A stretch of DNA of 64,000 nt, taken from contig NZ_OY782569.1 in NCBI RefSeq assembly GCF_963677875.1, positions 62,001 through 126,000 on the forward strand, given 5' to 3'. The DNA comes from Thiomicrorhabdus sp. GTDB lineage: Bacteria; Pseudomonadota; Gammaproteobacteria; Thiomicrospirales; Thiomicrospiraceae. Of this stretch, positions 1 through 64,000 are shown piece after piece. Position numbers and translations under genes: made by a program. The stretch's first letter is position 1, and every line of letters begins with the position of its first letter. The notes under the pieces are model-generated. The model searched no databases. It was not told the origin of the DNA and saw nothing but the letters and a program-made list of their open reading frames with translations.

Positions 1-2
1 TT

Positions 3-44
3 GCCGTTATCCCGATTAACCGCAATGGTGCGAATGCGGGATAG
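3..44 (+). CDS. Possible 3' end of an upstream gene (integrase tail?)
   Basis: Frame 3 is open from the window edge to a TAG at 42-44 and ends in the peptide AVIPINRNGANAG. Short Pro/Arg-containing tails of this kind occur in P4/CP4-57-type tyrosine integrases, and the next genes (AlpA-like, winged helix) fit an element whose integrase lies to the left. Only 13 codons are visible, so this is a guess from context; it could be an accidental open frame. Confidence 0.22.
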   Translation, partial: AVIPINRNGANAG

Positions 45-59
45 CCCCAGAAATTAGCA

Positions 60-155
60 GCGCTTATAGTTAGCGTTAATTTGTACCAGATACCAGAGAA
101 AATAAGAGCGGCTATAGTTGGGCTTAATTTGTGCGGGTTCCGAGAGAAAATAGCG
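60..155. repeat. 48-bp imperfect tandem repeat (2 copies)
   Basis: Copies at 60-107 and 108-155 align without gaps over 48 bases with about 14 mismatches. The cores GCTTATAG/GGCTATAG, the T-rich middle and GAGAAAATA are kept. It lies directly upstream of the CGGTAC boxes, so it may belong to the same control or replication region of the element. No gene is evident across it. Confidence 0.5.
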
Positions 156-207
156 CCACTTTTCACCCCCGTTATTTTGTATAGGCTTATGACATACGTA
201 AAAATTA

Positions 208-296
208 ACGGTACAAGCGGTACGGACGGTACGAGCCTTTATTCATGCAGGTTTGAGCCTGTACCGTTTTTGCTTTCAAAACGGTACGAACGGTAC
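208..296. repeat. Iteron-like cluster of CGGTAC boxes at 9-bp pitch
   Basis: CGGTAC boxes occur at 209-214, 218-223 and 227-232, then 282-287 and 291-296. Within each group the period is exactly 9 bp. A single inverted box (GTACCG) lies at 261-266 between the groups. Phased direct repeats with one inverted copy resemble iterons bound by a replication initiator or operator sites for a regulator. The region is intergenic, upstream of the unknown gene at 460 and the AlpA-like gene, which suits an element's control or replication region. The binding protein is unknown. Confidence 0.6.
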
Positions 297-459
297 AGAG
301 AAAAGAAAAACAAGCGTTAATGCACTGTAGAACAGCGAATTAACCCAATAGAACAGCATTGGCACGGCCTAGAGCGGCCACTCGAAAAGGGAATATCCAC
401 CCCCTGACCGTGCCACCCTTATTTATTTCAGTGGATAGCAAACTCGGGAGGGTTTGGTA

Positions 460-1602
460 ATGATGCTTGTAAAACCTTATGTTAGGTTGGATGAAGCTGT
501 AAAAATTTTACAAAAAGTAGAGCCAAGCATTTCTACAAAAAAAGATATTGTGAATTTAGTCTACGATGGAGTTTTAGAAGTTCGAGTAAAGATCCAATAT
601 GCAGAGCTAATTCCGGCAGATTATCCTTTTTTTGATATACGTGGTTTTTCTTGCTTCGGTGAAGATAATAATCTCAAGAAGTGGGTGCAAGCTTTATTAA
701 AGTGGATTGGTGAAGAGAAGAGAACATTTGCATATTTTGAGAAGAAAGAAATTCTTTCAGAGTATAGAAAAATAGTTAAAAGCTCACGAACAAGAATAAT
801 TACTCCCAGTATAAAAGATAGGCTGGATAGCCGATTTTATCCAATTTTAATTAAAGATGGTGTTGAGCTACCGATTCGTCTTGGACTTATTGATTATCGT
901 GAGTTCATTACTTTTACCAATGATGCAAAGAATGACTTTTCACCCAGTAGAGTGCCTGTATTATCGCTGAACACTCCTATATATGTTTCTCCCATAAATA
1001 TACTGTCTGATAACCCTTATTCCTTTTTAGAAAGGTCTGAAAAACACAATATACAGGGAATGAAACAATTTAGGTATTACTCTTCAGAAAGTGATGAGGA
1101 TATTTGGAAAGGATTGTTAAGTGACAATGTTAAGTGCTCCTATGAAGGGAAAGAATATTATTTAGTTAGACGATATGCTAAGAATAGTATTTTTAAGTAT
1201 TCTTGTGACCATCAAACAATTCCGTATGCGGTAGTGAATGATGAGGTTTATATTTCATCATCTTCTATAAAAAGTCTTTTGAATAATGCAAGAATTGCCC
1301 TACCTGACAATGATGTAAAGCAAGCATTTACAGAAAACAGTATAAATATTTCAACACCTAGCTCATGGATAACGGTACCTCGTAAAAGAAAAGATGATTT
1401 TTACCTAGCAATGGAACAGGTTTTCAACACTTTTGTTATAGCCAACCGAAGACAGCCTGAAAAGGCGGAAGCATGGGAATATTTCAAGAAAAACTTACCA
1501 ACTCATTTATGCCTAAACAAAAAACAAAATGCTGTTTGCATTGATGGGAAAGAGATAGATAAAGAAGCATTCTTAAAGCGTTTTAAACGGTACACTGAGT
1601 GA
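460..1602 (+). CDS. Unknown element protein, about 380 residues
   Basis: No family is recognised. The gene is markedly AT-rich (many AAA, ATA, TTT and AAT codons) compared with the chromosome further right, a sign of horizontal origin. GGAGGG at 447-452 sits 7 bases before ATG 460, which decides the start over the in-frame TTG at 454. The product appears soluble, with no signal peptide or membrane segment, and is basic at the C-terminus (ends FLKRFKRYTE). Genes of similar size and composition often precede alpA-type regulators in integrative elements, so a role in element control or replication is possible but not shown. Confidence 0.75.
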   Translation: MMLVKPYVRLDEAVKILQKVEPSISTKKDIVNLVYDGVLEVRVKIQYAELIPADYPFFDIRGFSCFGEDNNLKKWVQALLKWIGEEKRTFAYFEKKEILSEYRKIVKSSRTRIITPSIKDRLDSRFYPILIKDGVELPIRLGLIDYREFITFTNDAKNDFSPSRVPVLSLNTPIYVSPINILSDNPYSFLERSEKHNIQGMKQFRYYSSESDEDIWKGLLSDNVKCSYEGKEYYLVRRYAKNSIFKYSCDHQTIPYAVVNDEVYISSSSIKSLLNNARIALPDNDVKQAFTENSINISTPSSWITVPRKRKDDFYLAMEQVFNTFVIANRRQPEKAEAWEYFKKNLPTHLCLNKKQNAVCIDGKEIDKEAFLKRFKRYTE

Positions 1603-1738
1603 CCAATAAAGCTATTAAGCAGACAATAAAGACATTAACGCCAATAAGTAACAATTAACGAATCCAAATATTTCAATAGCACCCAAGCCAAGCGCAAAGC
1701 ATGGCGAATCATCGAAATTCATTTAGGAGGTGTTATTC

Positions 1739-1984
1739 ATGCAAACCATACCAATTACACAGGCTAGACAGCCTAAACCACAGCAACAAACGGCAGAAGA
1801 TCCGGTCATTCGCAAGCCGCGTTTACTGGAAATTGTGCCGCTCTCTTATGCGACGATTCAACGCAAAATCAATAATGAGGAATTCCCTAAACCAATCCGT
1901 TTGGAGGTGAATTCCGTGGGCTGGAAACTTTCAGAGGTACAAGCATGGCTGGATAGCCTAGAACGTGCCGAGGGAGTGGCCTAA
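1739..1984 (+). CDS. AlpA/excisionase-type DNA-binding protein
   Basis: An 81-residue protein with the layout of the AlpA (phage CP4-57 regulatory) and MerR-like excisionase families: a short helix-turn-helix reading PLSYATIQRKINNEEFPKP, followed by GWKLSEVQAWLDS, the typical wing and last helix. AlpA proteins bind DNA and switch on integrase or excision genes of P4-like elements. AGGAGG at 1725-1730 precedes ATG 1739 by 8 bases, so the in-frame GTG at 1730 is not used. The stop overlaps the next start by one base (TAATG), so the two genes are probably translationally coupled. Confidence 0.85.
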   Translation: MQTIPITQARQPKPQQQTAEDPVIRKPRLLEIVPLSYATIQRKINNEEFPKPIRLEVNSVGWKLSEVQAWLDSLERAEGVA

Positions 1985-2337
1985 TGGAAGCGAGCCGCAA
2001 CACCCAAGACAATGCCACGGCTCAAGCAGAGCTATTTCATTCTACCAAATGCCCTGGCATTCATTCAGCTAAAGAGTACAAGCTAATTAAACGATTGGCT
2101 AAAGGTACCGTATCACGCCAAGAACTTGATGAACTTCTCGACTTAGCTAACTCCCCCGATGCGATTTTGCGCATCAGAGCGAAGGGCTGGGATATTGTCA
2201 CCGACCGTTTGCCCGACATTGACCGAGAAGGCCAACGTAGAACGGTTGGTTATTACTGGTTAGCTTCTTATCAAAAAGAATGCGCCCTAGAAGCCCTTGA
2301 TTTATACCGCCAAGCCTTTGGAGGTAAGCATGAGTAA
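1984..2337 (+). CDS. Probable phage-type winged-helix protein
   Basis: A 117-residue soluble protein. The middle (about residues 28-95) reads as a winged helix: a leading helix EYKLIKRLAKG, a turn, the helix SRQELDELLDLANS, a recognition-like segment LRIRAKGWDIVTDRLPDID, and the strand RRTVGYYWL. This order resembles small phage helix-turn-helix domain proteins that sit beside AlpA in prophages and satellites. It starts at the ATG overlapping the alpA stop. Family assignment is by eye; a structural prediction would show whether the wing is real. Confidence 0.65.
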   Translation: MEASRNTQDNATAQAELFHSTKCPGIHSAKEYKLIKRLAKGTVSRQELDELLDLANSPDAILRIRAKGWDIVTDRLPDIDREGQRRTVGYYWLASYQKECALEALDLYRQAFGGKHE

Positions 2338-2398
2338 GTTCGCCTTAACGCATTTATTTAATCCTATGCCCTTGCAAGTAATTAGTCGGAACCGCTAG
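2330..2398 (+). CDS. Possible 22-residue ORF overlapping the winged-helix gene
   Basis: ATG 2330 lies inside the last codons of the winged-helix gene (overlap of 8 bases), preceded by GGAGG at 2320-2324 with 5-base spacing. It reads MSKFALTHLFNPMPLQVISRN and stops at TAG 2396-2398. In P4-like elements this position often holds a primase/helicase gene, so this may be the 5' remnant of a truncated downstream gene or a short leader. The ribosome-binding site is the main support. Confidence 0.35.
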   Translation: MSKFALTHLFNPMPLQVISRNR

Positions 2399-2424
2399 GG
2401 TTTGTTCCGTTGTTACAAAGACAG

Positions 2425-2474
2425 AAGAGGGGTGGAAACCTCTTTTATCCAGTGGCGGACGCAATGACCGCCAC
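2425..2474 (+). terminator. Two adjacent hairpins, first terminator-like
   Basis: AAGAGG (2425-2430) pairs with CCTCTT (2439-2444), followed by TTT. Next, GTGGCGG (2452-2458) pairs with CCGCCAC (2468-2474) around a 9-base loop, with no U-run. They follow the alpA operon and precede the GTG-started gene at 2525. The first could be a weak intrinsic terminator; the role of the second is unclear. Confidence 0.4.
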
Positions 2475-2524
2475 AAATCAGGTAATGGATTTAATCTTAT
2501 CTGGTTATTTTTAGGTGGTTTTTT

Positions 2525-3136
2525 GTGCCCGAAAAAGGGGCTGGTGTACCTGTATTTTGCCCTTTGTGTGCTCCCACATTTTCATTATGTCGAGAGGGTG
2601 AGGAATACAAGACCTGTAAAGGGGATAACTCCGCCTGCACCACTGGACAGGTTTCGAACCTCTCGGCTCCCAATGACTTCGAAAACATAGGGAACTTTGA
2701 AAATGAACCAGTGGAGACGCAGATCATGTCTAGCATTTCTCAAGTCCCAACCGTTGGGCAATTCTCTTTTTCTATCAATCTGCCTGAAAACAGCTTTATA
2801 AAACGCTTTATTGCCGTTTCGTTTGTCGGTGTCTGGAATTTATCGGTTGAGACCGAACGCGGTCAAACTGCCAGGGTATTAGATCAAGCCACACAACGCG
2901 CCAAAAAGTTTCAATCGCTTGATGACCTTGCTTATTGGTTAGCAAATAAAGGAGTGCCGGAAATGTCCGCCTGTAGAAAAAGTAAAATCAATGACTTAGG
3001 TGTCTTCACAAGTATCTTCCGGTATAAAAAAGCGTTACCTTCAAAGGATTTTACCATTACCCGCATTTTCGGCTATAGACCGCTAAAGACAAAGGATGCA
3101 GCGATATGTTTACTGATACCCGAATTTGTAGCCTGA
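2525..3136 (+). CDS. Unknown element protein with Cys-rich N-terminus
   Basis: A 203-residue product. AGGTGG at 2513-2518 lies 6 bases before GTG 2525, which favours this start; an internal ATG at 2726 is an alternative giving 136 residues. The N-terminal 40 residues hold five cysteines (C12, C15, C21, C30, C37), including a CPLC pair that could bind a metal. The rest contains RGQTARVLDQATQRAKKFQSLD and a basic C-terminus; no family is recognised. It is the last plausible gene of the AT-rich element. If the Cys-rich part is only an accidental extension, the shorter form is the real protein. Confidence 0.5.
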   Translation: MPEKGAGVPVFCPLCAPTFSLCREGEEYKTCKGDNSACTTGQVSNLSAPNDFENIGNFENEPVETQIMSSISQVPTVGQFSFSINLPENSFIKRFIAVSFVGVWNLSVETERGQTARVLDQATQRAKKFQSLDDLAYWLANKGVPEMSACRKSKINDLGVFTSIFRYKKALPSKDFTITRIFGYRPLKTKDAAICLLIPEFVA

Positions 3137-3759
3137 AACCAACCACTAAGGCCTGTAGGAAGAATGATAGGTAAGGCCTCAGGTATCTTATTGAACGGGG
3201 TTGATTTCAAACTGGTTGGACATTTAAGAAAAATGTGTTCACCTTTGCAAAATTCTGCATTTTGATGGAGAGGGAAATTTCTCTTAGGCCGACTGGTTGA
3301 AGGCCGCATATATCTCAATATCATACATCATATATAGGGAGCCGCTGATCGGCGTTTGCAGGCGCAAATCATATCTTGTCGTGCCGGGTTGAGGGATTTT
3401 TGTTTCTGAAGTTCTGTTGCGAATGTGTGTAGAGTTGCCTGTTTCTATTCAGCAATCGAAGCCCAAGGTCGGTTTGCGCTCTTTCCTGAATCTACCTTTG
3501 TTAATTCAAGGGATTAATTCTTAGATGGAATCGCTTTTCGAGTTAGTTAACTTAAATTATTGTGCTTGTACTGCATTATTGTGCTTGTACTGCCGCTTAC
3601 CGGTGTCGGCGGTGTTTCTTGTGAGATCAAACTGAATGGAATGAAGTTTATTTGGCATCGTCTCTGGAAATGTTCATAAGATTGTTTTAATCTTAGATAA
3701 CGTTTTTTTGTGTTGATTTTCGTGTTGAACAACGACCAAATTCAGAGAGGATTGAAACC
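3137..3759. other. 623-bp intergenic stretch at the right end of the element
   Basis: No convincing gene on either strand. TAAGGCCT occurs twice (3147-3154 and 3172-3179), and a perfect 19-bp tandem repeat lies at 3556-3593. The junction between the element and the chromosome is probably in this stretch, but no tRNA or matching attachment site is visible because the left end is outside the window. The last 100 bases should hold the promoter of the lipoprotein at 3760. Confidence 0.4.
3556..3593. repeat. Perfect 19-bp tandem repeat
   Basis: Two exact copies of ATTATTGTGCTTGTACTGC abut at 3556-3574 and 3575-3593, about 165 bases upstream of the lipoprotein gene. It could be a recent duplication, a doubled protein-binding site, or the product of imprecise element excision or integration. 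Confidence 0.7.
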
Positions 3760-3954
3760 GTGAAAAAAATAAATGTACTGGTTGGCGCAGTTATGCTGAC
3801 CGCGACCGCTTTTGTGTCGGGTTGTAGTCAGTTTATGGAAGAGGAGGCGCCTAAAAATTGCCATTTGAAGTCAAGTGAAACGGATAAAAATGCAAAGGTG
3901 TATGATTGCCAGAGCGGCCCAGGCGTCATTCGATATGACGGATACTATAAGTAA
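3760..3954 (+). CDS. Small predicted lipoprotein
   Basis: A 64-residue protein with a lipoprotein signal: basic start MKKIN, a hydrophobic stretch and a lipobox ending VSGC (Cys22). The mature part is about 43 residues, acidic at first, with two further cysteines (C34, C50) that could form a disulfide. The start is GTG 3760 with GAGAGG about 10 bases upstream. No family is recognised. It is followed by a hairpin shared with the convergent cupin gene. Confidence 0.7.
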   Translation: MKKINVLVGAVMLTATAFVSGCSQFMEEEAPKNCHLKSSETDKNAKVYDCQSGPGVIRYDGYYK

Positions 3955-3964
3955 GAAAATAAAA

Positions 3965-3986
3965 AGCGCCTGCCGCTTCAGGCGCT
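3965..3986 (-). terminator. Intrinsic terminator of the cupin gene
   Basis: AGCGCCTG (3965-3972) pairs perfectly with CAGGCGCT (3979-3986) around a 6-base loop. On the minus strand the stem is followed by a long U-rich run (complement of the A-rich bases 3954-3965). It lies 45 bases past the cupin stop and also just after the lipoprotein stop, where it may help in the other direction although no U-run follows on the plus strand. Confidence 0.8.
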
Positions 3987-4030
3987 GAAAAATCTGTCTC
4001 GCGAAGCACTGTCTTGGTTTCTGGCTTCGT

Positions 4031-4333
4031 TTATTTTATGCTGACCACCCAAGTGGTAAAGTCTAGGGAAAAGTTAAAGAATTTATGCTCTTTTCCCGCT
4101 TTGACGAAAATCACTTCCCCTTGCTCGACAGGGTGTTGCTTGCCGTTGTTGAAAATATGTCCATCGCCGGAGGTGATGAAGAATAGCGTATCGTGTTTGT
4201 TCTTCTTCATTTCATCCACTTCTCCAGGCTTGTAGAAGTCTACGTTGAAACGTCCTTTTTTAAAGAAGTGTTCCGTATGAGGCCCGAAATCCGGCGCCTT
4301 ATTTAATGCTTCAACTAAATTATTTCTCGACAT
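4031..4333 (-). CDS. Small cupin-domain protein
   Basis: A 100-residue single-cupin protein. The second cupin motif is clear: G-x5-K-x-G-x2-H-x3-N in QGEVIFVKAGKEHKFFN, with Lys replacing the usual Pro. Motif 1 lies near HDTLFFITSGDGH and keeps only part of the usual HxH...E set, so metal binding is uncertain. Start chosen at ATG 4333 (MSRNNLVEAL); the frame is open 40 codons further upstream, but that part reads like AT-rich leader sequence. Small cupins of this type are sugar-, metal- or ligand-binding proteins of varied function. Confidence 0.8.
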   Translation of the reverse strand: MSRNNLVEALNKAPDFGPHTEHFFKKGRFNVDFYKPGEVDEMKKNKHDTLFFITSGDGHIFNNGKQHPVEQGEVIFVKAGKEHKFFNFSLDFTTWVVSIK

Positions 4334-5174
4334 GGTGTTTACCCCGGTTGTGTCTTTGCTTTCAATCTTAAGAGTTAAGTTTTTTAGGGTAAAGAAAAAT
4401 AAGGTAAACACTGTGTTGCATAAAAGGCAACAATTAAAAATAAATTCGTTCATTTTTTTGAAATTTTGTTCAGTTAAGATATTGATTTATAAAAAATATT
4501 TTATTTTTTGTTATGATTTTTTCTGAAATTTTTTCCTGGGCATAAAAACAAAACTTCGTAATTTAGGAACCTTTTTATACATTACTCTGTATTTTGTATG
4601 GTTTTTACGCAGAAGGGGAATTTAATCTATTGATTTTTAAAAGTTTTATTTTTAAAGATTGAGGGGGCCGTTTCTGATTCAAGTTATTTCTAAAATTGAT
4701 TTTTGCTGTTTAATATTCTGTCTTGATGTGTCTGCTATTTACTTATCGGCTTTTCCCTGCCGAGCGACTTTGTGTCGGTTGAAGGAGAAAAACACAGGTT
4801 TTAAGGCTTTTGTTATTGGGGTTTGGACATTGTTTGATTTTCTTGAATTCGAGTAATTAAAAATTATTTAATTGAAGGTAATAAAAATTACGTATCTTAA
4901 TTGCCTTGTTTTAATGCTATTTTAAAGACCCAACCTCTTGAAAAGGTAAGTAAATCAGGTAAGTGAATTTTCCGTTCAGGTGGCGAAGATCACTGAACGG
5001 TAATCTATGCTGAAAACAGCATCCGTTTTATGACCGCTTTGACACGCGAACGGCGTTTTTCAAGTTCAAAGCCTTGTCATGAAGAAATCAGTTAAACACT
5101 CATAACTTCAGATTCGGTGAGCCTTGCCTCTGCCGAGGCGGTGTTTTGTAACCTTTACAATCAGGTGGATGACC
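4334..5174. other. 841-bp AT-rich intergenic region between divergent genes
   Basis: The stretch between the cupin start and the VOC start is strongly AT-rich from about 4390 to 4900. Only weak open frames occur (for example 4659-4856 on the plus strand) without a ribosome-binding site or recognisable protein character. It presumably holds promoters for both flanking genes. No RNA gene is recognised. Confidence 0.4.
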
Positions 5175-5567
5175 ATGCTTAAAATCAGTCATATCGATCA
5201 TTTGGTGCTAACCGTAAAATCGATTCCTAAAACGGTGGAGTTTTACCATTCAGTGATGGGATTTGAGGTGGTTACCTATAACAAAGGCAGAATCGCGCTT
5301 CGGTTCGGCCGACAGAAAATTAATTTGCACGCGTTGGGAAAAGAGATTGAACCGAAAGCGTGTACCCCCTGTCCGGGGGCGGCTGATCTGTGTTTTTTTA
5401 CCGAGACGGAAATGGACACGATCTTGATGCATTTGGACAGGCATGGAGTCAAGGTGGAATTGGGACCTGTTCAAAGAACCGGTGCTAATGGGCCGATTTG
5501 TTCGGTGTATATTCGCGATCCGGATCATAATCTGGTTGAAATTGCTAACGATTTGCCGCCGGCCTGA
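5175..5567 (+). CDS. VOC family protein (glyoxalase/dioxygenase fold)
   Basis: A 130-residue protein with the paired beta-alpha-beta-beta-beta layout of the vicinal oxygen chelate superfamily, closest in style to glyoxalase-domain (GLOD5-like) proteins. Likely metal ligands are His7 (IDHLV), the His in INLHALG and the Glu in NLVEIAND near the C-terminus; the signature YIRDPDHN precedes it. AGGTGG at 5163-5168 is 6 bases before ATG 5175, favouring this start over the abutting ATG at 5169. The substrate cannot be told from sequence. Confidence 0.9.
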   Translation: MLKISHIDHLVLTVKSIPKTVEFYHSVMGFEVVTYNKGRIALRFGRQKINLHALGKEIEPKACTPCPGAADLCFFTETEMDTILMHLDRHGVKVELGPVQRTGANGPICSVYIRDPDHNLVEIANDLPPA

Positions 5568-5575
5568 TCCGAATT

Positions 5576-7141
5576 TTAATTTTTTTTGCTCTCTTTCCGG
5601 ACGATGTGGCGATAGGAATCGTTTACGGATAAGATCCCGGCATCTGTCAATCTGGATAGAGCAATCTCTTCTGTATTCAGATAGCGCAGGATGTGCCGGG
5701 CAAGCTCAAGAACCGGATCGGAATCCGCTGCTTCAGCCATGTAGACATTTAGCAAAAAACGAGCGGCGCGGATGTTTTGATCCAGTTGCGGAAGAGGTAC
5801 GACAGGGGTGCCGTTATCCGCTGCGCTGACCAGACCGCCTCGAGGGTGCCGGAAATAGCGTTGAATGAATTCAACTGCTTGCCGGGCTTTCTTTAAAGCG
5901 ACGGTGTCTCCTTTCGAATGATACAGATGCAACCAGGCGATTCCCATATTGAGTGTGTCGGCCAGATAAGGGCCGGCGTAGTCTATCCGGTCATGTCGAT
6001 AGCCGCCGCGCCCCAGACGTCGACTCTGCTCGACCCATTTGAATGCCTGTTCTGCTCTGTGGAGATACTGTTCCTGACCGCTTGCATCATACAAGTGCAG
6101 AAAAGCATCGATTGCCAAACCGTTTTCGGCCGCGTACTGATGCTTGTCGATTTTTGGAATTCCTTGTTGAAGCCGGGTTTGCAGGTCGGCCTGAAAATAA
6201 TCATGTGCCTTGCTTCCCTGTTTCAGGTCGGCATCCTGAGAAGTGTAAAAACCTCCGTTTGCGTCACTTAAAAAACGGTTCAGGTAGCTTGCGACTGCCT
6301 GGGCCGCTTCAAGATATCCGGGATTATTCAGTTGTCGGTAAGCGGTCGCATAAATCAAAATATAGTTGGCCTGCATCGCCATGATTTTTTCATAGTGGGG
6401 ATGTTCCCAGTCGCCGTGCGTCGAATACTGATAAGCCCCGCCGAATACCGGATCGATTAATGCCATGGCATTGTCTAATGTTAAGGTTACGCGTTTTCTC
6501 GCCGACGAATCGCCGTCGGCACTTAGTTTCAAATCCCATAGAACGGCTTCCGGATCAATGAACTTCTGTTTCAGTTTCAGGCTGCCGAGAATTGAGTCAA
6601 AACTGGATAGATGCCGCTGTTGCAATGTTTTCTCCAGTCTCGAATCGATTTGTGGTGATTCGGCCAAGTTGTTTGGAAAGGCGAGAGTTTTTTCCTGGGA
6701 GTGCGGACGGTTTTTTATTTCCGTTAGCAATGCTAAAAATTGATCTGCGCGAATAAAGCCTGCCTGCTTATGCAGTTCTTGACCATCCGGCGTTAAAATG
6801 ATCGTGGCCGGCCAGCCCCAATCACGATAACGCTCTGCCAGATCCGGCCTGGCATCGTGGTCGACTTTCATTGCGACATAATGTGAATTCAGTTCGGCAG
6901 AGACACGCGGATCGGCGTAGGTTTTCTGATCCATTACATGACACCAGTGACACCAGTTGGCCTTCAAATCGAGCAGAAGAAGTTTCTTTTCCTGTCTGGC
7001 TTTTTCAAAGCTCTGTCGGTTGTACTCCTGCCATTCGACTTGAGCGTAGGCGGTATGTGCTGAGAGCAGAACGAAAAGCAGCACTCCTTTGATGCTTTGA
7101 TTGGACAGAGGGGTGCGAGTGAATCGCTTTAAAATTGTCAT
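5576..7141 (-). CDS. Exported thioredoxin-domain protein (DUF255/YyaL-like)
   Basis: A 521-residue protein. Residues 1-33 look like a signal peptide (ends TAYAQ). A thioredoxin-fold domain with a CHWC redox motif (NWCHWCHVM, about residue 64) follows, then a cis-Pro region WGWPATI. The remaining roughly 350 residues resemble the alpha/alpha-barrel of the DUF255/spermatogenesis-associated protein 20 family. The gene follows the anti-sigma gene after 47 bases on the same strand and may be co-transcribed with the sigma/anti-sigma pair, suggesting an envelope thiol- or metal-linked stress role. The activity of the barrel domain is not known. Confidence 0.85.
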   Translation of the reverse strand: MTILKRFTRTPLSNQSIKGVLLFVLLSAHTAYAQVEWQEYNRQSFEKARQEKKLLLLDLKANWCHWCHVMDQKTYADPRVSAELNSHYVAMKVDHDARPDLAERYRDWGWPATIILTPDGQELHKQAGFIRADQFLALLTEIKNRPHSQEKTLAFPNNLAESPQIDSRLEKTLQQRHLSSFDSILGSLKLKQKFIDPEAVLWDLKLSADGDSSARKRVTLTLDNAMALIDPVFGGAYQYSTHGDWEHPHYEKIMAMQANYILIYATAYRQLNNPGYLEAAQAVASYLNRFLSDANGGFYTSQDADLKQGSKAHDYFQADLQTRLQQGIPKIDKHQYAAENGLAIDAFLHLYDASGQEQYLHRAEQAFKWVEQSRRLGRGGYRHDRIDYAGPYLADTLNMGIAWLHLYHSKGDTVALKKARQAVEFIQRYFRHPRGGLVSAADNGTPVVPLPQLDQNIRAARFLLNVYMAEAADSDPVLELARHILRYLNTEEIALSRLTDAGILSVNDSYRHIVRKESKKN

Positions 7142-7188
7142 GCGCTGTGTCCTCCTGGCTCCGCTCTTGAAGCGGAGTACGGGTTGAT

Positions 7189-7896
7189 TTAGATGCGAAC
7201 CGCATTTCCCAGATAAACGGGGGGCGAAGTTGGTTGACCTGTTGGCGAGCCCCCTTTGGGTTCAATGGTGACGGCAAAAGTATGGGCCTTGCTTAGGCGG
7301 GTTCTGATTTGATCGGAGAGCTGGATCGTCGCTTTGCCGCTTTGTGGCAAAATTCCCAGAGAGTTCGGTGCTTCCTGATCGGAGGCAAGCATCCACAATT
7401 CATAATCCTGATTCTCAGCCAGCGGATGGTCGCGGAGAATTTTTACATTCAGCAGACCGTCGTCGCTGAATTGCAGAAGCCAGCCGTCTTGTTGCTCTCC
7501 ATTTTGCACTACGGCCAACATCTGGGGTTGTGTCAGCGGTGGTGTCTGCCAGATATAAGTTAGGAGCGAGACGCTGAAAAGCGAGGCGGCCATAGCCCAG
7601 CCATAGGCAAAACGGCGGTTACGTTGTTGACGCAATTCAATCGGTGTCAGCTGTTGTCCGTAACGTTCGCGAAACAGACGTTTTTCCAATTGCTTCCAGA
7701 CCAGAGGGGAAGGTTGGGTTTCTTCGACGGAAAGAGCCAGCAAATGCCATTTTGCCTGAGTGGCATTCAGCCTATGGCTTAATTGCGGAAACTGAACGAG
7801 CAGTTTGCGAAACCGTTTTCTGGCGGTGTGCCCCATCAGGCCCATAACATAGTCATTGCAAAGAGCTTGTTGTAATTGTGGATGTTGGTAATTCAT
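7189..7896 (-). CDS. RskA-like membrane anti-sigma factor
   Basis: A 235-residue protein: cytoplasmic N-terminal domain (about 1-110), one membrane segment (AYGWAMAASLFSVSLLTYIW, about 122-141) and a periplasmic C-terminal domain ending in the RskA-type pattern (FAVTIEPKGGSPTGQPTSPP). No HxxxCxxC zinc motif is present, so it is not a ZAS-type anti-sigma. Start chosen at ATG 7896, which overlaps the sigma stop as ATGA, rather than GTG 7908. It should hold the partner ECF sigma inactive until an envelope signal triggers release; the signal is unknown. Confidence 0.88.
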   Translation of the reverse strand: MNYQHPQLQQALCNDYVMGLMGHTARKRFRKLLVQFPQLSHRLNATQAKWHLLALSVEETQPSPLVWKQLEKRLFRERYGQQLTPIELRQQRNRRFAYGWAMAASLFSVSLLTYIWQTPPLTQPQMLAVVQNGEQQDGWLLQFSDDGLLNVKILRDHPLAENQDYELWMLASDQEAPNSLGILPQSGKATIQLSDQIRTRLSKAHTFAVTIEPKGGSPTGQPTSPPVYLGNAVRI

Positions 7897-8468
7897 TTCT
7901 GCATACACTCCCTGACGCTTTGCATGGCCCGGCGAATCCAGGATTTGACCGTGCCTAAAGGGCGTTGAAGCTTTTCAACCATTTCCGAATGGGAAAAACC
8001 GTAGTAGTAAGCCATAAGTAAACTTTTGCGTTGTTCCTGCTGCAGTTGCTGCAAACACTCCTGTAACAGGCGCAATTCAAACGGATCGAGCGAACCCCAC
8101 TCTTCATGCAGAACGTCTCTGGTGTCCAGCGTTTGCAGCGGGTCTGCTTCGACGGCCTTCATTTTGTTTTGGTGGCGACCCTCCCGGCGCAGAATATCCA
8201 GACAACGATTGCGCAAAATGGTTACCATCCAGGCAAAGGGGTGGCCTTTTTCCACTGCGTAATCAGCCGCTTTGTACCAGATGTGTACAAAGGTTTCCTG
8301 AAGTGCTTCTTCTGCCAGTCCCCGATCTCTCAAAAGATAGAGTGCCGAGGTGAGCAGTTTTGGCGAAGCCTGATCATACAACTCCTTGAGAGCTTCTTGT
8401 CGGCCGTCTGCACAGGCAGATAAAAGACGGGTTAAGGGCGCTTCGTCCAGCATTTTTGGCTTCTCCAT
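7893..8468 (-). CDS. ECF-type RNA polymerase sigma factor
   Basis: A 191-residue sigma-70 family protein of the extracytoplasmic-function class. Region 2 includes the helix DRGLAEEALQETFVHIWYKA and HPFAWMVTILRNRCLDILRR. Region 4 includes EQRKSLLMAYYYGFSHSEM and RPLGTVKSWIRRAM, the DNA-recognition helix for the -35 element. It overlaps the anti-sigma gene by 4 bases (ATGA), typical of coupled pairs. A good -10 box (TATAAT) lies 20-25 bases upstream of the start, so the pair may have its own housekeeping promoter as well as reading through from the upstream KCG-peptide gene. Confidence 0.92.
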   Translation of the reverse strand: MEKPKMLDEAPLTRLLSACADGRQEALKELYDQASPKLLTSALYLLRDRGLAEEALQETFVHIWYKAADYAVEKGHPFAWMVTILRNRCLDILRREGRHQNKMKAVEADPLQTLDTRDVLHEEWGSLDPFELRLLQECLQQLQQEQRKSLLMAYYYGFSHSEMVEKLQRPLGTVKSWIRRAMQSVRECMQK

Positions 8469-8488
8469 TTAACCTCTTTGCTTGTTGC

Positions 8489-8494
8489 ATTATA
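8489..8494 (-). promoter_or_regulatory. TATAAT -10 box upstream of the ECF sigma gene
   Basis: A perfect minus-strand TATAAT lies 21 bases before the sigma-factor ATG. The sequence 17 bases further upstream (CGAAGA) is a poor -35 match, and TTCGAA at 19 bases is not better. This suggests a modest sigma-70 promoter giving basal transcription of the sigma/anti-sigma genes. Confidence 0.35.
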
Positions 8495-8551
8495 GGCCGT
8501 TTTACAAGCATTCTTCGAATAACTCCGTAGCGACAGTCTTTATTCGACGAA

Positions 8552-8605
8552 CGCCTGGTTTGCAGGCGATAAGATGGCTTTTCGCCGTTTGTGCGACGAA
8601 AAGCC
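8552..8605 (-). terminator. Two tandem hairpins between the KCG-peptide gene and the sigma gene
   Basis: Read on the minus strand, GGCTTTTCG (8605-8597) pairs with CGAAAAGCC (8584-8576), and then CGCCTG (8568-8563) pairs with CAGGCG (8557-8552). Neither is followed by a clear U-run. They lie just after the small secreted-peptide gene and before the sigma gene, where partial termination or RNA 3'-end protection would let the peptide mRNA exceed the downstream genes. Confidence 0.5.
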
Positions 8606-8614
8606 GTTTCGAAA

Positions 8615-8890
8615 TTATTTACTGGCACCGCATTTGGCTGCACCACATTTGCTTTCAGCCGGTTTGCTCGAACCGCATTTTGCGGCGCCGCATTTGCTCT
8701 CCTCGGTTTTGCCGGCACCACATTTGGCGGTACCACATTTTCCTTCTTCAGGTGAGTCGGACATGGCCAGCTGGCCGTTACTGATCATTTGGAAGCCAAA
8801 TGGATTGGTTTGCGCCTGCGCGGAAAAACTTCCGAACATAAGCAGTGAAGAAATCGCCAAAGCAGTCATGGTACGATTCATGGTTTTCAT
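8615..8890 (-). CDS. Secreted KCG-repeat peptide, HvfA-like metallophore precursor
   Basis: A 91-residue protein: signal peptide (about 1-26, ends SAQA), a 22-residue linker, then EEGKCG followed by repeated K-C-G units giving six cysteines in three pairs of the form KCGxxKCG separated by charged spacers of about 7 residues (GKTEES, SKPAES). This matches the layout of HvfA-family oxazolone/thioamide RiPP metallophore precursors, in which Cys residues of EGKCG-type units are modified to bind copper. AGGGAG precedes ATG 8890 by 6 bases. The usual partners (DUF692 and DUF2063 proteins) are not adjacent; instead an ECF sigma/anti-sigma pair follows. Modification is inferred, not visible. Confidence 0.75.
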   Translation of the reverse strand: MKTMNRTMTALAISSLLMFGSFSAQAQTNPFGFQMISNGQLAMSDSPEEGKCGTAKCGAGKTEESKCGAAKCGSSKPAESKCGAAKCGASK

Positions 8891-9230
8891 AAGTAATCTC
8901 CCTATGGGTTTTAAAGCAGAGTTGTAAAGCATCAGACCGGAGGCTTGGGGTAAAAGTTGTGTTTCAGCCGGTCTCATTAATCTTTACGCTGCGTAAAAGA
9001 AAATGGATGCACTAAAAGAGAAATTATTTTTTCTTTTTTTATTTCACGGGATGACGAAAAAATTATGGTGATCGTCTGTCGGGTAAAAGAGATGCCATCG
9101 GAGTGTCATAAAAAGGTAATAAAGCTGTTATGTTTTTGTTAACTACCGTTTTTAGAATATAGGCGTTATTTAATATCCACGCTCCGGTCGCCGTGACTGG
9201 GTGTTCTGAGGAAAGAAAGGAATATAACCT
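8891..9230. other. 340-bp divergent intergenic region
   Basis: Lies between the KCG-peptide gene (minus) and the duplicated lipoprotein gene (plus), so it must hold promoters for both. The minus-strand side contains TGAAAC about 75-80 bases before the peptide start, which could be part of an ECF-type -35, but I could not place a convincing -10 at normal spacing. The part around 9001-9060 is A/T-rich. No gene is seen. Confidence 0.35.
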
Positions 9231-10358
9231 ATGCGTTCATTATTTACTTTAGGTGCGCTTGCAAGCGCGATCGCTCTGGCTGGTTGTCAGACACAACCTG
9301 CACAGCAATCCACCCAGGCTCAAGCGGCTAAAGTCGAAACTTCCGCTCAGGTTGCTGTTGATCCGAGCAAGCCTGAAATTTCCGCTCCGACGTTTACCGA
9401 TACGGCTCCGAAGCAAGCGGCAGTCGCTGAAAAAGGTACCGATCTTTTTGAAGTACACCACGAAGGACGTATCTATTTCTTCTATGATTTCCCAACCTAC
9501 CAGTCGTTCCTGGATGTGGGGGAAACCGCTTTCCGTTTGACGCGCATTGCGGCGGGCCCAAAAGGTGAAACTGTGGTTTTCGGTCTGACCAAGGCAGACA
9601 AGAAAAAAGCCGGTGATACGCCGGCAGCCATGATCATCGACGGTAAGGCTGAGGCAAAAACGCCTTTCTACGGCGAGATTATGAAGCATGGCCGCATCTA
9701 TGTTTTCGATAATAAAAAAGATATGGATTTCGTCCGCGAAGTCGGTGAACCGGCGTATATGTATACTGAAATCGGCGCTGGCCCGAAAGGTGAAACACTG
9801 GTTTTCGTTTTGAATAAAGGCAACAAAAAGAAAAAGCCGGTTGCTTTGATCGAGGCGTTTGAAAAACTGCATCCGAAAAAAGCCGAGCCGGTTGCGGAAG
9901 TGGCCGAAAAAGGTACTGATCTTTTTGAAGTACACCACGAAGGACGTATCTATTTCTTCTATGATTTCCCAACCTACCAGTCGTTCCTGGATGTGGGGGA
10001 AACCGCTTTCCGTTTGACGCGCATTGCGGCGGGCCCAAAAGGTGAAACTGTGGTTTTCGGTCTGACCAAGGCAGACAAGAAAAAAGCCGGTGATACGCCG
10101 GCAGCCATGATCATCGACGGTAAGGCTGAGGCAAAAACGCCTTTCTACGGCGAGATTATGAAGCATGGCCGCATCTATGTTTTCGATAATAAAAAAGATA
10201 TGGATTTCGTCCGCGAAGTCGGTGAACCGGCGTATATGTATACTGAAATCGGCGCTGGCCCGAAAGGTGAAACACTGGTTTTCGTTTTGAATAAAGGTAA
10301 CAAAAAGAAAAAGCCGGTCGGAATGATTGAAGCTTTCCACAAAATGCATGCAAAGTAA
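9231..10358 (+). CDS. Lipoprotein with four related domains from a recent internal duplication
   Basis: A 375-residue protein. The lipobox ends LAGC (Cys19), followed by a Gln/Ala-rich linker. Then come two almost identical blocks (about residues 67-203 and 226-362). Each block has two related subunits of about 50 residues sharing HxGRIYxF, a middle V-G-E-x-A segment and a GPKGET-x-VF strand, followed by Lys-rich linkers. No known domain is recognised; the subunits recall small ligand-binding alpha/beta repeats such as YHS-like domains, but without their signature. It is probably outer-membrane anchored and periplasmic. A strong terminator follows, and it is divergent to the KCG-peptide gene. 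Confidence 0.85.
   Translation: MRSLFTLGALASAIALAGCQTQPAQQSTQAQAAKVETSAQVAVDPSKPEISAPTFTDTAPKQAAVAEKGTDLFEVHHEGRIYFFYDFPTYQSFLDVGETAFRLTRIAAGPKGETVVFGLTKADKKKAGDTPAAMIIDGKAEAKTPFYGEIMKHGRIYVFDNKKDMDFVREVGEPAYMYTEIGAGPKGETLVFVLNKGNKKKKPVALIEAFEKLHPKKAEPVAEVAEKGTDLFEVHHEGRIYFFYDFPTYQSFLDVGETAFRLTRIAAGPKGETVVFGLTKADKKKAGDTPAAMIIDGKAEAKTPFYGEIMKHGRIYVFDNKKDMDFVREVGEPAYMYTEIGAGPKGETLVFVLNKGNKKKKPVGMIEAFHKMHAK
9429..10317 (+). repeat. Near-perfect 412-bp direct repeat, period 477 bp
   Basis: Bases 9429-9840 and 9906-10317 are identical by eye except at two positions (9440 C versus 9917 T; 9821 C versus 10298 T), both synonymous. The unit is in frame (159 codons). Such identity points to a very recent duplication or ongoing gene conversion. 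Confidence 0.95.
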
Positions 10359-10398
10359 GAAAGCTGCCGTTTTTCGTTTGAAATTCGTTTGAGATTGA

Positions 10399-10423
10399 AG
10401 CCCGCTGTAAAGCGGGTTTTTTT
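10399..10423 (+). terminator. Intrinsic terminator of the duplicated lipoprotein gene
   Basis: CCCGC (10401-10405) pairs with GCGGG (10412-10416), extendable by two weaker pairs, and is followed by seven T. It lies 40 bases after the stop codon. Confidence 0.85.
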
Positions 10424-10471
10424 ATGCTTTCGAATTATTTAGGTCGCTACCCGATTATTGATCGAATGTTT

Positions 10472-11749
10472 TTATTTAACGGCTTCGAAGGGCGGGAGCT
10501 GCTGCTCGATTGTCGTAAACTTAATCGGCTGAATCTGCGGAAGGCCATTGCGGTACTGAGGAGTTCTTTCTCCCTGAATCAGCGGACGGATATAATCAAG
10601 TGCAGCTTCGGTGACGCACAGGCTGTTTTCGCAGATGAATGTATCCGGAACTTGATATTCCAAATTGGCCACCTCCTGAAGATCAACGTTTTTGAAGCGC
10701 CAGCTTAGAGGATTGTCGGATACTTTTTCGACTACCGGGAGGGTGCCGTGTTCGCCTTGCAATGCGGCTTCAACTGATGCTTTGCCGGCTTCGTAAGCCA
10801 TTTGCCAATCGGTTTGCGACACCAGATGGCTGGCGGATCTCTGCAGATAATCCGGGATGGCGCAGTGTGTTTTGCAGCCGATTTCCGTAGAAACCAGATG
10901 GGCCAGTGTCTGGCCGACGCCGCCAAGCTGGGTATAGTCCTGTTCGGTGGTATGCTCGATTCCGGTAATGGTTACATAGCTGCCGTCCGGCTTGACGAGG
11001 CCTTCGGATACCGAGCAGATGCAGTAACCGTGCGCATCGATCAGCTCTTTCACCCGGTTTAGAAACGCTTCCTGACGAAAAGGGCGTTCGGCCGGAAGTA
11101 CGATCAGCGGGGCGTCCGGGATAATGTCTTTGACCAGGCCGGCTGCGAGACTGAGCCAGCCGACATTGCGGCCCATGGCTTCCATGACAAAGAATTTGGT
11201 CGAAGTTTCATGCATCGACAAGATGTCCAGCGTGGCTTCGATGAAGCTGGTGGCCAGGTATTTGGCGGCACTCCCGAAGCCGGGGCTGCAATGAGAAAGC
11301 GCCAGGTCATTATCGATGGTTTTGGCGACACCGATGCAGGTGACCGGATGACCGTGCGCTCGGCAGTAATCTGACACTTTTTGCGCCGTTACCATTGAGC
11401 CGTTGCCCCCGTTGTAGAAAAAATAGCCGATTTCGTATGTTTTGAAAACTTCCAGAACCCGCTGATATTGCGCCGGATTATGCTCCAGAGGATCAAGGTC
11501 GAAACGGCAGGCCTGAAAGGCGGCGCCGGGTTGGAATTTAAGCTGTTCAATCTGTTCTTGAGAGACCGTGTCAAGGTCGATGAGTTCTTCTTCCAGAACC
11601 CCTTTGATGCCATTGATTGCGGCATAGGTTTTCCCGAAGGTCTGCGGGTGGGTTTTGACGGTTTCGATCACACCTGCCGCGCTGGCATTGATTACGGCAG
11701 TCACTCCGCCGGCTTGAGCGTATAAAACGTTTTTCGCTTGCTCTTTCAC
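10472..11749 (-). CDS. 6-phosphofructokinase, probably pyrophosphate-dependent
   Basis: A 425-residue member of the phosphofructokinase family; the length and motifs fit the proteobacterial PPi-dependent branch used in Calvin-cycle and methylotroph metabolism for reversible interconversion of fructose 6-phosphate and fructose 1,6-bisphosphate. The GVAKTIDND motif has the Lys typical of PPi enzymes plus the catalytic Asp; MEAMGRNVGW is the substrate loop. Oddly, the phosphoryl-donor loop reads GGNGS, where ATP enzymes have GGDGS and most PPi enzymes have Asp at the fourth position. Donor preference is therefore inferred mainly from the Lys and the subfamily look. It is a single gene convergent with the lipoprotein gene. 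Confidence 0.85.
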   Translation of the reverse strand: MKEQAKNVLYAQAGGVTAVINASAAGVIETVKTHPQTFGKTYAAINGIKGVLEEELIDLDTVSQEQIEQLKFQPGAAFQACRFDLDPLEHNPAQYQRVLEVFKTYEIGYFFYNGGNGSMVTAQKVSDYCRAHGHPVTCIGVAKTIDNDLALSHCSPGFGSAAKYLATSFIEATLDILSMHETSTKFFVMEAMGRNVGWLSLAAGLVKDIIPDAPLIVLPAERPFRQEAFLNRVKELIDAHGYCICSVSEGLVKPDGSYVTITGIEHTTEQDYTQLGGVGQTLAHLVSTEIGCKTHCAIPDYLQRSASHLVSQTDWQMAYEAGKASVEAALQGEHGTLPVVEKVSDNPLSWRFKNVDLQEVANLEYQVPDTFICENSLCVTEAALDYIRPLIQGERTPQYRNGLPQIQPIKFTTIEQQLPPFEAVK

Positions 11750-11824
11750 AACGTATCCTTAGAGAGTTGTCACGGCCATCAGAGGCCACGAAATTGAAGA
11801 TTTTATTTTGAGGCTGATCGAATT

Positions 11825-13012
11825 TTAGCGATCGTATTTGACAAGCAGATGATTATTTTTTAAGTTCAGGCTCGCTTGGCCGAGTAGTATCTGCTGCATT
11901 GTTTCTCCGAACAGGCATTGGCGCCAGCCGTTCCAGACGGGTGTTTGAGGCGTTTGAATCAATTGTACCAATTCTGAACGCTGAAAGAGGCTTGATTGAT
12001 GCAACTTGTATTCAACGGCGATCTGTTGCGCATAGGCAAGACAGAGCTGCAAAGAGACTTCTTGGTGTGCATCGGCTTTAAGCGGTTTTGGCGCTTTGGT
12101 CGGCCAGTTTTCCGGTGCTTGAGTGAAAACATCGTCAATCAGCGCGATCCAGTCGTCGCCGAATTCTTTGACGGAAGAGGCCTTGATATTGGGTACTTTG
12201 TACAAAGCCTGAGTGGTTTTTGGAGGGCGTTTAGCAATATTCAAGAGGCAATCGTCGCTTAAGGTCCATTTTTTTGGGCGATTATGCTCGATGGCGTAGA
12301 TCTCTCGCCATTCAGCCAGAACGCGGACGATGGCAAGTTGTTTAGGGCTGAACCCCTTGGTGCCTTTTATTTTAAGCCAGGCAGCTTGCGGATCGGTCTG
12401 ATAAAGGCTGGTATTTAACAGTTTGAAGCACTCTTCGGTAACGGCCGATAATTGTTTATCGGTTAAGTTGTTCAGACAGTGCTGATACAGAGGTCCGAGG
12501 TAGCGGACATCGTCAAGTGCATATTCCACCTGAGCGGCACTCAGAGGACGAGCATGCCAGTCGGTGCGGGTTTCGCTCTTATTGATGCGGATATTTAACA
12601 GAGCGTCGAGCAGGCGGGCATAGCCGGCTATTTCGCCCTGCTTGAGGAAAATGGCCGCAATTTGCGTGTCGAAGATAGGTGTTGGCAGGCAGCCGAAGCG
12701 TTGGAAAAGAACTTCAAGGTCCTGACGGGCGCTGTGAAAAATTTTGAGAATTTTTGTCGATTGCCAGACGGGAACGAGTGCATCGAGGCGGGAGTCCTTG
12801 TCGTTTTCCTGGATGGCAAGCGGATCGATCAAGACGGATTGGCCCAAATTATCTTCAATCTGAATCAGGCTTAATTGCGGATAGTAGGTGTCTACTCTGA
12901 CAAATTCGGTATCAACGGCGATCCATTTGATATTTGTCGTATGCTGAAGCTGATCGCAATAGATTTGCAATGCCTGTTGGGTTTGGATGTACTGGTGTGC
13001 GCTGGCTGTCAT
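11825..13012 (-). CDS. rnd: Ribonuclease D
   Basis: A 395-residue 3'-5' exoribonuclease of the DEDD family that trims tRNA and other small RNA 3' ends. Visible motifs: Exo I AVDTEFVR (about residue 28), Exo II FHSARQDLEVL, and Exo III YALDDVRYL. An HRDC domain follows (FSPKQLAIVRVLAEWREIYA) and then a second helical domain. ATG 13012 is preferred; the open frame extends to a TTG at 13048 without a good ribosome-binding site. It lies 75 bases upstream of the phosphofructokinase gene on the same strand. Confidence 0.93.
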   Translation of the reverse strand: MTASAHQYIQTQQALQIYCDQLQHTTNIKWIAVDTEFVRVDTYYPQLSLIQIEDNLGQSVLIDPLAIQENDKDSRLDALVPVWQSTKILKIFHSARQDLEVLFQRFGCLPTPIFDTQIAAIFLKQGEIAGYARLLDALLNIRINKSETRTDWHARPLSAAQVEYALDDVRYLGPLYQHCLNNLTDKQLSAVTEECFKLLNTSLYQTDPQAAWLKIKGTKGFSPKQLAIVRVLAEWREIYAIEHNRPKKWTLSDDCLLNIAKRPPKTTQALYKVPNIKASSVKEFGDDWIALIDDVFTQAPENWPTKAPKPLKADAHQEVSLQLCLAYAQQIAVEYKLHQSSLFQRSELVQLIQTPQTPVWNGWRQCLFGETMQQILLGQASLNLKNNHLLVKYDR

Positions 13013-13120
13013 AGCGCAAAGTTTAGCGGCAGGCGATGAAGGATGCAATAACGAAGGGAGAATTGGCGTCTGCGGCAGAAAGCCGCAAGCGCCGAAAGAA
13101 TCGCAAATGGCGAAAGGGAA

Positions 13121-15077
13121 TTATTCGCCGTTGAAATTCTGCACCGCAATCTCATAGAAAGTGGTGGTTCCGCTGACTTCGTTCCCGACGATTAGCATGG
13201 GCTTGCCGTTCGGGCTGTGTTCTGCCGAGACGAACTTAAAGCCTTCCGGCCCCAGATCACCTGCGTCAACACTGTATTCTTTGATGCCGTCGTTGTCCGA
13301 ATCCTTGTTATCGTCAGGGTCGATGGCAAGGTCGCGGTTATTGACGTATTCGACAAATTTCGGGCTGTTTGGGTTGGAAACGTCATATACCATGATTCCA
13401 CCCATACGCTCAAGGCCGATAAAGGCGTAGGTATGACCATTAATTTTACCGACGGTCAGCGCTTCAGGCTCAGGACCTTTGTTGTCGGAGCGGTCGTCAC
13501 CGGCGTTTTCAGCGTTGTCGTTGTTGAAGTTTTCGCCGTATTTTTTGGCGGTAATAACTTCAAAGTCGCTTCCCGAGTCGAAGACCTGTTCACCGGTGTC
13601 CGCGTTGTAGATCGAGAAAGAACGCCCACCGTAAGCATACAGTTTAGTAAAGTCGGTGCCGCCGTTCTTCACAACGCTGGTGTGATAAGAAAACTTCAAG
13701 CGGTATAGTTCATTGTCCTTTTCACCAAAGCCGCCATTCTTTGCAGAAAAGAGATTGCCATTTTGATCTTCCAGAGTGACATTGTCGTTGTCGTAGTAGT
13801 CTTTGGCGGAGAATGCATCGACACAGTTGTCGGATGAATCGAAGTAATAACCGGATGCTTCACAGCTTGCCTGATCGGTGACGTTTTCCCAGCCAGTCCT
13901 GACGATCATCTCCTTCATTGGCTGTCAGCAGATACGTTTGGCCGTTAAATGTCATGGAAGCAATGGTGTCCGGCATATAGATCCCCATGACCGGCCAGTT
14001 TTTAATATTGACGCCGTCTTTTTGACTCGCATCCAGCTCATTGCCTGGAATGGAGTGATCCTTGAAGCCAAGACCGATAATACGTTCAACAGTTTTGTTG
14101 CTCAGGTCGATCACCGCAACGGCATTGTTTTCCTGCAATGTCACATAAGCGGTCTGGTTGTCTTCGCTGACCGTAACGTATTCGGGTTCGAAACTCTGTG
14201 CGATTGTGGCTTTGTAGCCGTCCAGTACCATTTTCTCTTCAGGTAGTTCTGCATTGCGGGCGCCGCCTTCATTGAAGTCGGTGAAGCCGATTTCGGTGAG
14301 AACGGTATTCAGGGTACTGCCGTCCCAGGTCACGTCGATCACGGAAACTTCACCTTCCGGGTCAACGCTGTAATCATCGTTTGGCTCGCCTTCAATTGCC
14401 ACTACGATCTGCTTGCCGTCAGGAGTGAAGGTCAACATGTCCGGCAGGGCGCCGACCTGTACCGAAGCCAAATAGCTCAAATCGGCGATTTTGTAGAAGG
14501 CAATCCAGCCATCGTCTGTTTTGTTGTCGGCTTCGATTGCAACCGCCATCAGGCCGTTGTTCACTGTGACGCTGTTGGCCGCTCCGACTTTGCCTGCATC
14601 CGTAACATCGCCAGCTGTTTGCATGTCTGCGGCAATATCGATCGATTGATTCAGGACCGGGTTGGCAGGGTTGCTGGTGTCCAGAACGTCGACTTTTCCG
14701 GAGTTGGCGTTGACAACGAAAGTCTGTTTGCTGTCGCTGTCGTAAGAAACGATTTCGGCTGCACTCTCATCAAAAACGCCGCTTTGATAGCGTCCCTGCT
14801 GATTCAAAGTAACACTCTGTGCCGTTGCATTGGTTCCGTTACAAATATAATCGGTTGTGTCGCGTTCGCTTTCTTCAAGGACACCGTTGCCGTTTTCGTC
14901 AATACCGGTGTAGATTGTTACGCCGCCGTTAGGGCAGGTCGCATTCGAATCGAATGCTTCTTTCAGAGTCAGGGTGCCGGACTGTGCTTCGGTGCTGTTG
15001 CTTGAGTCGTTACATGCGCTCAGGGAAGCCGTAACCATTACGATTCCCATTGCAGAATAGAGTGCTTTCAATTTCAT
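13121..15077 (-). pseudogene. Choice-of-anchor-I lipoprotein gene interrupted by a frameshift
   Basis: Two overlapping frames together make one protein of about 650 residues. The first (13860-15077) has a lipobox LSAC (MKLKAL start at ATG 15077), a segment GIDENGNGVLEE..YICNG like DUF7151, and beta-propeller repeats (SGKVDVLDTSNP, LTFTPDGKQIVVA) up to LTANEGDDRQDW. The second frame (13121-13918) continues with WENVTDQASC and ends VGNEVSGTTTFYEIAV, the typical C-terminus of choice-of-anchor-I proteins. Joining them needs a one-base skip (+1) near 13885-13900. It may be a real mutation, a sequencing error or, less likely, recoding. The family is exported and its function is not established. Confidence 0.8.
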
Positions 15078-15366
15078 TTTCTCAGCCTTGATTTGTGCCA
15101 CTAAATACGCGTTGATGTTAAATGTCTTGTGTGACAGAGACGTGACAGGGAGTTTGAAGTTTGATGACGGCGGAATCAGGGCGGCAAAATGCGAATGAGG
15201 GATGAAATAGCCTTGCCCGGGAATGCAATTTGGAGATTCTTATGTTCGCGAGAAGCTTTTTTCTCGTGAAGAATTTGCCGGTTTTCAAAAGCTTTTGAGT
15301 CCAATTATCGGATGGCATGGCGTAGAATAGCCAAGTTGAAAACGGTTTCAGATTGACGGAGAATCG

Positions 15367-16725
15367 ATGAAAATTCACATTTTGGGAATTGCCGGTACCT
15401 TTATGGGCGGGATTGCGCAACTGGCGAAAGCAATGGGGATTGAGGTCACAGGCTCGGACAAACAGATTTATCCGCCGATGAGTACTCAGTTGGAGCAAGC
15501 GGGGATCGCGGTCGGTGCAGACGAGGATGGTAGCTTTCTGAAATCCGAGCCGGATTGCGTGGTTATCGGAAATGCTAAAAGTCGCGGGCATCCAGCCGTT
15601 GAAGCAACGCTGAATGCCCAGCAGGATTACCGTTCGGGGCCGCAATGGCTGGCAGAAAATATTTTGCGGGATCGCTGGGTCGTTGCGGTTGCCGGTACTC
15701 ACGGCAAAACGTCCACTGCATCGATGGTTGCATGGATTCTGGAAGATGCCGGCTTGCACCCCGGTTTTCTGATCGGCGGGGTTCCCGAAAATTTCGGGGT
15801 ATCTGCACGTTTGGGCGAAGCGCCGTTTTTTGTGGTTGAGGCCGACGAGTATGACACGGCTTTTTTTGATAAACGCTCCAAGTTCGTTCACTATCGCCCC
15901 CGTACCTGCGTTTTGAACAATCTCGAATTCGATCATGCGGACATTTTTGATTCCATTGCTGACATTCAGAAGCAATTTCACCATTTGGTTCGAACCATTC
16001 CGGGCAATGGTTTGATTGTCATGCCGAAAGGAGATGAAGCTCTTGAAGAAGTGATTGCTCGCGGTTGCTGGACGCCGATAGAACGTCAAGGCGCTGGAGC
16101 AGAATGGAGTTTTCGTCTGTATCAGGATGACGGCAGTGAATTCGAAGTGCTTTATAAAGGCAGCTGCCTGGGCAGAGTCGTCTGGTCCTTGAACGGCCTG
16201 CATAATGTGCGCAACGCGCTCAGTGCGATTGCCGCAGCGGTCCATTGCGGTGTACCTTCGAGAATTGCGGTTGAGGCCTTAAGCCGCTTTAAGGGAATCC
16301 GTCGACGCATGACTCTGATTGGAGAATCCCGAGGCGTGCAGATTTACGATGATTTTGCCCACCACCCGACCGCGATTGCTACGACACTAAATGGCGCTAA
16401 GGCGAAAATGCGAGCGGAAGCGGTGTCGGGAAGGTTGCTTGCCGTATTCGAACCGCGTTCCAATACCATGCGTATGGGGGTACACAGCCGGAATTTGCCC
16501 GCAGCTTTTAATGAAGCGGATGAAGTGTTCGCTTTTATTGACCCTGCCTGGAACTGGCAACTGGATGAAAGTGCCTTCAGCGCGCCTTTGACGGTTGCCG
16601 ACCATTATGACGACTTGCTGAAGCAACTCCAAGAAGCTTGTCGACCCGGAGATCGCGTGGTGATTATGAGTAATGGGGCCTTCGGGGGCATTCACCAGCG
16701 GCTGTTGCAAGCTTTGCAGAGTTAA
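15367..16725 (+). CDS. mpl: UDP-N-acetylmuramate:L-Ala-gamma-D-Glu-meso-DAP ligase
   Basis: A 452-residue Mur ligase of the Mpl type, which re-uses cell-wall tripeptide by joining it to UDP-MurNAc. The N-terminus MKIHILGIAGTFMGGIAQLA is the dinucleotide-like UDP-binding loop typical of Mpl/MurC. The ATP-binding P-loop is GTHGKTSTAS (about residue 115). VVEADEYDTAFFDKRSKF and LNNLEFDHADIF are the Mur-ligase metal/ATP motifs, and YDDFAHHPTAI and FEPRSNTMRMG lie in the C-terminal domain. A short membrane-protein gene follows 26 bases later. Confidence 0.96.
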   Translation: MKIHILGIAGTFMGGIAQLAKAMGIEVTGSDKQIYPPMSTQLEQAGIAVGADEDGSFLKSEPDCVVIGNAKSRGHPAVEATLNAQQDYRSGPQWLAENILRDRWVVAVAGTHGKTSTASMVAWILEDAGLHPGFLIGGVPENFGVSARLGEAPFFVVEADEYDTAFFDKRSKFVHYRPRTCVLNNLEFDHADIFDSIADIQKQFHHLVRTIPGNGLIVMPKGDEALEEVIARGCWTPIERQGAGAEWSFRLYQDDGSEFEVLYKGSCLGRVVWSLNGLHNVRNALSAIAAAVHCGVPSRIAVEALSRFKGIRRRMTLIGESRGVQIYDDFAHHPTAIATTLNGAKAKMRAEAVSGRLLAVFEPRSNTMRMGVHSRNLPAAFNEADEVFAFIDPAWNWQLDESAFSAPLTVADHYDDLLKQLQEACRPGDRVVIMSNGAFGGIHQRLLQALQS

Positions 16726-16751
16726 AGAGTTAAGGAAAGGGCGTAAAGGAT

Positions 16752-16829
16752 ATGTGGGCATTGCTGGAAGTCGGTATTCTAGTGGTCATTGCTGTCATGA
16801 TCTGGTGGTGGATTCGGCCCAAAAAGTAA
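16752..16829 (+). CDS. 25-residue predicted membrane microprotein
   Basis: ATG 16752 to TAA 16829 encodes 25 residues: a short start, a single hydrophobic segment (LLEVGILVVIAVMIWWW) and a basic end (RPKK), the pattern of a small inner-membrane protein with the C-terminus inside. AAGGA at 16746-16750 stands just before the start (1-base spacing, close), and GGAAAGGG lies slightly upstream. It follows mpl by 26 bases, so it is probably co-transcribed. The function is unknown; real coding status rests on the clean transmembrane pattern with a positive tail. Confidence 0.55.
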   Translation: MWALLEVGILVVIAVMIWWWIRPKK

Positions 16830-16925
16830 AAAGTGAAGTCTTCCTGAAGCTGATTAATGGAAGGTGGCCAGAGCGTTTTCCTTGTTTGGCTTTTATCTGC
16901 AGGCTGATACTTTCGCTTGCGTGCT

Positions 16926-17459
16926 TCAAAGGTGGAATTCTGCCATCTGCAATGGCTGACCCGCTCGGTAATGTTGTAGCAGCGTTTGGCTCCAGCGTCC
17001 GGCATCGTCCGGCAGGCCATGATTTAAATAATCTCTGACCTGTTGCAGAACCGCCTGTTGGAAGTCGTCGCTCGGGCGGGTATCAGCTTCAAGATTATCG
17101 GCGCTGAAATGAAAATTGAAATGAGCGCTTCGCGAAAAAATCCATTCCAAGGCCTGCGGTTTAACCTCCACCTTTTCAAACTCCAATTGTCTCTCTTCCG
17201 AACGTCCGTCGGGTTCGTACCAGTAGCCGAAATCTTCCCGCAGTCTTCGTTGCGGGCCGGCCACACACCAGTGGGCAATTTCGTGGAGTGCGGAAGCGAA
17301 GAATCCATGAGCGAAAATGATCCGATGATAGTCACACTCTTTGTCGGCAGGGCGATAAATCGGCTCCGGTTCACAGCAGACCAGACGGGTGTTCCGCAGG
17401 TTGGAAAAGGTTTGATTGAAGAGTTGGATCAGGGTGTCTGTCTGATGAGATGGTGTCAT
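16926..17459 (-). CDS. epmC: Elongation factor P hydroxylase
   Basis: A 177-residue protein matching EpmC (YfcM), which hydroxylates the beta-lysylated lysine of EF-P. The metal-binding segment HEIAHWCVAGPQRR (about residue 59) and the preceding IIFAHGFFASAL are diagnostic, followed by DFGYWYEPDGRS and the C-terminal helix region. EpmC normally works after EpmA and EpmB, which are not in the window. It is convergent with mpl and divergent from hrpB. Confidence 0.93.
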   Translation of the reverse strand: MTPSHQTDTLIQLFNQTFSNLRNTRLVCCEPEPIYRPADKECDYHRIIFAHGFFASALHEIAHWCVAGPQRRLREDFGYWYEPDGRSEERQLEFEKVEVKPQALEWIFSRSAHFNFHFSADNLEADTRPSDDFQQAVLQQVRDYLNHGLPDDAGRWSQTLLQHYRAGQPLQMAEFHL

Positions 17460-17645
17460 GGCGAAGAAGCTTGCTGAATCCTTTGCAGGGATTTTGATTT
17501 GTCTTTTAAAGCGGCAATTCTATCAGAAACGGCTTAAAAAGGCCTCTGTGTCGGACAAACTTGCCGGGAGTCGGTTTTTCGTGCCAGCTGAGTCATCGAT
17601 TAAAATAACTCTTGTTGTTCATCAAAAAAGTTATCAGGAGATTTC

Positions 17646-20144
17646 ATGACGCTTTCCGAGAAGCAGAGGCTACCGATTGAAGCGATTTTGCCGGAGTTGG
17701 AACAGGTTCTACTCGGCACTGAACAAGTGATTCTGCAGGCTGAACCCGGAGCGGGTAAATCCACACAGGTGCCCCTGGCAATGCTGGCTGCACCGCAATT
17801 TGCCGGTAAAAAACTGCTGATGCTTGAACCGCGTCGTCTGGCAGTAAAGAACTTGGCGAATTATTTGGCTTCTTGTCTTGGAGAAAAAGCGGGACAGACT
17901 ATCGGCTATCACTTGCGCAACGAGCGCAAAGCCAGCGATAAGACCCGTTTGTTGATTGTGACCGAAGGGATTCTGACTCGTTATATCCAAGCCGATCCCG
18001 AGTTGAATGATTATGCGTTGGTGATTTTTGACGAATTTCATGAGCGTTCGATTCATGCCGATTTAGGCCTGACGTTGCTTCTGGATGTTCAGGAAGCGCT
18101 GCGTGACGATTTAAAGTGCCTGATCATGTCCGCGACGCTTGATTCGGAGGCTTTGCAGAATTTTCTGCCAAGCTCCAAAATTCTGTTTTGTCCGGGAAGA
18201 AGTTTTCCGGTCAAGGTCTTGTATCGTGATCAGCCGTTGACGGTTGTCTTGAAAGAAGCGCTGCAAACCCTTCAAGGGAGTGCGTTTGACGATATCTTGA
18301 TCTTTCTGCCCGGTGTGCGTGAGATTCAGGAGGCGATGCAAGCCTGTCGGGAAAATATTGCCGGTGACTGGTTGGCTTTGCCATTGCATGGTCAATTACC
18401 ACCGGAAGAACAGGAAAAAGTTTTTCAACCGGCGCAACAGACCAAAGTGATTTTTTCGACCAATATCGCGGAAACGTCGCTGACGATTGAAGGGATCGGC
18501 GCCGTCATCGACAGCGGTCGCATGAAAGTGATGGAGTATGATCCGAGTTCGGCCATGACTCGCTTGCAGACTCGATGGATTTCTCAAGCTTCGGCTACTC
18601 AACGCGCCGGACGTGCCGGACGCCTGCAGGCCGGTATCTGCTATCGGCTGTGGAGCGAATCCCGGCAGAATAGTCTAGCCGGGCAGGATAAAGAAGAAAT
18701 CCTCCAGGCCGATCTGACGTCTCTGTGTATGGAATTGGCATTGTGGGGCGTAAAAAATCCGCATGAACTGCGTTGGCTGACCGCTCCGCCCGAAGCGCAT
18801 TTTGCCACGGCGAAAGCGCTGCTAAGTGAATTGGGGTTGTTGGATGAGCAGGGCAGTTTGAGCGAAGACGGTCAGCAAGCCATGCAGATGGGGATTGAAC
18901 CGCGTCTGGCAAGAATGCTGTTGCAGGCGCAACGCATCGGCCAAGTTGAATTGGGTTGTGATCTGGCGGCCTGTCTATCGGAACGAGACTTTTTGATCGA
19001 TGCCGATTCGGCCGATATTACTGTGCGTTTGCAGGTGTTGCAGGATTTTCTGCTCAACGGTCATAAAGGCATCAAAGGCCTTAAGGTGCGTTTTTCGGTC
19101 TTGCAGAATGTTGTGAAATTGCGTCGGCGTTTGCGGGTCTTGTTGAAACTGAATAAAGATGACATGGGTCGTCATGTCGAGTATGCATCCGCCGGTTTAC
19201 TGCTGGCGTTTGCTTATCCGGATCGTATTGCCAAACAGCGCGATCAACGCAGTGGTGAATACCGGATGAGCAACGGCAAGTCGTGCAACCTGAATGAGGC
19301 AGATACCTTACGCACCGAAAGCTATTTGAGTATTGCCGATCTGAATGGCGATCGCCGTTCCGGTCGTGTGTTTCTGGCAGCGGCGGTGGAGGAATCGGAG
19401 TTATTGAATTACTTTCCGGTACACAATGAAGCGGTTTATCGTTACCTGCCGAAAGAGCGTCGTCTACAGGCAAGACAAGCAACGCTATTGGGGAAATTGG
19501 TCATCCGGGAAGAGCCGTTGGAATCCGTTGATAATAAAGCTCTGAAACGCTGTTTAATGCAGGCGGTGAGTGAAGATTTAGCGCTTTTACCCTGGAACCG
19601 GCGCAGTGAAAACTTGATTGAAAGAGCGCAGTGGCTGGCACAATTTAGTGGTTATGAGGCTTTGACAAGATTTTCCAAGTCCAATCTCTGCAAGACGCTG
19701 GACGCATGGCTGGAGCCTTTCTGGAATCGGGTTGCTTCAGTGGCGGACCTGCAAAAAATCGAGCTGTTTAATGCGTTGTATTACAGTATGAGCACTGAAG
19801 AACAGCAGGGATTGCAAAAAGGGGCGCCGGAAAATTACCCTGCGCCGAACGGCAAAGTCTATCCGATTATTTATTCAGGAGAGCTGGCCAAGGTTGCTTT
19901 ACCGTTGCAGGCTGTGTTCGGCGAAACGACTTCGCCGAAACTGGCTGGAGGGCAAGCGGTACTCGCGTTTGAGCTTTTATCTCCGGCGGCACGGCCGATT
20001 CAGATTACCTCGGATTTAGCCTATTTTTGGGATAACAGCTACAAAGATGTTGCCAAAGAGATGCGTGGCCGCTATCCGAAACATCGCTGGCCGGACAATC
20101 CATTGGAAGAAAAAGCCGGCAGCTCAATTAAAAAGTTCTATTAA
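17646..20144 (+). CDS. hrpB: ATP-dependent RNA helicase HrpB
   Basis: An 832-residue DEAH-box helicase. Motif I is EPGAGKST (about residue 35), motif II DEFHERS (about 129), motif III SATLD, motif V NIAETSLTIEG, and motif VI QRAGRAGR. The helicase-associated region and the long C-terminal HrpB-specific domain (YRMSNGKSCNLNEADTL) are present at full length. CAGGAG precedes ATG 17646. HrpB proteins of gammaproteobacteria are putative RNA remodelling enzymes with no well-defined substrate. Its motif II is DEFH, a normal variant for HrpB. Confidence 0.95.
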   Translation: MTLSEKQRLPIEAILPELEQVLLGTEQVILQAEPGAGKSTQVPLAMLAAPQFAGKKLLMLEPRRLAVKNLANYLASCLGEKAGQTIGYHLRNERKASDKTRLLIVTEGILTRYIQADPELNDYALVIFDEFHERSIHADLGLTLLLDVQEALRDDLKCLIMSATLDSEALQNFLPSSKILFCPGRSFPVKVLYRDQPLTVVLKEALQTLQGSAFDDILIFLPGVREIQEAMQACRENIAGDWLALPLHGQLPPEEQEKVFQPAQQTKVIFSTNIAETSLTIEGIGAVIDSGRMKVMEYDPSSAMTRLQTRWISQASATQRAGRAGRLQAGICYRLWSESRQNSLAGQDKEEILQADLTSLCMELALWGVKNPHELRWLTAPPEAHFATAKALLSELGLLDEQGSLSEDGQQAMQMGIEPRLARMLLQAQRIGQVELGCDLAACLSERDFLIDADSADITVRLQVLQDFLLNGHKGIKGLKVRFSVLQNVVKLRRRLRVLLKLNKDDMGRHVEYASAGLLLAFAYPDRIAKQRDQRSGEYRMSNGKSCNLNEADTLRTESYLSIADLNGDRRSGRVFLAAAVEESELLNYFPVHNEAVYRYLPKERRLQARQATLLGKLVIREEPLESVDNKALKRCLMQAVSEDLALLPWNRRSENLIERAQWLAQFSGYEALTRFSKSNLCKTLDAWLEPFWNRVASVADLQKIELFNALYYSMSTEEQQGLQKGAPENYPAPNGKVYPIIYSGELAKVALPLQAVFGETTSPKLAGGQAVLAFELLSPAARPIQITSDLAYFWDNSYKDVAKEMRGRYPKHRWPDNPLEEKAGSSIKKFY

Positions 20145-20277
20145 AAGCCGACAAGCGGTTGCTTGGTGTCGCGAAGGCAAGAACCCGGCCGGAAAACAAT
20201 CCGTCACAGACAGCGTTTCCAGTTTTCCAAGAAGGCTTACCGCCGCTTTGCTGTCTTATTCCGCCTTCGATCGCATT

Positions 20278-21375
20278 TTAGAGAATATGATCCACGATTC
20301 CACTATGTTCCGACTTTGAGCCGTCTGCATTCAAAACGGTATGTTTTACGCCTTTCAAGGCTCTGGGTCTGTATTCGACAACATCATTGATCCGCTCAAT
20401 AACTTTGTAGTGAATTAGAGGACGCTCGTTTTCGGATGGATGATCGTCAATGTTGACTCGAACGGTTCGCGGGTTAAGTGTCGCAAGAGCGATCGGCGCC
20501 CAACGGTCTTTGGTATGAATTCTTCCGGTGTGATTGGGTTTAATGAAGACATCATCCAGGTCAACCCGGTATGCATCGTTGTTGGCGACCAGATTTCGGT
20601 ATTCGATTTCCTTGGGGTTTTTAATGTCCAGCCCAAGCTGTCTGCTTTTGAGTTCCTCAACCATGAATTCCAGCGTGATATCGGACAAACCATCGTACCA
20701 GAAACCGCCTCCAACGTCGGAGTGTGCGCCTGGGAACCAGATTTCGGTGACTCGGCTGTCCTTGTTCATCAAGGTCGGATGAAAAGCGATGCGTTTGTCG
20801 TCGAGGGAGAGCAGGTGCAGAGCCTCGGCGACGTTCGGTGAAACGGTACCGTTTTCGAAGACTACATCGGAAACCGGTTTGTCGTCACTGTCGAGATTAG
20901 GAAAACCGATGGAGGCAACCGTGTCGAATACGCCGAGAAAGCGAACAATTGGCTCGTCTACCTGGGCCGAAGGCAGGTAGTCTTCAATCACCGAAGCAAA
21001 ACGGCGTGCAATGGCTGCACCGCGGCTGAAACCGAATAAGAAAACTCGATCGCCCGGATGGTAGGTTTGTCTTAAATCCCGGCCGGCGATTTTAATGACT
21101 CGTCCCACATCGAGATTAGGGGGAGCGAAGGCGGAATTAAAGATTTGCTGGATTTTGCTTCCGTAGGTACCGACGCCGGAATAGTAGAAGCTATGCTGAT
21201 CGACGGTTTTGGCCTCGTTTGTCAGGCTGCCTCCGAACATGGCATGCAGCTTTAGAATATTCGTGATGCCATTATCCTCAATTTCGCCCGAGCCAAACCA
21301 TTCTCTTTCCTGTTTGGCGTCTCTTGGATGATTACAGGTGCCGTCGAAGCAAATGATGATGTTTTTCGGTTCCAT
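20278..21375 (-). CDS. DUF2235 alpha/beta hydrolase
   Basis: A 365-residue protein with the DUF2235 pattern: an N-terminal strand IIICFDGTCN, the spacer YYSGVGTYG, and the nucleophile elbow GFSRGAAIARRFA with Ser as likely nucleophile. A VFDTVASIG segment follows, then WFPGAHSDVGGGF near the likely catalytic His/Asp. DUF2235 includes the Tle1 phospholipase effectors of type VI secretion, but no T6SS gene or immunity gene is nearby, and there is no signal peptide. It could be a stand-alone lipase or esterase. It stands alone between hrpB (convergent) and hemL (same strand, with a terminator between). Confidence 0.85.
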   Translation of the reverse strand: MEPKNIIICFDGTCNHPRDAKQEREWFGSGEIEDNGITNILKLHAMFGGSLTNEAKTVDQHSFYYSGVGTYGSKIQQIFNSAFAPPNLDVGRVIKIAGRDLRQTYHPGDRVFLFGFSRGAAIARRFASVIEDYLPSAQVDEPIVRFLGVFDTVASIGFPNLDSDDKPVSDVVFENGTVSPNVAEALHLLSLDDKRIAFHPTLMNKDSRVTEIWFPGAHSDVGGGFWYDGLSDITLEFMVEELKSRQLGLDIKNPKEIEYRNLVANNDAYRVDLDDVFIKPNHTGRIHTKDRWAPIALATLNPRTVRVNIDDHPSENERPLIHYKVIERINDVVEYRPRALKGVKHTVLNADGSKSEHSGIVDHIL

Positions 21376-21489
21376 AACGACCTCGCTTTTGATTGTTTGA
21401 GAAGAAGGGATCTGCTAAAAATAATAGTGAACCTCGCAGAGCAGATAAAATCAGAGGGGTATGGGTTAAGTTTATATCCGGATAAGTAG

Positions 21490-21525
21490 AAAAGCCACTT
21501 CCCTGAATAAAGGAAAGTGGCTTTT
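21490..21525 (-). terminator. Strong hairpin terminator after hemL
   Basis: AAAAGCCACTT (21490-21500) pairs perfectly over 11 bases with AAGTGGCTTTT (21515-21525). The T/A tracts inside the arms let it act in both directions. It separates hemL from the DUF2235 gene, both on the minus strand. Confidence 0.8.
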
Positions 21526-21558
21526 CGCTTTTTGAGAACGGCAAAGGTTTTGCTTGGA

Positions 21559-22839
21559 TTACAGAGTTTTCATCACTTTACGAGCGGCTTCGACTGTTGC
21601 GGCGATGTCTTCATCACTGTGCTGACTGGAGATGAATCCGGCTTCGAAAGCAGAAGGTGCCAGGTAAACGCCTTCTTCCAGCATGCCATGGTAGAACTGC
21701 TTGAAGCGTTCCATGTGACCTTTGGCAACCTGTGCGAAGCGACGAATACGTTTTTCCTCGTTAAAGAAGTACCCGAACATTCCGCCAACCTGATTAGTGG
21801 TGAACGGAATCCCGGCTTCGTCGGCAGCCGCCTGAAAACCTTGCATCAATGCGGCGGCTTTTTGATCGAGGTTTTCAAAAAAGCCCGGTTCTTGAATCAA
21901 TTGCAGTGTTTTTAGACCGGCAGCCATTGCCAAAGGGTTACCTGACAAGGTACCGGCTTGATAAACCGGGCCAAGCGGTGCAATGTGATTCATGATTTCG
22001 CGTTTACCGCCGAAGGCGCCGACCGGCATACCGCCGCCGATGACCTTACCGAAAGTGGTCAAGTCCGGAGTAATGCCGTAACGGCCCTGGGCTCCGTCCA
22101 GGCCGACCCGGAAACCGCACATGACTTCGTCGAAAATCAAAACCGCGCCGGATTGATCACAGACATCGCGCAGGGTTTCCAAAAAGCCTTCTTCAGGTGG
22201 AATGCAGTTCATGTTTCCGGCGACCGGTTCCACGATAATACAGGCGATCTGGTCGCCGATTTCGGAGAAGACCTGACGGACTTCTGCGCTGTCATTGTGT
22301 GTCAGAGTAATCGTTTCTTTCGCCAGTCCTTCCGGTACACCCGGAGAGGACGGTACACCAAGGGTCAGGGCGCCAGAACCGGCCTTGACCAGCAGAGAGT
22401 CGGAATGACCGTGGTAGCAACCTTCGAATTTGACGATTTTGTCGCGTCCGGTGTAGCCACGTGCCAGACGGATAGCGGTCATGGTTGCTTCGGTTCCGGA
22501 ACTGACCATTCGCACCATATCCATTGACGGAATCAGTTCGCAGACCAGATCGGCCATGGTGGTTTCGATTTCGGTCGGCGCCCCGAAACTCAGGCCTAAT
22601 GCCGCTTGTTTCTGAACGATTTCAATGACCTCTGGATGGGCGTGACCAAGAATGGCCGGACCCCATGAGGCAACGTAATCGATGTATTGGCGGTCGTCGG
22701 CATCGATCAGGTAAGCGCCTTTGGCGGCTTTGAAAAAGACCGGATCGCCTCCGACACCTTTGAATGCACGAACCGGCGAGTTCACGCCGCCGGGAATGTG
22801 AATTTGTGCGGCTTCAAATAGATCGTGTGATTTGCTCAT
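21559..22839 (-). CDS. hemL: Glutamate-1-semialdehyde 2,1-aminomutase
   Basis: A 426-residue PLP enzyme that makes 5-aminolevulinate from glutamate 1-semialdehyde in the C5 heme pathway. The N-terminus [20 protein letters not shown] is diagnostic. The PLP-binding lysine lies in [18 protein letters not shown] (about residue 265), and the phosphate-binding [16 protein letters not shown] and [10 protein letters not shown] are intact. It is first transcribed after thiE and tlpA on the minus strand (54-base gap to thiE), and a terminator follows. Confidence 0.97.
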
Positions 22840-22893
22840 GGAGTATCCTTTGTGTACTGCGGATCAAAAAAGTGTTCGATATTATAACGTGAA

Positions 22894-23523
22894 TCATGCC
22901 ATGAATCGGTTTTGAATTTGTCGGCTGGCCGCAGTAATGTCTGCTTGTGCAAACACGCCTTGAATCACGGCCAGCGCATCGGCTCCGGCGTCAATCAGCT
23001 GTTGGGCATTAGTGCAATTGATTCCGCCGATGGCGACGATTGGAATAGCCAGTTGTCGTTTTGCATCCAGCAGGGTCTGGAGATCGGCTTGGGGAGCCAT
23101 CGGCTTGGTTTTGGATGGGAAAAAGCGCCCGAAAGCGACATAGTCCGCGCCAAGCGTCTGCATCTGCAACGCGCGCTCGATACTGTTGTAACAGGAGACG
23201 CCGATCAGCGCTTGTGAACCGAGGCGGCGACGTGCTTGCCCGATGGCAGAGTCGTCTTTTCCGAGATGAACGCCGTCGGCTGAACAATTGGCGGCCAGTT
23301 CGATATCGTCATTGATAATCAGAAGGGCGTGATGGCGATCGCAGAGGTTGCGCAGGGCTTTCGCCTGTTGCAGGCGCAATTCGGGCGAGAGGATTTTATC
23401 GCGGTATTGCAGAATACGGGCTCCGCCCTGTAAGGCTTGCTCGACGTGATTCAACAGTTGGTCGGGGGCGGAGAGAGCGGAGTCGGTAATGACGTAGAGC
23501 CCTTTGAGGCTTTTGGAATTCAA
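22894..23523 (-). CDS. thiE: Thiamine-phosphate synthase
   Basis: A 209-residue TIM-barrel enzyme that joins HMP-PP and thiazole phosphate. Motifs: LQYRDK (about 38), INDDIELA, GVHLGKDD, IGVSCYNS, YVAFGRFFPSKTK and VAIGGIN near the C-terminus. The start is a TTG at 23523 (preceded by GGGGT); no ATG exists early in the frame and the N-terminus LKGLYVITDS fits the family from there. It sits 13 bases from the TlpA gene and 54 from hemL, on the same strand. No TPP riboswitch is visible upstream. Confidence 0.94.
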   Translation of the reverse strand: MNSKSLKGLYVITDSALSAPDQLLNHVEQALQGGARILQYRDKILSPELRLQQAKALRNLCDRHHALLIINDDIELAANCSADGVHLGKDDSAIGQARRRLGSQALIGVSCYNSIERALQMQTLGADYVAFGRFFPSKTKPMAPQADLQTLLDAKRQLAIPIVAIGGINCTNAQQLIDAGADALAVIQGVFAQADITAASRQIQNRFMA

Positions 23524-23536
23524 GCAGACCCCGGAT

Positions 23537-24040
23537 TTACAGCTGTGGACTCATTCGTTTAATGCGTTCGCTGACTTCTTCGAATTGCAGCTCGCCGACG
23601 ATCTGGTAGACGATACGGCCGTTCGGAGCGATCAGAAAGCTGGTCGGGGTCAGCAGGACGTCGCCGAATGCCTTGGCCAGTTTACCGTCGCTGTCCATCA
23701 CAAAGGTAAACGGATAAGGATTGTTGGCAATAAATTTCTCGACCTGCTCTTTAGGGTCGTACTGCATCGAGATAGCAACCAGTTCGAAACGGTCGCCCAA
23801 TGCTTGCTTCATTTCCGCCATTTCCGGCATCTCTTTAATACAGCCCGGGCATGAAGTCGCCCAGAAGTTGACCAGAACCGGTTTCATCGGTTTGTCAAGC
23901 TGGATGGTTTCACCCTGGCTGGTTTTGACACTGACACTTGGTGCTTGCCCCAGGCCGTCTGAGAAAACCGTCAGATAAAGTAGCGTTCCGAGAAGTCCGA
24001 TAATGAAAATGGTGAAAATTTTGCTGCCGATATTCTGCAT
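23537..24040 (-). CDS. TlpA/ResA-type membrane-anchored thioredoxin
   Basis: A 167-residue protein. One N-terminal membrane segment (IFTIFIIGLLGTLLYLTVF) anchors a periplasmic thioredoxin domain with the redox motif CPGC in NFWATSCPGCIKEMPEM (about residue 68) and the cis-Pro LLTPTSFLI. TlpA-like proteins reduce disulfides, often during cytochrome c or copper-centre assembly. Start chosen at ATG 24040; an in-frame TTG lies two codons upstream. It is in a likely operon with thiE and hemL. Confidence 0.9.
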   Translation of the reverse strand: MQNIGSKIFTIFIIGLLGTLLYLTVFSDGLGQAPSVSVKTSQGETIQLDKPMKPVLVNFWATSCPGCIKEMPEMAEMKQALGDRFELVAISMQYDPKEQVEKFIANNPYPFTFVMDSDGKLAKAFGDVLLTPTSFLIAPNGRIVYQIVGELQFEEVSERIKRMSPQL

Positions 24041-24069
24041 GGCCAATTACCTGAAATCAAAATGGTATG

Positions 24070-24105
24070 AAAAAAAAGCCGGATAAGATGCTATCCGTAT
24101 CCGAC
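24070..24105 (-). terminator. Intrinsic terminator after rpiA
   Basis: In the minus-strand RNA, GUCGGAUA (24105-24098) pairs with UAUCCGGC (24085-24078), with one G-U pair, around a 12-base loop. It is followed by an eight-U tract (24077-24070). It lies about 30 bases past the rpiA stop. Confidence 0.85.
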
Positions 24106-24133
24106 TCTATTTTTGCGTGCTTGAATTTTGGAA

Positions 24134-24796
24134 TTAAGCGGTAATGGTTTCTACGCCATTGGCAGTTCCGCACAGAAAGATATCCGCGTTGCGGGCGGCG
24201 AACAGGCCGTTGGTGACCACGCCGACAATGCTGTTCAGTTCGGTTTCCATCGCAACCGGATCAACGATCTGCAGGCCGTGGATATCCAGAATCACGTTAC
24301 CGTTATCGGTTGTGAAACCATCGCGCAGAACCGGCTCACCGCCGAAACGTTTAACGATTTCGCGTGCTACGTAGCTGCGCGCCATCGGAATGACTTCCAC
24401 AGGAAGCGGGAATTTGCCCAGCACGTCAACTTTTTTGCTGTCATCGGCGATGCAAACGAATTTTTCGGCAACGGCAAGAACGATTTTTTCGCGTGTCAGA
24501 GCGCCGCCACCGCCTTTGACAAGGTGAAGGCCTGGATCGGCTTCATCGGCTCCGTCGATATAAACGGAAAGTTCTGCGACGCTGTTTAGGTCAAAAACCG
24601 GGATGCCGTGAGATTTCAAACGTTCTGCCGTCGCTTCGGAACTGGCAACCGTGCCTTTGATTGTGCCTTTGATTTTGGCCAGTTCATCAATGAAAAAGTT
24701 AGCGGTTGAACCGGTTCCGACACCAATGATTGTGTCCGGTACAACATATTCAATTGCAGCCTGCGCAACTTTTTGTTTTAGTTCGTCTTGTGTCAT
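24134..24796 (-). CDS. rpiA: Ribose-5-phosphate isomerase A
   Basis: A 220-residue enzyme interconverting ribose 5-phosphate and ribulose 5-phosphate, used in the pentose phosphate and Calvin pathways. Full family motifs are present: [15 protein letters not shown] (about 26), the active-site [22 protein letters not shown], and [14 protein letters not shown] 24796 begins at the normal family position. It is a single gene flanked by terminators on both sides. Confidence 0.97.
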
Positions 24797-24950
24797 CGCT
24801 AAACCTCTTCTTTTTATTAAATTTTTTTCGCAAATAACCGGAAATTTTACTGAAATGCCCCGGAATTGTATAGCTTGCTGTTCGGCTAATTTAGAAACTT
24901 TTATGAAAATTCCTCTGCGGCTGAGGGCGGCTGAGGATTTTACGTTCAGA

Positions 24951-24982
24951 AAAAAGGCGCTGTTTTCGCTTACAACGCCTTT
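24951..24982 (-). terminator. Intrinsic terminator after the Met/His-tail protein gene
   Basis: In the minus-strand RNA, AAAGGCGUUGU (24982-24972) pairs with ACAGCGCCUUU (24963-24953) with one wobble, and the U-tract extends to 24950. It begins 15 bases past the stop of the gene at 24997. Confidence 0.85.
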
Positions 24983-24996
24983 GAGCCGGAATGCAA

Positions 24997-25497
24997 TCAG
25001 TGTTGCATTGGTGTCGAGTGCTGCATCATCGGCGGCGGTGCGATTTTTGGTACTTCTTCGTACAGTTTTGGTGGAAGGCTTCCTTCCTTACGTTCATAAG
25101 CGGCGACAACCATGCCGGATTGCGTGACGTAGTACATATCGGAATAGACATGGACGACTTTAAAGACCATCGGACGTAACTGACGGCCTTGTTCGGCAAT
25201 TGGCTTGCCACGTGACATGTACATTCCGCACATGGTCATGCTTGTTTCGACTTGATGTTTCGGCACCAGTTTGTGGTCTTTTTCGCTCAATTGCGCGCGC
25301 AGATCAAGTTCTTTCAGGTATTTTCCTCGGTCTGCTTCGTTATCAAGCGAGTAGTACTCGACGCACAGCTCCAGAGTGCGCTTTTTCTCCATTTCGGGGT
25401 CGCGTTCCTGGGCGGAAGCGGTAAAGGCTTGTGCAGATAAAAGGGTGCCCACGATAAGACCGAGAGTAAATTTGGTAGTTTTCGCTGTCGTATTCAT
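24997..25497 (-). CDS. Unknown exported protein with Met/His-rich tail
   Basis: A 166-residue protein with a signal peptide (about 1-29, ends ASAQE). The mature part starts with a charged helix, contains two cysteines (LELCVEYY and [11 protein letters not shown]) and ends in a Pro/Met/His/Gln tail ([13 protein letters not shown]). No family is recognised. It lies about 200 bases downstream of the PCu(A)C gene on the same strand; the Met-, His- and Cys-containing segments would suit copper binding, but this is inference from composition and position. A strong terminator follows. Confidence 0.75.
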
Positions 25498-25699
25498 AAC
25501 GTCTCTCTGTATTGGTTTTGTTCGCCGTGTTACCGGTGAAGCGGTTTTTTTGAAGATCGCATTTTAGCAATCTTTTTCCGGCGATTTGCCAAAAAAATCT
25601 AATCGAACCGATAGCCGGAGTCTTTTCGGTTCGATGAGAAAAAACTGAAAATTCAAAATATCGTTTAAACGGAAATGAATTCCGGATCGGGCGTAGAAC

Positions 25700-26224
25700 T
25701 CAATGTCCGCCACCACATTTCATCTGTCCGCCACATTTCATTTGCGCACCGCATTTCATCATCCGTTTAACCGATTTGATCGGCATGCTGACGGGTTTAC
25801 GGCTTCCATCGGAAAACTCCAGTTCAACCAGAACCTGGTTACCGGATTTCAGCGGCTCGACTGGTTGAATCAGCATGATATGCAATCCACCGGGTTGTAA
25901 GATGGTTTCGCCGTGAGCAGGAATCTGAATAAATGGAATTTGCCGCATGCGCATGACACCGCCGTCATTGGTGTGGGTATGCAGTTCTACCGTCTGTGCC
26001 GCTTTCGAATGGGCATTGACCAGCTTGATGTCCTGAGCGCTGAGATTCTTAAGGGTCATAAAACTGGCGCTGGCGGGGGCTCCCGGGGGAATTTCACGTG
26101 CAAACGCCTGGCTGACCTGAATTTCGTCGGCCTGGCTGGCGAAAGCCGGGAAGGAAAACAGAGCTATTCCGGCCGAGAATGCCACAGCAGCGATGGATTT
26201 TTGCAAGAAATGAGATGGGATCAT
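25700..26224 (-). CDS. PCu(A)C copper chaperone with C-terminal MKCG repeats
   Basis: A 174-residue periplasmic copper chaperone. The signal peptide ends near residue 29 (AFASQ). The PCu(A)C Cu(I) site is visible: the first His in VELHTHT, Met residues in GGVMRMRQ, and the His/Met pair in GGLHIML. After the usual domain end (about residue 150) comes an extension RMMKCGAQMKCGGQMKCGGGH with three Met-Lys-Cys-Gly units, each spaced 7 residues, and a final His. Such tails are not part of the standard domain. It overlaps the SCO1 gene by 4 bases (ATGA) and should deliver copper to cytochrome oxidase or hold it in the periplasm. Confidence 0.93.
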   Translation of the reverse strand: MIPSHFLQKSIAAVAFSAGIALFSFPAFASQADEIQVSQAFAREIPPGAPASASFMTLKNLSAQDIKLVNAHSKAAQTVELHTHTNDGGVMRMRQIPFIQIPAHGETILQPGGLHIMLIQPVEPLKSGNQVLVELEFSDGSRKPVSMPIKSVKRMMKCGAQMKCGGQMKCGGGH

Positions 26225-26829
26225 GGTATGTCCTTCTGATAGTGTTCAATGGCATGAATGAATTGCTGCGGCGTGGTGGCGTGCGGTAGCTGAGTTTTCA
26301 GGGCTCCCTGCGCATCGACGACGTAGGTGAATGCCGAATGGTCGACGGCATAGTTTTCCGGGTTTCGTTCATCTTCAACTTTGGCATATACCACGCCATA
26401 GCGCCGGGCGATTTCAGCAATCGTTTGCGGATCTCCGGTCAGGCCGAGGATGTTTGATTCGAAATAGTCTGCATATTGCTGCAGTCTTTCCGGGGTGTCC
26501 CTTTGCGGATCAACGGAAACAAACAGAATTTGCAGTTTACGTTTTTGCTCGTCGCTTAACTGATGATAGGCGACCGACAGATTTCCGAGGTTGGTCGGGC
26601 AGATGTCAGGACAGAAGGTATAACCGAAATAGATCAGTACCAGCTTGCCTCGATAATCGCTCAGTTTGTGCGCACCGTCTGCGGCCTGCAGAGCGAAATC
26701 ACCGCCTTGAGGTTTCTCTGAGGTGACCAGCGGCATCCGGTGTGTGTTGTTCTGCGGGCCGGGCCAGAAAATAATGGCGGCGCCGATGGACAGAGCCAGC
26801 ACAATTGAAATAATTGTCCGTAGTTTCAT
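26221..26829 (-). CDS. SCO1/SenC copper chaperone
   Basis: A 202-residue protein: an N-terminal membrane anchor (about 5-24), then a thioredoxin-like fold. It has the CxxxC copper/redox motif in YFGYTFCPDICPTNLG (about residue 81) and the conserved His in DHSAFTYVVD. SCO proteins insert copper into the CuA site of cytochrome c oxidase. The 4-base overlap with the PCu(A)C gene and the upstream copper receptor give a coherent copper-acquisition operon. Confidence 0.95.
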   Translation of the reverse strand: MKLRTIISIVLALSIGAAIIFWPGPQNNTHRMPLVTSEKPQGGDFALQAADGAHKLSDYRGKLVLIYFGYTFCPDICPTNLGNLSVAYHQLSDEQKRKLQILFVSVDPQRDTPERLQQYADYFESNILGLTGDPQTIAEIARRYGVVYAKVEDERNPENYAVDHSAFTYVVDAQGALKTQLPHATTPQQFIHAIEHYQKDIP

Positions 26830-26872
26830 AAGGATGTTTCCTTAAGCTTTAAAGTTTGCAATAACTTGTGAA

Positions 26873-26890
26873 CCTGCCGCTGACGGCAGG
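26873..26890 (-). other. Stable hairpin between the copper receptor and SCO1 genes
   Basis: CCTGCCG (26873-26879) pairs perfectly with CGGCAGG (26884-26890) around a four-base loop, with no U-run on the minus strand. It lies in the 115-base gap after the receptor stop and may protect or process the receptor mRNA. Confidence 0.5.
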
Positions 26891-26944
26891 CTCGGGTCGA
26901 ACTCAAGCCAGCAGAGATGGCTGCGCGGCCTGAAGGTTCCAATA

Positions 26945-28972
26945 TTAGAATGTCACATTCAATCTGGCCCATAGAGTACGGCCCGGTTCGTAAACCTTAT
27001 AGGTGTTTCCAGAGGTTACGTCAACACGGTTCAGATAGTTCTCGTAGGCATGATCCAACAGATTGTCGATTCCGCCGGAAAAGGTTGTCTGCTTGTTCAG
27101 ACGGTAGTTTCCATACAGATCGACGGTACTCCAGGCTGCAGTTTCCAGTTCTCCGTATTCCGAGTTGACCGTATCCTGCTCGGTTGAGAAATTGAAACGG
27201 CTTCCCGCCTTCCAGTTTCCACCATGCATTTCCGCATAGAGATTTCCGTTGATCGGTGCGATATTCGACAAATTACGTCCGTCGGAAAGGTTGCGGCCTT
27301 TGGTCAGAGTGGCTTGAGCGCCGAAGCTCCAGGTTCGGTTTGGCGTCCATTCGGTGCTGGCTTCGAGGCCGTAAATTTCCGCGTCTACATTAACATAAAC
27401 CGAGGTGTTGTCGGTTTTGCTGTTGGCACTTTGGTTTTTTGCCAGATCACGAAGGATATAGTTATCGGCGCGATCGTAGTAAGCACTGACGGACCAGCGA
27501 TGACTACCGTTATGCTGGCTTAAGCCGAAATCCAATTGATTGTGTTCTTCGGATTTCAGATTCGGATTACCGATCCAGGCTCCACTGCCGCCTTTGGCAA
27601 TAAACAGTTCAGTGGCATCCGGGTGGCGGTAAGTCCGGCTCAAACCGGCAAAAGCCTTTAAATTACCTGCGTATTCACGCTCGTAGCGGATCAAACCGTT
27701 CAGATTATCACTTTGATTGCGGGTTTCGCCGGAATAGTTTCCATAACTGGCGTAGAGATTTTGCGCGGTGGTTCCGCCGGCACCGCCAACCGTTGTACGG
27801 AGGGCATTGGCTTCAAAATTGTCGTAGCGCAGTCCCATAATCACTTTTTGGCGGTCTTTGAAAAAAGAGGTGGATTCAACAAAGGCGCTTTTGGTTACAC
27901 TCTCGACCTGTGGCCACATGTAAAAAGCCGCAGCGCCACTGCTCATGTTGTACAGAGTAGCTGATTTGTCGACATTTTCGACCTGTAAACCATAGTCCAG
28001 TCGGGTGTGGCCAATCTGGCTGCTCAGTTGCAGTTTTGCGCCGCGTGTCTGTACATTTGTCCGGGTTTCCATCGGTGTTCCGGTGGCCGGCAAGGTGCGC
28101 AGCTCAAAGTTGTTCATCACATGCTCGACATCCGAATAGTAAATGTCGAAGTCGAGTTCCTGTACGTGTTTCCCCAGTTTGCTGTTACGGTATTGAAGGC
28201 GAGTGGTATCGCCGTCGGACAGAGGTGCATCCATTTTCGCGCCTTGGAAAAGTGCATCTTCAACCAGACTGCGTTCGTATGAAAGCTTCAATTCCTGGTG
28301 GTCGTCCGGGGTCCAGCCGAGATCGATATGACCCTGCTGGCTTTCGTAACTGGTATTCACGCGATCTCCATTTCCGTCGGTATAGCTTTCGGCGGATTTT
28401 CTCGATCCTTGCAACAGGATGTAACCCTGATCGCCGCCGGCGGCAACCTCGGCGTTCAAGTCTTTACGGAGTCCGTTTGAACTGGTGCCAAGATTGATTT
28501 CGCCTTGATAGGATTTTCCATCTTGGAACGTCGGTGCGCTCCGTTCGAAGAGAACGGTTCCGCCGGTTCCGCCACTTCCATGAGTGACGCTTTGGACACC
28601 GCGAATGACGGTAATGCGATCATAGCTTCCGAGTTCGGTGTAGGCGGTGGGTGGGTCCATGCGATTGGGGCATCCGCCTTCAATTTTGGCACCGTCTAAA
28701 AGCACGTTGAGTTGGGAGGCATTCTGGCCGCGGATGTTCAGATCGACACCGTGGCCGCCCATTCTGGAGGCATCTACCCCCTGCATCTGGCGCAGAGCGC
28801 TTCCGGTTTCGGAATTGGCCGTATTCAGGAGTTGTTCGGCAGTGAGTGTTTCACTGTTGGCTTGTTCGAGTTTTCCTTGAACTTCGACGGGTTGGATTTG
28901 CGTTTCTTCTGCCAGAACCGGCAGACTCAGGGCTGAAATAAGCGCGATCGGCAAGGGCTTAAGCTTAAACAT
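26945..28972 (-). CDS. TonB-dependent copper receptor (OprC/NosA-like)
   Basis: A 675-residue outer-membrane receptor. The signal peptide ends near LPVLA. The plug domain starts at QVQGKLEQA-like residues (IQPVEVQGKLEQ) and contains SALRQMQGVDASRMGGHGVDLNIRGQNASQLNVLLDG and the motif GGCPNRMDPPTAY, which is typical of OprC-type copper receptors. The beta-barrel ends in the usual aromatic residue (RLNVTF). The downstream SCO1 and PCu(A)C genes agree with copper import. The substrate is inferred from subfamily and neighbours. Confidence 0.9.
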   Translation of the reverse strand: MFKLKPLPIALISALSLPVLAEETQIQPVEVQGKLEQANSETLTAEQLLNTANSETGSALRQMQGVDASRMGGHGVDLNIRGQNASQLNVLLDGAKIEGGCPNRMDPPTAYTELGSYDRITVIRGVQSVTHGSGGTGGTVLFERSAPTFQDGKSYQGEINLGTSSNGLRKDLNAEVAAGGDQGYILLQGSRKSAESYTDGNGDRVNTSYESQQGHIDLGWTPDDHQELKLSYERSLVEDALFQGAKMDAPLSDGDTTRLQYRNSKLGKHVQELDFDIYYSDVEHVMNNFELRTLPATGTPMETRTNVQTRGAKLQLSSQIGHTRLDYGLQVENVDKSATLYNMSSGAAAFYMWPQVESVTKSAFVESTSFFKDRQKVIMGLRYDNFEANALRTTVGGAGGTTAQNLYASYGNYSGETRNQSDNLNGLIRYEREYAGNLKAFAGLSRTYRHPDATELFIAKGGSGAWIGNPNLKSEEHNQLDFGLSQHNGSHRWSVSAYYDRADNYILRDLAKNQSANSKTDNTSVYVNVDAEIYGLEASTEWTPNRTWSFGAQATLTKGRNLSDGRNLSNIAPINGNLYAEMHGGNWKAGSRFNFSTEQDTVNSEYGELETAAWSTVDLYGNYRLNKQTTFSGGIDNLLDHAYENYLNRVDVTSGNTYKVYEPGRTLWARLNVTF

Positions 28973-29298
28973 TGTGAATGTCCTTTCAGGTTGTATCTTG
29001 TTATTTTTTTATTGGTTTTTAATCGTTTTTTATTTTGATTTTTCCCCGGTTTGCCCAAAAACCGGTAAAAACAGGGTGTCTCTACAAGCACGCTTATTCT
29101 ATATAAGAATTTCCTGATAATCAGTGAAGATAGTATTGAAGAGATCAAAAGTTACTTGACGACATTGCGGAAATGTTTGTGCGAATTCCGGGATTGTACG
29201 AGAGTAAAAACGCATGAGTCCGTTACGTGGTGTTTTCGGCAGGTGGTATACTATGTCGGTTTTTCAATTGAATTTAGAGCGTAGTCGTTAGGAATTTC
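28973..29298. other. 326-bp divergent intergenic region (copper receptor / ilvA)
   Basis: Holds the promoters of the TonB-dependent receptor (minus) and ilvA (plus). The region is T-rich near 29000-29040 on the plus strand. No copper-sensor operator, riboswitch or small gene could be recognised by eye. Confidence 0.35.
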
Positions 29299-30822
29299 AT
29301 GCCCGAAGAGATTTTACGAAGAGTCCTGACCGTACCAGTGTACGATGTGGCTCAGGAAACCCCGTTGGAGAAAGCGCCTTTGCTTTCGAAACGTCTGAAC
29401 AATCAAGTGTGGTTAAAACGCGAAGATTTGCAGCCGGTTTTTTCTTTTAAACTGCGCGGCGCCTACAACCGCATGATTCGTTTGAGCGAGGAGCAGAAGC
29501 GTGCCGGTGTAATTGCTTCTTCAGCGGGAAATCATGCGCAAGGGGTAGCCTTATCGGCCGCAAAAATGGGGGTTGAAGCGACGATTGTCATGCCGACGAC
29601 GACCCCGCCGATCAAAGTCAATGCCGTCAAGCGTTTAGGTGGCAAAGTGGTCTTGTACGGTGATTCCTATGACGAAGCGTCGGGTTACGCTAAAAAACTG
29701 GTCGAGCAGCGAGGATTGACTTTTATTCATCCTTATGACGATCTCGATGTGATTGCCGGGCAGGGAACGGTGGCGCTTGAGATGCTGCGTCAGCAAAGCC
29801 GGCCAATGGATGTGGTTTTCATTCCCGTCGGCGGCGGTGGCTTGATTGCCGGGATTGCTTCGGTGATCAAGCAGGTTTCTCCGCAGACCAGAATTGTTGG
29901 TGTCGAACCGGACGATGCCGCTTGTCTGACCGAGGCTTTGAAGGCCGGAGAAAGAGTGGTTCTACCTCAGGTAGGTCTTTTTGCCGACGGAGTCGCTGTG
30001 GCACAGGTCGGAGAAATTCCGTTCCGGATTGCACAGCAGTGCGTGGACCATATGGTCACGGTTTCTACCGATGAAATCTGTGCGGCCGTGAAAGATATTT
30101 TTGAAGATACCCGGGCGATTGCCGAGCCTGCCGGTGCGGTCGCCTTGGCAGGTATGAAAAAATATACCGAAGAGTTTGCTGTCAGCGGACAAAGCTTGGC
30201 TGCCATTGTCAGCGGTGCCAATATGAACTTCGATCGTTTGCGCCACATTTCCGAGCGCACGGAAATCGGTGAAAAGCGCGAGGCGGTTTTTGCCGTTACC
30301 ATTGATGAAGTTCCAGGTAGTTTCAAGGCGTTTTGCGAGTTGATCGGCACCCGTGCGATTACCGAGTTCAATTATCGGTATTCGGATGCCAGCAAAGCGG
30401 TGGTGTTTGTTGGTTTGCGTACCGATGGCGGAACGTCTGAAAGACAGCAGATTCTGTGCGAACTGAACGAGCAGGGTTTGCCTGTTGAAGATATGAGCGA
30501 TAACGAGATGGCGAAGCTTCATCTGCGTTATATGGTTGGTGGGCATGCCAGCGGTATTTGCAACGAATTGCTGTATCGTTTCGAATTTCCGGAGAGGCCT
30601 GGTGCTTTGTTGAAGTTTTTGACGCACATGAGTGAGGAATGGAATATTTCTCTGTTCCATTACCGTAATCACGGAGCCGCTTTCGGACGGGTTCTAGTTG
30701 GAGTTCAGGTGCCGCCGGAGCAGCATGGGGATTTTGAAACCTATTTGCAATCGCTGGGTTATCCGTATGTGAATGAACAGGATAATCCCGGTTATCGATT
30801 GTTTCTGCGGCCGACAGAATAA
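29299..30822 (+). CDS. ilvA: Threonine ammonia-lyase, biosynthetic
   Basis: A 507-residue PLP enzyme making 2-oxobutanoate from threonine, the first step to isoleucine. The PLP lysine lies in FSFKLRGAYNRM (about residue 54), followed by SSAGNHAQGVALSA and the Gly-rich phosphate loop VGGGGLIAGIA. The C-terminal third has two ACT-like regulatory domains (EKREAVFAVTIDEVPGSF and LLYRFEFPERPGALLKFL), the long allosteric form inhibited by isoleucine. AGGA precedes ATG 29299. It is a single gene with a shared terminator with gshB. Confidence 0.97.
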   Translation: MPEEILRRVLTVPVYDVAQETPLEKAPLLSKRLNNQVWLKREDLQPVFSFKLRGAYNRMIRLSEEQKRAGVIASSAGNHAQGVALSAAKMGVEATIVMPTTTPPIKVNAVKRLGGKVVLYGDSYDEASGYAKKLVEQRGLTFIHPYDDLDVIAGQGTVALEMLRQQSRPMDVVFIPVGGGGLIAGIASVIKQVSPQTRIVGVEPDDAACLTEALKAGERVVLPQVGLFADGVAVAQVGEIPFRIAQQCVDHMVTVSTDEICAAVKDIFEDTRAIAEPAGAVALAGMKKYTEEFAVSGQSLAAIVSGANMNFDRLRHISERTEIGEKREAVFAVTIDEVPGSFKAFCELIGTRAITEFNYRYSDASKAVVFVGLRTDGGTSERQQILCELNEQGLPVEDMSDNEMAKLHLRYMVGGHASGICNELLYRFEFPERPGALLKFLTHMSEEWNISLFHYRNHGAAFGRVLVGVQVPPEQHGDFETYLQSLGYPYVNEQDNPGYRLFLRPTE

Positions 30823-30914
30823 GCTGACGGCGTTGTTTACAAAAGTATCGATTTTGAGTGGGTACTTTTTGTGGATACGCCATTGGATAAAAGCAGGTTG
30901 CTGTTGTTCCAGAT

Positions 30915-30948
30915 AATAAAAAGGCCGCTTGATCCGGCCTTTTTTATT
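30915..30948. terminator. Bidirectional terminator between ilvA and gshB
   Basis: AATAAAAAGGCC (30915-30926) pairs with GGCCTTTTTTATT (30936-30948) around a 9-base loop. A- and T-tracts on either side give U-runs on both strands. It lies between the convergent ilvA and gshB stops. Confidence 0.9.
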
Positions 30949-30987
30949 GTCCGCAAACGGTGAATGACCGTTGCTGATGCATAATGC

Positions 30988-32040
30988 CTAATACTCGCCG
31001 CCTTGCTTCAAGTCGCTCAAACGCTTGAGCAGATATTCCAGTTCGGCCCGTTTTTCGTGTTTTTCATGGACCATCTCTTCAATGAAATCGACAACTTTGG
31101 TCTGCAGTTTCTGCTTATTGAGTTTGTTGACATTACTGATTCCGCCTGGATTCAGTACGTTAACCTCCAGAATTTTATCGCCAATCATGTCTACGCCGAC
31201 GAAATAGAGGCCATCGGCGGCAAGACGAGGGCCTATTTTTCGGCATACGGCCATCTGCGAGTCGGTCATTTTATACTTGTGAGCGGTGCCGCCGATCTGG
31301 ATGTTGGCACGGATGTCTCCTTCGGGTGGTTTGCGGTTGTAGGCGCCGAGAAATTTCCCGTTCAGCATCAAAACTCGCACATCGCCATCTTCGGCACCCT
31401 CGATGTACTCCTGAATAATAATGTAATTGGCGTCGCCGTCACCCTGACCATGAATGTAAAAATCCAGAATGGAGTTAATGTTCGACTGGGCGTTCTTTTC
31501 CAGAACAATCACGCCATGTCCGCCGGAACCGACCAGAGGTTTCAAAATGACTTTGTCGCCGGGCATTTCATCGATCATCTGGCGAATGTAATCTTTGTTT
31601 TTCGAAACATGGGTGATCGGTAAAAAGCTGTTGCCGGGATCGTTAAACGTTGTGGTATACAACTTGTTGTTTGCTTTACGGATGCCGTCGATATCGTTCA
31701 GGATGATGCATTCATTTTTGATCGAGTCCAGAAAGTTGTAAATGGTCGCATCAATCGGCGGATCTTTGCGGATCATCAGGCTGTCCAGGCTGTGCAGCGG
31801 ACTGAGTACGCTTTTGAAAACGACTTTCTTATGGAATTGGACGATGTTGTCCGGAATCTTCTCCATCGGCTCGATGCGCTTAAGATTTCCGTAGGCAACG
31901 TTATTGCGAACCGTCAGGTTTTCCGGGTAAAGAATCGAGACTTTATGACCGCGTTTGAGACATTCGCGAATGACCAGAATTGTGGAATTTTTGCTGGGAG
32001 TGATTTCCGACCAGTCGGCCATCATGAAGCCAATATGCAT
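30988..32040 (-). CDS. gshB: Glutathione synthetase
   Basis: A 350-residue ATP-grasp protein. The N-terminus MHIGFMMADWSEITPSKNST, the NDIDGIRKANNKLYTTTF segment, the ATP-grasp core KVILKPLVGSGGHGVIVL, the IIQEYIEGAEDGDVRVLML strand and the metal-binding LEVNVLNPGGISN match the GshB family, which adds glycine to gamma-glutamylcysteine. The C-terminal 30 residues (EEMVHEKHEKRAELEYLLKR) are a charged helical extension. It lies after dcd on the same strand. A less likely alternative is a related peptide ligase. Confidence 0.9.
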   Translation of the reverse strand: MHIGFMMADWSEITPSKNSTILVIRECLKRGHKVSILYPENLTVRNNVAYGNLKRIEPMEKIPDNIVQFHKKVVFKSVLSPLHSLDSLMIRKDPPIDATIYNFLDSIKNECIILNDIDGIRKANNKLYTTTFNDPGNSFLPITHVSKNKDYIRQMIDEMPGDKVILKPLVGSGGHGVIVLEKNAQSNINSILDFYIHGQGDGDANYIIIQEYIEGAEDGDVRVLMLNGKFLGAYNRKPPEGDIRANIQIGGTAHKYKMTDSQMAVCRKIGPRLAADGLYFVGVDMIGDKILEVNVLNPGGISNVNKLNKQKLQTKVVDFIEEMVHEKHEKRAELEYLLKRLSDLKQGGEY

Positions 32041-32159
32041 AGTTTTATATCCTCGACAAAGAAGGGAAAAGCGACCATTTTCTGGGTCGATTTGTAAAGT
32101 TGAATTATCTGCTGTTTTGCCGAAAAGTAAAGTAAAAAAGGTGTGCTGACTGGAAATAG

Positions 32160-32178
32160 GCCGGGGGATTACCCCGGC
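32160..32178 (-). other. GC-rich hairpin after dcd
   Basis: GCCGGGG (32160-32166) pairs perfectly with CCCCGGC (32172-32178), 21 bases past the dcd stop. No U-run follows on the minus strand, so it may protect the 3' end or slow polymerase rather than act as a full intrinsic terminator. Confidence 0.45.
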
Positions 32179-32198
32179 GGAAAAGCAAGGGGGGTACC

Positions 32199-32816
32199 TT
32201 AGCCGAGCAGGTCCATCTGGCGTTCGTTGAGTTTTTTATCTTCATTGATTCGACTGGCTGTCGGACCGGATTGGTTGCGGTATTTTGCATCACTGCGTTT
32301 GTTGTACGGCTTGTCGCTGGCACTGGATAGTGTTTCGAAGTTGATTGCGCAGATGTCCATTCCCGGTCTGAGTGCCAGGGGGAGTTTGCCACTATTGAAT
32401 ATTTCCAACACAATCTGGCCGTGCCAACCCGGATCGATACGGTGAGCGGTAACATGCACCATCAATCCCAGGCGAGCGAGACTGGATCGTCCGTCCAGCC
32501 ATCCGACCAGGTCGTCGGGGATGGTAACGGATTCCAGGGTTGCCGCCAGCGCAAGTTCTCCAGGGTGCAGGAAAAAAGCGTCTGCGTCGTCGATGAGGAT
32601 TTCATCTCCCATGACACTGTCCATTATTTTCTGAACTTCGTCTTTCGGGCCACTGAGATCAATGTAAGGGGCGGTGTGGTCGTTGAATACCCGAAAGCGG
32701 TTGTCGAGGCGTAAATCGACGCTGATTCCCTTGATTTTGTCGGTATCCGGCATGGGGTCAATGCTGATTTTGCCGATTTTCAGGTGTTGAATAATGTCTC
32801 TATCACTTAGTTTCAT
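32199..32816 (-). CDS. dcd: dCTP deaminase
   Basis: A 205-residue enzyme converting dCTP to dUTP for thymidylate synthesis. Family motifs: [12 protein letters not shown] at the start, [13 protein letters not shown], the active-site [17 protein letters not shown], the Glu-containing IVLEIFNSG, and [12 protein letters not shown]. The C-terminus ([14 protein letters not shown]) is slightly longer than the usual 188-193 residues. It is 12 bases after the DUF3108 gene and likely in one operon with it and purN. Confidence 0.96.
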
Positions 32817-32828
32817 ACTGGTTTCTGT

Positions 32829-33557
32829 CTATTGGAACTGTGGGGGCTTGGCCAAGGTTAAGATGATAACCCGGTCTTCATCGGTATTTTCGATACGAAT
32901 TTTGCCCGGAAAGTAGTCATAATCGGGTAACAGCCATAACTGAATGCTGGCTTGCCGACTGCTGAAATCGTAACGCAAAGCGTTTAAGTCTTTTTTGCGG
33001 AAGGGCAGCTCAAGTTTGACTGCCTGATCTATGCGGTTGAAATGCAACTTTTCCTGGTGCTTATTGTCCTGCAGGTAAATCTCTTCCAGAGGCTGATTAT
33101 TCAGTTTCCAGTACTGGATTGCGTAAGCAAGCGAGCTGGCATCGTATACGTTCGGTTGCTGGGGCCAGAAGCGCTGTTTTTCGACATATTCTATGCGTTT
33201 CTCACTCTGGTTGCGCTTTAAGGTTTCGATTTTGGCAACCCGATCCTTTTTCAGAGTGGTTTTCTGATAGCTGACCCATTTGAAGCGATCCGCAGCCTGT
33301 TGCAGCTCGATGGATTCAATCGATGATTCGTCAACAAAATTAGCGATCCATCCTTCGGGTTTTGCGACGCTCTCAATGGTGCAGTTTAAGGCTTCGTCGC
33401 AGGTCATGTTCTGATGAGCAAGTCCGAGATTGAAGCCAAAGGCCTTGACCGAGAAATCGGCTTTGAAAGCGGGAATAGCCTGGGCGTGCGCCAACATCGG
33501 CGTCAGCATGAGGCTTAGACTAACAGCGATGTGCCTGTAGGCCGGGGCAAGTTTCAT
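32829..33557 (-). CDS. DUF3108 exported protein
   Basis: A 242-residue protein with a signal peptide (about 1-25, ends AHAQA) and the DUF3108 layout: an early FKADFSVKAFGFNLGLA strand, a middle FVSYQK-like region (FKWVSYQKTTLKK), LAYAIQYWKLNNQP and the C-terminal WLLPDYDYFPGKIRI. Proteins of this family are periplasmic beta-rich proteins often found next to purN; their role is unknown. It is 42 bases downstream of purN on the same strand. Confidence 0.88.
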   Translation of the reverse strand: MKLAPAYRHIAVSLSLMLTPMLAHAQAIPAFKADFSVKAFGFNLGLAHQNMTCDEALNCTIESVAKPEGWIANFVDESSIESIELQQAADRFKWVSYQKTTLKKDRVAKIETLKRNQSEKRIEYVEKQRFWPQQPNVYDASSLAYAIQYWKLNNQPLEEIYLQDNKHQEKLHFNRIDQAVKLELPFRKKDLNALRYDFSSRQASIQLWLLPDYDYFPGKIRIENTDEDRVIILTLAKPPQFQ

Positions 33558-33599
33558 ACGCTCACCTGTTGTTGAGTGGATATTGCAGCTAGCATACCT

Positions 33600-34247
33600 T
33601 TATAGAACATCTTTTAACAAGAGCGGAGTCTTGAGAAGCTGTTGATCAAAATAGGCCTGGTTGTTGTTCAGGGTGATGCGCTTGCGACAGTACCAGTCGA
33701 CGGCGACAGGGTAGGCAATATGTTCCTGGGCATGCACTTTCCGGGCCAGGCTGTCGGCATTATCGCCCGTTTCTACGGGAACCGTGGCTTGCAGAATAAC
33801 CGGCCCGCCGTCGAGTTCGGGAGTAACGAAATGAATGCTCAAGCCATGTTCTCGATCGCCGGCGTCCAAGGCACGCTGGTGTGTGTGCAGCCCGGTGTAT
33901 TTCGGAAGCAGCGAAGGGTGAATGTTGAGCATTTTGCCAAGGTATTTTTCAGTAAACCACGGAGTCAGGATTCGCATGAAACCGGCCAGTACGATTAAAT
34001 CGATTTCAGCGCGGTCAAGTTCCTTGCTCAATGCCAGGTCGAACGATTCGCGTGAGTCGTAGGCCCTGTGATCCAGAATAGCCGTCGGTATTGCGGCATT
34101 CTGGGCTCTTTGCAGACCAAAGGCATCTGCCTTGTTGGAAATGACCAGAACGATTTCGTAGCTGGCAGGGTGTTGGCGTTGGTAATCGATCAGTGCTTGC
34201 AGGTTCGAGCCGTTGCCAGAGATCAAAACAGCGATTTTCGGAGTCAT
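33600..34247 (-). CDS. purN: Phosphoribosylglycinamide formyltransferase
   Basis: A 215-residue GAR transformylase using 10-formyl-THF in purine synthesis. Motifs: IAVLISGNGSNLQALID at the start, LVISNKADAFGLQRA, VLAGFMRILTPWF, and the catalytic region MLNIHPSLLPKYTGLHTHQRAL. The usual Pro in YPGLHTH is Thr here. ATG 34247 is chosen because the enzyme begins MTPKIAVL; the frame is open upstream through the purM-purN hairpin, which would be odd as coding sequence. It lies just after purM, separated by a terminator. Confidence 0.95.
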   Translation of the reverse strand: MTPKIAVLISGNGSNLQALIDYQRQHPASYEIVLVISNKADAFGLQRAQNAAIPTAILDHRAYDSRESFDLALSKELDRAEIDLIVLAGFMRILTPWFTEKYLGKMLNIHPSLLPKYTGLHTHQRALDAGDREHGLSIHFVTPELDGGPVILQATVPVETGDNADSLARKVHAQEHIAYPVAVDWYCRKRITLNNNQAYFDQQLLKTPLLLKDVL

Positions 34248-34279
34248 ATAAAGTGCAGGAAATACGGGTGTGTAACTAA

Positions 34280-34305
34280 AAACCGCCGAACGAAGTCGGC
34301 GGTTT
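34280..34305 (-). terminator. Intrinsic terminator between purM and purN
   Basis: AAACCGCCGA (34280-34289) pairs perfectly over 10 bases with TCGGCGGTTT (34296-34305). In the minus-strand RNA the stem is followed by UUUAG, extending the U-run in the stem to five. It begins 7 bases past the purM stop and 33 bases before the purN start, so it probably reduces read-through into purN, DUF3108 and dcd. Confidence 0.75.
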
Positions 34306-34311
34306 GGGTCT

Positions 34312-35361
34312 TCAGGCTTGAACCAGCTTGACGCTGGGTTCGGCTTGTTCGGATGCTTCGATGCGGCCAATGACCGAAACGGTTTCGCCGGCAGCCGTCA
34401 GCAGTTCGGTTGCCTTATCAAGGTCGTCTTCTTTCAGAACAACGACCATACCGATACCGCAGTTCAACGTTCGGTGCATTTCTTCGTATTCAACGTTTCC
34501 GGCTTCCTGGATCCAGTCAAACACCGCTGGACGTTTCCAGGCATTTGTATTGATTGTTGCCTGGGTATTTTTCGGCATGACGCGAGGAAGGTTTTCCAGT
34601 AGCCCGCCACCGGTAATGTGTGACAGCGCGTGAATTTCAATATGCTTCATCAATTCAAGGAGTGGCTTGACATAAATTCGGGTTGGTGCCATCAGCGCGT
34701 CGATAAGCGGCTGTCCGTCCATATCCATTTGCAAGTCGGCATGAGAGACTTCAATGATTTTTCGAATCAGGGAATAACCGTTGGAGTGCGGTCCGCTGGC
34801 GCCGAGACCGATCATAACATCACCTTCGGCAACTTTGCTGCCGTCGATCAGTTCGGATTTTTCAACGATTCCAACACAGAATCCGGCCAGATCGTAGTCA
34901 CCTTTTGGATACATTCCCGGCATTTCCGCTGTTTCTCCGCCGATCAAAGCGCAACCTGCTTGCAGACAACCGTCGCCGATGCCTTTGACAACATCGGTAG
35001 CAACGTCCAGTTCCAGTTTTCCGGTAGCGTAATAATCCAGGAAGAAGAGTGGCTCCGCACCTTGAACGATCAGGTCGTTGACGCACATTGCAACCAGATC
35101 GATCCCGACCTGATCATGCTTGCCGCTGTCGATTGCCAGACGCAATTTGGTTCCAACACCATCGGTTCCGGATACCAGAAGCGGGTTCTTGTATTTTTGC
35201 ATGTCCAGTTCGAACAGAGCGCCAAAACCTCCCAGAGATGCCGGGACTTCCGGCCGGGAAGTGGCTTTTGCGATGGGTTTGATGGCTTCTACCAGAGCGT
35301 TTCCGGCATCAATGTCGACGCCGGCGTCTTTATAACTGATGGATTGGGTTTTTGCTGTCAT
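34312..35361 (-). CDS. purM: Phosphoribosylformylglycinamidine cyclo-ligase
   Basis: A 349-residue AIR synthetase of purine biosynthesis. Motifs: [22 protein letters not shown] at the N-terminus, [63 protein letters not shown], and the C-terminal [14 protein letters not shown]. Full length. It is divergent from the DUF2066 gene, the common gammaproteobacterial purM neighbourhood. Confidence 0.97.
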
Positions 35362-35505
35362 ATTTTAGTATTTCAGTGGTTTTAATAAATTGGCTATTGC
35401 TGTGTTGTAACCGACAGGCTTGAAATAAGCTGACCCTTCATAAAAGGTTGTGTCGGTTCGATGAAAAAATATTATGATATTGTAACTAAAATTTTAGGTC
35501 CGGAT

Positions 35506-36666
35506 ATGAGAAGTTTTCAGCAATTTGTGTTTCTTGTTTTTTGCTTTATGATTCCGGCAGTGCAAGCAGAAACGCTTCCATTATCAACGGATTCTTTCTA
35601 CCAAGTGACCTTGCCGTACGATAAAAGCGCGTTTTCAAAAGTACCCGTCGGTTTGCGGAGTTCGGCAGGCGACGCGGAAGTTTCCGTGGAACGTCTTTCC
35701 CAAGAGGCAATGAAGATTCTACTGAGCCGACTGGCGGCGAACGATTCCCTGCTGAACAGTGATTTGGGTCGAAGAACCGTTGCCGGAAGCAAAACCTGGT
35801 TGAAAGCCTATTTCTTCAAAGCCCATAAAGAAGAAGGCGTGACTGTGGGGCAGGATATCGAGTTTGTCTTTGACGGAGAACGCCTGTTTGGGATGTTAAG
35901 ACGGAATAAAGCGGCGATCTGGTCCCCTTTGAACCGTCCGGGGACTCTGGTTGTCGGAAGTTTTGTCCAGGCCGGGCACCTGTTTAAACTGGATCGTCAG
36001 ACGTTACGCTACCGCGAAGATCTGGCGCTGGCTCTCTATCCGCACTGGTTCGGCCTGCCCGTCAAGTTTCCGGAGCATCCGCAGAATTGGATTTTGCCTT
36101 TGAAAAAGGGAAATCCGCCGCGTTTGATCCAAGAACGCCTTTTGGCGGCGGATCAGGATTATCTGTTGAGCTTTAAACTGGTGGAAAAAAACAGCAGATC
36201 TTTTGCTCTGGAATGGGTGCTTTTCTCAAAGAGCGGTCGCCTCGTCGCTTCTTCAAGCCACAGAGGAGATAATGCCCGCAAGTTATTGAATTTGATGTTT
36301 AAACATTTATCCTACCGCTATCGCCAGCTAACGGAAATTAAAAAGACCGAACAGTGGGGCAGTTTGAACATCGTCGTACATGATCTGAAAAATATGTCAA
36401 GTGCGCGAACGCTTGAGGTACTGCAAAAACGCTTAAGTTCCCAGCAGGCGGAAATTACATCGGTGCAGTTGCAGGCGGTGAATGCGGATCAGGCGCGATT
36501 TGTCGTGAAATACAACGGCAGCTACCGCAATTTGCTGGAGTGGATCAAGCAGTGGCCGGAAATGCGGTCGCTGCACGAACGCCGTGCTTATAACCAGATT
36601 GATCTTTTATTAAGTTCCGAATTGAGTGATGAGACTCAAGGAACGCAAACGGGGGAAACGCCTTAG
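35506..36666 (+). CDS. DUF2066 exported protein
   Basis: A 386-residue protein from ATG 35506, whose first residues (MRSFQQFVFLVFCFMIPAVQA) form a good signal peptide and which has AGGT upstream; an in-frame ATG at 35461 would add 15 residues without a ribosome-binding site. DUF2066 features: early VSVERLSQEAMKILLSRL, TWLKAYFFKA and the middle RPGTLVVGSF. Proteins of this family are periplasmic, of unknown role, and regularly lie between purM and hda. The stop overlaps the GTG of hda (TAGTG), so the pair is co-translated. Confidence 0.88.
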   Translation: MRSFQQFVFLVFCFMIPAVQAETLPLSTDSFYQVTLPYDKSAFSKVPVGLRSSAGDAEVSVERLSQEAMKILLSRLAANDSLLNSDLGRRTVAGSKTWLKAYFFKAHKEEGVTVGQDIEFVFDGERLFGMLRRNKAAIWSPLNRPGTLVVGSFVQAGHLFKLDRQTLRYREDLALALYPHWFGLPVKFPEHPQNWILPLKKGNPPRLIQERLLAADQDYLLSFKLVEKNSRSFALEWVLFSKSGRLVASSSHRGDNARKLLNLMFKHLSYRYRQLTEIKKTEQWGSLNIVVHDLKNMSSARTLEVLQKRLSSQQAEITSVQLQAVNADQARFVVKYNGSYRNLLEWIKQWPEMRSLHERRAYNQIDLLLSSELSDETQGTQTGETP

Positions 36667-37391
36667 TGTTTGTACAAATGCCGTTGAAAATCGGCCTTAA
36701 GGATGAAGCCTGTTTTGAGACGTTTATTACCGAACAGGAATCTCAGGCGGTTGCTTTAAGTTCGCTGATGAATGCTTTGAAGGCGCCGCGTGGAAACGCT
36801 TTTTACCTTTATGGCGAAAGCGGGGTCGGTAAGACTCATCTGCTACAGGCGGCTTGCCGCTATATTACCGAAAAAGGCAAAGCCAGCGTCTATATTCCGA
36901 TGAGCGATGAGAGCCTGCCTTTGATTCCGGATGTCTTGATCGGGCTGGAACAGACTCCGGTTGTCTGTCTGGATGACATTCATCCGAAAATCGGCAATAA
37001 GTCTTGGGAACTGGCGCTTGCGAATCTGATTACCAAGTCCAGTGTTCAAGGTCACATTTTGATTTTGGCAGGGGATAATTCGATTGTCGACTGGAAAATC
37101 GCCACGCCGGAACTGGCGAAAGCTCTGATGACGGTTTTACCGATTGTTTTGACCCCCTTGACGCAAAAGGAAGAATTGATTTCCGCTTTGCAAAGGCACA
37201 GTTTGCGTTTGGGGTTTGAGTTACCGGAAAAGGTTGGTGATTATCTGGTGAAAAAATATTCTTACGATCTTCAGGAGTTGCTGGCAGTGCTGACCTTGCT
37301 GGAACAGGCCTCTCTGGTGGAGAAACGCCGCCTCTCTCTTGGGTTTGTGAAAAAAGTGTTGGAGAACAAAGACTTCCAGCACGGTAGTTGA
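36666..37391 (+). CDS. hda: DnaA regulatory inactivator Hda
   Basis: A 241-residue AAA+ protein that, with the DNA-loaded sliding clamp, promotes DnaA-ATP hydrolysis after initiation. The N-terminal VQMPLKIGLKD corresponds to the clamp-binding peptide (QL[SP]LPV-type). Walker A is GESGVGKTHLLQA (about residue 46), and Walker B is VVCLDDIHPKIGN. The start is GTG 36666, overlapping the DUF2066 stop. The C-terminal lid helices are present. Confidence 0.93.
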   Translation: MFVQMPLKIGLKDEACFETFITEQESQAVALSSLMNALKAPRGNAFYLYGESGVGKTHLLQAACRYITEKGKASVYIPMSDESLPLIPDVLIGLEQTPVVCLDDIHPKIGNKSWELALANLITKSSVQGHILILAGDNSIVDWKIATPELAKALMTVLPIVLTPLTQKEELISALQRHSLRLGFELPEKVGDYLVKKYSYDLQELLAVLTLLEQASLVEKRRLSLGFVKKVLENKDFQHGS

Positions 37392-37453
37392 AAAGTGGTA
37401 GTCGTTATTCCGGCGAATGCAAAAAATTTAAAATACGGGCATCTGAAAATTTT

Positions 37454-37957
37454 ATGAAAAAACTAAATAAGTTATACGCGTTTCTAGCATTTTTTTTGTT
37501 AACCTTGAGCCTTGCTGCGCAGGCGAAGCCTCCAGCAGAAGATATTAAGTTCATTGATCTGGACGGAAAAGTCACTCACCTTTCCGACTATAAAGGCAAA
37601 TGGGTTGTGGTCAACTTATGGGCAACCTGGTGTCCACCGTGTCTGGTGGAAATCCCGGATCTGGTCATGTTCCATGAAGAGCATCACAAGAAGGATGCGA
37701 TTGTGATTGGTGTGAACTACGAAGATTCCGACCCGCAAAAGGTCAAAAACTTCGCCGAATCACAAATGATCAACTATCCTGTGGTTCGCTTTGAAGGCAA
37801 AGTCGATGGTCGCACCTCACCCTTTGGGGCTTTGCACGGTTTGCCGACCACCTATATGGTCGCGCCGGACGGAACTGTTGTTGCGGGGCGCACCGGCATG
37901 ATTGACCAGAAAATGTTGAGTGATTTTATTAACAACTACAGTCAGATTACCAAATAG
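37454..37957 (+). CDS. Exported TlpA-type thioredoxin
   Basis: A 167-residue protein with a signal peptide (about 1-27, ends LAAQA) and a thioredoxin domain: VVNLWATWCPPCLVEIPDL with the CPPC motif (about residue 62) and cis-Pro in LHGLPTTYMV. It is likely a soluble periplasmic disulfide reductase used for cytochrome c maturation or sulfur metabolism. ATG 37454 (MKKLNKLY) is chosen for the signal peptide. It lies 62 bases after hda and 56 before another thioredoxin-fold gene. Confidence 0.92.
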   Translation: MKKLNKLYAFLAFFLLTLSLAAQAKPPAEDIKFIDLDGKVTHLSDYKGKWVVVNLWATWCPPCLVEIPDLVMFHEEHHKKDAIVIGVNYEDSDPQKVKNFAESQMINYPVVRFEGKVDGRTSPFGALHGLPTTYMVAPDGTVVAGRTGMIDQKMLSDFINNYSQITK

Positions 37958-38013
37958 ATTTTTTGTGAATCGATGGCAAACTCTGGCTGATCTCAAACAG
38001 GGACGGAATACAT

Positions 38014-38532
38014 ATGATCAAACGTATTTTTCTGGCGTTTTTTCTCGCAAGTCTGAGTTTGTCGGCCGTTGCTGCCGACAGTTTCTTTGATGAAACTTTT
38101 GGTAATTATCAAGAGGATTTGGAAACGGCGAAAGAAGATGGAAAAAAAGGCATTTTCATGTTCTTTTTCATGGATGAATGTCCTTTCTGTCATCGTATGC
38201 GCAGCACCATTATGACTGAGCCGGATGTTGTGAAGCTCTATCGCGATAACTTCCTGACTTTCACGCACGATATCGAAGGCAGTAATGAAGTGGTGAACTT
38301 CGATGGACAGGCGATGACGGCACAAGATCTGGCGGAAAAAGTGTACCGGGTACGCGCAACTCCGGTGATGATCATTTTCGGTCTCGACGGCAAGCCGATT
38401 GTACGCTATACCGGCCCGACCCGAACCAAGGAAGAGTTCAAGTGGCTGGCGGAATATGTCGTTGACGGCAGTTACAAAAAAGAGTCGTTTACCGTTTATA
38501 AGCGGGCAAAAAAACGCGAAAGCCGTCAATAG
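38014..38532 (+). CDS. Exported thioredoxin-fold protein (SoxW-like)
   Basis: A 172-residue periplasmic protein: signal peptide (about 1-21, ends AVAAD) and a thioredoxin_2/SoxW-like domain with the motif CPFC in FMDECPFCHRMRSTI (about residue 55) and cis-Pro in RVRATPVMIIF. SoxW proteins assist thiosulfate oxidation in some sulfur bacteria by reducing periplasmic disulfides; here no sox gene is adjacent, so the partner is unknown. The C-terminus is very basic (KRAKKRESRQ). It is 21 bases before the TolC-like gene. Confidence 0.88.
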   Translation: MIKRIFLAFFLASLSLSAVAADSFFDETFGNYQEDLETAKEDGKKGIFMFFFMDECPFCHRMRSTIMTEPDVVKLYRDNFLTFTHDIEGSNEVVNFDGQAMTAQDLAEKVYRVRATPVMIIFGLDGKPIVRYTGPTRTKEEFKWLAEYVVDGSYKKESFTVYKRAKKRESRQ

Positions 38533-38553
38533 TTCTAGCTGAGGAGATTTACC

Positions 38554-39906
38554 ATGGCGAAATCGTGGTTTCGGGTTGTTGTACCGTTGCTGGTCTCCGG
38601 CGGAATGGCAAATACTTTTATAGCGGCAAATGTCTGGGCTGATGAGAGTCTGCAAGCGCAGACTGTGACGGCGGAGCCAGTCAGAATTGAATTGCCGAAT
38701 CCGCTGACATTGGAATATCTCTTGAACGATTTTGAGATGGTCAGCCCCAGGCTTCTATTACAGCAAGCGAAAATTGCCCGGTTAAAAGCGGATACTCTGC
38801 TTTCGCAAAATGATTTGCAGGCCGATCTTCAGGGGCGTCTCGGACGCCGAGAGTTCGGTGAAAAGGATTTGCCTCATAATCTTCTGGCGTTGCATGTCGG
38901 TAAGGTTTTATATGATTTCGGTCGAGAATCTTTGCGTCAGGAAGCCGTTGCAGGGCATTTGAATGCCGAGCAATCTTTGATGGATTCGGTGCAAGAGCGC
39001 CAGAAACTGGATGTTATGCAGGCATATTTCAATGTGCTTCTGGCTGATTTCCAGTACCGGATCGATAATGAGGCGATGGCGATCGAATATGTCAGTTTCG
39101 ACAAAGCTAAAGATTTCCACGATGTCGGACAGGTTTCCGATGTCGATCTTCTTGAAGCGGAAAACCGCTATCAAAATATCTTGTTGGCTCGAAGCCGTTC
39201 CGAGCAGAAGCAGTTGCAAACTCGAATTCAGCTCGCAAATGTGCTTGGTTTGCCAAAGGCTCGTCCAGACGAGCTGAAAATGCCTGATCTGGGCGTTTAC
39301 CTCAAACGCGACGCCAAAGCGCTGAATCTGGAAGAGGCTCAGGAGAGTGTTCTGCAGCAGAATCCGCAATTGGTGGCATTAAACGGAAAGATTGAAGCCC
39401 AGCAGGCGGCTTTGGCTTCGGCTTCGAAAACTGGCATGCCGACCATCCGCGGCGATGCCTGGGTCGGTTCTCTTTCCAGTCAGCCGGAAGTCAGAGAAGG
39501 ACGTTGGCGTGCCGATCTGACATTGGATGTTCCGTTGATGGACGGCGGCCTAACGGATCTTGCCAAAGCGCAAGCTCAGGCCAAACTTGCCGAATACGAA
39601 GCAAATTATCAGCAATTGGCTCAAGCTTTGCGTGAGCAGGTAGCCGATCTTTATTTCCAGATTAAATTGCTGGAAGCCGAAAAGAAAAAACATCAGACTT
39701 TCGGAGATTACGCCGATCTTTATCTGGATTACAGCCGGGCACTTTACGAAAATGAAGTATCGACCGATTTCGGCGATTCCATGGTGCGTTTGTCTCAAGC
39801 GAACTACGATATGGTCTCGTGGCGTTTCAAGCAGGCGCTTCTATGGGCGCAGCTTGACTACTTATCAGGAAAACCGTTAATGACTTTAAAAGGAGCGCAG
39901 GGATGA
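38554..39906 (+). CDS. TolC-family outer-membrane channel protein
   Basis: A 450-residue protein with a signal peptide (ends near VWADE) and the two helical-hairpin repeats of outer-membrane efflux proteins: the first around RLLLQQAKIARLKADTLLSQ to the coiled VMQAYFNVLLADFQYRI, the second around EESVLQQNPQLVALNGKIEA with the conserved turn and PLMDGGLTDLAKAQAQAKLA. GAGGAG precedes ATG 38554. Its last 4 bases overlap the adaptor start (ATGA). There is no inner-membrane pump gene alongside, so the transport partner must be elsewhere or absent. Confidence 0.9.
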   Translation: MAKSWFRVVVPLLVSGGMANTFIAANVWADESLQAQTVTAEPVRIELPNPLTLEYLLNDFEMVSPRLLLQQAKIARLKADTLLSQNDLQADLQGRLGRREFGEKDLPHNLLALHVGKVLYDFGRESLRQEAVAGHLNAEQSLMDSVQERQKLDVMQAYFNVLLADFQYRIDNEAMAIEYVSFDKAKDFHDVGQVSDVDLLEAENRYQNILLARSRSEQKQLQTRIQLANVLGLPKARPDELKMPDLGVYLKRDAKALNLEEAQESVLQQNPQLVALNGKIEAQQAALASASKTGMPTIRGDAWVGSLSSQPEVREGRWRADLTLDVPLMDGGLTDLAKAQAQAKLAEYEANYQQLAQALREQVADLYFQIKLLEAEKKKHQTFGDYADLYLDYSRALYENEVSTDFGDSMVRLSQANYDMVSWRFKQALLWAQLDYLSGKPLMTLKGAQG

Positions 39907-40415
39907 AAAAGTGGCTCGGATATGCATGTACTGGGGTGTTGGTTTACGGCTTGAGTTCCTCTGCCGTTTGGGCGCAGACGGTGCAGATCGGCGCTCTGGT
40001 CGCAGGGCAGGTTAGCAAGGTCTATGTCAAACCGGGGCAGACTGTGAAAAAAGGCCAGTCGTTATTGAATATTGATGGCGCCCGTTATCAGGCCAAGCTG
40101 CAAATGCTTCAGGCTAATCTTCGACTGGCGCAAGCCAGATTGAAAGACGCCGAAATTGAACTGGGACAGGCTCAGGATCTTTTTGACCGGACGGTCACAG
40201 CAAGACGTTCTCTGGATGCGGCGCAATTAGGCTACGATGTTGCCAAGGCTGCGAAAGAGCGCGCATCTGCCGAACTGGCGATGCATCAGGCGTGGAAGAA
40301 ATATGTTTACATCACCGCGCCAGTCAGTGCCAAGGTTGTTAAAATTCATGCTCCGGTCGGAACGACGGTATATAAGGAAAACACGCCTTTGATTGAATTG
40401 GATGACGGGCAGTAG
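39903..40415 (+). CDS. Short HlyD-type periplasmic adaptor
   Basis: A 170-residue protein with a signal peptide (about 1-24, ends VWAQT). It contains a split lipoyl domain (GQVSKVYVKPGQTVKKGQSL and ITAPVSAKVVKIHAPVGTTV) around one coiled-coil hairpin (residues about 60-125). The barrel and membrane-proximal domains of full adaptors are missing, giving about half the usual length. Its ATGA overlap with the TolC-like gene suggests they assemble together. An 87-residue gene follows after 10 bases. Confidence 0.9.
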   Translation: MKKWLGYACTGVLVYGLSSSAVWAQTVQIGALVAGQVSKVYVKPGQTVKKGQSLLNIDGARYQAKLQMLQANLRLAQARLKDAEIELGQAQDLFDRTVTARRSLDAAQLGYDVAKAAKERASAELAMHQAWKKYVYITAPVSAKVVKIHAPVGTTVYKENTPLIELDDGQ

Positions 40416-40425
40416 GGAGTTTGTG

Positions 40426-40689
40426 ATGTTGGCAATGCGTATTCGTTATGGTTTGAAATATTGGCGTCTGGCGCTTCATCTGGTGTTGAAGACCAAGCAT
40501 TTCGGTGTCAATAACCTGTGGTGGGCTCGTCAGCCTTCTTCGATCGGCTGGCACTGGTATCAGATTTTATGGGGAATTGTAACCGTCATGCCGATCATTA
40601 GAAACTACCAGTCTTTAAAGGTTCGCAGCTGTCTTGGCTGGTTGCCTGAAGCGGAATGCATCGCCTTGGGGTTCAAATCTGAAATTTAG
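40426..40689 (+). CDS. Unknown 87-residue basic protein
   Basis: ATG 40426 is preceded by GGGAG about 10 bases upstream. The product is rich in Trp, Arg and Leu (RYGLKYWRLALHLVLKTKHF; SSIGWHWYQILWGIVTVMP) with one moderately hydrophobic stretch, so it may be a peripheral or single-pass membrane protein. No family is recognised. It sits between the short adaptor gene and the PilZ gene on the same strand and is probably part of that operon. Confidence 0.6.
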   Translation: MLAMRIRYGLKYWRLALHLVLKTKHFGVNNLWWARQPSSIGWHWYQILWGIVTVMPIIRNYQSLKVRSCLGWLPEAECIALGFKSEI

Positions 40690-40730
40690 TGTAACAGGCT
40701 CTGCTGGAGCGGAGCGCGGGGAGAGCAAAT

Positions 40731-41543
40731 ATGGCGGAAAACCTTAAACCGATTGATGAGATGAGACGCTCGAAAAGGCTGCGCAGAGGTTTTTGGGTAA
40801 GCGAAGATGATATGGCGTTTGAAGTGCCTTTTCTCGGGCATGACGTCAATTTGACCGGTTTGAGTTTCTGGGTTGAATCCGCAGAGCATTTTTTACCGGG
40901 GCAGAGAATCAATCTATGGCTGAGAAACGCCGTAACCGATGAGATTTACAATCTGGAAGAGGTGGATGTGATTTCGGTTCGTCAGGTCGGGGATCTGTTT
41001 CTGTGCGGTTGTCATATTTCACAGGTCAGCAGCGAACAGCTGCTGGCGCACTCCCGACTCCTCAGCAGTCAGAATCAGCAGGCGAAAGAGGTGACGATCG
41101 ATTCGTTTAACGAATTCAATCTGGTGTCTCCTTTAAATCAGCTGACGCAGGATTCTGCGGAAATCGAAGATGCTGCCATGGCGCTGGATCTGGCAATGGT
41201 TCAGTGGAGTGAACAGCATAAAATCGGCGACTTTTTACTGCAGGATTTAAAAAGTGTGATCGGGTTGGTCGAGCCGGATCTGGTTGAGTCAATCGAACAT
41301 TTTTGCGATTTCTATGTTTCGTCTCAAAATCAGTCGCTGGCACTACTGACCCTGGCCAAATTGTTGATTCATTCACCGGAATCGTCTCAGGAAAAACTCG
41401 AGTGGCAAGGGTTTCTTGCCGATTTCGAAGCGCGTTACGTCAGCAAAACATTGCAAGTCGCTTATGATTATATGCATCAGGGAATGAGCGCCGAAGAGGC
41501 CTTGCAGCAGAGTCAGCAGGATTTGGAAGATAAACTGGCCTGA
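40731..41543 (+). CDS. PilZ-domain protein
   Basis: A 270-residue protein. The N-terminal third matches a PilZ c-di-GMP-binding domain: a basic RxxxR-like element RRSKRLRRGFWV (about residues 12-23) and the second motif DVNLTGLSFWV (in place of D/NxSxxG), then beta strands to ISVRQVGDLFLCGCHIS. The C-terminal half is helical and acidic and ends with Gln-rich residues. The convergent HD-GYP gene supports a c-di-GMP context. The second motif is not canonical, so nucleotide binding is uncertain. Confidence 0.82.
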   Translation: MAENLKPIDEMRRSKRLRRGFWVSEDDMAFEVPFLGHDVNLTGLSFWVESAEHFLPGQRINLWLRNAVTDEIYNLEEVDVISVRQVGDLFLCGCHISQVSSEQLLAHSRLLSSQNQQAKEVTIDSFNEFNLVSPLNQLTQDSAEIEDAAMALDLAMVQWSEQHKIGDFLLQDLKSVIGLVEPDLVESIEHFCDFYVSSQNQSLALLTLAKLLIHSPESSQEKLEWQGFLADFEARYVSKTLQVAYDYMHQGMSAEEALQQSQQDLEDKLA

Positions 41544-41585
41544 CTAATGACTTCTTGATAAGGGCGGGAAATGTTGCAGTTTCCT

Positions 41586-42692
41586 TTAGCTGCGACCGAA
41601 TAAGGTCTGAATACTCTCCACTTCCTGACGTCTTTTATACAAAGCGTCCACACAGGCTGGATCCAGTTTCCAGCCGCGCATTTTCTGTAACTCCGCAAAC
41701 GCTTTCTGATTGCTCCAGGCTTCCTTGTAAGGTCGTTCGGTGGTCAGGGCATCGAACACGTCGGCAACCGAGGTGATTCTTGCTTCGAGAGGAATGGCTT
41801 CCCCCTTTAATCCTGCTTGATAGCCGGAACCATCCATCGCTTCATGGTGATAAAGAATAATGTTTTGTAAGATCTTCGCCTGATGCAATTCTTCCAGCTG
41901 GAAGGTCTCCAGCTGTTTTCGAATCAGGGAGACGCCGTGAGTGACGTGGCTTTTCATGATGTCGAATTCTTCAGGGGTCAGTTTTCCGGGTTTGAGAAGA
42001 ATGCTGTCAGGAATAGCAATTTTGCCGACGTCGTGCAATGGCGCAAATTGAAACAGGTTTTCGATAAATTCATCGTCAAGCTGGTGACTTTCTGCGATTT
42101 CCAGCGCAATTAAGCGGGTGTAGTGGGCTACCCGATGAGTGTGTTCTTTGGTTTCGTTATCACGTAGACCGGTCAACTCGATGGTCGACTTCAAAGTGGC
42201 TTCCAGTACCGTGTGCATCTGGTGATCGAGTTGGATCATCATTCCGATCAGGTCAGCGACATAATTCAAGCGATAGGCAACCTCTTCAGAGAAGACAGAG
42301 GGCTCCTTGGCATTGAAAAACACGAATCCGAAGAACTTTTCGTGGAAATAAATCGGGTAGGTGTAGCTGGATCGATAGCCATGCTGAAAAATTTTCTTAC
42401 TGTGATGCTGCTCGGCATGTCCGTCCAGTTCCTGCAGGTTATCGATGATTCTTGGTGACCGGGTTCGATAGCATTCACTGAGTGAAACAGATTGGCTCAA
42501 AGGGAATTCGTAGAATTGCAAAGGGTTGTCGCCATAAGTGCTGTGGCTGTAAGTTTTCAGCATATCGGTCGGCTCGTCGTAGAGTGTCACAGCGATGCGT
42601 TCGATGAACGGATGTTCTCTTCTTAGATAGTCGTGCAAACTGTGCAGATCTTGAGTGAAGGTAGCGTTTTTAGTGCTATAAGTTAGTGGCAT
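41586..42692 (-). CDS. GAF-HD-GYP family protein, c-di-GMP phosphodiesterase-like
   Basis: A 368-residue protein. Residues 10-160 look like a GAF sensor domain (SYTYPIYFHEKFFGFVFFN). From about 165 the HD-GYP domain follows: THRVAHYTRLIALEIA, the metal pair HD at about 220 in APLHDVGKIAIPDSILLKPG, and HHEAMDGSGYQAGLKGE at about 282, where the usual GYP reads GYQ. LEARITSVADVFDALTTERPY completes it. Most metal-binding residues are present, so it is likely a c-di-GMP hydrolase, but the GYQ change may affect substrate or partner binding. Confidence 0.92.
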   Translation of the reverse strand: MPLTYSTKNATFTQDLHSLHDYLRREHPFIERIAVTLYDEPTDMLKTYSHSTYGDNPLQFYEFPLSQSVSLSECYRTRSPRIIDNLQELDGHAEQHHSKKIFQHGYRSSYTYPIYFHEKFFGFVFFNAKEPSVFSEEVAYRLNYVADLIGMMIQLDHQMHTVLEATLKSTIELTGLRDNETKEHTHRVAHYTRLIALEIAESHQLDDEFIENLFQFAPLHDVGKIAIPDSILLKPGKLTPEEFDIMKSHVTHGVSLIRKQLETFQLEELHQAKILQNIILYHHEAMDGSGYQAGLKGEAIPLEARITSVADVFDALTTERPYKEAWSNQKAFAELQKMRGWKLDPACVDALYKRRQEVESIQTLFGRS

Positions 42693-42804
42693 GCGCGTCT
42701 ATCCGTCTCCGTCTCATTTAGGGGTTAATGAAGTCGAACGATGTACGCAGACAAGCGAACATCCCGATTTGCTAAATACTTAATCGGCACCCATGCCTAT
42801 TTTT

Positions 42805-43749
42805 TTAACGCCGGTTCTTTTTATGTCGGGAACGACGTTCTTTTTTCGCCTCCTCGCGGGCTTGTTTTTTGGCTTCTTTTACGGCGCGAATTCGTTCGAC
42901 TTCGATCAGTTCCCGCTGAATCATCGGCGGTGTTTCCAGCGTCATAGGCCCGAGTTTCATATCGCGGTATTCCATGATCAACACTCTGGAAACTTTGTCC
43001 AAATCGACCATGCCGCCGCCGCGGAGACAGCCGCGTTGTCGACCGACAGCTTCGAGAAGCTCGATATCACCATGGGGTAATTCATCGAGTTTAAAGCGGT
43101 CTTGTACCGCGTCGGGATAGGCTTGGAGGAAGTATTCCGCCGCGTAGGAAGCAATATCGGGAAGTTCGAAAGCCGTCTCTTTGATACCGCCGGTAATGGC
43201 CAGCCGGTAGCCGCTGTTTTCGTTTTCGATATTCGGCCACAGCATACCGGGGGTGTCGATCAAAATAATGTTTTCTTCCAGTTTTATACGCTGCTGTTGT
43301 TTGGTGACGGCCGGCTCGTTACCGGTTTTGGCAATGGTGCGTCCGGTGATGGCATTGATCAGGGTGGATTTCCCGACGTTCGGAATGCCGATGATCAGAG
43401 CATAGATGGTTTTGACACTTTCTGCTTTTTCCGGGACCATTTTTTGGATGAGCTGTATGATCTGTTCGCGTTTATCCGATTGCTGGGCGTTGAAGGCCAG
43501 AGTTTTTACCTGTTTCTGCTGTTCCAGAAAGTCTTGCCATTCACGGGTTTTTTCAGGGTCGGCAAGGTCGGTTTTATTGAGAATTTTAATGGTTGGTTTG
43601 TCTTTTCGAATTTGTGCGATTAAGGGATTCTCACTGCTGAAAGGAATGCGGGCATCCAGCACTTCGATGAACACGTCGACCTGATTGAAAATTTCGCGCA
43701 CTTCTTTTTGTGCCTTGTGCATGTGGCCCGGATACCATTGAATCGCCAT
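42805..43749 (-). CDS. rbgA: Ribosome biogenesis GTPase (RbgA/YlqF family)
   Basis: A 314-residue circularly permuted GTPase helping late 50S assembly. The G motifs appear in permuted order: G4 LNKTDLAD (about residue 58), then G1 GIPNVGKSTLINAITG (about 121), and G3 LIDTPGMLWP. The N-terminus MAIQWYPGHMHKAQKEVREI is diagnostic. The C-terminal tail is very basic (KKERRSRHKKNRR). It is a single gene between the HD-GYP and NADH dehydrogenase genes. Confidence 0.95.
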   Translation of the reverse strand: MAIQWYPGHMHKAQKEVREIFNQVDVFIEVLDARIPFSSENPLIAQIRKDKPTIKILNKTDLADPEKTREWQDFLEQQKQVKTLAFNAQQSDKREQIIQLIQKMVPEKAESVKTIYALIIGIPNVGKSTLINAITGRTIAKTGNEPAVTKQQQRIKLEENIILIDTPGMLWPNIENENSGYRLAITGGIKETAFELPDIASYAAEYFLQAYPDAVQDRFKLDELPHGDIELLEAVGRQRGCLRGGGMVDLDKVSRVLIMEYRDMKLGPMTLETPPMIQRELIEVERIRAVKEAKKQAREEAKKERRSRHKKNRR

Positions 43750-43830
43750 ATTTTCCCTTTTCTTCCCTTTACCCTTAAGTCGCTAGCGCTGATTATAACG
43801 GCTTCGCGGACGGTTTGGGAGGCTGCGTAT

Positions 43831-45153
43831 TCAATAGAGCTTTAATTTCGGCTTAATGCGTTTTTCAAGCAGGCTACTGAGCCAGATCCAGAAAAACTTG
43901 CGTCGGCCGTACAGTGCCAGCTGATGTTGACGGTACAGGCTGACGTAAATCCAGTAGGCCAGTTTTCCTTCAACCTGCCATTTTCGCTTGACCATCTGAT
44001 TCAATAGTTGTCCCAATGTTTTGAAGGGGCCGAGTGAGACAAGAGTTCCATGATCACGATACTCGAAAGCCTGCAAAGGTTTATGCTTGATCAGTGCCAC
44101 CAGATTATCGGCGCAAATTTGCGCCATCTGATGAGCAGCTTGTGCGGTGGGAGGGACTGCGCGTTGTGCGCCTTCCGGTGTGAAGCTGCAGCAGTCGCCG
44201 ATGGCAAAAATGCGTTCTTCTCCCTTTGCCAGCAGGGTTTCGTTTACTTCTATTTGATGAATCCGGTTGGTTTCCAGGCCAAGGTTGGACAGGAATGCCG
44301 GTGCCTTGATTCCGGCTGCCCAGACAGTCAGGTCACTGTAAATTTCTTCGCCGTCAGTCTGCAGGCAATGATGCTTGATCTCTTTCACCATTGTGCTGCA
44401 GCGAATTCTGACGCCCTGTTCTTCGAGTGCGAATGCCGCTTTGGCGGCAACCGTTTCGGGTAGTGCAGGCAGAATGCGTTCCGCGGCTTCAATCAGGTTG
44501 ACTTCCAGGCTGCTGTGGCGAATTTCACGAATTCCGAAGCGCTCCAGCTGATCGACCGCCTGATAGAGTTCGGCAGCCAGTTCGACGCCGGTGGCACCGG
44601 CGCCAACAATGGAAACCACTACCGCGCTCCGCTGATCTTCGGAATCGGGCGACACATTATGCGCCATCGATTTTTCTTCGGAATATTGCATAAAGCGATT
44701 CAAAAATGTCAGGTGGAAATCTTCGGCATCCTGAGCGGAGTCCAAACGATAGCAGTGTTCTTGAACACTCGGGTTGCCGAAGTCGTTCGAAGAAGCGCCC
44801 AGAGCGAGAATCAGATAATCGTAGTCGATCCTGCGTTCCTGAAGGATTTGTTTGCCGTGATGATCTATGAGCGGGGCGAGGATGGCTTGGCGTTTTTTCT
44901 TATCTAGATCGCAGAGGGAGCCCATGCGAAAATAATAATGGTTTTCCGAGGAGTGAGCCCGGTAGCTGATGGCCTCCAATCCGGTGTCGAGGCTGCCGGA
45001 AACGACTTCGTGCAATAAGGGTTTCCACAGATGTGTCCGGTTGCGGTCAATCAGGGTGATTTCCGCCAGACCGTATTTGCCAAGCCGTTGTCCAAGATGG
45101 GTTGCGAGTTCCAGTCCGCCGGCGCCACCACCGACAATCACGATTTTCTTCAT
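43831..45153 (-). CDS. ndh: Type II NADH dehydrogenase / FAD oxidoreductase
   Basis: A 440-residue flavoprotein. The FAD-binding dinucleotide fold is at the N-terminus (IVIVGGGAGGLELATHLG) and the second NADH-binding fold is at SIVGAGATGVELAAELY (about residue 185). DLTVWAAGIKAP and IFAIGDCCSFTPEGAQRAVPPTAQAAHQMA are the conserved FAD and quinone-side motifs. A C-terminal amphipathic region (LALYGRRKFFWIWLSSLLEKR) likely docks to the inner membrane. It transfers electrons from NADH to quinone without pumping protons. Related sulfide:quinone reductases lack this arrangement. Confidence 0.9.
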   Translation of the reverse strand: MKKIVIVGGGAGGLELATHLGQRLGKYGLAEITLIDRNRTHLWKPLLHEVVSGSLDTGLEAISYRAHSSENHYYFRMGSLCDLDKKKRQAILAPLIDHHGKQILQERRIDYDYLILALGASSNDFGNPSVQEHCYRLDSAQDAEDFHLTFLNRFMQYSEEKSMAHNVSPDSEDQRSAVVVSIVGAGATGVELAAELYQAVDQLERFGIREIRHSSLEVNLIEAAERILPALPETVAAKAAFALEEQGVRIRCSTMVKEIKHHCLQTDGEEIYSDLTVWAAGIKAPAFLSNLGLETNRIHQIEVNETLLAKGEERIFAIGDCCSFTPEGAQRAVPPTAQAAHQMAQICADNLVALIKHKPLQAFEYRDHGTLVSLGPFKTLGQLLNQMVKRKWQVEGKLAYWIYVSLYRQHQLALYGRRKFFWIWLSSLLEKRIKPKLKLY

Positions 45154-45669
45154 AGTCGCCTCCGAAGTGAGTTACGAGTCGGAAAATTCACGGTTGAAGT
45201 TCCATGCCGTGAAAACAAAAAAGAGATTTGAGTGGTCAGTTGAGGGTTACGGCTGTTCGCATGCAGTTACCGGTTTATCTGGGCGTGCCGCGCTTCGGTT
45301 ATCTGTTTTGCCGTTCGGTAAATAACAAGTGATGCGTTAGGGTTACTTTAGCAGGTTGCGGATCGGATAGACAAAATTTGTTGTTTTCAGTCCAACAGGT
45401 CGGGAAATTAATGAAAAATAACGGATGATCGAGTCGATGAGATAGAGGGTTGACAAGATTTTTGCTGTCTGGACTGCAGGACGTTAGATCGGTAGTCGAT
45501 TGCTCTGCCGACATCTTGCACGGAATTTCGATTTTATTTCAATGGTTGTGAACGAACTGAAGACGGGACGAGTAGAGACGAGAGAAGTAGAGATGAGCCA
45601 GGAGATAAGGCGCCGATTCGGACAGAGAACCTCCGAATCGGCCTTTAAATTAAAAGGGAGCGTAAAATG
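45154..45669. other. 516-bp intergenic region upstream of ndh
   Basis: No convincing gene. It holds the ndh promoter region on the minus strand and, at its right end, the proS terminator hairpin. Short open frames on the plus strand (for example 45500-45736) run into the hairpin and proS antisense and look spurious. Confidence 0.4.
45612..45642 (-). terminator. Long perfect hairpin terminator after proS
   Basis: GCCGATTCGGA (45612-45622) pairs perfectly with TCCGAATCGGC (45632-45642), 11 bp with a 9-base loop; outer AAGG/CCTT bases extend it past a bulged C. It begins 27 bases past the proS stop. The U-run on the minus strand is weak, so strength comes from the stem. Confidence 0.75.
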
Positions 45670-47394
45670 TTACGCTTGCGTACCTCTTAATTTCTCCATC
45701 AAAAAGTCGATGAAACCTTCTGCAGGAATATCTTGAGCTTTTTCATCGCGACGGTATTTGTACTCGATCTCACCTTTATCCAGGCCGCGCTCGCCGATGA
45801 CGATGCGGTGTGGAATGCCGATCAAGTCCATATCCGAGAACATCACGCCGGGGCGTTCCGCCCGGTCGTCCATCAGAACATCAATTCCAAGGTCGACCAA
45901 CTGTTGGTATAGAGCGGTGGCGGCTTCGGCCACCCGTGGTGATTTGTGCATCTGCATCGGAACAATACACACTTGGAAAGGTGCGATCGAATCTGGCCAG
46001 ATAATGCCGCGATCGTCATTGTTCTGTTCAATGGCTGCCGCGACCACGCGGGTAACCCCGATGCCGTAGCAACCCATCTCCAGAACCTGAGAGCGACTGC
46101 TTTCGTTCTGAACAGTTGCGTTCAGGGCCGTGGAGTATTTGTTGCCCAGCTGGAAAATATGCCCGACTTCGATACCGCGACGAATTTCGATTTTTCCCTG
46201 GCCGCATGGGCTTGGATCACCTTTAACGACATTACGAATATCGGCAATCAGGGTTGGGGTTGCGTCACGATCCCAGTTAGCACCGGTAAAGTGATAACCG
46301 TCTTCATTGGCACCGCAGACGAAATCGCTCATATGCGCGGCGCTACGGTCGACAATGACGGGAATGTTCAGGCCGACCGGTCCGATGGAGCCGGCACTGC
46401 ATCCGGCAGCGGCTTTAATTTCTTCGTCGGCCGCCATCTCGAAAGGTTCGGCAACCCATTCCAGCTTTTGTGCTTTGATTTCGTTCAGCTCGTGATCGCC
46501 ACGTACGACCAGAGCCACGATCGGCGCTTCTTCTTTCGCCCCCTTAACCAATAGCGTTTTGGCAACGGCTTTTTTCTTCAACTGCAAGAAATCGCACACG
46601 TCTTCAATCGAATGTTTGTTCGGCGTTGCAACTTTATCCAATTCCGCACTCGGAGCAGTACGCTCGCCGCGAGGTGCCAAGGCTTCCGCCAGCTCTACAT
46701 TCGCGGCAAAATCCGAACCGGTCGAAAAGGCGATATCGTCTTCACCGGAGTCGGCCAGAACGTGGAATTCGTGCGAACCGTCGCCACCGATTGAACCGGT
46801 ATCGGCCTGTACCGGACGGAAATCCAGACCGATACGGCTGAAAATACGGTTATAGGCTTGATACATGTCATCGTAAGTCTGCTGCAAAGAGTCGCGATCC
46901 ATATGGAAAGAGTAGGCGTCTTTCATAATGAACTCGCGAGAGCGCATGACTCCGAAACGTGGACGGATTTCATCACGGAACTTGGTTTGAATCTGATAGA
47001 AATTCGCCGGTAATTGTTTGTAACTGCGGATTTCGCGACGCACCAGATCGGTAATGATCTCTTCGTGGGTCGGACCCAGTACGAAATCACGTTGATGACG
47101 ATCCTTGAAACGTAGTAATTCCGGGCCGTAATCGATACCGCGACCGGATTCTTCCCATAATTCCATCGGCTGAACGACCGGCATCAACAGTTCCTGAGCG
47201 CCGGCACGGTTCATCTCTTCGCGTACAATGGTTTCCACTTTGCGCAAGACACGGACGCCAAGCGGCAACCAGTTGTAGAGACCGCCGGCCAAAGAACGGA
47301 TCAGGCCGGCTCGAATCATCAATTGATGGCTGATAACAACTGCATCCGCAGGTGTTTCACGGGTAGTAGACAACAGTAAGTTGGAGGTTTTCAT
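45670..47394 (-). CDS. proS: Prolyl-tRNA synthetase
   Basis: A 574-residue class II synthetase of the bacterial ProS type. The N-terminus [30 protein letters not shown] fits the family, so ATG 47394 is chosen over an upstream codon at 47424. Motif 2 region [26 protein letters not shown] is intact. The inserted editing domain follows ([21 protein letters not shown]) and then [15 protein letters not shown] and [17 protein letters not shown] (motif 3). The C-terminal anticodon-binding domain is complete. Confidence 0.97.
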
Positions 47395-47536
47395 GGACGT
47401 TGCAGTACCTTGGAAATATGACAAAAATAAGCGCGTATTTTAGCACGTTAAGGCTATGCCGGCAGAGGGAAAATCACAATTTAGCTGCATGTTCGAAAGT
47501 GGCTGATTCGCCGTTTTCCTCGCTGAATCAGGGGCT

Positions 47537-48058
47537 TTAAGAAGACGTTTTCTTTAGCATCCGGTGCATCCACTGGATTAGATGGAAATGAGCGATCAGC
47601 AAATAAAAAATCGTTCCGAACAGTATCCCGAGAAGAATATTTCCGAAGAAAAAGGCTTGCCAGATATGCGGAAAAACTTCATTAAACCATTGTGCAGAAC
47701 CGAGCGGAATACTGCCAAACTGGTCAAACAGATCGGGCGTACCGAGTACCCAGGTTCCGAAAACGTAACCGCCGTACCAGATCGGCCACATGGTCAGTGG
47801 GTTGGTGATCCAGGCGAGAGCAGTCGCCAGTGGAATATTGGCCCGCAAATAGTAGGCAAATATCGATCCGAGCACCATTTGGAAAGGAACCGGCAGCATC
47901 ATACAGAAGGCGCCGATAAATCCGGCACGTGCAAACGATTTACGGTCGCCGGCCCAGTAGACGGGATCTTTAAAACGAGGGAAATGTTTATTCAGAAAGG
48001 CCGAACGCTTGGTCGCGCGGGCGATCTGATGAAACTTGAGTTTGATATAGCGCAACAT
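47537..48058 (-). CDS. DUF2062 membrane protein
   Basis: A 173-residue protein typical of DUF2062: a basic N-terminus, then hydrophobic segments with the signature FARAGFIGAFCMMLPVPFQMVLG (about residues 42-64), NIPLATALAWITNPLTMWPIWYGGYVFG, and a last segment ILLGILFGTIFYLLIAH. Several membrane helices are predicted. The family's function is unknown. It is between proS and an SDR gene on the same strand. Confidence 0.9.
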   Translation of the reverse strand: MLRYIKLKFHQIARATKRSAFLNKHFPRFKDPVYWAGDRKSFARAGFIGAFCMMLPVPFQMVLGSIFAYYLRANIPLATALAWITNPLTMWPIWYGGYVFGTWVLGTPDLFDQFGSIPLGSAQWFNEVFPHIWQAFFFGNILLGILFGTIFYLLIAHFHLIQWMHRMLKKTSS

Positions 48059-48120
48059 CGGCTAATTTTAACAGAAAGGCAATGACAGCAATATCGCCAT
48101 TGGATTGAGAAAATATGACA

Positions 48121-48909
48121 TTAATTCTGTTGATGTCCGTTACGGGTCACCACGGGCCCGCCGAGTGCCTGATGAACAGGCATGATTTCAATCCGGTTAA
48201 TATTTACGTGAGCCGGTTGCTGTAAAACCCAGGCAACGCTTTCCGCAATATCTTCTGATTTCAGGGGTTGCAGGTTTTCGTAAACCGATTTTGCTCGCTG
48301 CCGATCACCTTTAAAACGTACCTGAGAGAATTCGCTGTCTCCCAGTAGACCTGGTTCTATATTGGTGACGCGGATGGCGCTTCCCAGAAGATCGGAACGC
48401 AAATTAGCCGAGAATTGCTCGACAAACGCCTTGCTTGCACCATAGACATTTGCACCTTTATAAGCGTAGCTGCCGGCAATGGAGCCCATGTTGATGATAT
48501 GGCCTCGATTGTGTTCGATCATGGATGGCAGTATCTGGCGAGTAATGTAAGCCAGAGACAGGCAGTTGGTTTCAATCATATTGCGCCAATCTTGCCAGTC
48601 GGTCTGATCCGCGGGCTCAAGCCCTAAAGCCAGCCCGGCATTATTGATCAAAATGTCGATCGGCGTCTGTTGAAGGTGCCGTTGAAGTTCGCGGTGTAAG
48701 TGTTCGTGATCGTTGATGTCCACGACCAGGATGTCAACTTCGCAGAGGTTTTGAAGTTCGGTCTGCAGAATTGAGAGTTTCTCTTCGCGACGCGCCAGCA
48801 ATAGAAGACGATAGCCGTCTTTGGCAAGCTTGCGGGCGATGGCGCGTCCGATTCCGGAAGATGCACCGGTAATTAATGCGGTAAGAGACGTCGTTTGATC
48901 GGGAATCAT
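48121..48909 (-). CDS. Short-chain dehydrogenase/reductase (YdfG-like)
   Basis: A 262-residue SDR. The NAD(P)-binding loop is TGASSGIGRAIARKLA near the N-terminus, the NNAG motif is in ILINNAGLALGLEP, the active-site Ser is in NMGSIAGSYAYKG, and the YxxxK pair is in VYGASKAFVEQF. The VTNIEPGLLGDSEFSQVRFKGD loop resembles YdfG-type 3-hydroxy acid dehydrogenases. The cofactor is probably NADP, given the Arg-rich LLLARREEKLS after the second strand. ATG 48909 is used; an upstream ATG (48948) would add 13 residues of no family match. Confidence 0.93.
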   Translation of the reverse strand: MIPDQTTSLTALITGASSGIGRAIARKLAKDGYRLLLLARREEKLSILQTELQNLCEVDILVVDINDHEHLHRELQRHLQQTPIDILINNAGLALGLEPADQTDWQDWRNMIETNCLSLAYITRQILPSMIEHNRGHIINMGSIAGSYAYKGANVYGASKAFVEQFSANLRSDLLGSAIRVTNIEPGLLGDSEFSQVRFKGDRQRAKSVYENLQPLKSEDIAESVAWVLQQPAHVNINRIEIMPVHQALGGPVVTRNGHQQN

Positions 48910-49134
48910 AGGGGCTGCTTGTCCGGAGGAATGGATTGAAAGCGCCATTTTACAAAATTTATGCAGCGGAACGATTTTTCCTGAAGGGTGTTTTTTCGAT
49001 AAGTCGGCATTTTTATCAAAGAAATTGATTTCACTTGATTTTTCGATGTTTTTCTTCTGGCTTTAATGAAAGGAAGTGGGAAATCCGTATACTTCAATGG
49101 AGCGGATAATCGCATTGCCGATGGGAGTGAATCA

Positions 49135-49943
49135 ATGCAAAATCAATTTTCGGAGTTAAGAGATGCGTATTTTTCCGATCCGAAAGAGATCGAGAACTTG
49201 CATAGTTTGCGCGTTTTTCTGCGCAAAATACTTAGTATTGAAGTCGTGCAACGTCAGGAAAATACCGATTTGCAGTCTTTAACGGAATTGATCAAGCTTT
49301 CGAATCCATTGCGGGATCTGGATGTGTTTGAGGATCAATGCGTCGCAGAGTTGTTTGAGGATCAAGAGGTGCGGCAAAAAATGGGTGCAGCCGTGGAGCG
49401 GCATCGTCAGCGCTATCTTTCAGAGTTTGAAAGCGCCTTAAGAGCGTTCTCTCTCCGCAAAGCATTCCGTCCACTGTATCCGAAAATGGCAGCGGGGAGA
49501 GTGGGAGTGATAAGATCGTGGCCGCAGAAAGGGGCGGAGAAAGGGCCGTCAGTCCTTGTAGAATGGCGCTGTTCCATAAACTTTTTAAAAAATTGATTAA
49601 GCAAGTTCTCAAGGAACCGCATTCGGATGCCGCTCTGCATAAACTGCGCCTGAAAATCAAAAAAATGCGCTATGACTTGGAACACTGTCTTGAGCAACGG
49701 AAAGAGCAGGATAAACGACATTTGAAATTGTTAAAGCGCCTGCGGCGGTTGCAAACGTTACTCGGCGATATCAATGATCGTCGTCAGTGGCGCAAGTGGT
49801 TAAAGCGACTGCGGGATGAAATCGGCGAAGAAATTTATGAGAGAGGGATGCTGAATCTCAAGCAGCAGAGTAAGTTTTTACGGCATGCGTTATTTGTCAA
49901 ATTAAGCAAATACGCGAGCGCGAGTGTCAAGAAAGTCTCTTAA
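49135..49943 (+). pseudogene. CHAD-domain protein gene split by a frameshift
   Basis: Two overlapping frames together encode a CHAD (conserved histidine alpha-helical) domain of about 270 residues. The first (49135-49596) has the first half with LHSLRVFLRKI and SNPLRDLDVFEDQ. The second (to 49943) has the second half with LHKLRLKIKKMRYDLEHCLE and LLGDINDRRQWRKWL. The switch must occur between about 49480 and 49570, near short A and G runs. CHAD proteins bind polyphosphate. The gene is either a pseudogene or carries a sequence error; neither half alone would form the full four-helix pair. Confidence 0.8.
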
Positions 49944-50082
49944 AGTTAAAGAATTCTGCATTGATCTGCACCAATGTACCTGCGATCAAGTGCCGGATGA
50001 TTCGGCTTTGAGAAAGGTTCTGCGGAGAAGTAAATGTTTTGAGGAAGCGGCTTAGTCGGTGGCTGTAAAAAACGCAAAAAAA

Positions 50083-50106
50083 GCCCGCGAAGAATAACTT
50101 GCGGGC
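50083..50106 (-). terminator. Intrinsic terminator after the AsmA-family gene
   Basis: GCCCGC (50083-50088) pairs with GCGGGC (50101-50106), extendable past a bulged G by AAG/CTT. On the minus strand it is followed by a run of seven or more U. It lies 45 bases past the stop. Confidence 0.85.
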
Positions 50107-50150
50107 GGTTTCTGTTTTGCTGTTTTTGCCTTTAGGTGGAGTGCGAGTGT

Positions 50151-52655
50151 TTAGAACTTGAACAAATCTTTCAATTTATCGGTTGCTTGTTTCTTAACGT
50201 CCTCAATCACCTCTTGTTTTTTCTCTTCAGCAGCCTTTTTAGCCTGGTCGATGGCTTCCTGCTTCTTCTTCTCCAGTTCCATTTTCGCTTTCTCTTCAAA
50301 CAGCGAAGCCAGGTCAAGAGAAACCGCTGGAGAAATCATCGCCCCTTTTAAACGTACTGGGATGGTCAAACCGCTGAGATCCTGAAATTCCTTTCCGCCT
50401 TGACCTTTATCCGACTCGACAATTTTGGTATTGACGAGAACATTCATGGTTTCTTTGCTCAGATCGGCTTTTCCTTCGGCGGATATGCGCATAAACGGAG
50501 CCAAGGCATTTAAGGCTTCGATTTTGGCAACGCCGTTGGTGATTTGCAGCTTGGCCAGCAGTTCGCTGAAATCGGTCTGCGGCACTTCTTCCGTGGCTGG
50601 AAGGGTTGTACCACTTAGTTTGGCTTTGGCTTCGCGAATGGATTGGGCAAGATTGAAGCCTTTGACCGCACCATTGGCAAGATCACTGGCCAAACTCCCG
50701 TTCAGGTTCTGTTTCAGCTCGGATAACTTGCGTCCGGATGTTGTCAGGTCTGTATTGACACTTCCCAGTCCACTGAGTTTATCGTCGCCCGTGAAGGCGA
50801 GCATGACGTCACCAACCGGTACTTTCGGAGCGGAGACTTTTGCACTGTATTGCGGTGTTTTACCGCTGACATCCAAACCGGCCTGAACCGAGAGTCGGGT
50901 GCCGAATAAGTCCGCTTGTGTCGGACTCAGTTGCCATTTGCCGTTTTTCGCTTTGAGTGTCACCAGAATGTTTTTCGGTTCCAGCTGCTGTACTTTCAGC
51001 GTTCCGACTTTCAGCGTTCCGTCAATCGTCATGGATTTTAACAGCTCTTCGGGTAGCGCAATTTCGATGTCTTCCTGTTTTTCTGTTTTCGGCGTTTCTT
51101 CGGTTTGCTGAGGTTTCGGCAGATAGCGGTTGAGATCGATTTGATCCAGATTTAAGTCGTATGCGATGACGGGTTTGTCAAACTGACGAATCTGGGCCGT
51201 ACCTTTCAGTTTGCTTTGGTCCAGATCGACTTGCAGATTCTGCACCTTGACAGCCTGTGTGCCGTGATCATAATCGACTTTCAGTTTCGCTGCGACTTGA
51301 TTCAGGGTTGTTGGGTCGCTCATGTCCGGCAAGGTAATTTTCAAAGCTTCCAGCCATTTTCTGAGGTTCAGCGGGGTTAGACTGATATTTGCCTGTGCTT
51401 GCGGATTCTCCATGATTTGGCTGGCTTGAACATCAGCGTCAAGCAGAAGATCTCCCGCGCTCAGTTTGATCGCAGACAGGTTTGCGGTCTGTTTGCTCAG
51501 ATTTATGTCGGGTTTGGCGGAAAGGTCAGCCTGCAGGGCTCCGTTTGGCAAGATGTCGCCTTTCAGATCATAGTGCATTTTCAGATATTCCATGCTGACG
51601 GCCTGTTGATTAATCAGTGCCTGAAGCCCCGAGACTTCAAGTTTGTTGCTGAATTGCTTTAACGGAAAATCGCCCTGACCGTCGCCCTTGGCAGTGATTT
51701 CCATTTTCGGCAGGGTGGCGGTCTGTTTTCCAAGGTCAACGCCGACATCCAGCAAGCTACCTTGGACGGAAAGTTGTTTAAGAGGGAAATCGCTTTTGCC
51801 TTGTGCCTGAACGCTGAGTTGCAATTGCGGCAGATCGATTTTCTGTTGCTCGAGAGCCAGGTTGAGCGTCGGAATTTTCAAAGAAGCCAGCAGACCAGTG
51901 ACTGGTAGAGCTTGTCCCTCGGCCTGGGTTTCCAGCTGGAGGTTGCGAACGGCATACTGGCCGTTTTGCTCAAGCTTGGCTTCGATATCCAGTGTGAGTT
52001 GATTGTTGATGTCGGGGTTCTTCAACCGGGTTTCGGCACTGAAATGAATGGGAAAGAATTCACCGAACTCGATGCTGCCGGTACTGGCTGTCAGGCCGTT
52101 AATGTGAACTTCCTGTTGTGACTGAGCATCCGTCCATTGCAATTCGCCATCTTGAATATCAAGGCCGCCGAAACTGAGAGCGGCCAATTGGTCAAGCGGA
52201 TTTTCTCCGGCGTTTTCATCCTCTTTCTCTTCGTGATGTTCCTCTTCCTCGCCATTTTGTTTGATGAGATCGTCCCAGTTTGTTACACCGTCGGCATTTT
52301 TCTGCAGGTTGAGTTTCAAACCGTGCAGGGCCAGAGCGTCAATTTGCAGCTCTTTGCTCAAAAGAGGAAGCAGAGCGGCGCCGACTTGGACTTTCTGTGC
52401 CTGCATGAACGGTGTTTCATCAAATCCTTTGGCATTGCTTAACTGAACTTCGTCAAGTTGTAGTCCGAGTTTTGGGTATAAGGAGAGACTCATATTGCCG
52501 ATCTGCAAATCGCGGCCGGTCTGTTTTTCGACCAGTTCAGTGATTTCTTCACGGTAATCGTTCGGGTCGACGACTGCGATTAGGATACCGATCGCTGCGA
52601 TCAGTACGATAACGACGGCGGCAAGAATTTTTAGAATCAGGGATACGGCTTTCAT
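50151..52655 (-). CDS. AsmA-family protein
   Basis: An 834-residue protein anchored by one N-terminal membrane segment (ILKILAAVVIVLIAAIGILIAVV), with the AsmA N-terminal domain (DPNDYREEITELVEKQTGRDLQIG) followed by long beta-strand-rich repeats and the C-terminal AsmA region (GSLASDLANGAVKGFNLAQSIREAKAKL). It ends in a Lys/Glu/Ala-rich helix (residues about 785-834). AsmA-like proteins are bridge-like lipid-transfer or outer-membrane biogenesis factors. An acidic, His/Glu-rich loop (EEEEHHEEKEDE) lies at about 136-147. A terminator follows. Confidence 0.93.
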   Translation of the reverse strand: MKAVSLILKILAAVVIVLIAAIGILIAVVDPNDYREEITELVEKQTGRDLQIGNMSLSLYPKLGLQLDEVQLSNAKGFDETPFMQAQKVQVGAALLPLLSKELQIDALALHGLKLNLQKNADGVTNWDDLIKQNGEEEEHHEEKEDENAGENPLDQLAALSFGGLDIQDGELQWTDAQSQQEVHINGLTASTGSIEFGEFFPIHFSAETRLKNPDINNQLTLDIEAKLEQNGQYAVRNLQLETQAEGQALPVTGLLASLKIPTLNLALEQQKIDLPQLQLSVQAQGKSDFPLKQLSVQGSLLDVGVDLGKQTATLPKMEITAKGDGQGDFPLKQFSNKLEVSGLQALINQQAVSMEYLKMHYDLKGDILPNGALQADLSAKPDINLSKQTANLSAIKLSAGDLLLDADVQASQIMENPQAQANISLTPLNLRKWLEALKITLPDMSDPTTLNQVAAKLKVDYDHGTQAVKVQNLQVDLDQSKLKGTAQIRQFDKPVIAYDLNLDQIDLNRYLPKPQQTEETPKTEKQEDIEIALPEELLKSMTIDGTLKVGTLKVQQLEPKNILVTLKAKNGKWQLSPTQADLFGTRLSVQAGLDVSGKTPQYSAKVSAPKVPVGDVMLAFTGDDKLSGLGSVNTDLTTSGRKLSELKQNLNGSLASDLANGAVKGFNLAQSIREAKAKLSGTTLPATEEVPQTDFSELLAKLQITNGVAKIEALNALAPFMRISAEGKADLSKETMNVLVNTKIVESDKGQGGKEFQDLSGLTIPVRLKGAMISPAVSLDLASLFEEKAKMELEKKKQEAIDQAKKAAEEKKQEVIEDVKKQATDKLKDLFKF

Positions 52656-52859
52656 TGGTAAAGTCTCCGGAATCCAGTTTGGTTTTTTATAAGGTGATTA
52701 AAGCTAAATGGTAACAGAAGCCGCTTCAGTTGCCAGCCCGGCTTAAGTGAATTTTGTTTGAAAAATGTCGTTAAAGTTGCTTAATGCTTTGGAGATAAAG
52801 GGTTTTTCAGTATCATGGGCAGACCGATGTTTTAAGTAACGAATGATGAGTATTTGTGA

Positions 52860-54221
52860 ATGACTCCTGAACAAGAGCAGATTTGGACCCAGCGCTATAC
52901 CGATTATCAGGCGAAGCAACCTTCGCGGCCGGCGCGAATCGTTTATCAACGTGATCGGGCCCGGGTGATTCATTCGGCATCTTTTCGGCGATTGCAGGCA
53001 AAAACGCAAATCTTCGGTTTGAGCGAATCCGATTTCTATCGCACACGTCTGACGCATTCGATGGAAGTTGCCCAGATCGGTTCCGGACTGGTTGAGCAGC
53101 TGATTACGGTCGCTTTGGAAGGCAAGGCAGAATGCCGTTATGAAGAATGGCTGCCGTCTTTTTATCTGATCGAAGCGATTTGTCTGGCACATGATTTGGG
53201 CCATCCACCGTTCGGGCATGGCGGTGAAGTGGCTTTAAATTACATGATGCGGCATTACGGAGGGTTTGAAGGTAATGCGCAGACCTTGCGGATTTTAAGC
53301 AAGCTGGGTGAATATACGCCGGAAAACGGTTTGGATCTGTCGCGTCGAACGGCTCTGGGCGTGATGAAGTATCCGGCGATCTATAACGATGTGATCGCAT
53401 CGAACCCGGATTACCTGGCACAACTTCAGGAACCTCAAGTGGATGATTTTCGAACCTTGCAGATGAATCGCTGGTTGCCGCCCAAAAGCTTGTATCTGGA
53501 GGAGAAAGCGATTTTCAATTGGGTTCTGGAACCGTTTTCCATTCAGGATAGAATCCGCTTTACGCAATTGAATGATTGCAGCGGTTGTCACCGGCGCACT
53601 GAGCATAAGGCGTTGGATACCACTATTATGGAGCTGGCGGATGACATCGCCTACGGCATTCACGATTTGGAAGACGCGGTTGCAATGAAAATGGTCTCCC
53701 GCGATTTGTGGGAAGAAGAAGTGATGCGCAGTCCGGTGTTTCTCGAGCATGCTCTGTGGGGTGACGAGATGACGCAACGCTTGTTCAGTAATTCTTCCAA
53801 AGGACGAAAGCATGCCGTCAGCAAAATGGTCGGTCTGATGGTCGAATCGGTCTACGTTTGCGAAGATGAAAAATTCGATCACCCGCTACTGCGTTTACAG
53901 GCGCGACTGCATCCGTCTACGGAGGCCGTTTTGGAGCTGTTGAAATCCTTTGTGTACAAGAATGTCATTACCATCCCGGAAGTGAAGCAGATGGAGTACA
54001 AGGGGCAGTTGGTTGTCCTGGAGTTGTTTAAATCCTTGCGGGCCAATCCGAGCGCCTTGCTGCCGTCGAAAGCGTATAGACGCTATCAGCGTGCAGAGAA
54101 CGATCAAGCGAAGCAGCGCATTATTTCCGATTATATCGCCGGTATGACCAATACTTACGCTGCCCGCTTGTACAGTAAATTGTTCACACCGACTCAGGGG
54201 TCGATTTTCGATATGCTGTAA
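52860..54221 (+). CDS. dgt: Deoxyguanosinetriphosphate triphosphohydrolase-like protein
   Basis: A 453-residue HD-domain dNTPase that releases tripolyphosphate from dNTPs. Metal-binding set: the His in RTRLTHSMEVAQIGSGLVEQ (about residue 65), the HD pair in AICLAHDLGHPPFGHGGEVALN (about 115), and the Asp in IMELADDIAYGIHDLEDAVAMK (about 260). RRLQAKTQIF is the family start motif. ATG 52860 gives the normal N-terminus. It is divergent from the AsmA-family gene and convergent with queG. Confidence 0.95.
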   Translation: MTPEQEQIWTQRYTDYQAKQPSRPARIVYQRDRARVIHSASFRRLQAKTQIFGLSESDFYRTRLTHSMEVAQIGSGLVEQLITVALEGKAECRYEEWLPSFYLIEAICLAHDLGHPPFGHGGEVALNYMMRHYGGFEGNAQTLRILSKLGEYTPENGLDLSRRTALGVMKYPAIYNDVIASNPDYLAQLQEPQVDDFRTLQMNRWLPPKSLYLEEKAIFNWVLEPFSIQDRIRFTQLNDCSGCHRRTEHKALDTTIMELADDIAYGIHDLEDAVAMKMVSRDLWEEEVMRSPVFLEHALWGDEMTQRLFSNSSKGRKHAVSKMVGLMVESVYVCEDEKFDHPLLRLQARLHPSTEAVLELLKSFVYKNVITIPEVKQMEYKGQLVVLELFKSLRANPSALLPSKAYRRYQRAENDQAKQRIISDYIAGMTNTYAARLYSKLFTPTQGSIFDML

Positions 54222-54245
54222 GTCCCGGTGGAATACCGTCGGGTG

Positions 54246-55397
54246 TTATGATCGGGATTTCGGTAGATAATACTTGGCGGCGAAATAGGGTTTTTTCGGT
54301 GCGACCTTGTTTGTCGTCCGATCGGGATCGCAGCTTTCTCTGGCTTCAAGCTGTCTTATTGCCCAGTCGATATGTTCATCCAGCAGGTCGCCAAATTGTC
54401 CCCGGCGCATCAGCAGGTTGCGAATGATGTTCTGAAATTCATTTTGTTCGCCATCGAAATTTCCGAGCGCAACGGCAAGATTTCTCAACCATTGAGGGTA
54501 GCCTATACGCCGGATTGGCGAGCCCTGCAGGCGATTTAAAAAGTCTTCTTCAGTCCAGTTCCACAGCTCGATCAGACTGGCTTTGTCTAGATGATGGCGG
54601 CTGCGAAATCCCTGTTCCGCTGTTGGCGAGCTGTAGCGGTTCCAGGGACAGACCAGTTGACAATCGTCACAGCCGTAAATGCGGTTGCCGATCAAGGAAC
54701 GAAACGCTTCCGGGATCGAACCGGCGTATTCGATGGTCAGGTAGGAGATGCAGCGTCTTGCATCAATCAGGCCGCCTTCAAGGATAGCGTCGGTCGGACA
54801 CTCCTGAATACAGGCTGTGCAGGGGCCGCATCCCTGTTTGTCAAAGGGCGGATCGGCCGGAAGCGCTAAATTGGTATAGAGTTCGCCGAGAAAAAACCAC
54901 GAACCCGCTCTAGGATGAATGATCAGGCTGTTTTTACCGATGAAGCCGAGACCGGCTTCTTTGGCAATCGGTCGTTCGAGAACCGGCGCGCTGTCGACAA
55001 AGGCGCGATATTGCAGGTCAGAGGTGTGGTCGGCAATTTTTTCCGCCAGCTTCTGCAGACGTTTACGCAGTAACTTGTGGTAATCCTTGCCAAGTGCATA
55101 ACGCGAAACATAGGCTTTATCATGCGAATGCAGCTGCTGTATCGGGTCGAAAGCCTCGGCGTCCAGATAATTCATCCGTACCGAAATAATGCTTTGGGTT
55201 CCGGGAACCAGTTCATTCGGGCGGGTGCGTTTTTGGCCGTGACGGCTCATGTAGCTCATCTCGCCATGAAAATTCAATCCGACCCAGTTAAAATAATCCG
55301 CTTCGTAGGCGGACAGGTCGGTATGCGAGATGCCGACATCGGCAAATCCCAGGTTTTTTCCCCAGTCTTTTATCTGATCGGCAAGGTCTTTTGACAT
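54246..55397 (-). CDS. queG: Epoxyqueuosine reductase
   Basis: A 383-residue cobalamin-dependent enzyme of the last step of queuosine synthesis in tRNA. Two 4Fe-4S motifs are visible: CGPCTACIQECPTDAI and YGCDDCQLVCPWNRYS. The DUF1730 region is at MSYMSRHGQKRTRPNELVPG, and the C-terminal HEAT-like part has YPQWLRNLAVALGNF. ATG 55397 (MSKDLADQIKDWGKNLGF) is chosen; the open frame extends 99 codons further through the divergent tsaE start and is not typical. Confidence 0.96.
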   Translation of the reverse strand: MSKDLADQIKDWGKNLGFADVGISHTDLSAYEADYFNWVGLNFHGEMSYMSRHGQKRTRPNELVPGTQSIISVRMNYLDAEAFDPIQQLHSHDKAYVSRYALGKDYHKLLRKRLQKLAEKIADHTSDLQYRAFVDSAPVLERPIAKEAGLGFIGKNSLIIHPRAGSWFFLGELYTNLALPADPPFDKQGCGPCTACIQECPTDAILEGGLIDARRCISYLTIEYAGSIPEAFRSLIGNRIYGCDDCQLVCPWNRYSSPTAEQGFRSRHHLDKASLIELWNWTEEDFLNRLQGSPIRRIGYPQWLRNLAVALGNFDGEQNEFQNIIRNLLMRRGQFGDLLDEHIDWAIRQLEARESCDPDRTTNKVAPKKPYFAAKYYLPKSRS

Positions 55398-55525
55398 GCA
55401 GAAAGCGGTTCCGGTTTGCTCATGCCGGTTATTGTACAAGCGAATGTCGTGTTGGACGGTGAAAAATCGCCGGAGAGTTCGGGGAAGCGGCGAAAAAGAA
55501 ACCCGATAAGTTTTAGGAAAGTGAT

Positions 55526-56014
55526 GTGATGGGTAATCGGAAAAGAGAATTTGTATTGGACGACAGCGCGGCAACGCAAGCGGTGGCGCAGGCCTTTGCC
55601 CGGGCTTGCGAAGGGCAAAACCTTGCAGAATCGGGGTTGATGGTCTATCTGCAGGGGGAACTCGGGGCTGGAAAATCCTGTTTTTCGCGAGCATTTATTC
55701 AGGCATTTCTTCCCGGCCAAAAAGTAAAAAGTCCGACCTATACCTTGATTGAAAGTTATAGTTACTTTAAATTTATGATACATCATCTTGATTTATATAG
55801 ACTTTGTGATCCTGAAGAGTTAGAGTATTTAGCCGTCAGGGAGCTTTTTAGCGGCAATTTCATCGCTTTGGTCGAATGGCCGAGTAAAGGTCGGCCGATT
55901 TTGCCGGCCTCCGATGTGTCCATTGAACTCTTATATGAAGGAAAAGGCCGTCGTCTGAAAATGCATGCCCAGAGTGAAAAAGGCATGCTTCTGCTGGATT
56001 CGTTACCGGTATGA
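55526..56014 (+). CDS. tsaE: tRNA threonylcarbamoyladenosine synthesis ATPase TsaE
   Basis: A 162-residue P-loop ATPase that works with TsaB and TsaD to make t6A37. Walker A is QGELGAGKSCFSRAFIQ (about residue 46), followed by VKSPTYTLIESY and HHLDLYRLCDPEELEYLAVREL, then FIALVEWPSKG. AGGA at 55515-55518 suits GTG 55526 (7 bases) or ATG 55529 (10 bases). tsaE followed by an amidase gene is the common proteobacterial order. Confidence 0.95.
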   Translation: MMGNRKREFVLDDSAATQAVAQAFARACEGQNLAESGLMVYLQGELGAGKSCFSRAFIQAFLPGQKVKSPTYTLIESYSYFKFMIHHLDLYRLCDPEELEYLAVRELFSGNFIALVEWPSKGRPILPASDVSIELLYEGKGRRLKMHAQSEKGMLLLDSLPV

Positions 56015-56203
56015 AATTGAAGAAACGGATGAATTTTTGAAAATAAAAAAAGAAAGTGGCATGGAATCTGTTTCTGCTAATTCAGCAGAAAATTCTGCCT
56101 GTTTTTTTGAAACAGGGTGTCAATTTTCGGACGAATTGAAATTTTATTGAAGTTTTAAGGGAAAAGCGCCAGCAAGCGAATTCTTGCTGAAAGAGAAGCG
56201 GTT

Positions 56204-58063
56204 ATGAAATCTAAGCGTTATCTATTCAAAAAACTATCAGCGGCAGTCATCGCATTGGGGCTGGGGTGCGCTGTGTCTCTTCCAGCATGGGCGAGCAGTA
56301 AAGTTGCATCGATGCGAATTGGTGATAACGGCGAGCGCCTGCGTGTGGTTTTTGATGTCGATGCTCCCGGGCGTTATCAGGTAAAGCTGTTAGACGAATC
56401 TCGTCTGGTAGTGAATTTCTTTGATGCCGAAAACGGCTTGAGTTTTTCTAAAAAAGTGCTTGGAGACGAGCGTTTGAATGCAGTACGCGTGCAGCAGGAA
56501 AAAAACCGCTTGCGCGTGATTCTGGAACTTCAGGAAAATACCCGTTACAAAGCGTTTGTTCTGCCGGGGAAACCTGGTCAGAACGATCGTGTCGTGGTGG
56601 ATATGAATCGCGTAGAGAGCATAGGAAAAGATTCTCCTGCTAAGTCATCTTCGGTTAAGGCGGATGCAGGTGCGCCGGTTTCCACCGCTTCACTTTCCGG
56701 GGCTGAAAACAGCCAGCCCAAAGTTCGGAATCTGTCAGATCAGCAACGGCAAACCCTTAAGCGGAATAATCCGGCCGTCGCTTCTGTTAACGATACCGCT
56801 GTTGCGGCTCCTGACTTGACATCAAAAACAGATACCCTGCGCGCTGGTCTACCGCTTGCAGAGCCGGTCGTTCGTCGAGAGAATGGCGCCTTGATGGATC
56901 AAATGGCTCAGGAACTCTGGGCGGAAGAGAGTGTGGCTAAAGCGGAGCGGGTTGAATCACCAGCCAATGAATCGTCGAAGGCGGATTTGTCCCAGCAAGT
57001 CGATTCACAGAGACCTGACTCGAAAGTACCGGAAGCACAACCGAAAACGGTTGCTTTGGTCGACCGAAAAACACAGCCGAAAGCTTTGGTTGAGATGCAG
57101 AACGCCGCGGAAAGTGCTGTGGTTGAGCCGGTGCATTACGATGAAGTAGAAGAGCAGGCGTTGCGGGATGTGTTTGCAAATTCAGCAGACAGCAGCGAAT
57201 TTGTGGTTGCGATCGATGCCGGTCATGGCGGAAAAGATTCCGGAGCGGTTGGTGCGAATGGGCTACACGAAAAACAGGTGACCTTGCAGATGGCAAAAAC
57301 TCTGCAGAGCGAATTGAATCGTTATCCTGGAATCAAAGCGATTTTAACCCGGGATCGCGATGTGTTTATTCCGTTACACGAGCGAGTCAAGATTGCCAAA
57401 CAGAATCGTGCGGATATTTTTGTTTCCATCCATGCGGACTCTTTCCATGATCGTAGCGTGCAAGGTGGATCGGTTTATATTCTTTCCCGCGGTGGAGCCA
57501 GCAGTGTGATGGCGAGAGTGCTGGCGAAAAGCGAAAATGCGTTTTTACAGGATGTCAGTCTGAAAGGTCGTGATGATGATGTGGCTTATGCTTTGAGTGA
57601 TTTGTCCCGCGAGGCGAATGTTCGTGCCAGCCGAGCTTTGGCTACTACGGTATTGGAAGAAATGGGGAAAAAAGTTCACATGCATAAAGCGTCGGTTCAA
57701 TCCGCAAACTTTGCTGTGTTGAAGTCGATTGATATGCCATCTCTGCTAATCGAAACAGCGTTTATTTCCAATCCGGAAGAGGCCAAAAAGCTGGCTAATC
57801 AGAATTTCCAAATCAAAATGGCATCTTCGATTGCCGGTGGTTTGAATCGTTTTGTTCAAACGCGAGTAAGGAAACCTTCTTGGGGTGAGACACTGTTTGT
57901 TCACTATCGGGTGAAAGAGGGAGATACGCTGAGTTCGATTGCAGCCAATCACAACCTTTCGGTAAAGAAGTTGCGTGAAGCGAATCGCTCGATTAATCCG
58001 CGCCGTCTTTATGTCGGTACCCGTTTGCTGATTCCGCTCGAACAACAGCTGGCTAAATTGTAA
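56204..58063 (+). CDS. N-acetylmuramoyl-L-alanine amidase (AmiC/AmiB type) with AMIN and LysM
   Basis: A 619-residue exported cell-wall amidase for daughter-cell separation. The signal peptide ends near LPAWA (about 30). The AMIN targeting domain follows (VASMRIGDNGERLRVVFDVD to about 145), then a long Ser/Ala/Glu-rich linker. The amidase_3 domain begins FVVAIDAGHGGKDSGAVG (about 335), with the Zn-binding His in it, SIHADSFHD, and PSLLIETAFISNPEEAKKL with the catalytic Glu. A LysM domain is at the end (YRVKEGDTLSSIAANHN). The linker is longer than in E. coli AmiC. The usual mutL neighbour is not seen downstream. Confidence 0.94.
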   Translation: MKSKRYLFKKLSAAVIALGLGCAVSLPAWASSKVASMRIGDNGERLRVVFDVDAPGRYQVKLLDESRLVVNFFDAENGLSFSKKVLGDERLNAVRVQQEKNRLRVILELQENTRYKAFVLPGKPGQNDRVVVDMNRVESIGKDSPAKSSSVKADAGAPVSTASLSGAENSQPKVRNLSDQQRQTLKRNNPAVASVNDTAVAAPDLTSKTDTLRAGLPLAEPVVRRENGALMDQMAQELWAEESVAKAERVESPANESSKADLSQQVDSQRPDSKVPEAQPKTVALVDRKTQPKALVEMQNAAESAVVEPVHYDEVEEQALRDVFANSADSSEFVVAIDAGHGGKDSGAVGANGLHEKQVTLQMAKTLQSELNRYPGIKAILTRDRDVFIPLHERVKIAKQNRADIFVSIHADSFHDRSVQGGSVYILSRGGASSVMARVLAKSENAFLQDVSLKGRDDDVAYALSDLSREANVRASRALATTVLEEMGKKVHMHKASVQSANFAVLKSIDMPSLLIETAFISNPEEAKKLANQNFQIKMASSIAGGLNRFVQTRVRKPSWGETLFVHYRVKEGDTLSSIAANHNLSVKKLREANRSINPRRLYVGTRLLIPLEQQLAKL

Positions 58064-58132
58064 TCCTGTTTGAACCGGCTGTCAGGCAGTGGCAGTTTAA
58101 GGGTGAGGCGGCTGTTTAAGCGTTTTTGTCTG

Positions 58133-58729
58133 CTAGAAGTAGCGAAACCCGTTCTCGGTTACGATCCCATCCAGAGGAACATCCCAAGGTTCATTAGGTA
58201 ATTTGGAGACCGACTGGCAACTGTGAGCCCAACCGATAAGTTTTGGTTTCGCTGTTGGTTTTTTCAATTTGAACGCAAAACTCCGATCATAAAATCCACC
58301 TCCCATCCCCAATCTGTGTCCGTTGCCGTCAAATGCAACCAAAGGCATAAAGACCAGATCCATCTCCTCGCCGTTAAGGTGTTGATGTGGCTGTAAATCA
58401 GGTTCTTCGATTCCATAACGACTCACTTTCATCGAACTTGCTGGGTGATAGGCCGCAAATCCCATGTGCCATTCAGGCTGGGTTTCCAAAACCGGTAAAT
58501 AAACCTGATGGCGTTTCTGTTGCCAAAGATAATGAATGGTAGGACGGGTTTCTAGTTCACCATCCTGAGAGAGAAAAATGGCTATTTTTAAGGGAGAGTG
58601 AAATTCCTCTTCCTGAAAGAGCGTTTCGATCAAGGTATCAAGCACCTGGCGGGAGTGAAGGTTTTGCTGCTGATGGCTGAGATTCTGTCGCCGATTGCGA
58701 ATTTGACGTCGTATTTCGGAAGGCGTCAT
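58133..58729 (-). CDS. 5-formyltetrahydrofolate cyclo-ligase
   Basis: A 198-residue enzyme that recycles 5-formyl-THF to 5,10-methenyl-THF with ATP. Motifs: IRRQIRNRRQNLSHQQQ at the N-terminus, IAIFLSQDGELETRPTI, and the ATP-binding LVFMPLVAFDGNGHRLGMGGGFYDRSF. ATG 58729 (MTPSEIRRQI) is preferred to TTG 58744. It follows the 6S RNA on the same strand; in enterobacteria the equivalent gene (ygfA/fau) is co-transcribed with ssrS, which the layout here copies. Confidence 0.94.
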   Translation of the reverse strand: MTPSEIRRQIRNRRQNLSHQQQNLHSRQVLDTLIETLFQEEEFHSPLKIAIFLSQDGELETRPTIHYLWQQKRHQVYLPVLETQPEWHMGFAAYHPASSMKVSRYGIEEPDLQPHQHLNGEEMDLVFMPLVAFDGNGHRLGMGGGFYDRSFAFKLKKPTAKPKLIGWAHSCQSVSKLPNEPWDVPLDGIVTENGFRYF

Positions 58730-58761
58730 AAAAAGGTTCCGCAAATTCTAAGAAAAGAAGG

Positions 58762-58938
58762 AGGGACATGCAATCACTGGACTAAAATCCCTGAACCGGA
58801 GAAGTTCAGGTGGCAGTCTCGGCAAAAAGCTTAGGCTTCCCGGGTTAGCAAGCTAACGAGATGCTCACCGCTTTAAGCTTCTGACCCCAATATTGGAATT
58901 ATCGGAACGGGGTTTATGCCCAGCAACTGCATGCCTTG
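58762..58938 (-). ncRNA. ssrS: 6S RNA
   Basis: On the minus strand between zapA and the cyclo-ligase gene lies a transcript-like stretch of about 177 bases that matches 6S RNA by order and sequence elements: a closing stem (GGCATGCA near 58935 with TGCATGTCC near 58763), a central region with GGTGAGCATCTCG and CGGGAAGCCTAAGC equivalent to the conserved GGUGAGCAU...GAGAAGCCUUAA of the E. coli molecule, and long imperfect helices on either side of a large internal bubble. A TATAAT lies just upstream. 6S RNA mimics an open promoter and holds sigma-70 polymerase in stationary phase. Ends are approximate. Confidence 0.9.
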
Positions 58939-58944
58939 AGAAAG

Positions 58945-58950
58945 ATTATA
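58945..58950 (-). promoter_or_regulatory. -10 box of the 6S RNA promoter
   Basis: Minus-strand TATAAT (complement of 58945-58950) is placed about 7 bases before the proposed 6S RNA 5' end. This fits a strong sigma-70 promoter, expected for an abundant RNA. Confidence 0.65.
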
Positions 58951-59277
58951 CCAAAAGTGTTTTCAAAGTGGTGCAAGGAAATCGCTTAAGTTGACCGGAA
59001 ATAATTATCGCCTCTGTCGTAGTGTCAATTTCGGCGTGAGAACTCCGGAATGTGATGGAATGAGTATTGAGGTTGAGGAATGTCCATTCAAAAGCAAGGG
59101 GCACCGAGGAGAAAAAATGTGTTGCCATTTGTTCTTTTTCGGTTTGTTTATTGTCCGTTGTTTATTGTCTGCGACAGGAAAACGGTATTACTGAAAATCA
59201 GACTCGGCTGATCATTGAGAGTGGTCGGATTCAGGCTTTCAGTGATAACTAGAAAAGCAGCTGAGAAAAGGCGTGGA
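58951..59277. other. 327-bp intergenic region between 6S RNA and zapA
   Basis: It should contain the -35 region of the 6S promoter at its left end and the 3' end of the zapA transcript at its right. A plus-strand open frame (58991-59194) lacks protein character. Nothing else is recognised. Confidence 0.4.
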
Positions 59278-59535
59278 TCATTCGTCGTGAGTCGCTTGCA
59301 TCAGCTCGTCCATCCGGTTCAGCAGGCTGTCGGTGTAATCCAGCGTTTCCTGCTTAAGTTGCAGGTATTCGTAACAAAGGTTTAGCGCGGTCATCAGAAC
59401 TTTGCTCTCGCCGCGTAAATTAGGGATTTGATCCAGTTTGTCTTCAAGAAGCGTGGCGGCTTCCATCAGACGTTCGCGCTCTTCGGGTTCGCAGGGAATT
59501 TCGAAGGTGTGATTCATCAACGTTAAAGACAGCAA
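59278..59535 (-). CDS. zapA: Cell division protein ZapA
   Basis: An 85-residue FtsZ-ring stabiliser. AAGGAG at 59542-59547 lies exactly 6 bases before TTG 59535, and the resulting N-terminus (LSLTLMNHTFEIPCEPEE) supplies the first beta strand of the ZapA fold; starting at ATG 59517 would delete it. The globular part reads ERERLMEAATLLEDKLDQI and SKVLMTALNLCYEYLQLK, followed by a C-terminal coiled coil. It is divergent from the ygfB-like gene and upstream of 6S RNA, the classic order. Confidence 0.9.
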   Translation of the reverse strand: MLSLTLMNHTFEIPCEPEERERLMEAATLLEDKLDQIPNLRGESKVLMTALNLCYEYLQLKQETLDYTDSLLNRMDELMQATHDE

Positions 59536-59736
59536 AACGAACTCCTTAAAGGCGAAGTTTAAAAGGTAAACGAATGGAATAAAACGGCTTTTGTCCGAAG
59601 TGGCTTTGTTTATGAAGCCGAAAAAGTTTTTCATTCCGGTTTTCGGCGGTGCTTCAAGCTGTTTTTCCGGGAAAGCTCGCCGCTTTTATTGTGTTATTAT
59701 TCACCAATTGACTGGCTTAAACAAGAGAGAACGGCT

Positions 59737-60324
59737 ATGGAATTCGATCGCGTTAATGAAGTGATTTCACCTTTTCCGGAATTGGAATCCCCATCTTTTA
59801 TTCAAGGTATCTTGATCGGTTTGCTGTGTGCAGATAACGATATCAAAGAGACGGTTTGGATCAAGCGGCTGATTGAAGAAGCCGAAATCAAGTCGGTGAA
59901 GGAATCTTTTTTGCAGGTGTTGCACGATCTGTTTTTGCAGACGAATAAAGGATTAAACGGTTCAGGGTTTGAATTGGAGCTGTGTCTTCCAGACGATGAA
60001 TCCGACCTGGCAACGCGCGCTTTTATGCTTGGGCAATTATGTGAGGGGGTGCTGTATGGTCTGGGACTGGTCAGTCATCTTAAGGATTTCGAAGCGCGTT
60101 TGTCTCCGGAGGTTAGAGAGACCTTGTCTGATTTGGGTGAAATTGCCCGTATCGATGTTGACGGCTTAAACGATGAAACTTCGGCCGATGACGTCAGCGA
60201 AAGTGATCTGATGCAACTGGCTGAATATGTCAAAGTCAGTTTATTAATGATTAATGAAGAGCTGAACCCGACGCAGGCTCCGCCGATCATGGAAACCACG
60301 CCGCCAAACACTCAGATTCATTAA
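59737..60324 (+). CDS. UPF0149 family protein (YgfB/YecA-like)
   Basis: A 195-residue acidic protein of the UPF0149 family: FPELESPSFIQGILIGLLCADN at the start, LCLPDDESDLATRAFMLGQLCEGVLYGLGL in the middle, and SDLMQLAEYVKVSLLMINEEL near the end. ATG 59737 (MEFDRVNEV) is chosen, preceded by AGAGAG. In gammaproteobacteria ygfB lies between zapA (divergent) and pepP, as here. YgfB of Pseudomonas affects antibiotic tolerance through transcription control; whether this holds here is unknown. It is 14 bases before pepP. Confidence 0.93.
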   Translation: MEFDRVNEVISPFPELESPSFIQGILIGLLCADNDIKETVWIKRLIEEAEIKSVKESFLQVLHDLFLQTNKGLNGSGFELELCLPDDESDLATRAFMLGQLCEGVLYGLGLVSHLKDFEARLSPEVRETLSDLGEIARIDVDGLNDETSADDVSESDLMQLAEYVKVSLLMINEELNPTQAPPIMETTPPNTQIH

Positions 60325-60338
60325 AGAGCGACGAAAAA

Positions 60339-61670
60339 ATGATGGATGATTATTACATGCTTTATGCCGGAAACCGGCAGCGTCTGGCGGATAACTTGCC
60401 TGACGACAGCCTGGTTCTGATTGCATCCGGTAAGGAATTGTACCGTAACCGTGATGTTGATTATCCGTTTCGGGCAAGCAGTGATTTTTGGTATTTGAGC
60501 GGTTTCGAAGAGCCGGATTCCGTGCTGTTGTTGGAAAAAATCGACGGTGTTTTGAGAACGCACTTAGTGTTGCGCCCAAAGGATCCGTTGCAGGAAACCT
60601 GGCAAGGGCGCCGTTTGGGCGTTGAGGTTGCCTGCGAGACATTGGGGGTGGATCAGGCGTATTCGATTGATGCGTTGCATGCAACGGTTTTGGCGCTTCT
60701 GGAACATAAAAGTCGTCTTTATTTCAGTTTCAGCGAATTCTCGGATTGGGCGCCTCAAATTGAGAAATGGCTTGTCGAGTCGAAAGCGAAACATCGTCAG
60801 GGAATTGAATCCGTCAGTGAGCTTCACGATCTGGACGGACTGTTACATGAGCAGCGTCTGGTAAAAAGCGAAGCTGAAATCGCTCTGATGAAAAAAGCGG
60901 CGCAAATCAGTGTACAAGGGCATTTGGCCGCCATGGCGGCAGCTTCTCAATCAGAGTTTGAATATCAGATTCAAGCGGAATTGGAATCCGCTTGCCGCCG
61001 CTTGGGTGCTTCGAGGCAATCTTTCAATACCATTGCCGCGGTCGGCGAAAATGCCTGCGTTCTTCACTATACCGAAAACAGTGCCAGGCTGAATAGGAAT
61101 GAGTTGATTCTGGTGGATGCCGGAGCGGAATATCAGGGGTATGCCGGCGATATCACTTCTACCTTTCCCGTCGGAGGGCGTTTCAGTCACGAGCAGGCGC
61201 AACTGTATTCGCTGGTGCTGAAAGCCCAGCAAGCGGCGATTGCCGCTGTTCAACCCGGTGCGGCCTATATTGCGCCCCATGAAGCAGCCGTAAAGGTTTT
61301 GACTCAAGGGTTGTTATCTTTGGGAATTCTGAATGGTGATCTGGATGCTTTGATTGCCGAAGATGCATACAAGCCTTTTTATATGCATGGAACCGGACAC
61401 TGGCTCGGAATGGACGTTCACGATGTCGGTCATTATAAACTTGATGGTGAGTGGCGACCGCTGATTCCGGGGATGGTGCTGACCATCGAGCCGGGGCTGT
61501 ATATTTCGGAAACGCAAACCGGTGTAGATGAAAAATGGCGCGGTATCGGTATTCGCATCGAAGATGATGTTCTGGTGACAGAAAGCGGACATGAAGTGCT
61601 GACAACCGGTTTGCCGCGCAGTGTACAGGAGATTGAAGCCTGGATGCTGTCTCATATGGCGAAGTCGTAG
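60339..61670 (+). CDS. pepP: Xaa-Pro aminopeptidase P
   Basis: A 443-residue metallopeptidase removing N-terminal residues before proline. The N-terminal domain has FRASSDFWYLSGFEEPDS. The pita-bread domain carries the five metal ligands: Asp in LVDAGAEYQGYAGDITSTF (two Asp, about 265-275), His in HGTGHWLGMDVHDVG (about 350), Glu in TIEPGLYI, and Glu in IGIRIEDDVLVTE. It is in an operon with ygfB upstream and ubiH downstream, the standard gammaproteobacterial cluster. Confidence 0.96.
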   Translation: MMDDYYMLYAGNRQRLADNLPDDSLVLIASGKELYRNRDVDYPFRASSDFWYLSGFEEPDSVLLLEKIDGVLRTHLVLRPKDPLQETWQGRRLGVEVACETLGVDQAYSIDALHATVLALLEHKSRLYFSFSEFSDWAPQIEKWLVESKAKHRQGIESVSELHDLDGLLHEQRLVKSEAEIALMKKAAQISVQGHLAAMAAASQSEFEYQIQAELESACRRLGASRQSFNTIAAVGENACVLHYTENSARLNRNELILVDAGAEYQGYAGDITSTFPVGGRFSHEQAQLYSLVLKAQQAAIAAVQPGAAYIAPHEAAVKVLTQGLLSLGILNGDLDALIAEDAYKPFYMHGTGHWLGMDVHDVGHYKLDGEWRPLIPGMVLTIEPGLYISETQTGVDEKWRGIGIRIEDDVLVTESGHEVLTTGLPRSVQEIEAWMLSHMAKS

Positions 61671-61689
61671 ATCAAGGAGAGGGTACATA

Positions 61690-62883
61690 ATGCAAACTGA
61701 CAGTGATGTGGTGATTTCCGGAGGCGGCCCGGTCGGTTTGATTCTGGCACTCGGACTGAGCCGGCAAGGACGTTCGGTGACATTGGTTGAGCCGGTTGTT
61801 CCCCAGTCCGATCAAAGCAATTCTTTTGATGGTCGTGTTCTGGCTTTGACTTACGGTTCTCGTCAAACGCTTCAGTCGCTTGGTATTTGGGACGCTTTGG
61901 AAGCTTTCTGCACGCCGATTCTGCATGTGCATGTTTCGCAAAAAGGTTATATGGGATTGACAACTCTGCATGCGGAGGAATCCGATGTTCCCGCTTTGGG
62001 GTATTCGGTTCAGGCGAGTGATCTGGGTAACGTTTTATGGCAGCTGGTACGGCAGGAACCTTTAATTGAGCTTCTCTGTTCTGCGAAAGTGACTGAGTTT
62101 ACACAGGAAGATGAAGCTGTTCGGGTAAAGGTTGAAAAGCTGGCCGGCGCTGAAGACACCGGGATTGAGTGTTTGACTCGATTGCTTGTCGGAGCGGATG
62201 GAACCCATTCCCGTGTGCGCGAGATCATGGGATATCCTCTGCAGGAAAAGTCCTATCATGCATTCGGGATTTTGGCAAAAATCGAGACAGAGCGCCATCC
62301 GCAGGGTTGGTCATTTGAACGTTTTACCGAAGAAGGTCCGGTCGCTCTGCTTCCGATGAACGGTCATTTCCACAAGGCGGTGCTGGTCTGCCCGGAAGAG
62401 AAAAAAGATTTCATCATGGCTTTGGATGATGATGCATACATCAACTTATTTGCTGAGAAAATGGGGGAGCGTTTAGGGCGGTTTACCTCGATCAGTGAGC
62501 GGATTGCTTATCCGCTCAAGGAAACTTATGTCGAAAACATGACTGGAGGACGGGCTCTGCTGATGGGAAACGCTTCGCACACCCAGCATCCGGTTGCGGC
62601 TCAGGGATTGAACCTGGGCATTCGGGATATTGACGATTTTCTTGAGATGGCAGCCGGTCGAACGGATCTGGGGGAGGAAAACTTTCTTCAGGCATATTCG
62701 TATAAGCGTGAGCCGGATCACCGCAAAGTGATGGGGATGACGGATGGATTGATTCAGGTCTTTCAGCACTCTTCCCCGTTGGTAGGGCATTTGCGGGGCA
62801 TCGGTCTGATGGCGCTGCAAAGAATGCCGAAACTAAAACGACGCTTCTCGCGTTTTGCAATGGGGAAACCGGGCAATGTCTAA
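61690..62883 (+). CDS. ubiH: 2-polyprenyl-6-methoxyphenol hydroxylase
   Basis: A 397-residue class A flavin monooxygenase of ubiquinone synthesis. FAD loop VVISGGGPVGLILALGLS is at the N-terminus, the DG motif is LVGADGTHSRVREIMG (about 165), and the second FAD motif is MGNASHTQHPVAAQGLNLGIRD (about 295). ATG 61690 is chosen, 19 bases after the pepP stop. Its end overlaps the next hydroxylase start by 8 bases. Assignment as UbiH rather than UbiF rests on operon position and general likeness. Confidence 0.9.
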   Translation: MQTDSDVVISGGGPVGLILALGLSRQGRSVTLVEPVVPQSDQSNSFDGRVLALTYGSRQTLQSLGIWDALEAFCTPILHVHVSQKGYMGLTTLHAEESDVPALGYSVQASDLGNVLWQLVRQEPLIELLCSAKVTEFTQEDEAVRVKVEKLAGAEDTGIECLTRLLVGADGTHSRVREIMGYPLQEKSYHAFGILAKIETERHPQGWSFERFTEEGPVALLPMNGHFHKAVLVCPEEKKDFIMALDDDAYINLFAEKMGERLGRFTSISERIAYPLKETYVENMTGGRALLMGNASHTQHPVAAQGLNLGIRDIDDFLEMAAGRTDLGEENFLQAYSYKREPDHRKVMGMTDGLIQVFQHSSPLVGHLRGIGLMALQRMPKLKRRFSRFAMGKPGNV

Positions 62884-64000
62884 AGAGCAAACCTTTACAA
62901 AAAAACGCTATGACCTGATTGTGGTCGGTGGCGGAATGGTTGGCGCCGCGATGGCTCTTGGCGCGGCTCAGGCAAACTTCAAGGTTCTGTTGGTCGAACG
63001 CTATCGACCGAATCTGGATTGGGATAAGCATCAGGTTTATGACGTTCGAGTCAGTGCTTTGACGCGGGCATCCGAGCGAATTCTGAAAAATCTTGGTGCT
63101 TGGCCGGGGATTGCAAACCGCCGCTTTCATCCTTTTGTCCGCATGCGGGTCTGGGATGAGAGTGCGCCGGGAGAAGTCGTTTTTTCAGCAATGGATCTGG
63201 ATGAAGAAAATCTTGGCTATACGGTTGAGAACCGCATTATTCAGGCGGCTTTGTGGGAACAAATTGAACAGCGTGATGAGATTGATCTGGTGATTGCTGA
63301 TTCGATTCAGGCGCTGGACGAATTATCCGACGGCATTGCATTGACCTTGGAAAAAACGGGGCAGGTCCGTGCCGAATTGCTTGTTGCTGCCGATGGTGCC
63401 TTTTCCCAGATTCGGGAGCTGGCGTTTATCGGATTGGATACTCACGATTATGAGCAGTGTGCGGTGGTGGGCTGTGTTAAAACCGAGAAAAGCCATGAAG
63501 ATACTTGCTGGCAGCGATATCGGAAAGACGGGCCTTTTGCCTATCTAGCGATGGCCGATAATGTCAGCTCAATTGCCTGGTATATGCCAAACGAAAAAAA
63601 AGAATGGGCCTTGTCTTTAAATGATGTGGAATTTGCCCGTGAGATCGAAGCGGCTTCAGGCGGACGTTTGGGAAAAGTTGTGCAAGTTGCGGAACGGCAA
63701 GCTTTCTCTCTGGTCAGGCGACATGCCGAGCAGTATGTCAAGCCTCATCTGGCGTTGATCGGGGATGCGGCTCATACCATTCACCCTCAGGCGGGGCAGG
63801 GAGTGAATCTGGGGTTGCTTGATATGGCGGCTTTGCTGGATGTTCTGCTGGCGGCGAGAGCAGAGCAGAAACCCATTGGAAAACGGACGGTGTTGCGACG
63901 CTACGAACGCTGGCGGCGCGGAGATAATGCGCTGGTGCAGCGCTCGATGGAAGGTTTCGACTGGCTTTTTAAGCAGGATACGGAGCTTAAAACCCTTGTT
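62876..64000 (+). CDS. ubiI: UbiI-like FAD hydroxylase, cut by window edge
   Basis: The frame starts at ATG 62876 inside the ubiH stop region and is open to base 64000 (375 codons without a stop). It has the FAD loop LIVVGGGMVGAAMALGAAQ, the VAADGAFSQIRELA DG motif and the second FAD motif LIGDAAHTIHPQAGQGVNLGLLD. It belongs to the UbiH/UbiF/VisC family; UbiI (C5 hydroxylation) is the usual partner after ubiH, but other positions are possible. The C-terminal 30 or so residues are missing to the right. Confidence 0.9.
   Translation, partial: MSKEQTFTKKRYDLIVVGGGMVGAAMALGAAQANFKVLLVERYRPNLDWDKHQVYDVRVSALTRASERILKNLGAWPGIANRRFHPFVRMRVWDESAPGEVVFSAMDLDEENLGYTVENRIIQAALWEQIEQRDEIDLVIADSIQALDELSDGIALTLEKTGQVRAELLVAADGAFSQIRELAFIGLDTHDYEQCAVVGCVKTEKSHEDTCWQRYRKDGPFAYLAMADNVSSIAWYMPNEKKEWALSLNDVEFAREIEAASGGRLGKVVQVAERQAFSLVRRHAEQYVKPHLALIGDAAHTIHPQAGQGVNLGLLDMAALLDVLLAARAEQKPIGKRTVLRRYERWRRGDNALVQRSMEGFDWLFKQDTELKTLV

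Follow-up and report, generated by a model that had tools for sequence, protein, structure and literature searches.

An HvfA-like KCG-repeat peptide kept without maturation enzymes in a clade of Thiomicrorhabdus, probably as a plain-thiol copper buffer

Introduction

The closest described systems to the locus analyzed here are HvfA/oxazolin and FonA/fontiphorin (captophorins; Buf_EGKCG), in which an exported precursor carries KCG repeats in CX4C pairs. According to the available text of PMC12668002, oxazolin contains 5-thiooxazoles and modified EGKCG peptides bind copper; in the case of oxazolin, the oxazolone/thioamide chemistry that an earlier note on this DNA had assumed for the family has by now given way to 5-thiooxazole (PMC12668002 and PMC13419390, partial texts). 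FonBC was reported to have modified, once and so in part, an AKCGA double-repeat substrate (PMC12668002, partial text), and HvfBC prefers a precursor that carries its Sec signal (PMC13419390, partial text). How precursors with an export signal avoid export before modification is stated as a question in the accessible part of PMC12452194, which also regards precursors from MNIO-less genomes as possibly active unmodified, or defunct. Orphan precursors are already in print, as an unexplained rarity: of the 2583 genomes that have Buf_EGKCG precursors in Table 3 of that paper, as far as its text was available, 67 contain no MNIO.

The window is a 64,000-nucleotide stretch of a Thiomicrorhabdus sp. 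genome (contig NZ_OY782569.1, positions 62,001 to 126,000 of the forward strand), and it encodes a KCG-repeat peptide. The peptide resembles the precursors of oxazolin and fontiphorin in having a putative export signal, in carrying KCG repeats in CX4C pairs and in matching NF050137, but its genome has neither an MNIO nor a DUF2063 gene, most of its units have no EG before KC, and its neighbors are a sigma/anti-sigma pair and a DUF255 protein. Like bacterial metallothioneins and the Cys-rich copper-binding proteins of the periplasm, the window peptide would, on our reading, act through plain thiolates; it is set apart from both, by description, in that its repeats originate in the HvfA family. 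It shares with the orphan Buf_EGKCG precursors of PMC12452194 (partial text) the setting of an MNIO-less genome and differs from them, as described there, in that the state is clade-wide, comes with paralogues and an operon of its own, and involves a different export signal and altered residues around the motif. We propose that the peptide is probably a former HvfA/oxazolin (captophorin) RiPP precursor that has stayed in service after the loss of its maturation enzymes, as an unmodified, thiol-based copper buffer.

Results and Discussion

An orphan KCG-repeat peptide gene

The features of the locus are collected in Table 1. The peptide is the 91-residue, six-cysteine product described in the earlier note, and on the plus strand the same interval is interrupted by stops. 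Judged by eye, from a basic start, a hydrophobic core and AQA ahead of QTNPF, the first 26 or so residues resemble a Sec signal. Behind them, QTNPFGF and a short linker lead to the three KCGxxKCG pairs. All six cysteines stand in KCG, in steps of five residues within a pair and 10 between pairs; EG precedes the cysteine in one of the six units, the first, which still reads EGKCG. The signal has no match to the NCBIfam TAT model and no RRxF[LM] motif.

Table 1. Coordinates of the features of the window
Feature	Position	Strand	Remarks
KCG-repeat peptide gene, HvfA-like, orphan	8615-8890	minus	91 aa, 6 Cys; 91 codons plus stop
Signal peptide, residues 1-26	8813-8890	minus	Sec-like, no twin arginine; cleavage site placed by eye
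KCG region, residues 51-88, three KCGxxKCG pairs	8627-8740	minus	sequence and profile match
RNA hairpin, candidate, directly 3' of the peptide stop	8576-8605	minus	G014 has a hairpin at this place too, unlike in sequence
Inverted repeat AGACCGG...CCGGTCT	8934-8974		region upstream of the peptide gene; similar one in G014
ECF sigma factor, r2/r4 domains	7893-8468	minus	Pfam/profile domains
RskA-type anti-sigma factor (RskA_C)	7189-7908	minus	downstream of the ECF sigma factor
Secreted DUF255/Thioredox_DsbH protein, CHWC motif	5576-7141	minus	operon membership confined to G000 and G014
PCu(A)C copper chaperone, C-terminal tail with three KCG units	25700-26224	minus	121.7 bits
SCO1/SenC protein	26221-26829	minus	145.9 bits; upstream of the PCu(A)C-KCG gene
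TonB-dependent receptor, copper type	26945-28972	minus	444 bits, slightly below the cut-off of 472.45

The likeness to HvfA drawn in the earlier note holds for the repeat family and not for the narrow equivalog. NCBIfam NF050137 (HvfA-family KCGExKCG repeat) matches the peptide with an E value of 2.2e-11 and 43.2 bits (cut-off 19.5), and the HvfA equivalog NF050188 gives 36.5 bits, below its cut-off of 95. Three other precursors also stay under the NF050188 cut-off, two of which adjoin an MNIO gene and score 14.8 and 29.0 bits, so the equivalog is a narrow test.

An orthologue in the related genome G014 is 88% identical to the window peptide and has the same gene order; the RpoD proteins of G014 and the window genome (G000) are 95% identical. 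Judged by the NF050137 match and this syntenic orthologue, the gene is more than a chance reading frame. Between G000 and G014 the dN/dS of the peptide is 0.063/1.16 (NG86) or 0.086/0.58 (YN00), and by part (NG86) 0.047/1.33 for the mature peptide and 0.106/0.88 for the signal, values from a single pair with dS near saturation. Within these bounds of one pair near saturation, the orthologues are under purifying selection, unlike a decaying gene.

Absence of the maturation enzymes

The earlier note had raised the possibility that the peptide is matured in trans by an enzyme encoded elsewhere, and had proposed a genome search for DUF692 and DUF2063 genes. Neither was found in the whole window genome, which is 99.99% complete in 9 contigs: the MNIO/DUF692 model (PF05114) gave no candidates, and none of 13 candidates for DUF2063 (PF09836) passed. 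Because both are missing from so complete a genome, maturation in trans is not supported. The lack of a DUF692 homologue is one of the two findings that, taken together, the earlier note would have accepted as refuting the RiPP idea.

Among the 62 family genomes, PF05114 and PF09836 both scored above cut-off in one and the same set of 32; a further weak DUF2063 match in G075 contains stops and lies under the cut-off. Within the genus, 18 of the 32 genomes have an MNIO. Seven of the 14 without it (G000, G011, G013, G014, G020, G025 and G027) carry KCG peptides, 11 in all, and the KCG peptide searches gave no match in the remaining seven. A class-wide draw of 232 genomes placed the KCG domain in 69 and the MNIO in 140, and two of the 69 (G000 and G182) had no MNIO, which agrees with the published 67 of 2583. 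Precursors without an MNIO are rare across the class, and the Thiomicrorhabdus clade therefore stands out as a hot spot for them. Genome G182, from another family of the class, has two KCG peptides and no MNIO match (L238 7052-9860 and L237 6914-7171), and its peptides keep SKCGEGKCG motifs, a point against the reading proposed here.

We weighed the possibility that the peptide is nevertheless modified, either by an enzyme outside PF05114 and PF09836 or by an MNIO that is absent from the assembly. The sequence of the window peptide does not forbid modification, because FonBC modified the AKCGA double-repeat substrate in part (PMC12668002, partial text), and the EGKCG of the first window unit is a second counterpoint to a case made from sequence. 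Separate loci do exist, since G018, G066 and G067 encode Tat-type KCG peptides at places other than that of their own MNIO gene. Against maturation in trans, PF05114 drew a blank in G000 and likewise gave no match in the six related orphan genomes, two of which (G020 and G025) are single contigs; the reading frames adjoining both G000 copies of the peptide include no MNIO-like or other obvious maturase, some having been checked by family search and the rest by eye. We therefore regard maturation by such an enzyme as unlikely. The thiol-only metal buffer that the earlier note had given as its other option is now the better supported reading, as both maturation genes are absent, and we infer that the window peptide binds metal and is left unmodified.

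Orphan peptides compared with those of MNIO-bearing genomes

We compared the 11 orphan peptides of the seven genomes with 27 peptides from 27 of the 32 MNIO-bearing family genomes. No peptide passed the filter in G009, G016, G063, G064 and G068, and two short peptides beside the G018 MNIO were left out (fewer than three CG; one with RRDFLKL, the other with RRGFM). By coordinates, 23 of the 27 adjoin the MNIO and those of G002, G018 (L047), G066 and G067 do not.

The orphans are essentially one clade, so that the counts that distinguish the two groups are not independent trials and describe one evolutionary change: the RRxF[LM] twin-arginine motif is present in 25 of 27 peptides of MNIO-bearing genomes and in 0 of 11 orphans, with identical figures for the NCBIfam TAT model (E up to 0.05); EG (or DG before K) stands ahead of the cysteine in 189 of 197 units against 5 of 74; Lys directly precedes the cysteine in 182 of 197 against 74 of 74; NPF lies ahead of the repeats in 20 of 27 against 11 of 11; and GY is found in the linker in 24 of 27 against none of 11. 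A Fisher value on such counts is accordingly not to be taken as one from independent events. The orphans have kept the cysteines, their Lys and Gly neighbors and NPF; of the features that accompany the MNIO in this family, they lack the Tat signal and GY and have mostly lost EG before KC.

The exceptions among MNIO-bearing genomes are G073, of another genus, and G002. The latter has a Sec-like, EG-less A-KCG peptide at the oxoprolinase locus (L152 5425-6003), with a run of N inside the frame, and a truncated MNIO gene at the edge of another contig. As G002 combines an MNIO with such a peptide, a Sec signal plus A-KCG is no proof of a missing enzyme; and because this genome, of the other clade, has its Sec-like copy at the same locus, we assign no direction to the change between Tat and Sec.

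Tat signals of the RRDFLKLAGA type on HvfA-like precursors, in place of the Sec signals in print, were seen at L048 6798-7109, L069, L062, L006, L028 and other loci. None of the readable KCG peptides of eight MNIO-bearing class genomes outside the family (G038, G039, G044-G048 and G051) has RRxF. Neither Tat signals on MNIO substrates nor the Tat-Sec contrast was found in the freely accessible literature searched. The words 'twin-arginine' and 'Tat' are absent from PMC12452194, PMC12668002 and PMC13419390; 'bufferins' and 'twin-arginine' occur once each in one copper-efflux paper, and among the papers listed there was no relevant pairing of MNIO and twin-arginine, the one paper with both being about a moss mitochondrion. 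The Tat signals on precursors of the MNIO-bearing relatives bear on the question of premature export raised in PMC12452194 (partial text). Signals of this type would keep a precursor cytosolic until its maturation is complete.

Operon partners and copper context

The ECF sigma factor, the RskA_C anti-sigma factor and the DUF255 protein all lie downstream of the peptide gene on the same strand, and family matches confirm these neighbors, which the earlier note had named. Strong homologues of the window anti-sigma factor (E 2.6e-29 or better) were found in just seven of the 62 family genomes, and these are the seven that carry KCG peptides but no MNIO; G008 and G024 have weaker homologues.

The orphan peptides occur in three settings. 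The sigma/anti-sigma pair accompanies the peptide beside a pfp-type gene in G000, G014, G011, G013 and G025; in G020 and G027 the pair stands without an adjoining peptide. In the second setting, the peptide is found with a DoxX gene (76-84 bits) and another ECF sigma factor (G013, G020, G025 and G027), and in the third it stands alone at the old cluster place (G000 and G014). The four DoxX-linked copies share a conserved ECF-like promoter motif, TGTAA[GC]-N14..19-CG[TA]C, which lies ahead of these copies only, in 4 of 30 upstream regions against a chance expectation of 0.11 in 30 by simple shuffles, the pattern having been written after those sequences were viewed and two of the four copies (G020 and G027) being near-identical. 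In G182, one of the two KCG peptides lies near a DoxX gene (71 bits) with one gene between, and this recurrence in an unrelated MNIO-less genome suggests a role of DoxX for the peptide itself and not in maturing it.

Two further associations were tried and rejected. No promoter motif common to the sigma-linked copies was found; an initial ECF-like pattern had its single match at G000_C8. Nor is the sigma/anti-sigma pair generally associated with KCG peptides, since, of at least 80 matching loci, the 80 listed include such a peptide only at L157, on G014's own contig; no such link was seen outside the genus among the loci listed.

We propose that the window peptide would be exported unfolded through Sec and cut after AQA, so that about 65 residues reach the periplasm. 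There the cysteine pairs, five residues apart, would act as plain thiolates that bind Cu(I), or perhaps further thiophilic metals, and thereby buffer it. Envelope or metal stress probably induces the operon through the adjoining ECF sigma/anti-sigma pair. The DUF255 thioredoxin, a periplasmic protein encoded in the same direction, may protect the thiols from oxidation by keeping them in the reduced state, a service that an unmodified peptide would need and a thiooxazole peptide would not. The candidate hairpin directly behind the peptide gene appears stable and could determine how much peptide is made relative to sigma factor.

The same neighbors lend themselves to a different reading, in which the peptide is unmodified but serves as a thiol redox or oxidative-stress buffer, or as a ligand of another metal, under the ECF sigma factor. 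The sigma/anti-sigma pair and the DUF255 thioredoxin next to it fit such a role, as does DoxX, which is stress-linked according to PMC12452194 (partial text), beside four orphan copies. A copper role is favored by the modified relatives, which are reported to bind copper (PMC12668002, partial text), and by the KCG units on the PCu(A)C copper chaperone of the window. PCu(A)C chaperones are described with tails that are His/Met-rich copper sites (PMC13006917, partial text); the window chaperone likewise has a short C-terminal extension, but its tail carries three KCG units, whereas the known tails in the available text of that paper are only His/Met-rich. The genes for SCO1/SenC and for the copper-type TonB-dependent receptor lie upstream of the chaperone gene and add to this copper context. 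Coming from an MNIO-less genome, the KCG tail offers the strongest hint that KCG units may bind copper when unmodified. We judge a role apart from copper to be improbable, and prefer the buffering of copper by plain thiolates.

Outside the orphan genomes, G018 also contributes to the copper context: a Tat-type KCG peptide (L047 6927-7277) is encoded at the end of an RND heavy-metal efflux operon, at a locus other than that of the G018 MNIO. The pump is of the AcrB family and has a CusB-like subunit with a heavy-metal-binding domain.

Retention of the peptide in one clade

A tree of RpoD and DnaG, rooted on other genera, was built from 31 of the 32 genus genomes (G006 was left out) and six others. 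One clade (bootstrap 66) unites genomes G000, G014, G013, G025, G011, G020, G027 and G024, none of which has an MNIO, and its sister (bootstrap 92) holds the 18 MNIO-bearing genomes of the genus. In seven of the eight members KCG peptides are kept without either maturation gene, suggesting that the peptide now works with plain cysteines.

The second G000 copy, a paralogue with 10 cysteines in regular repeats (contig C5, L037 8610-8948), occupies the position at which the genes for the precursor, the MNIO and DUF2063 are found in related Thiomicrorhabdus. In G000 and G014 an orphan Sec-type KCG peptide lies between the DJ-1/PfpI and hydantoinase/oxoprolinase genes; in G003, G007, G015, G026, G028 and G031 a Tat-type peptide and then an MNIO adjoin PfpI. 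Two short Tat-type peptides adjoin PfpI in G018, and in G008, G009, G016 and G022 some 5-6 kb separate PfpI from the MNIO. The 1.5-kb flanks at the PfpI/oxoprolinase locus hold no KCG peptide or MNIO in G005, G011, G013, G019, G020, G021, G024, G025 and G027. A Sec-type peptide without enzymes at the old cluster place in G000 and G014 means that, at one locus, the peptide has outlived its enzymes.

Such a copy, syntenic between G000 and G014, would also be expected of a decaying relic whose enzymes are lost and whose function is gone, and elsewhere in the genus the MNIO and the peptide were indeed lost together (G005, G019 and G021, plus the incomplete MAGs G004, G006 and G010). Even so, a functionless relic is the least probable of the alternatives, given frames that are intact in seven genomes, a low dN/dS in the mature part, as many as 10 cysteines in regular repeats, the conserved ECF-like motif ahead of the four DoxX-linked copies and the sigma/anti-sigma pair stably alongside in five genomes.

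This is most likely a clade in which a copper RiPP became a plain-thiol peptide. A fuller account, in which the clade turned the RiPP into a plain-thiol copper peptide, changed its export route as well, lost EG, multiplied the peptide to as many as two loci in a genome and, in G000 at any rate, has KCG units on PCu(A)C, is one that we put forward tentatively. If the plain-thiol reading is true, the clade and its sister would be a natural control experiment for a young RiPP class, with close relatives that have or lack the thiooxazole enzymes and that both keep the peptide; the comparison would separate the contribution of the modification from what the KCG thiols do alone.

Divergent from the window peptide gene is a lipoprotein-like gene (9231-10358), for which the Pfam search gave no convincing match. 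It has an orthologue in G014 and contains a direct repeat of 300 bases, the two copies being 99% identical with a start-to-start distance of 477.
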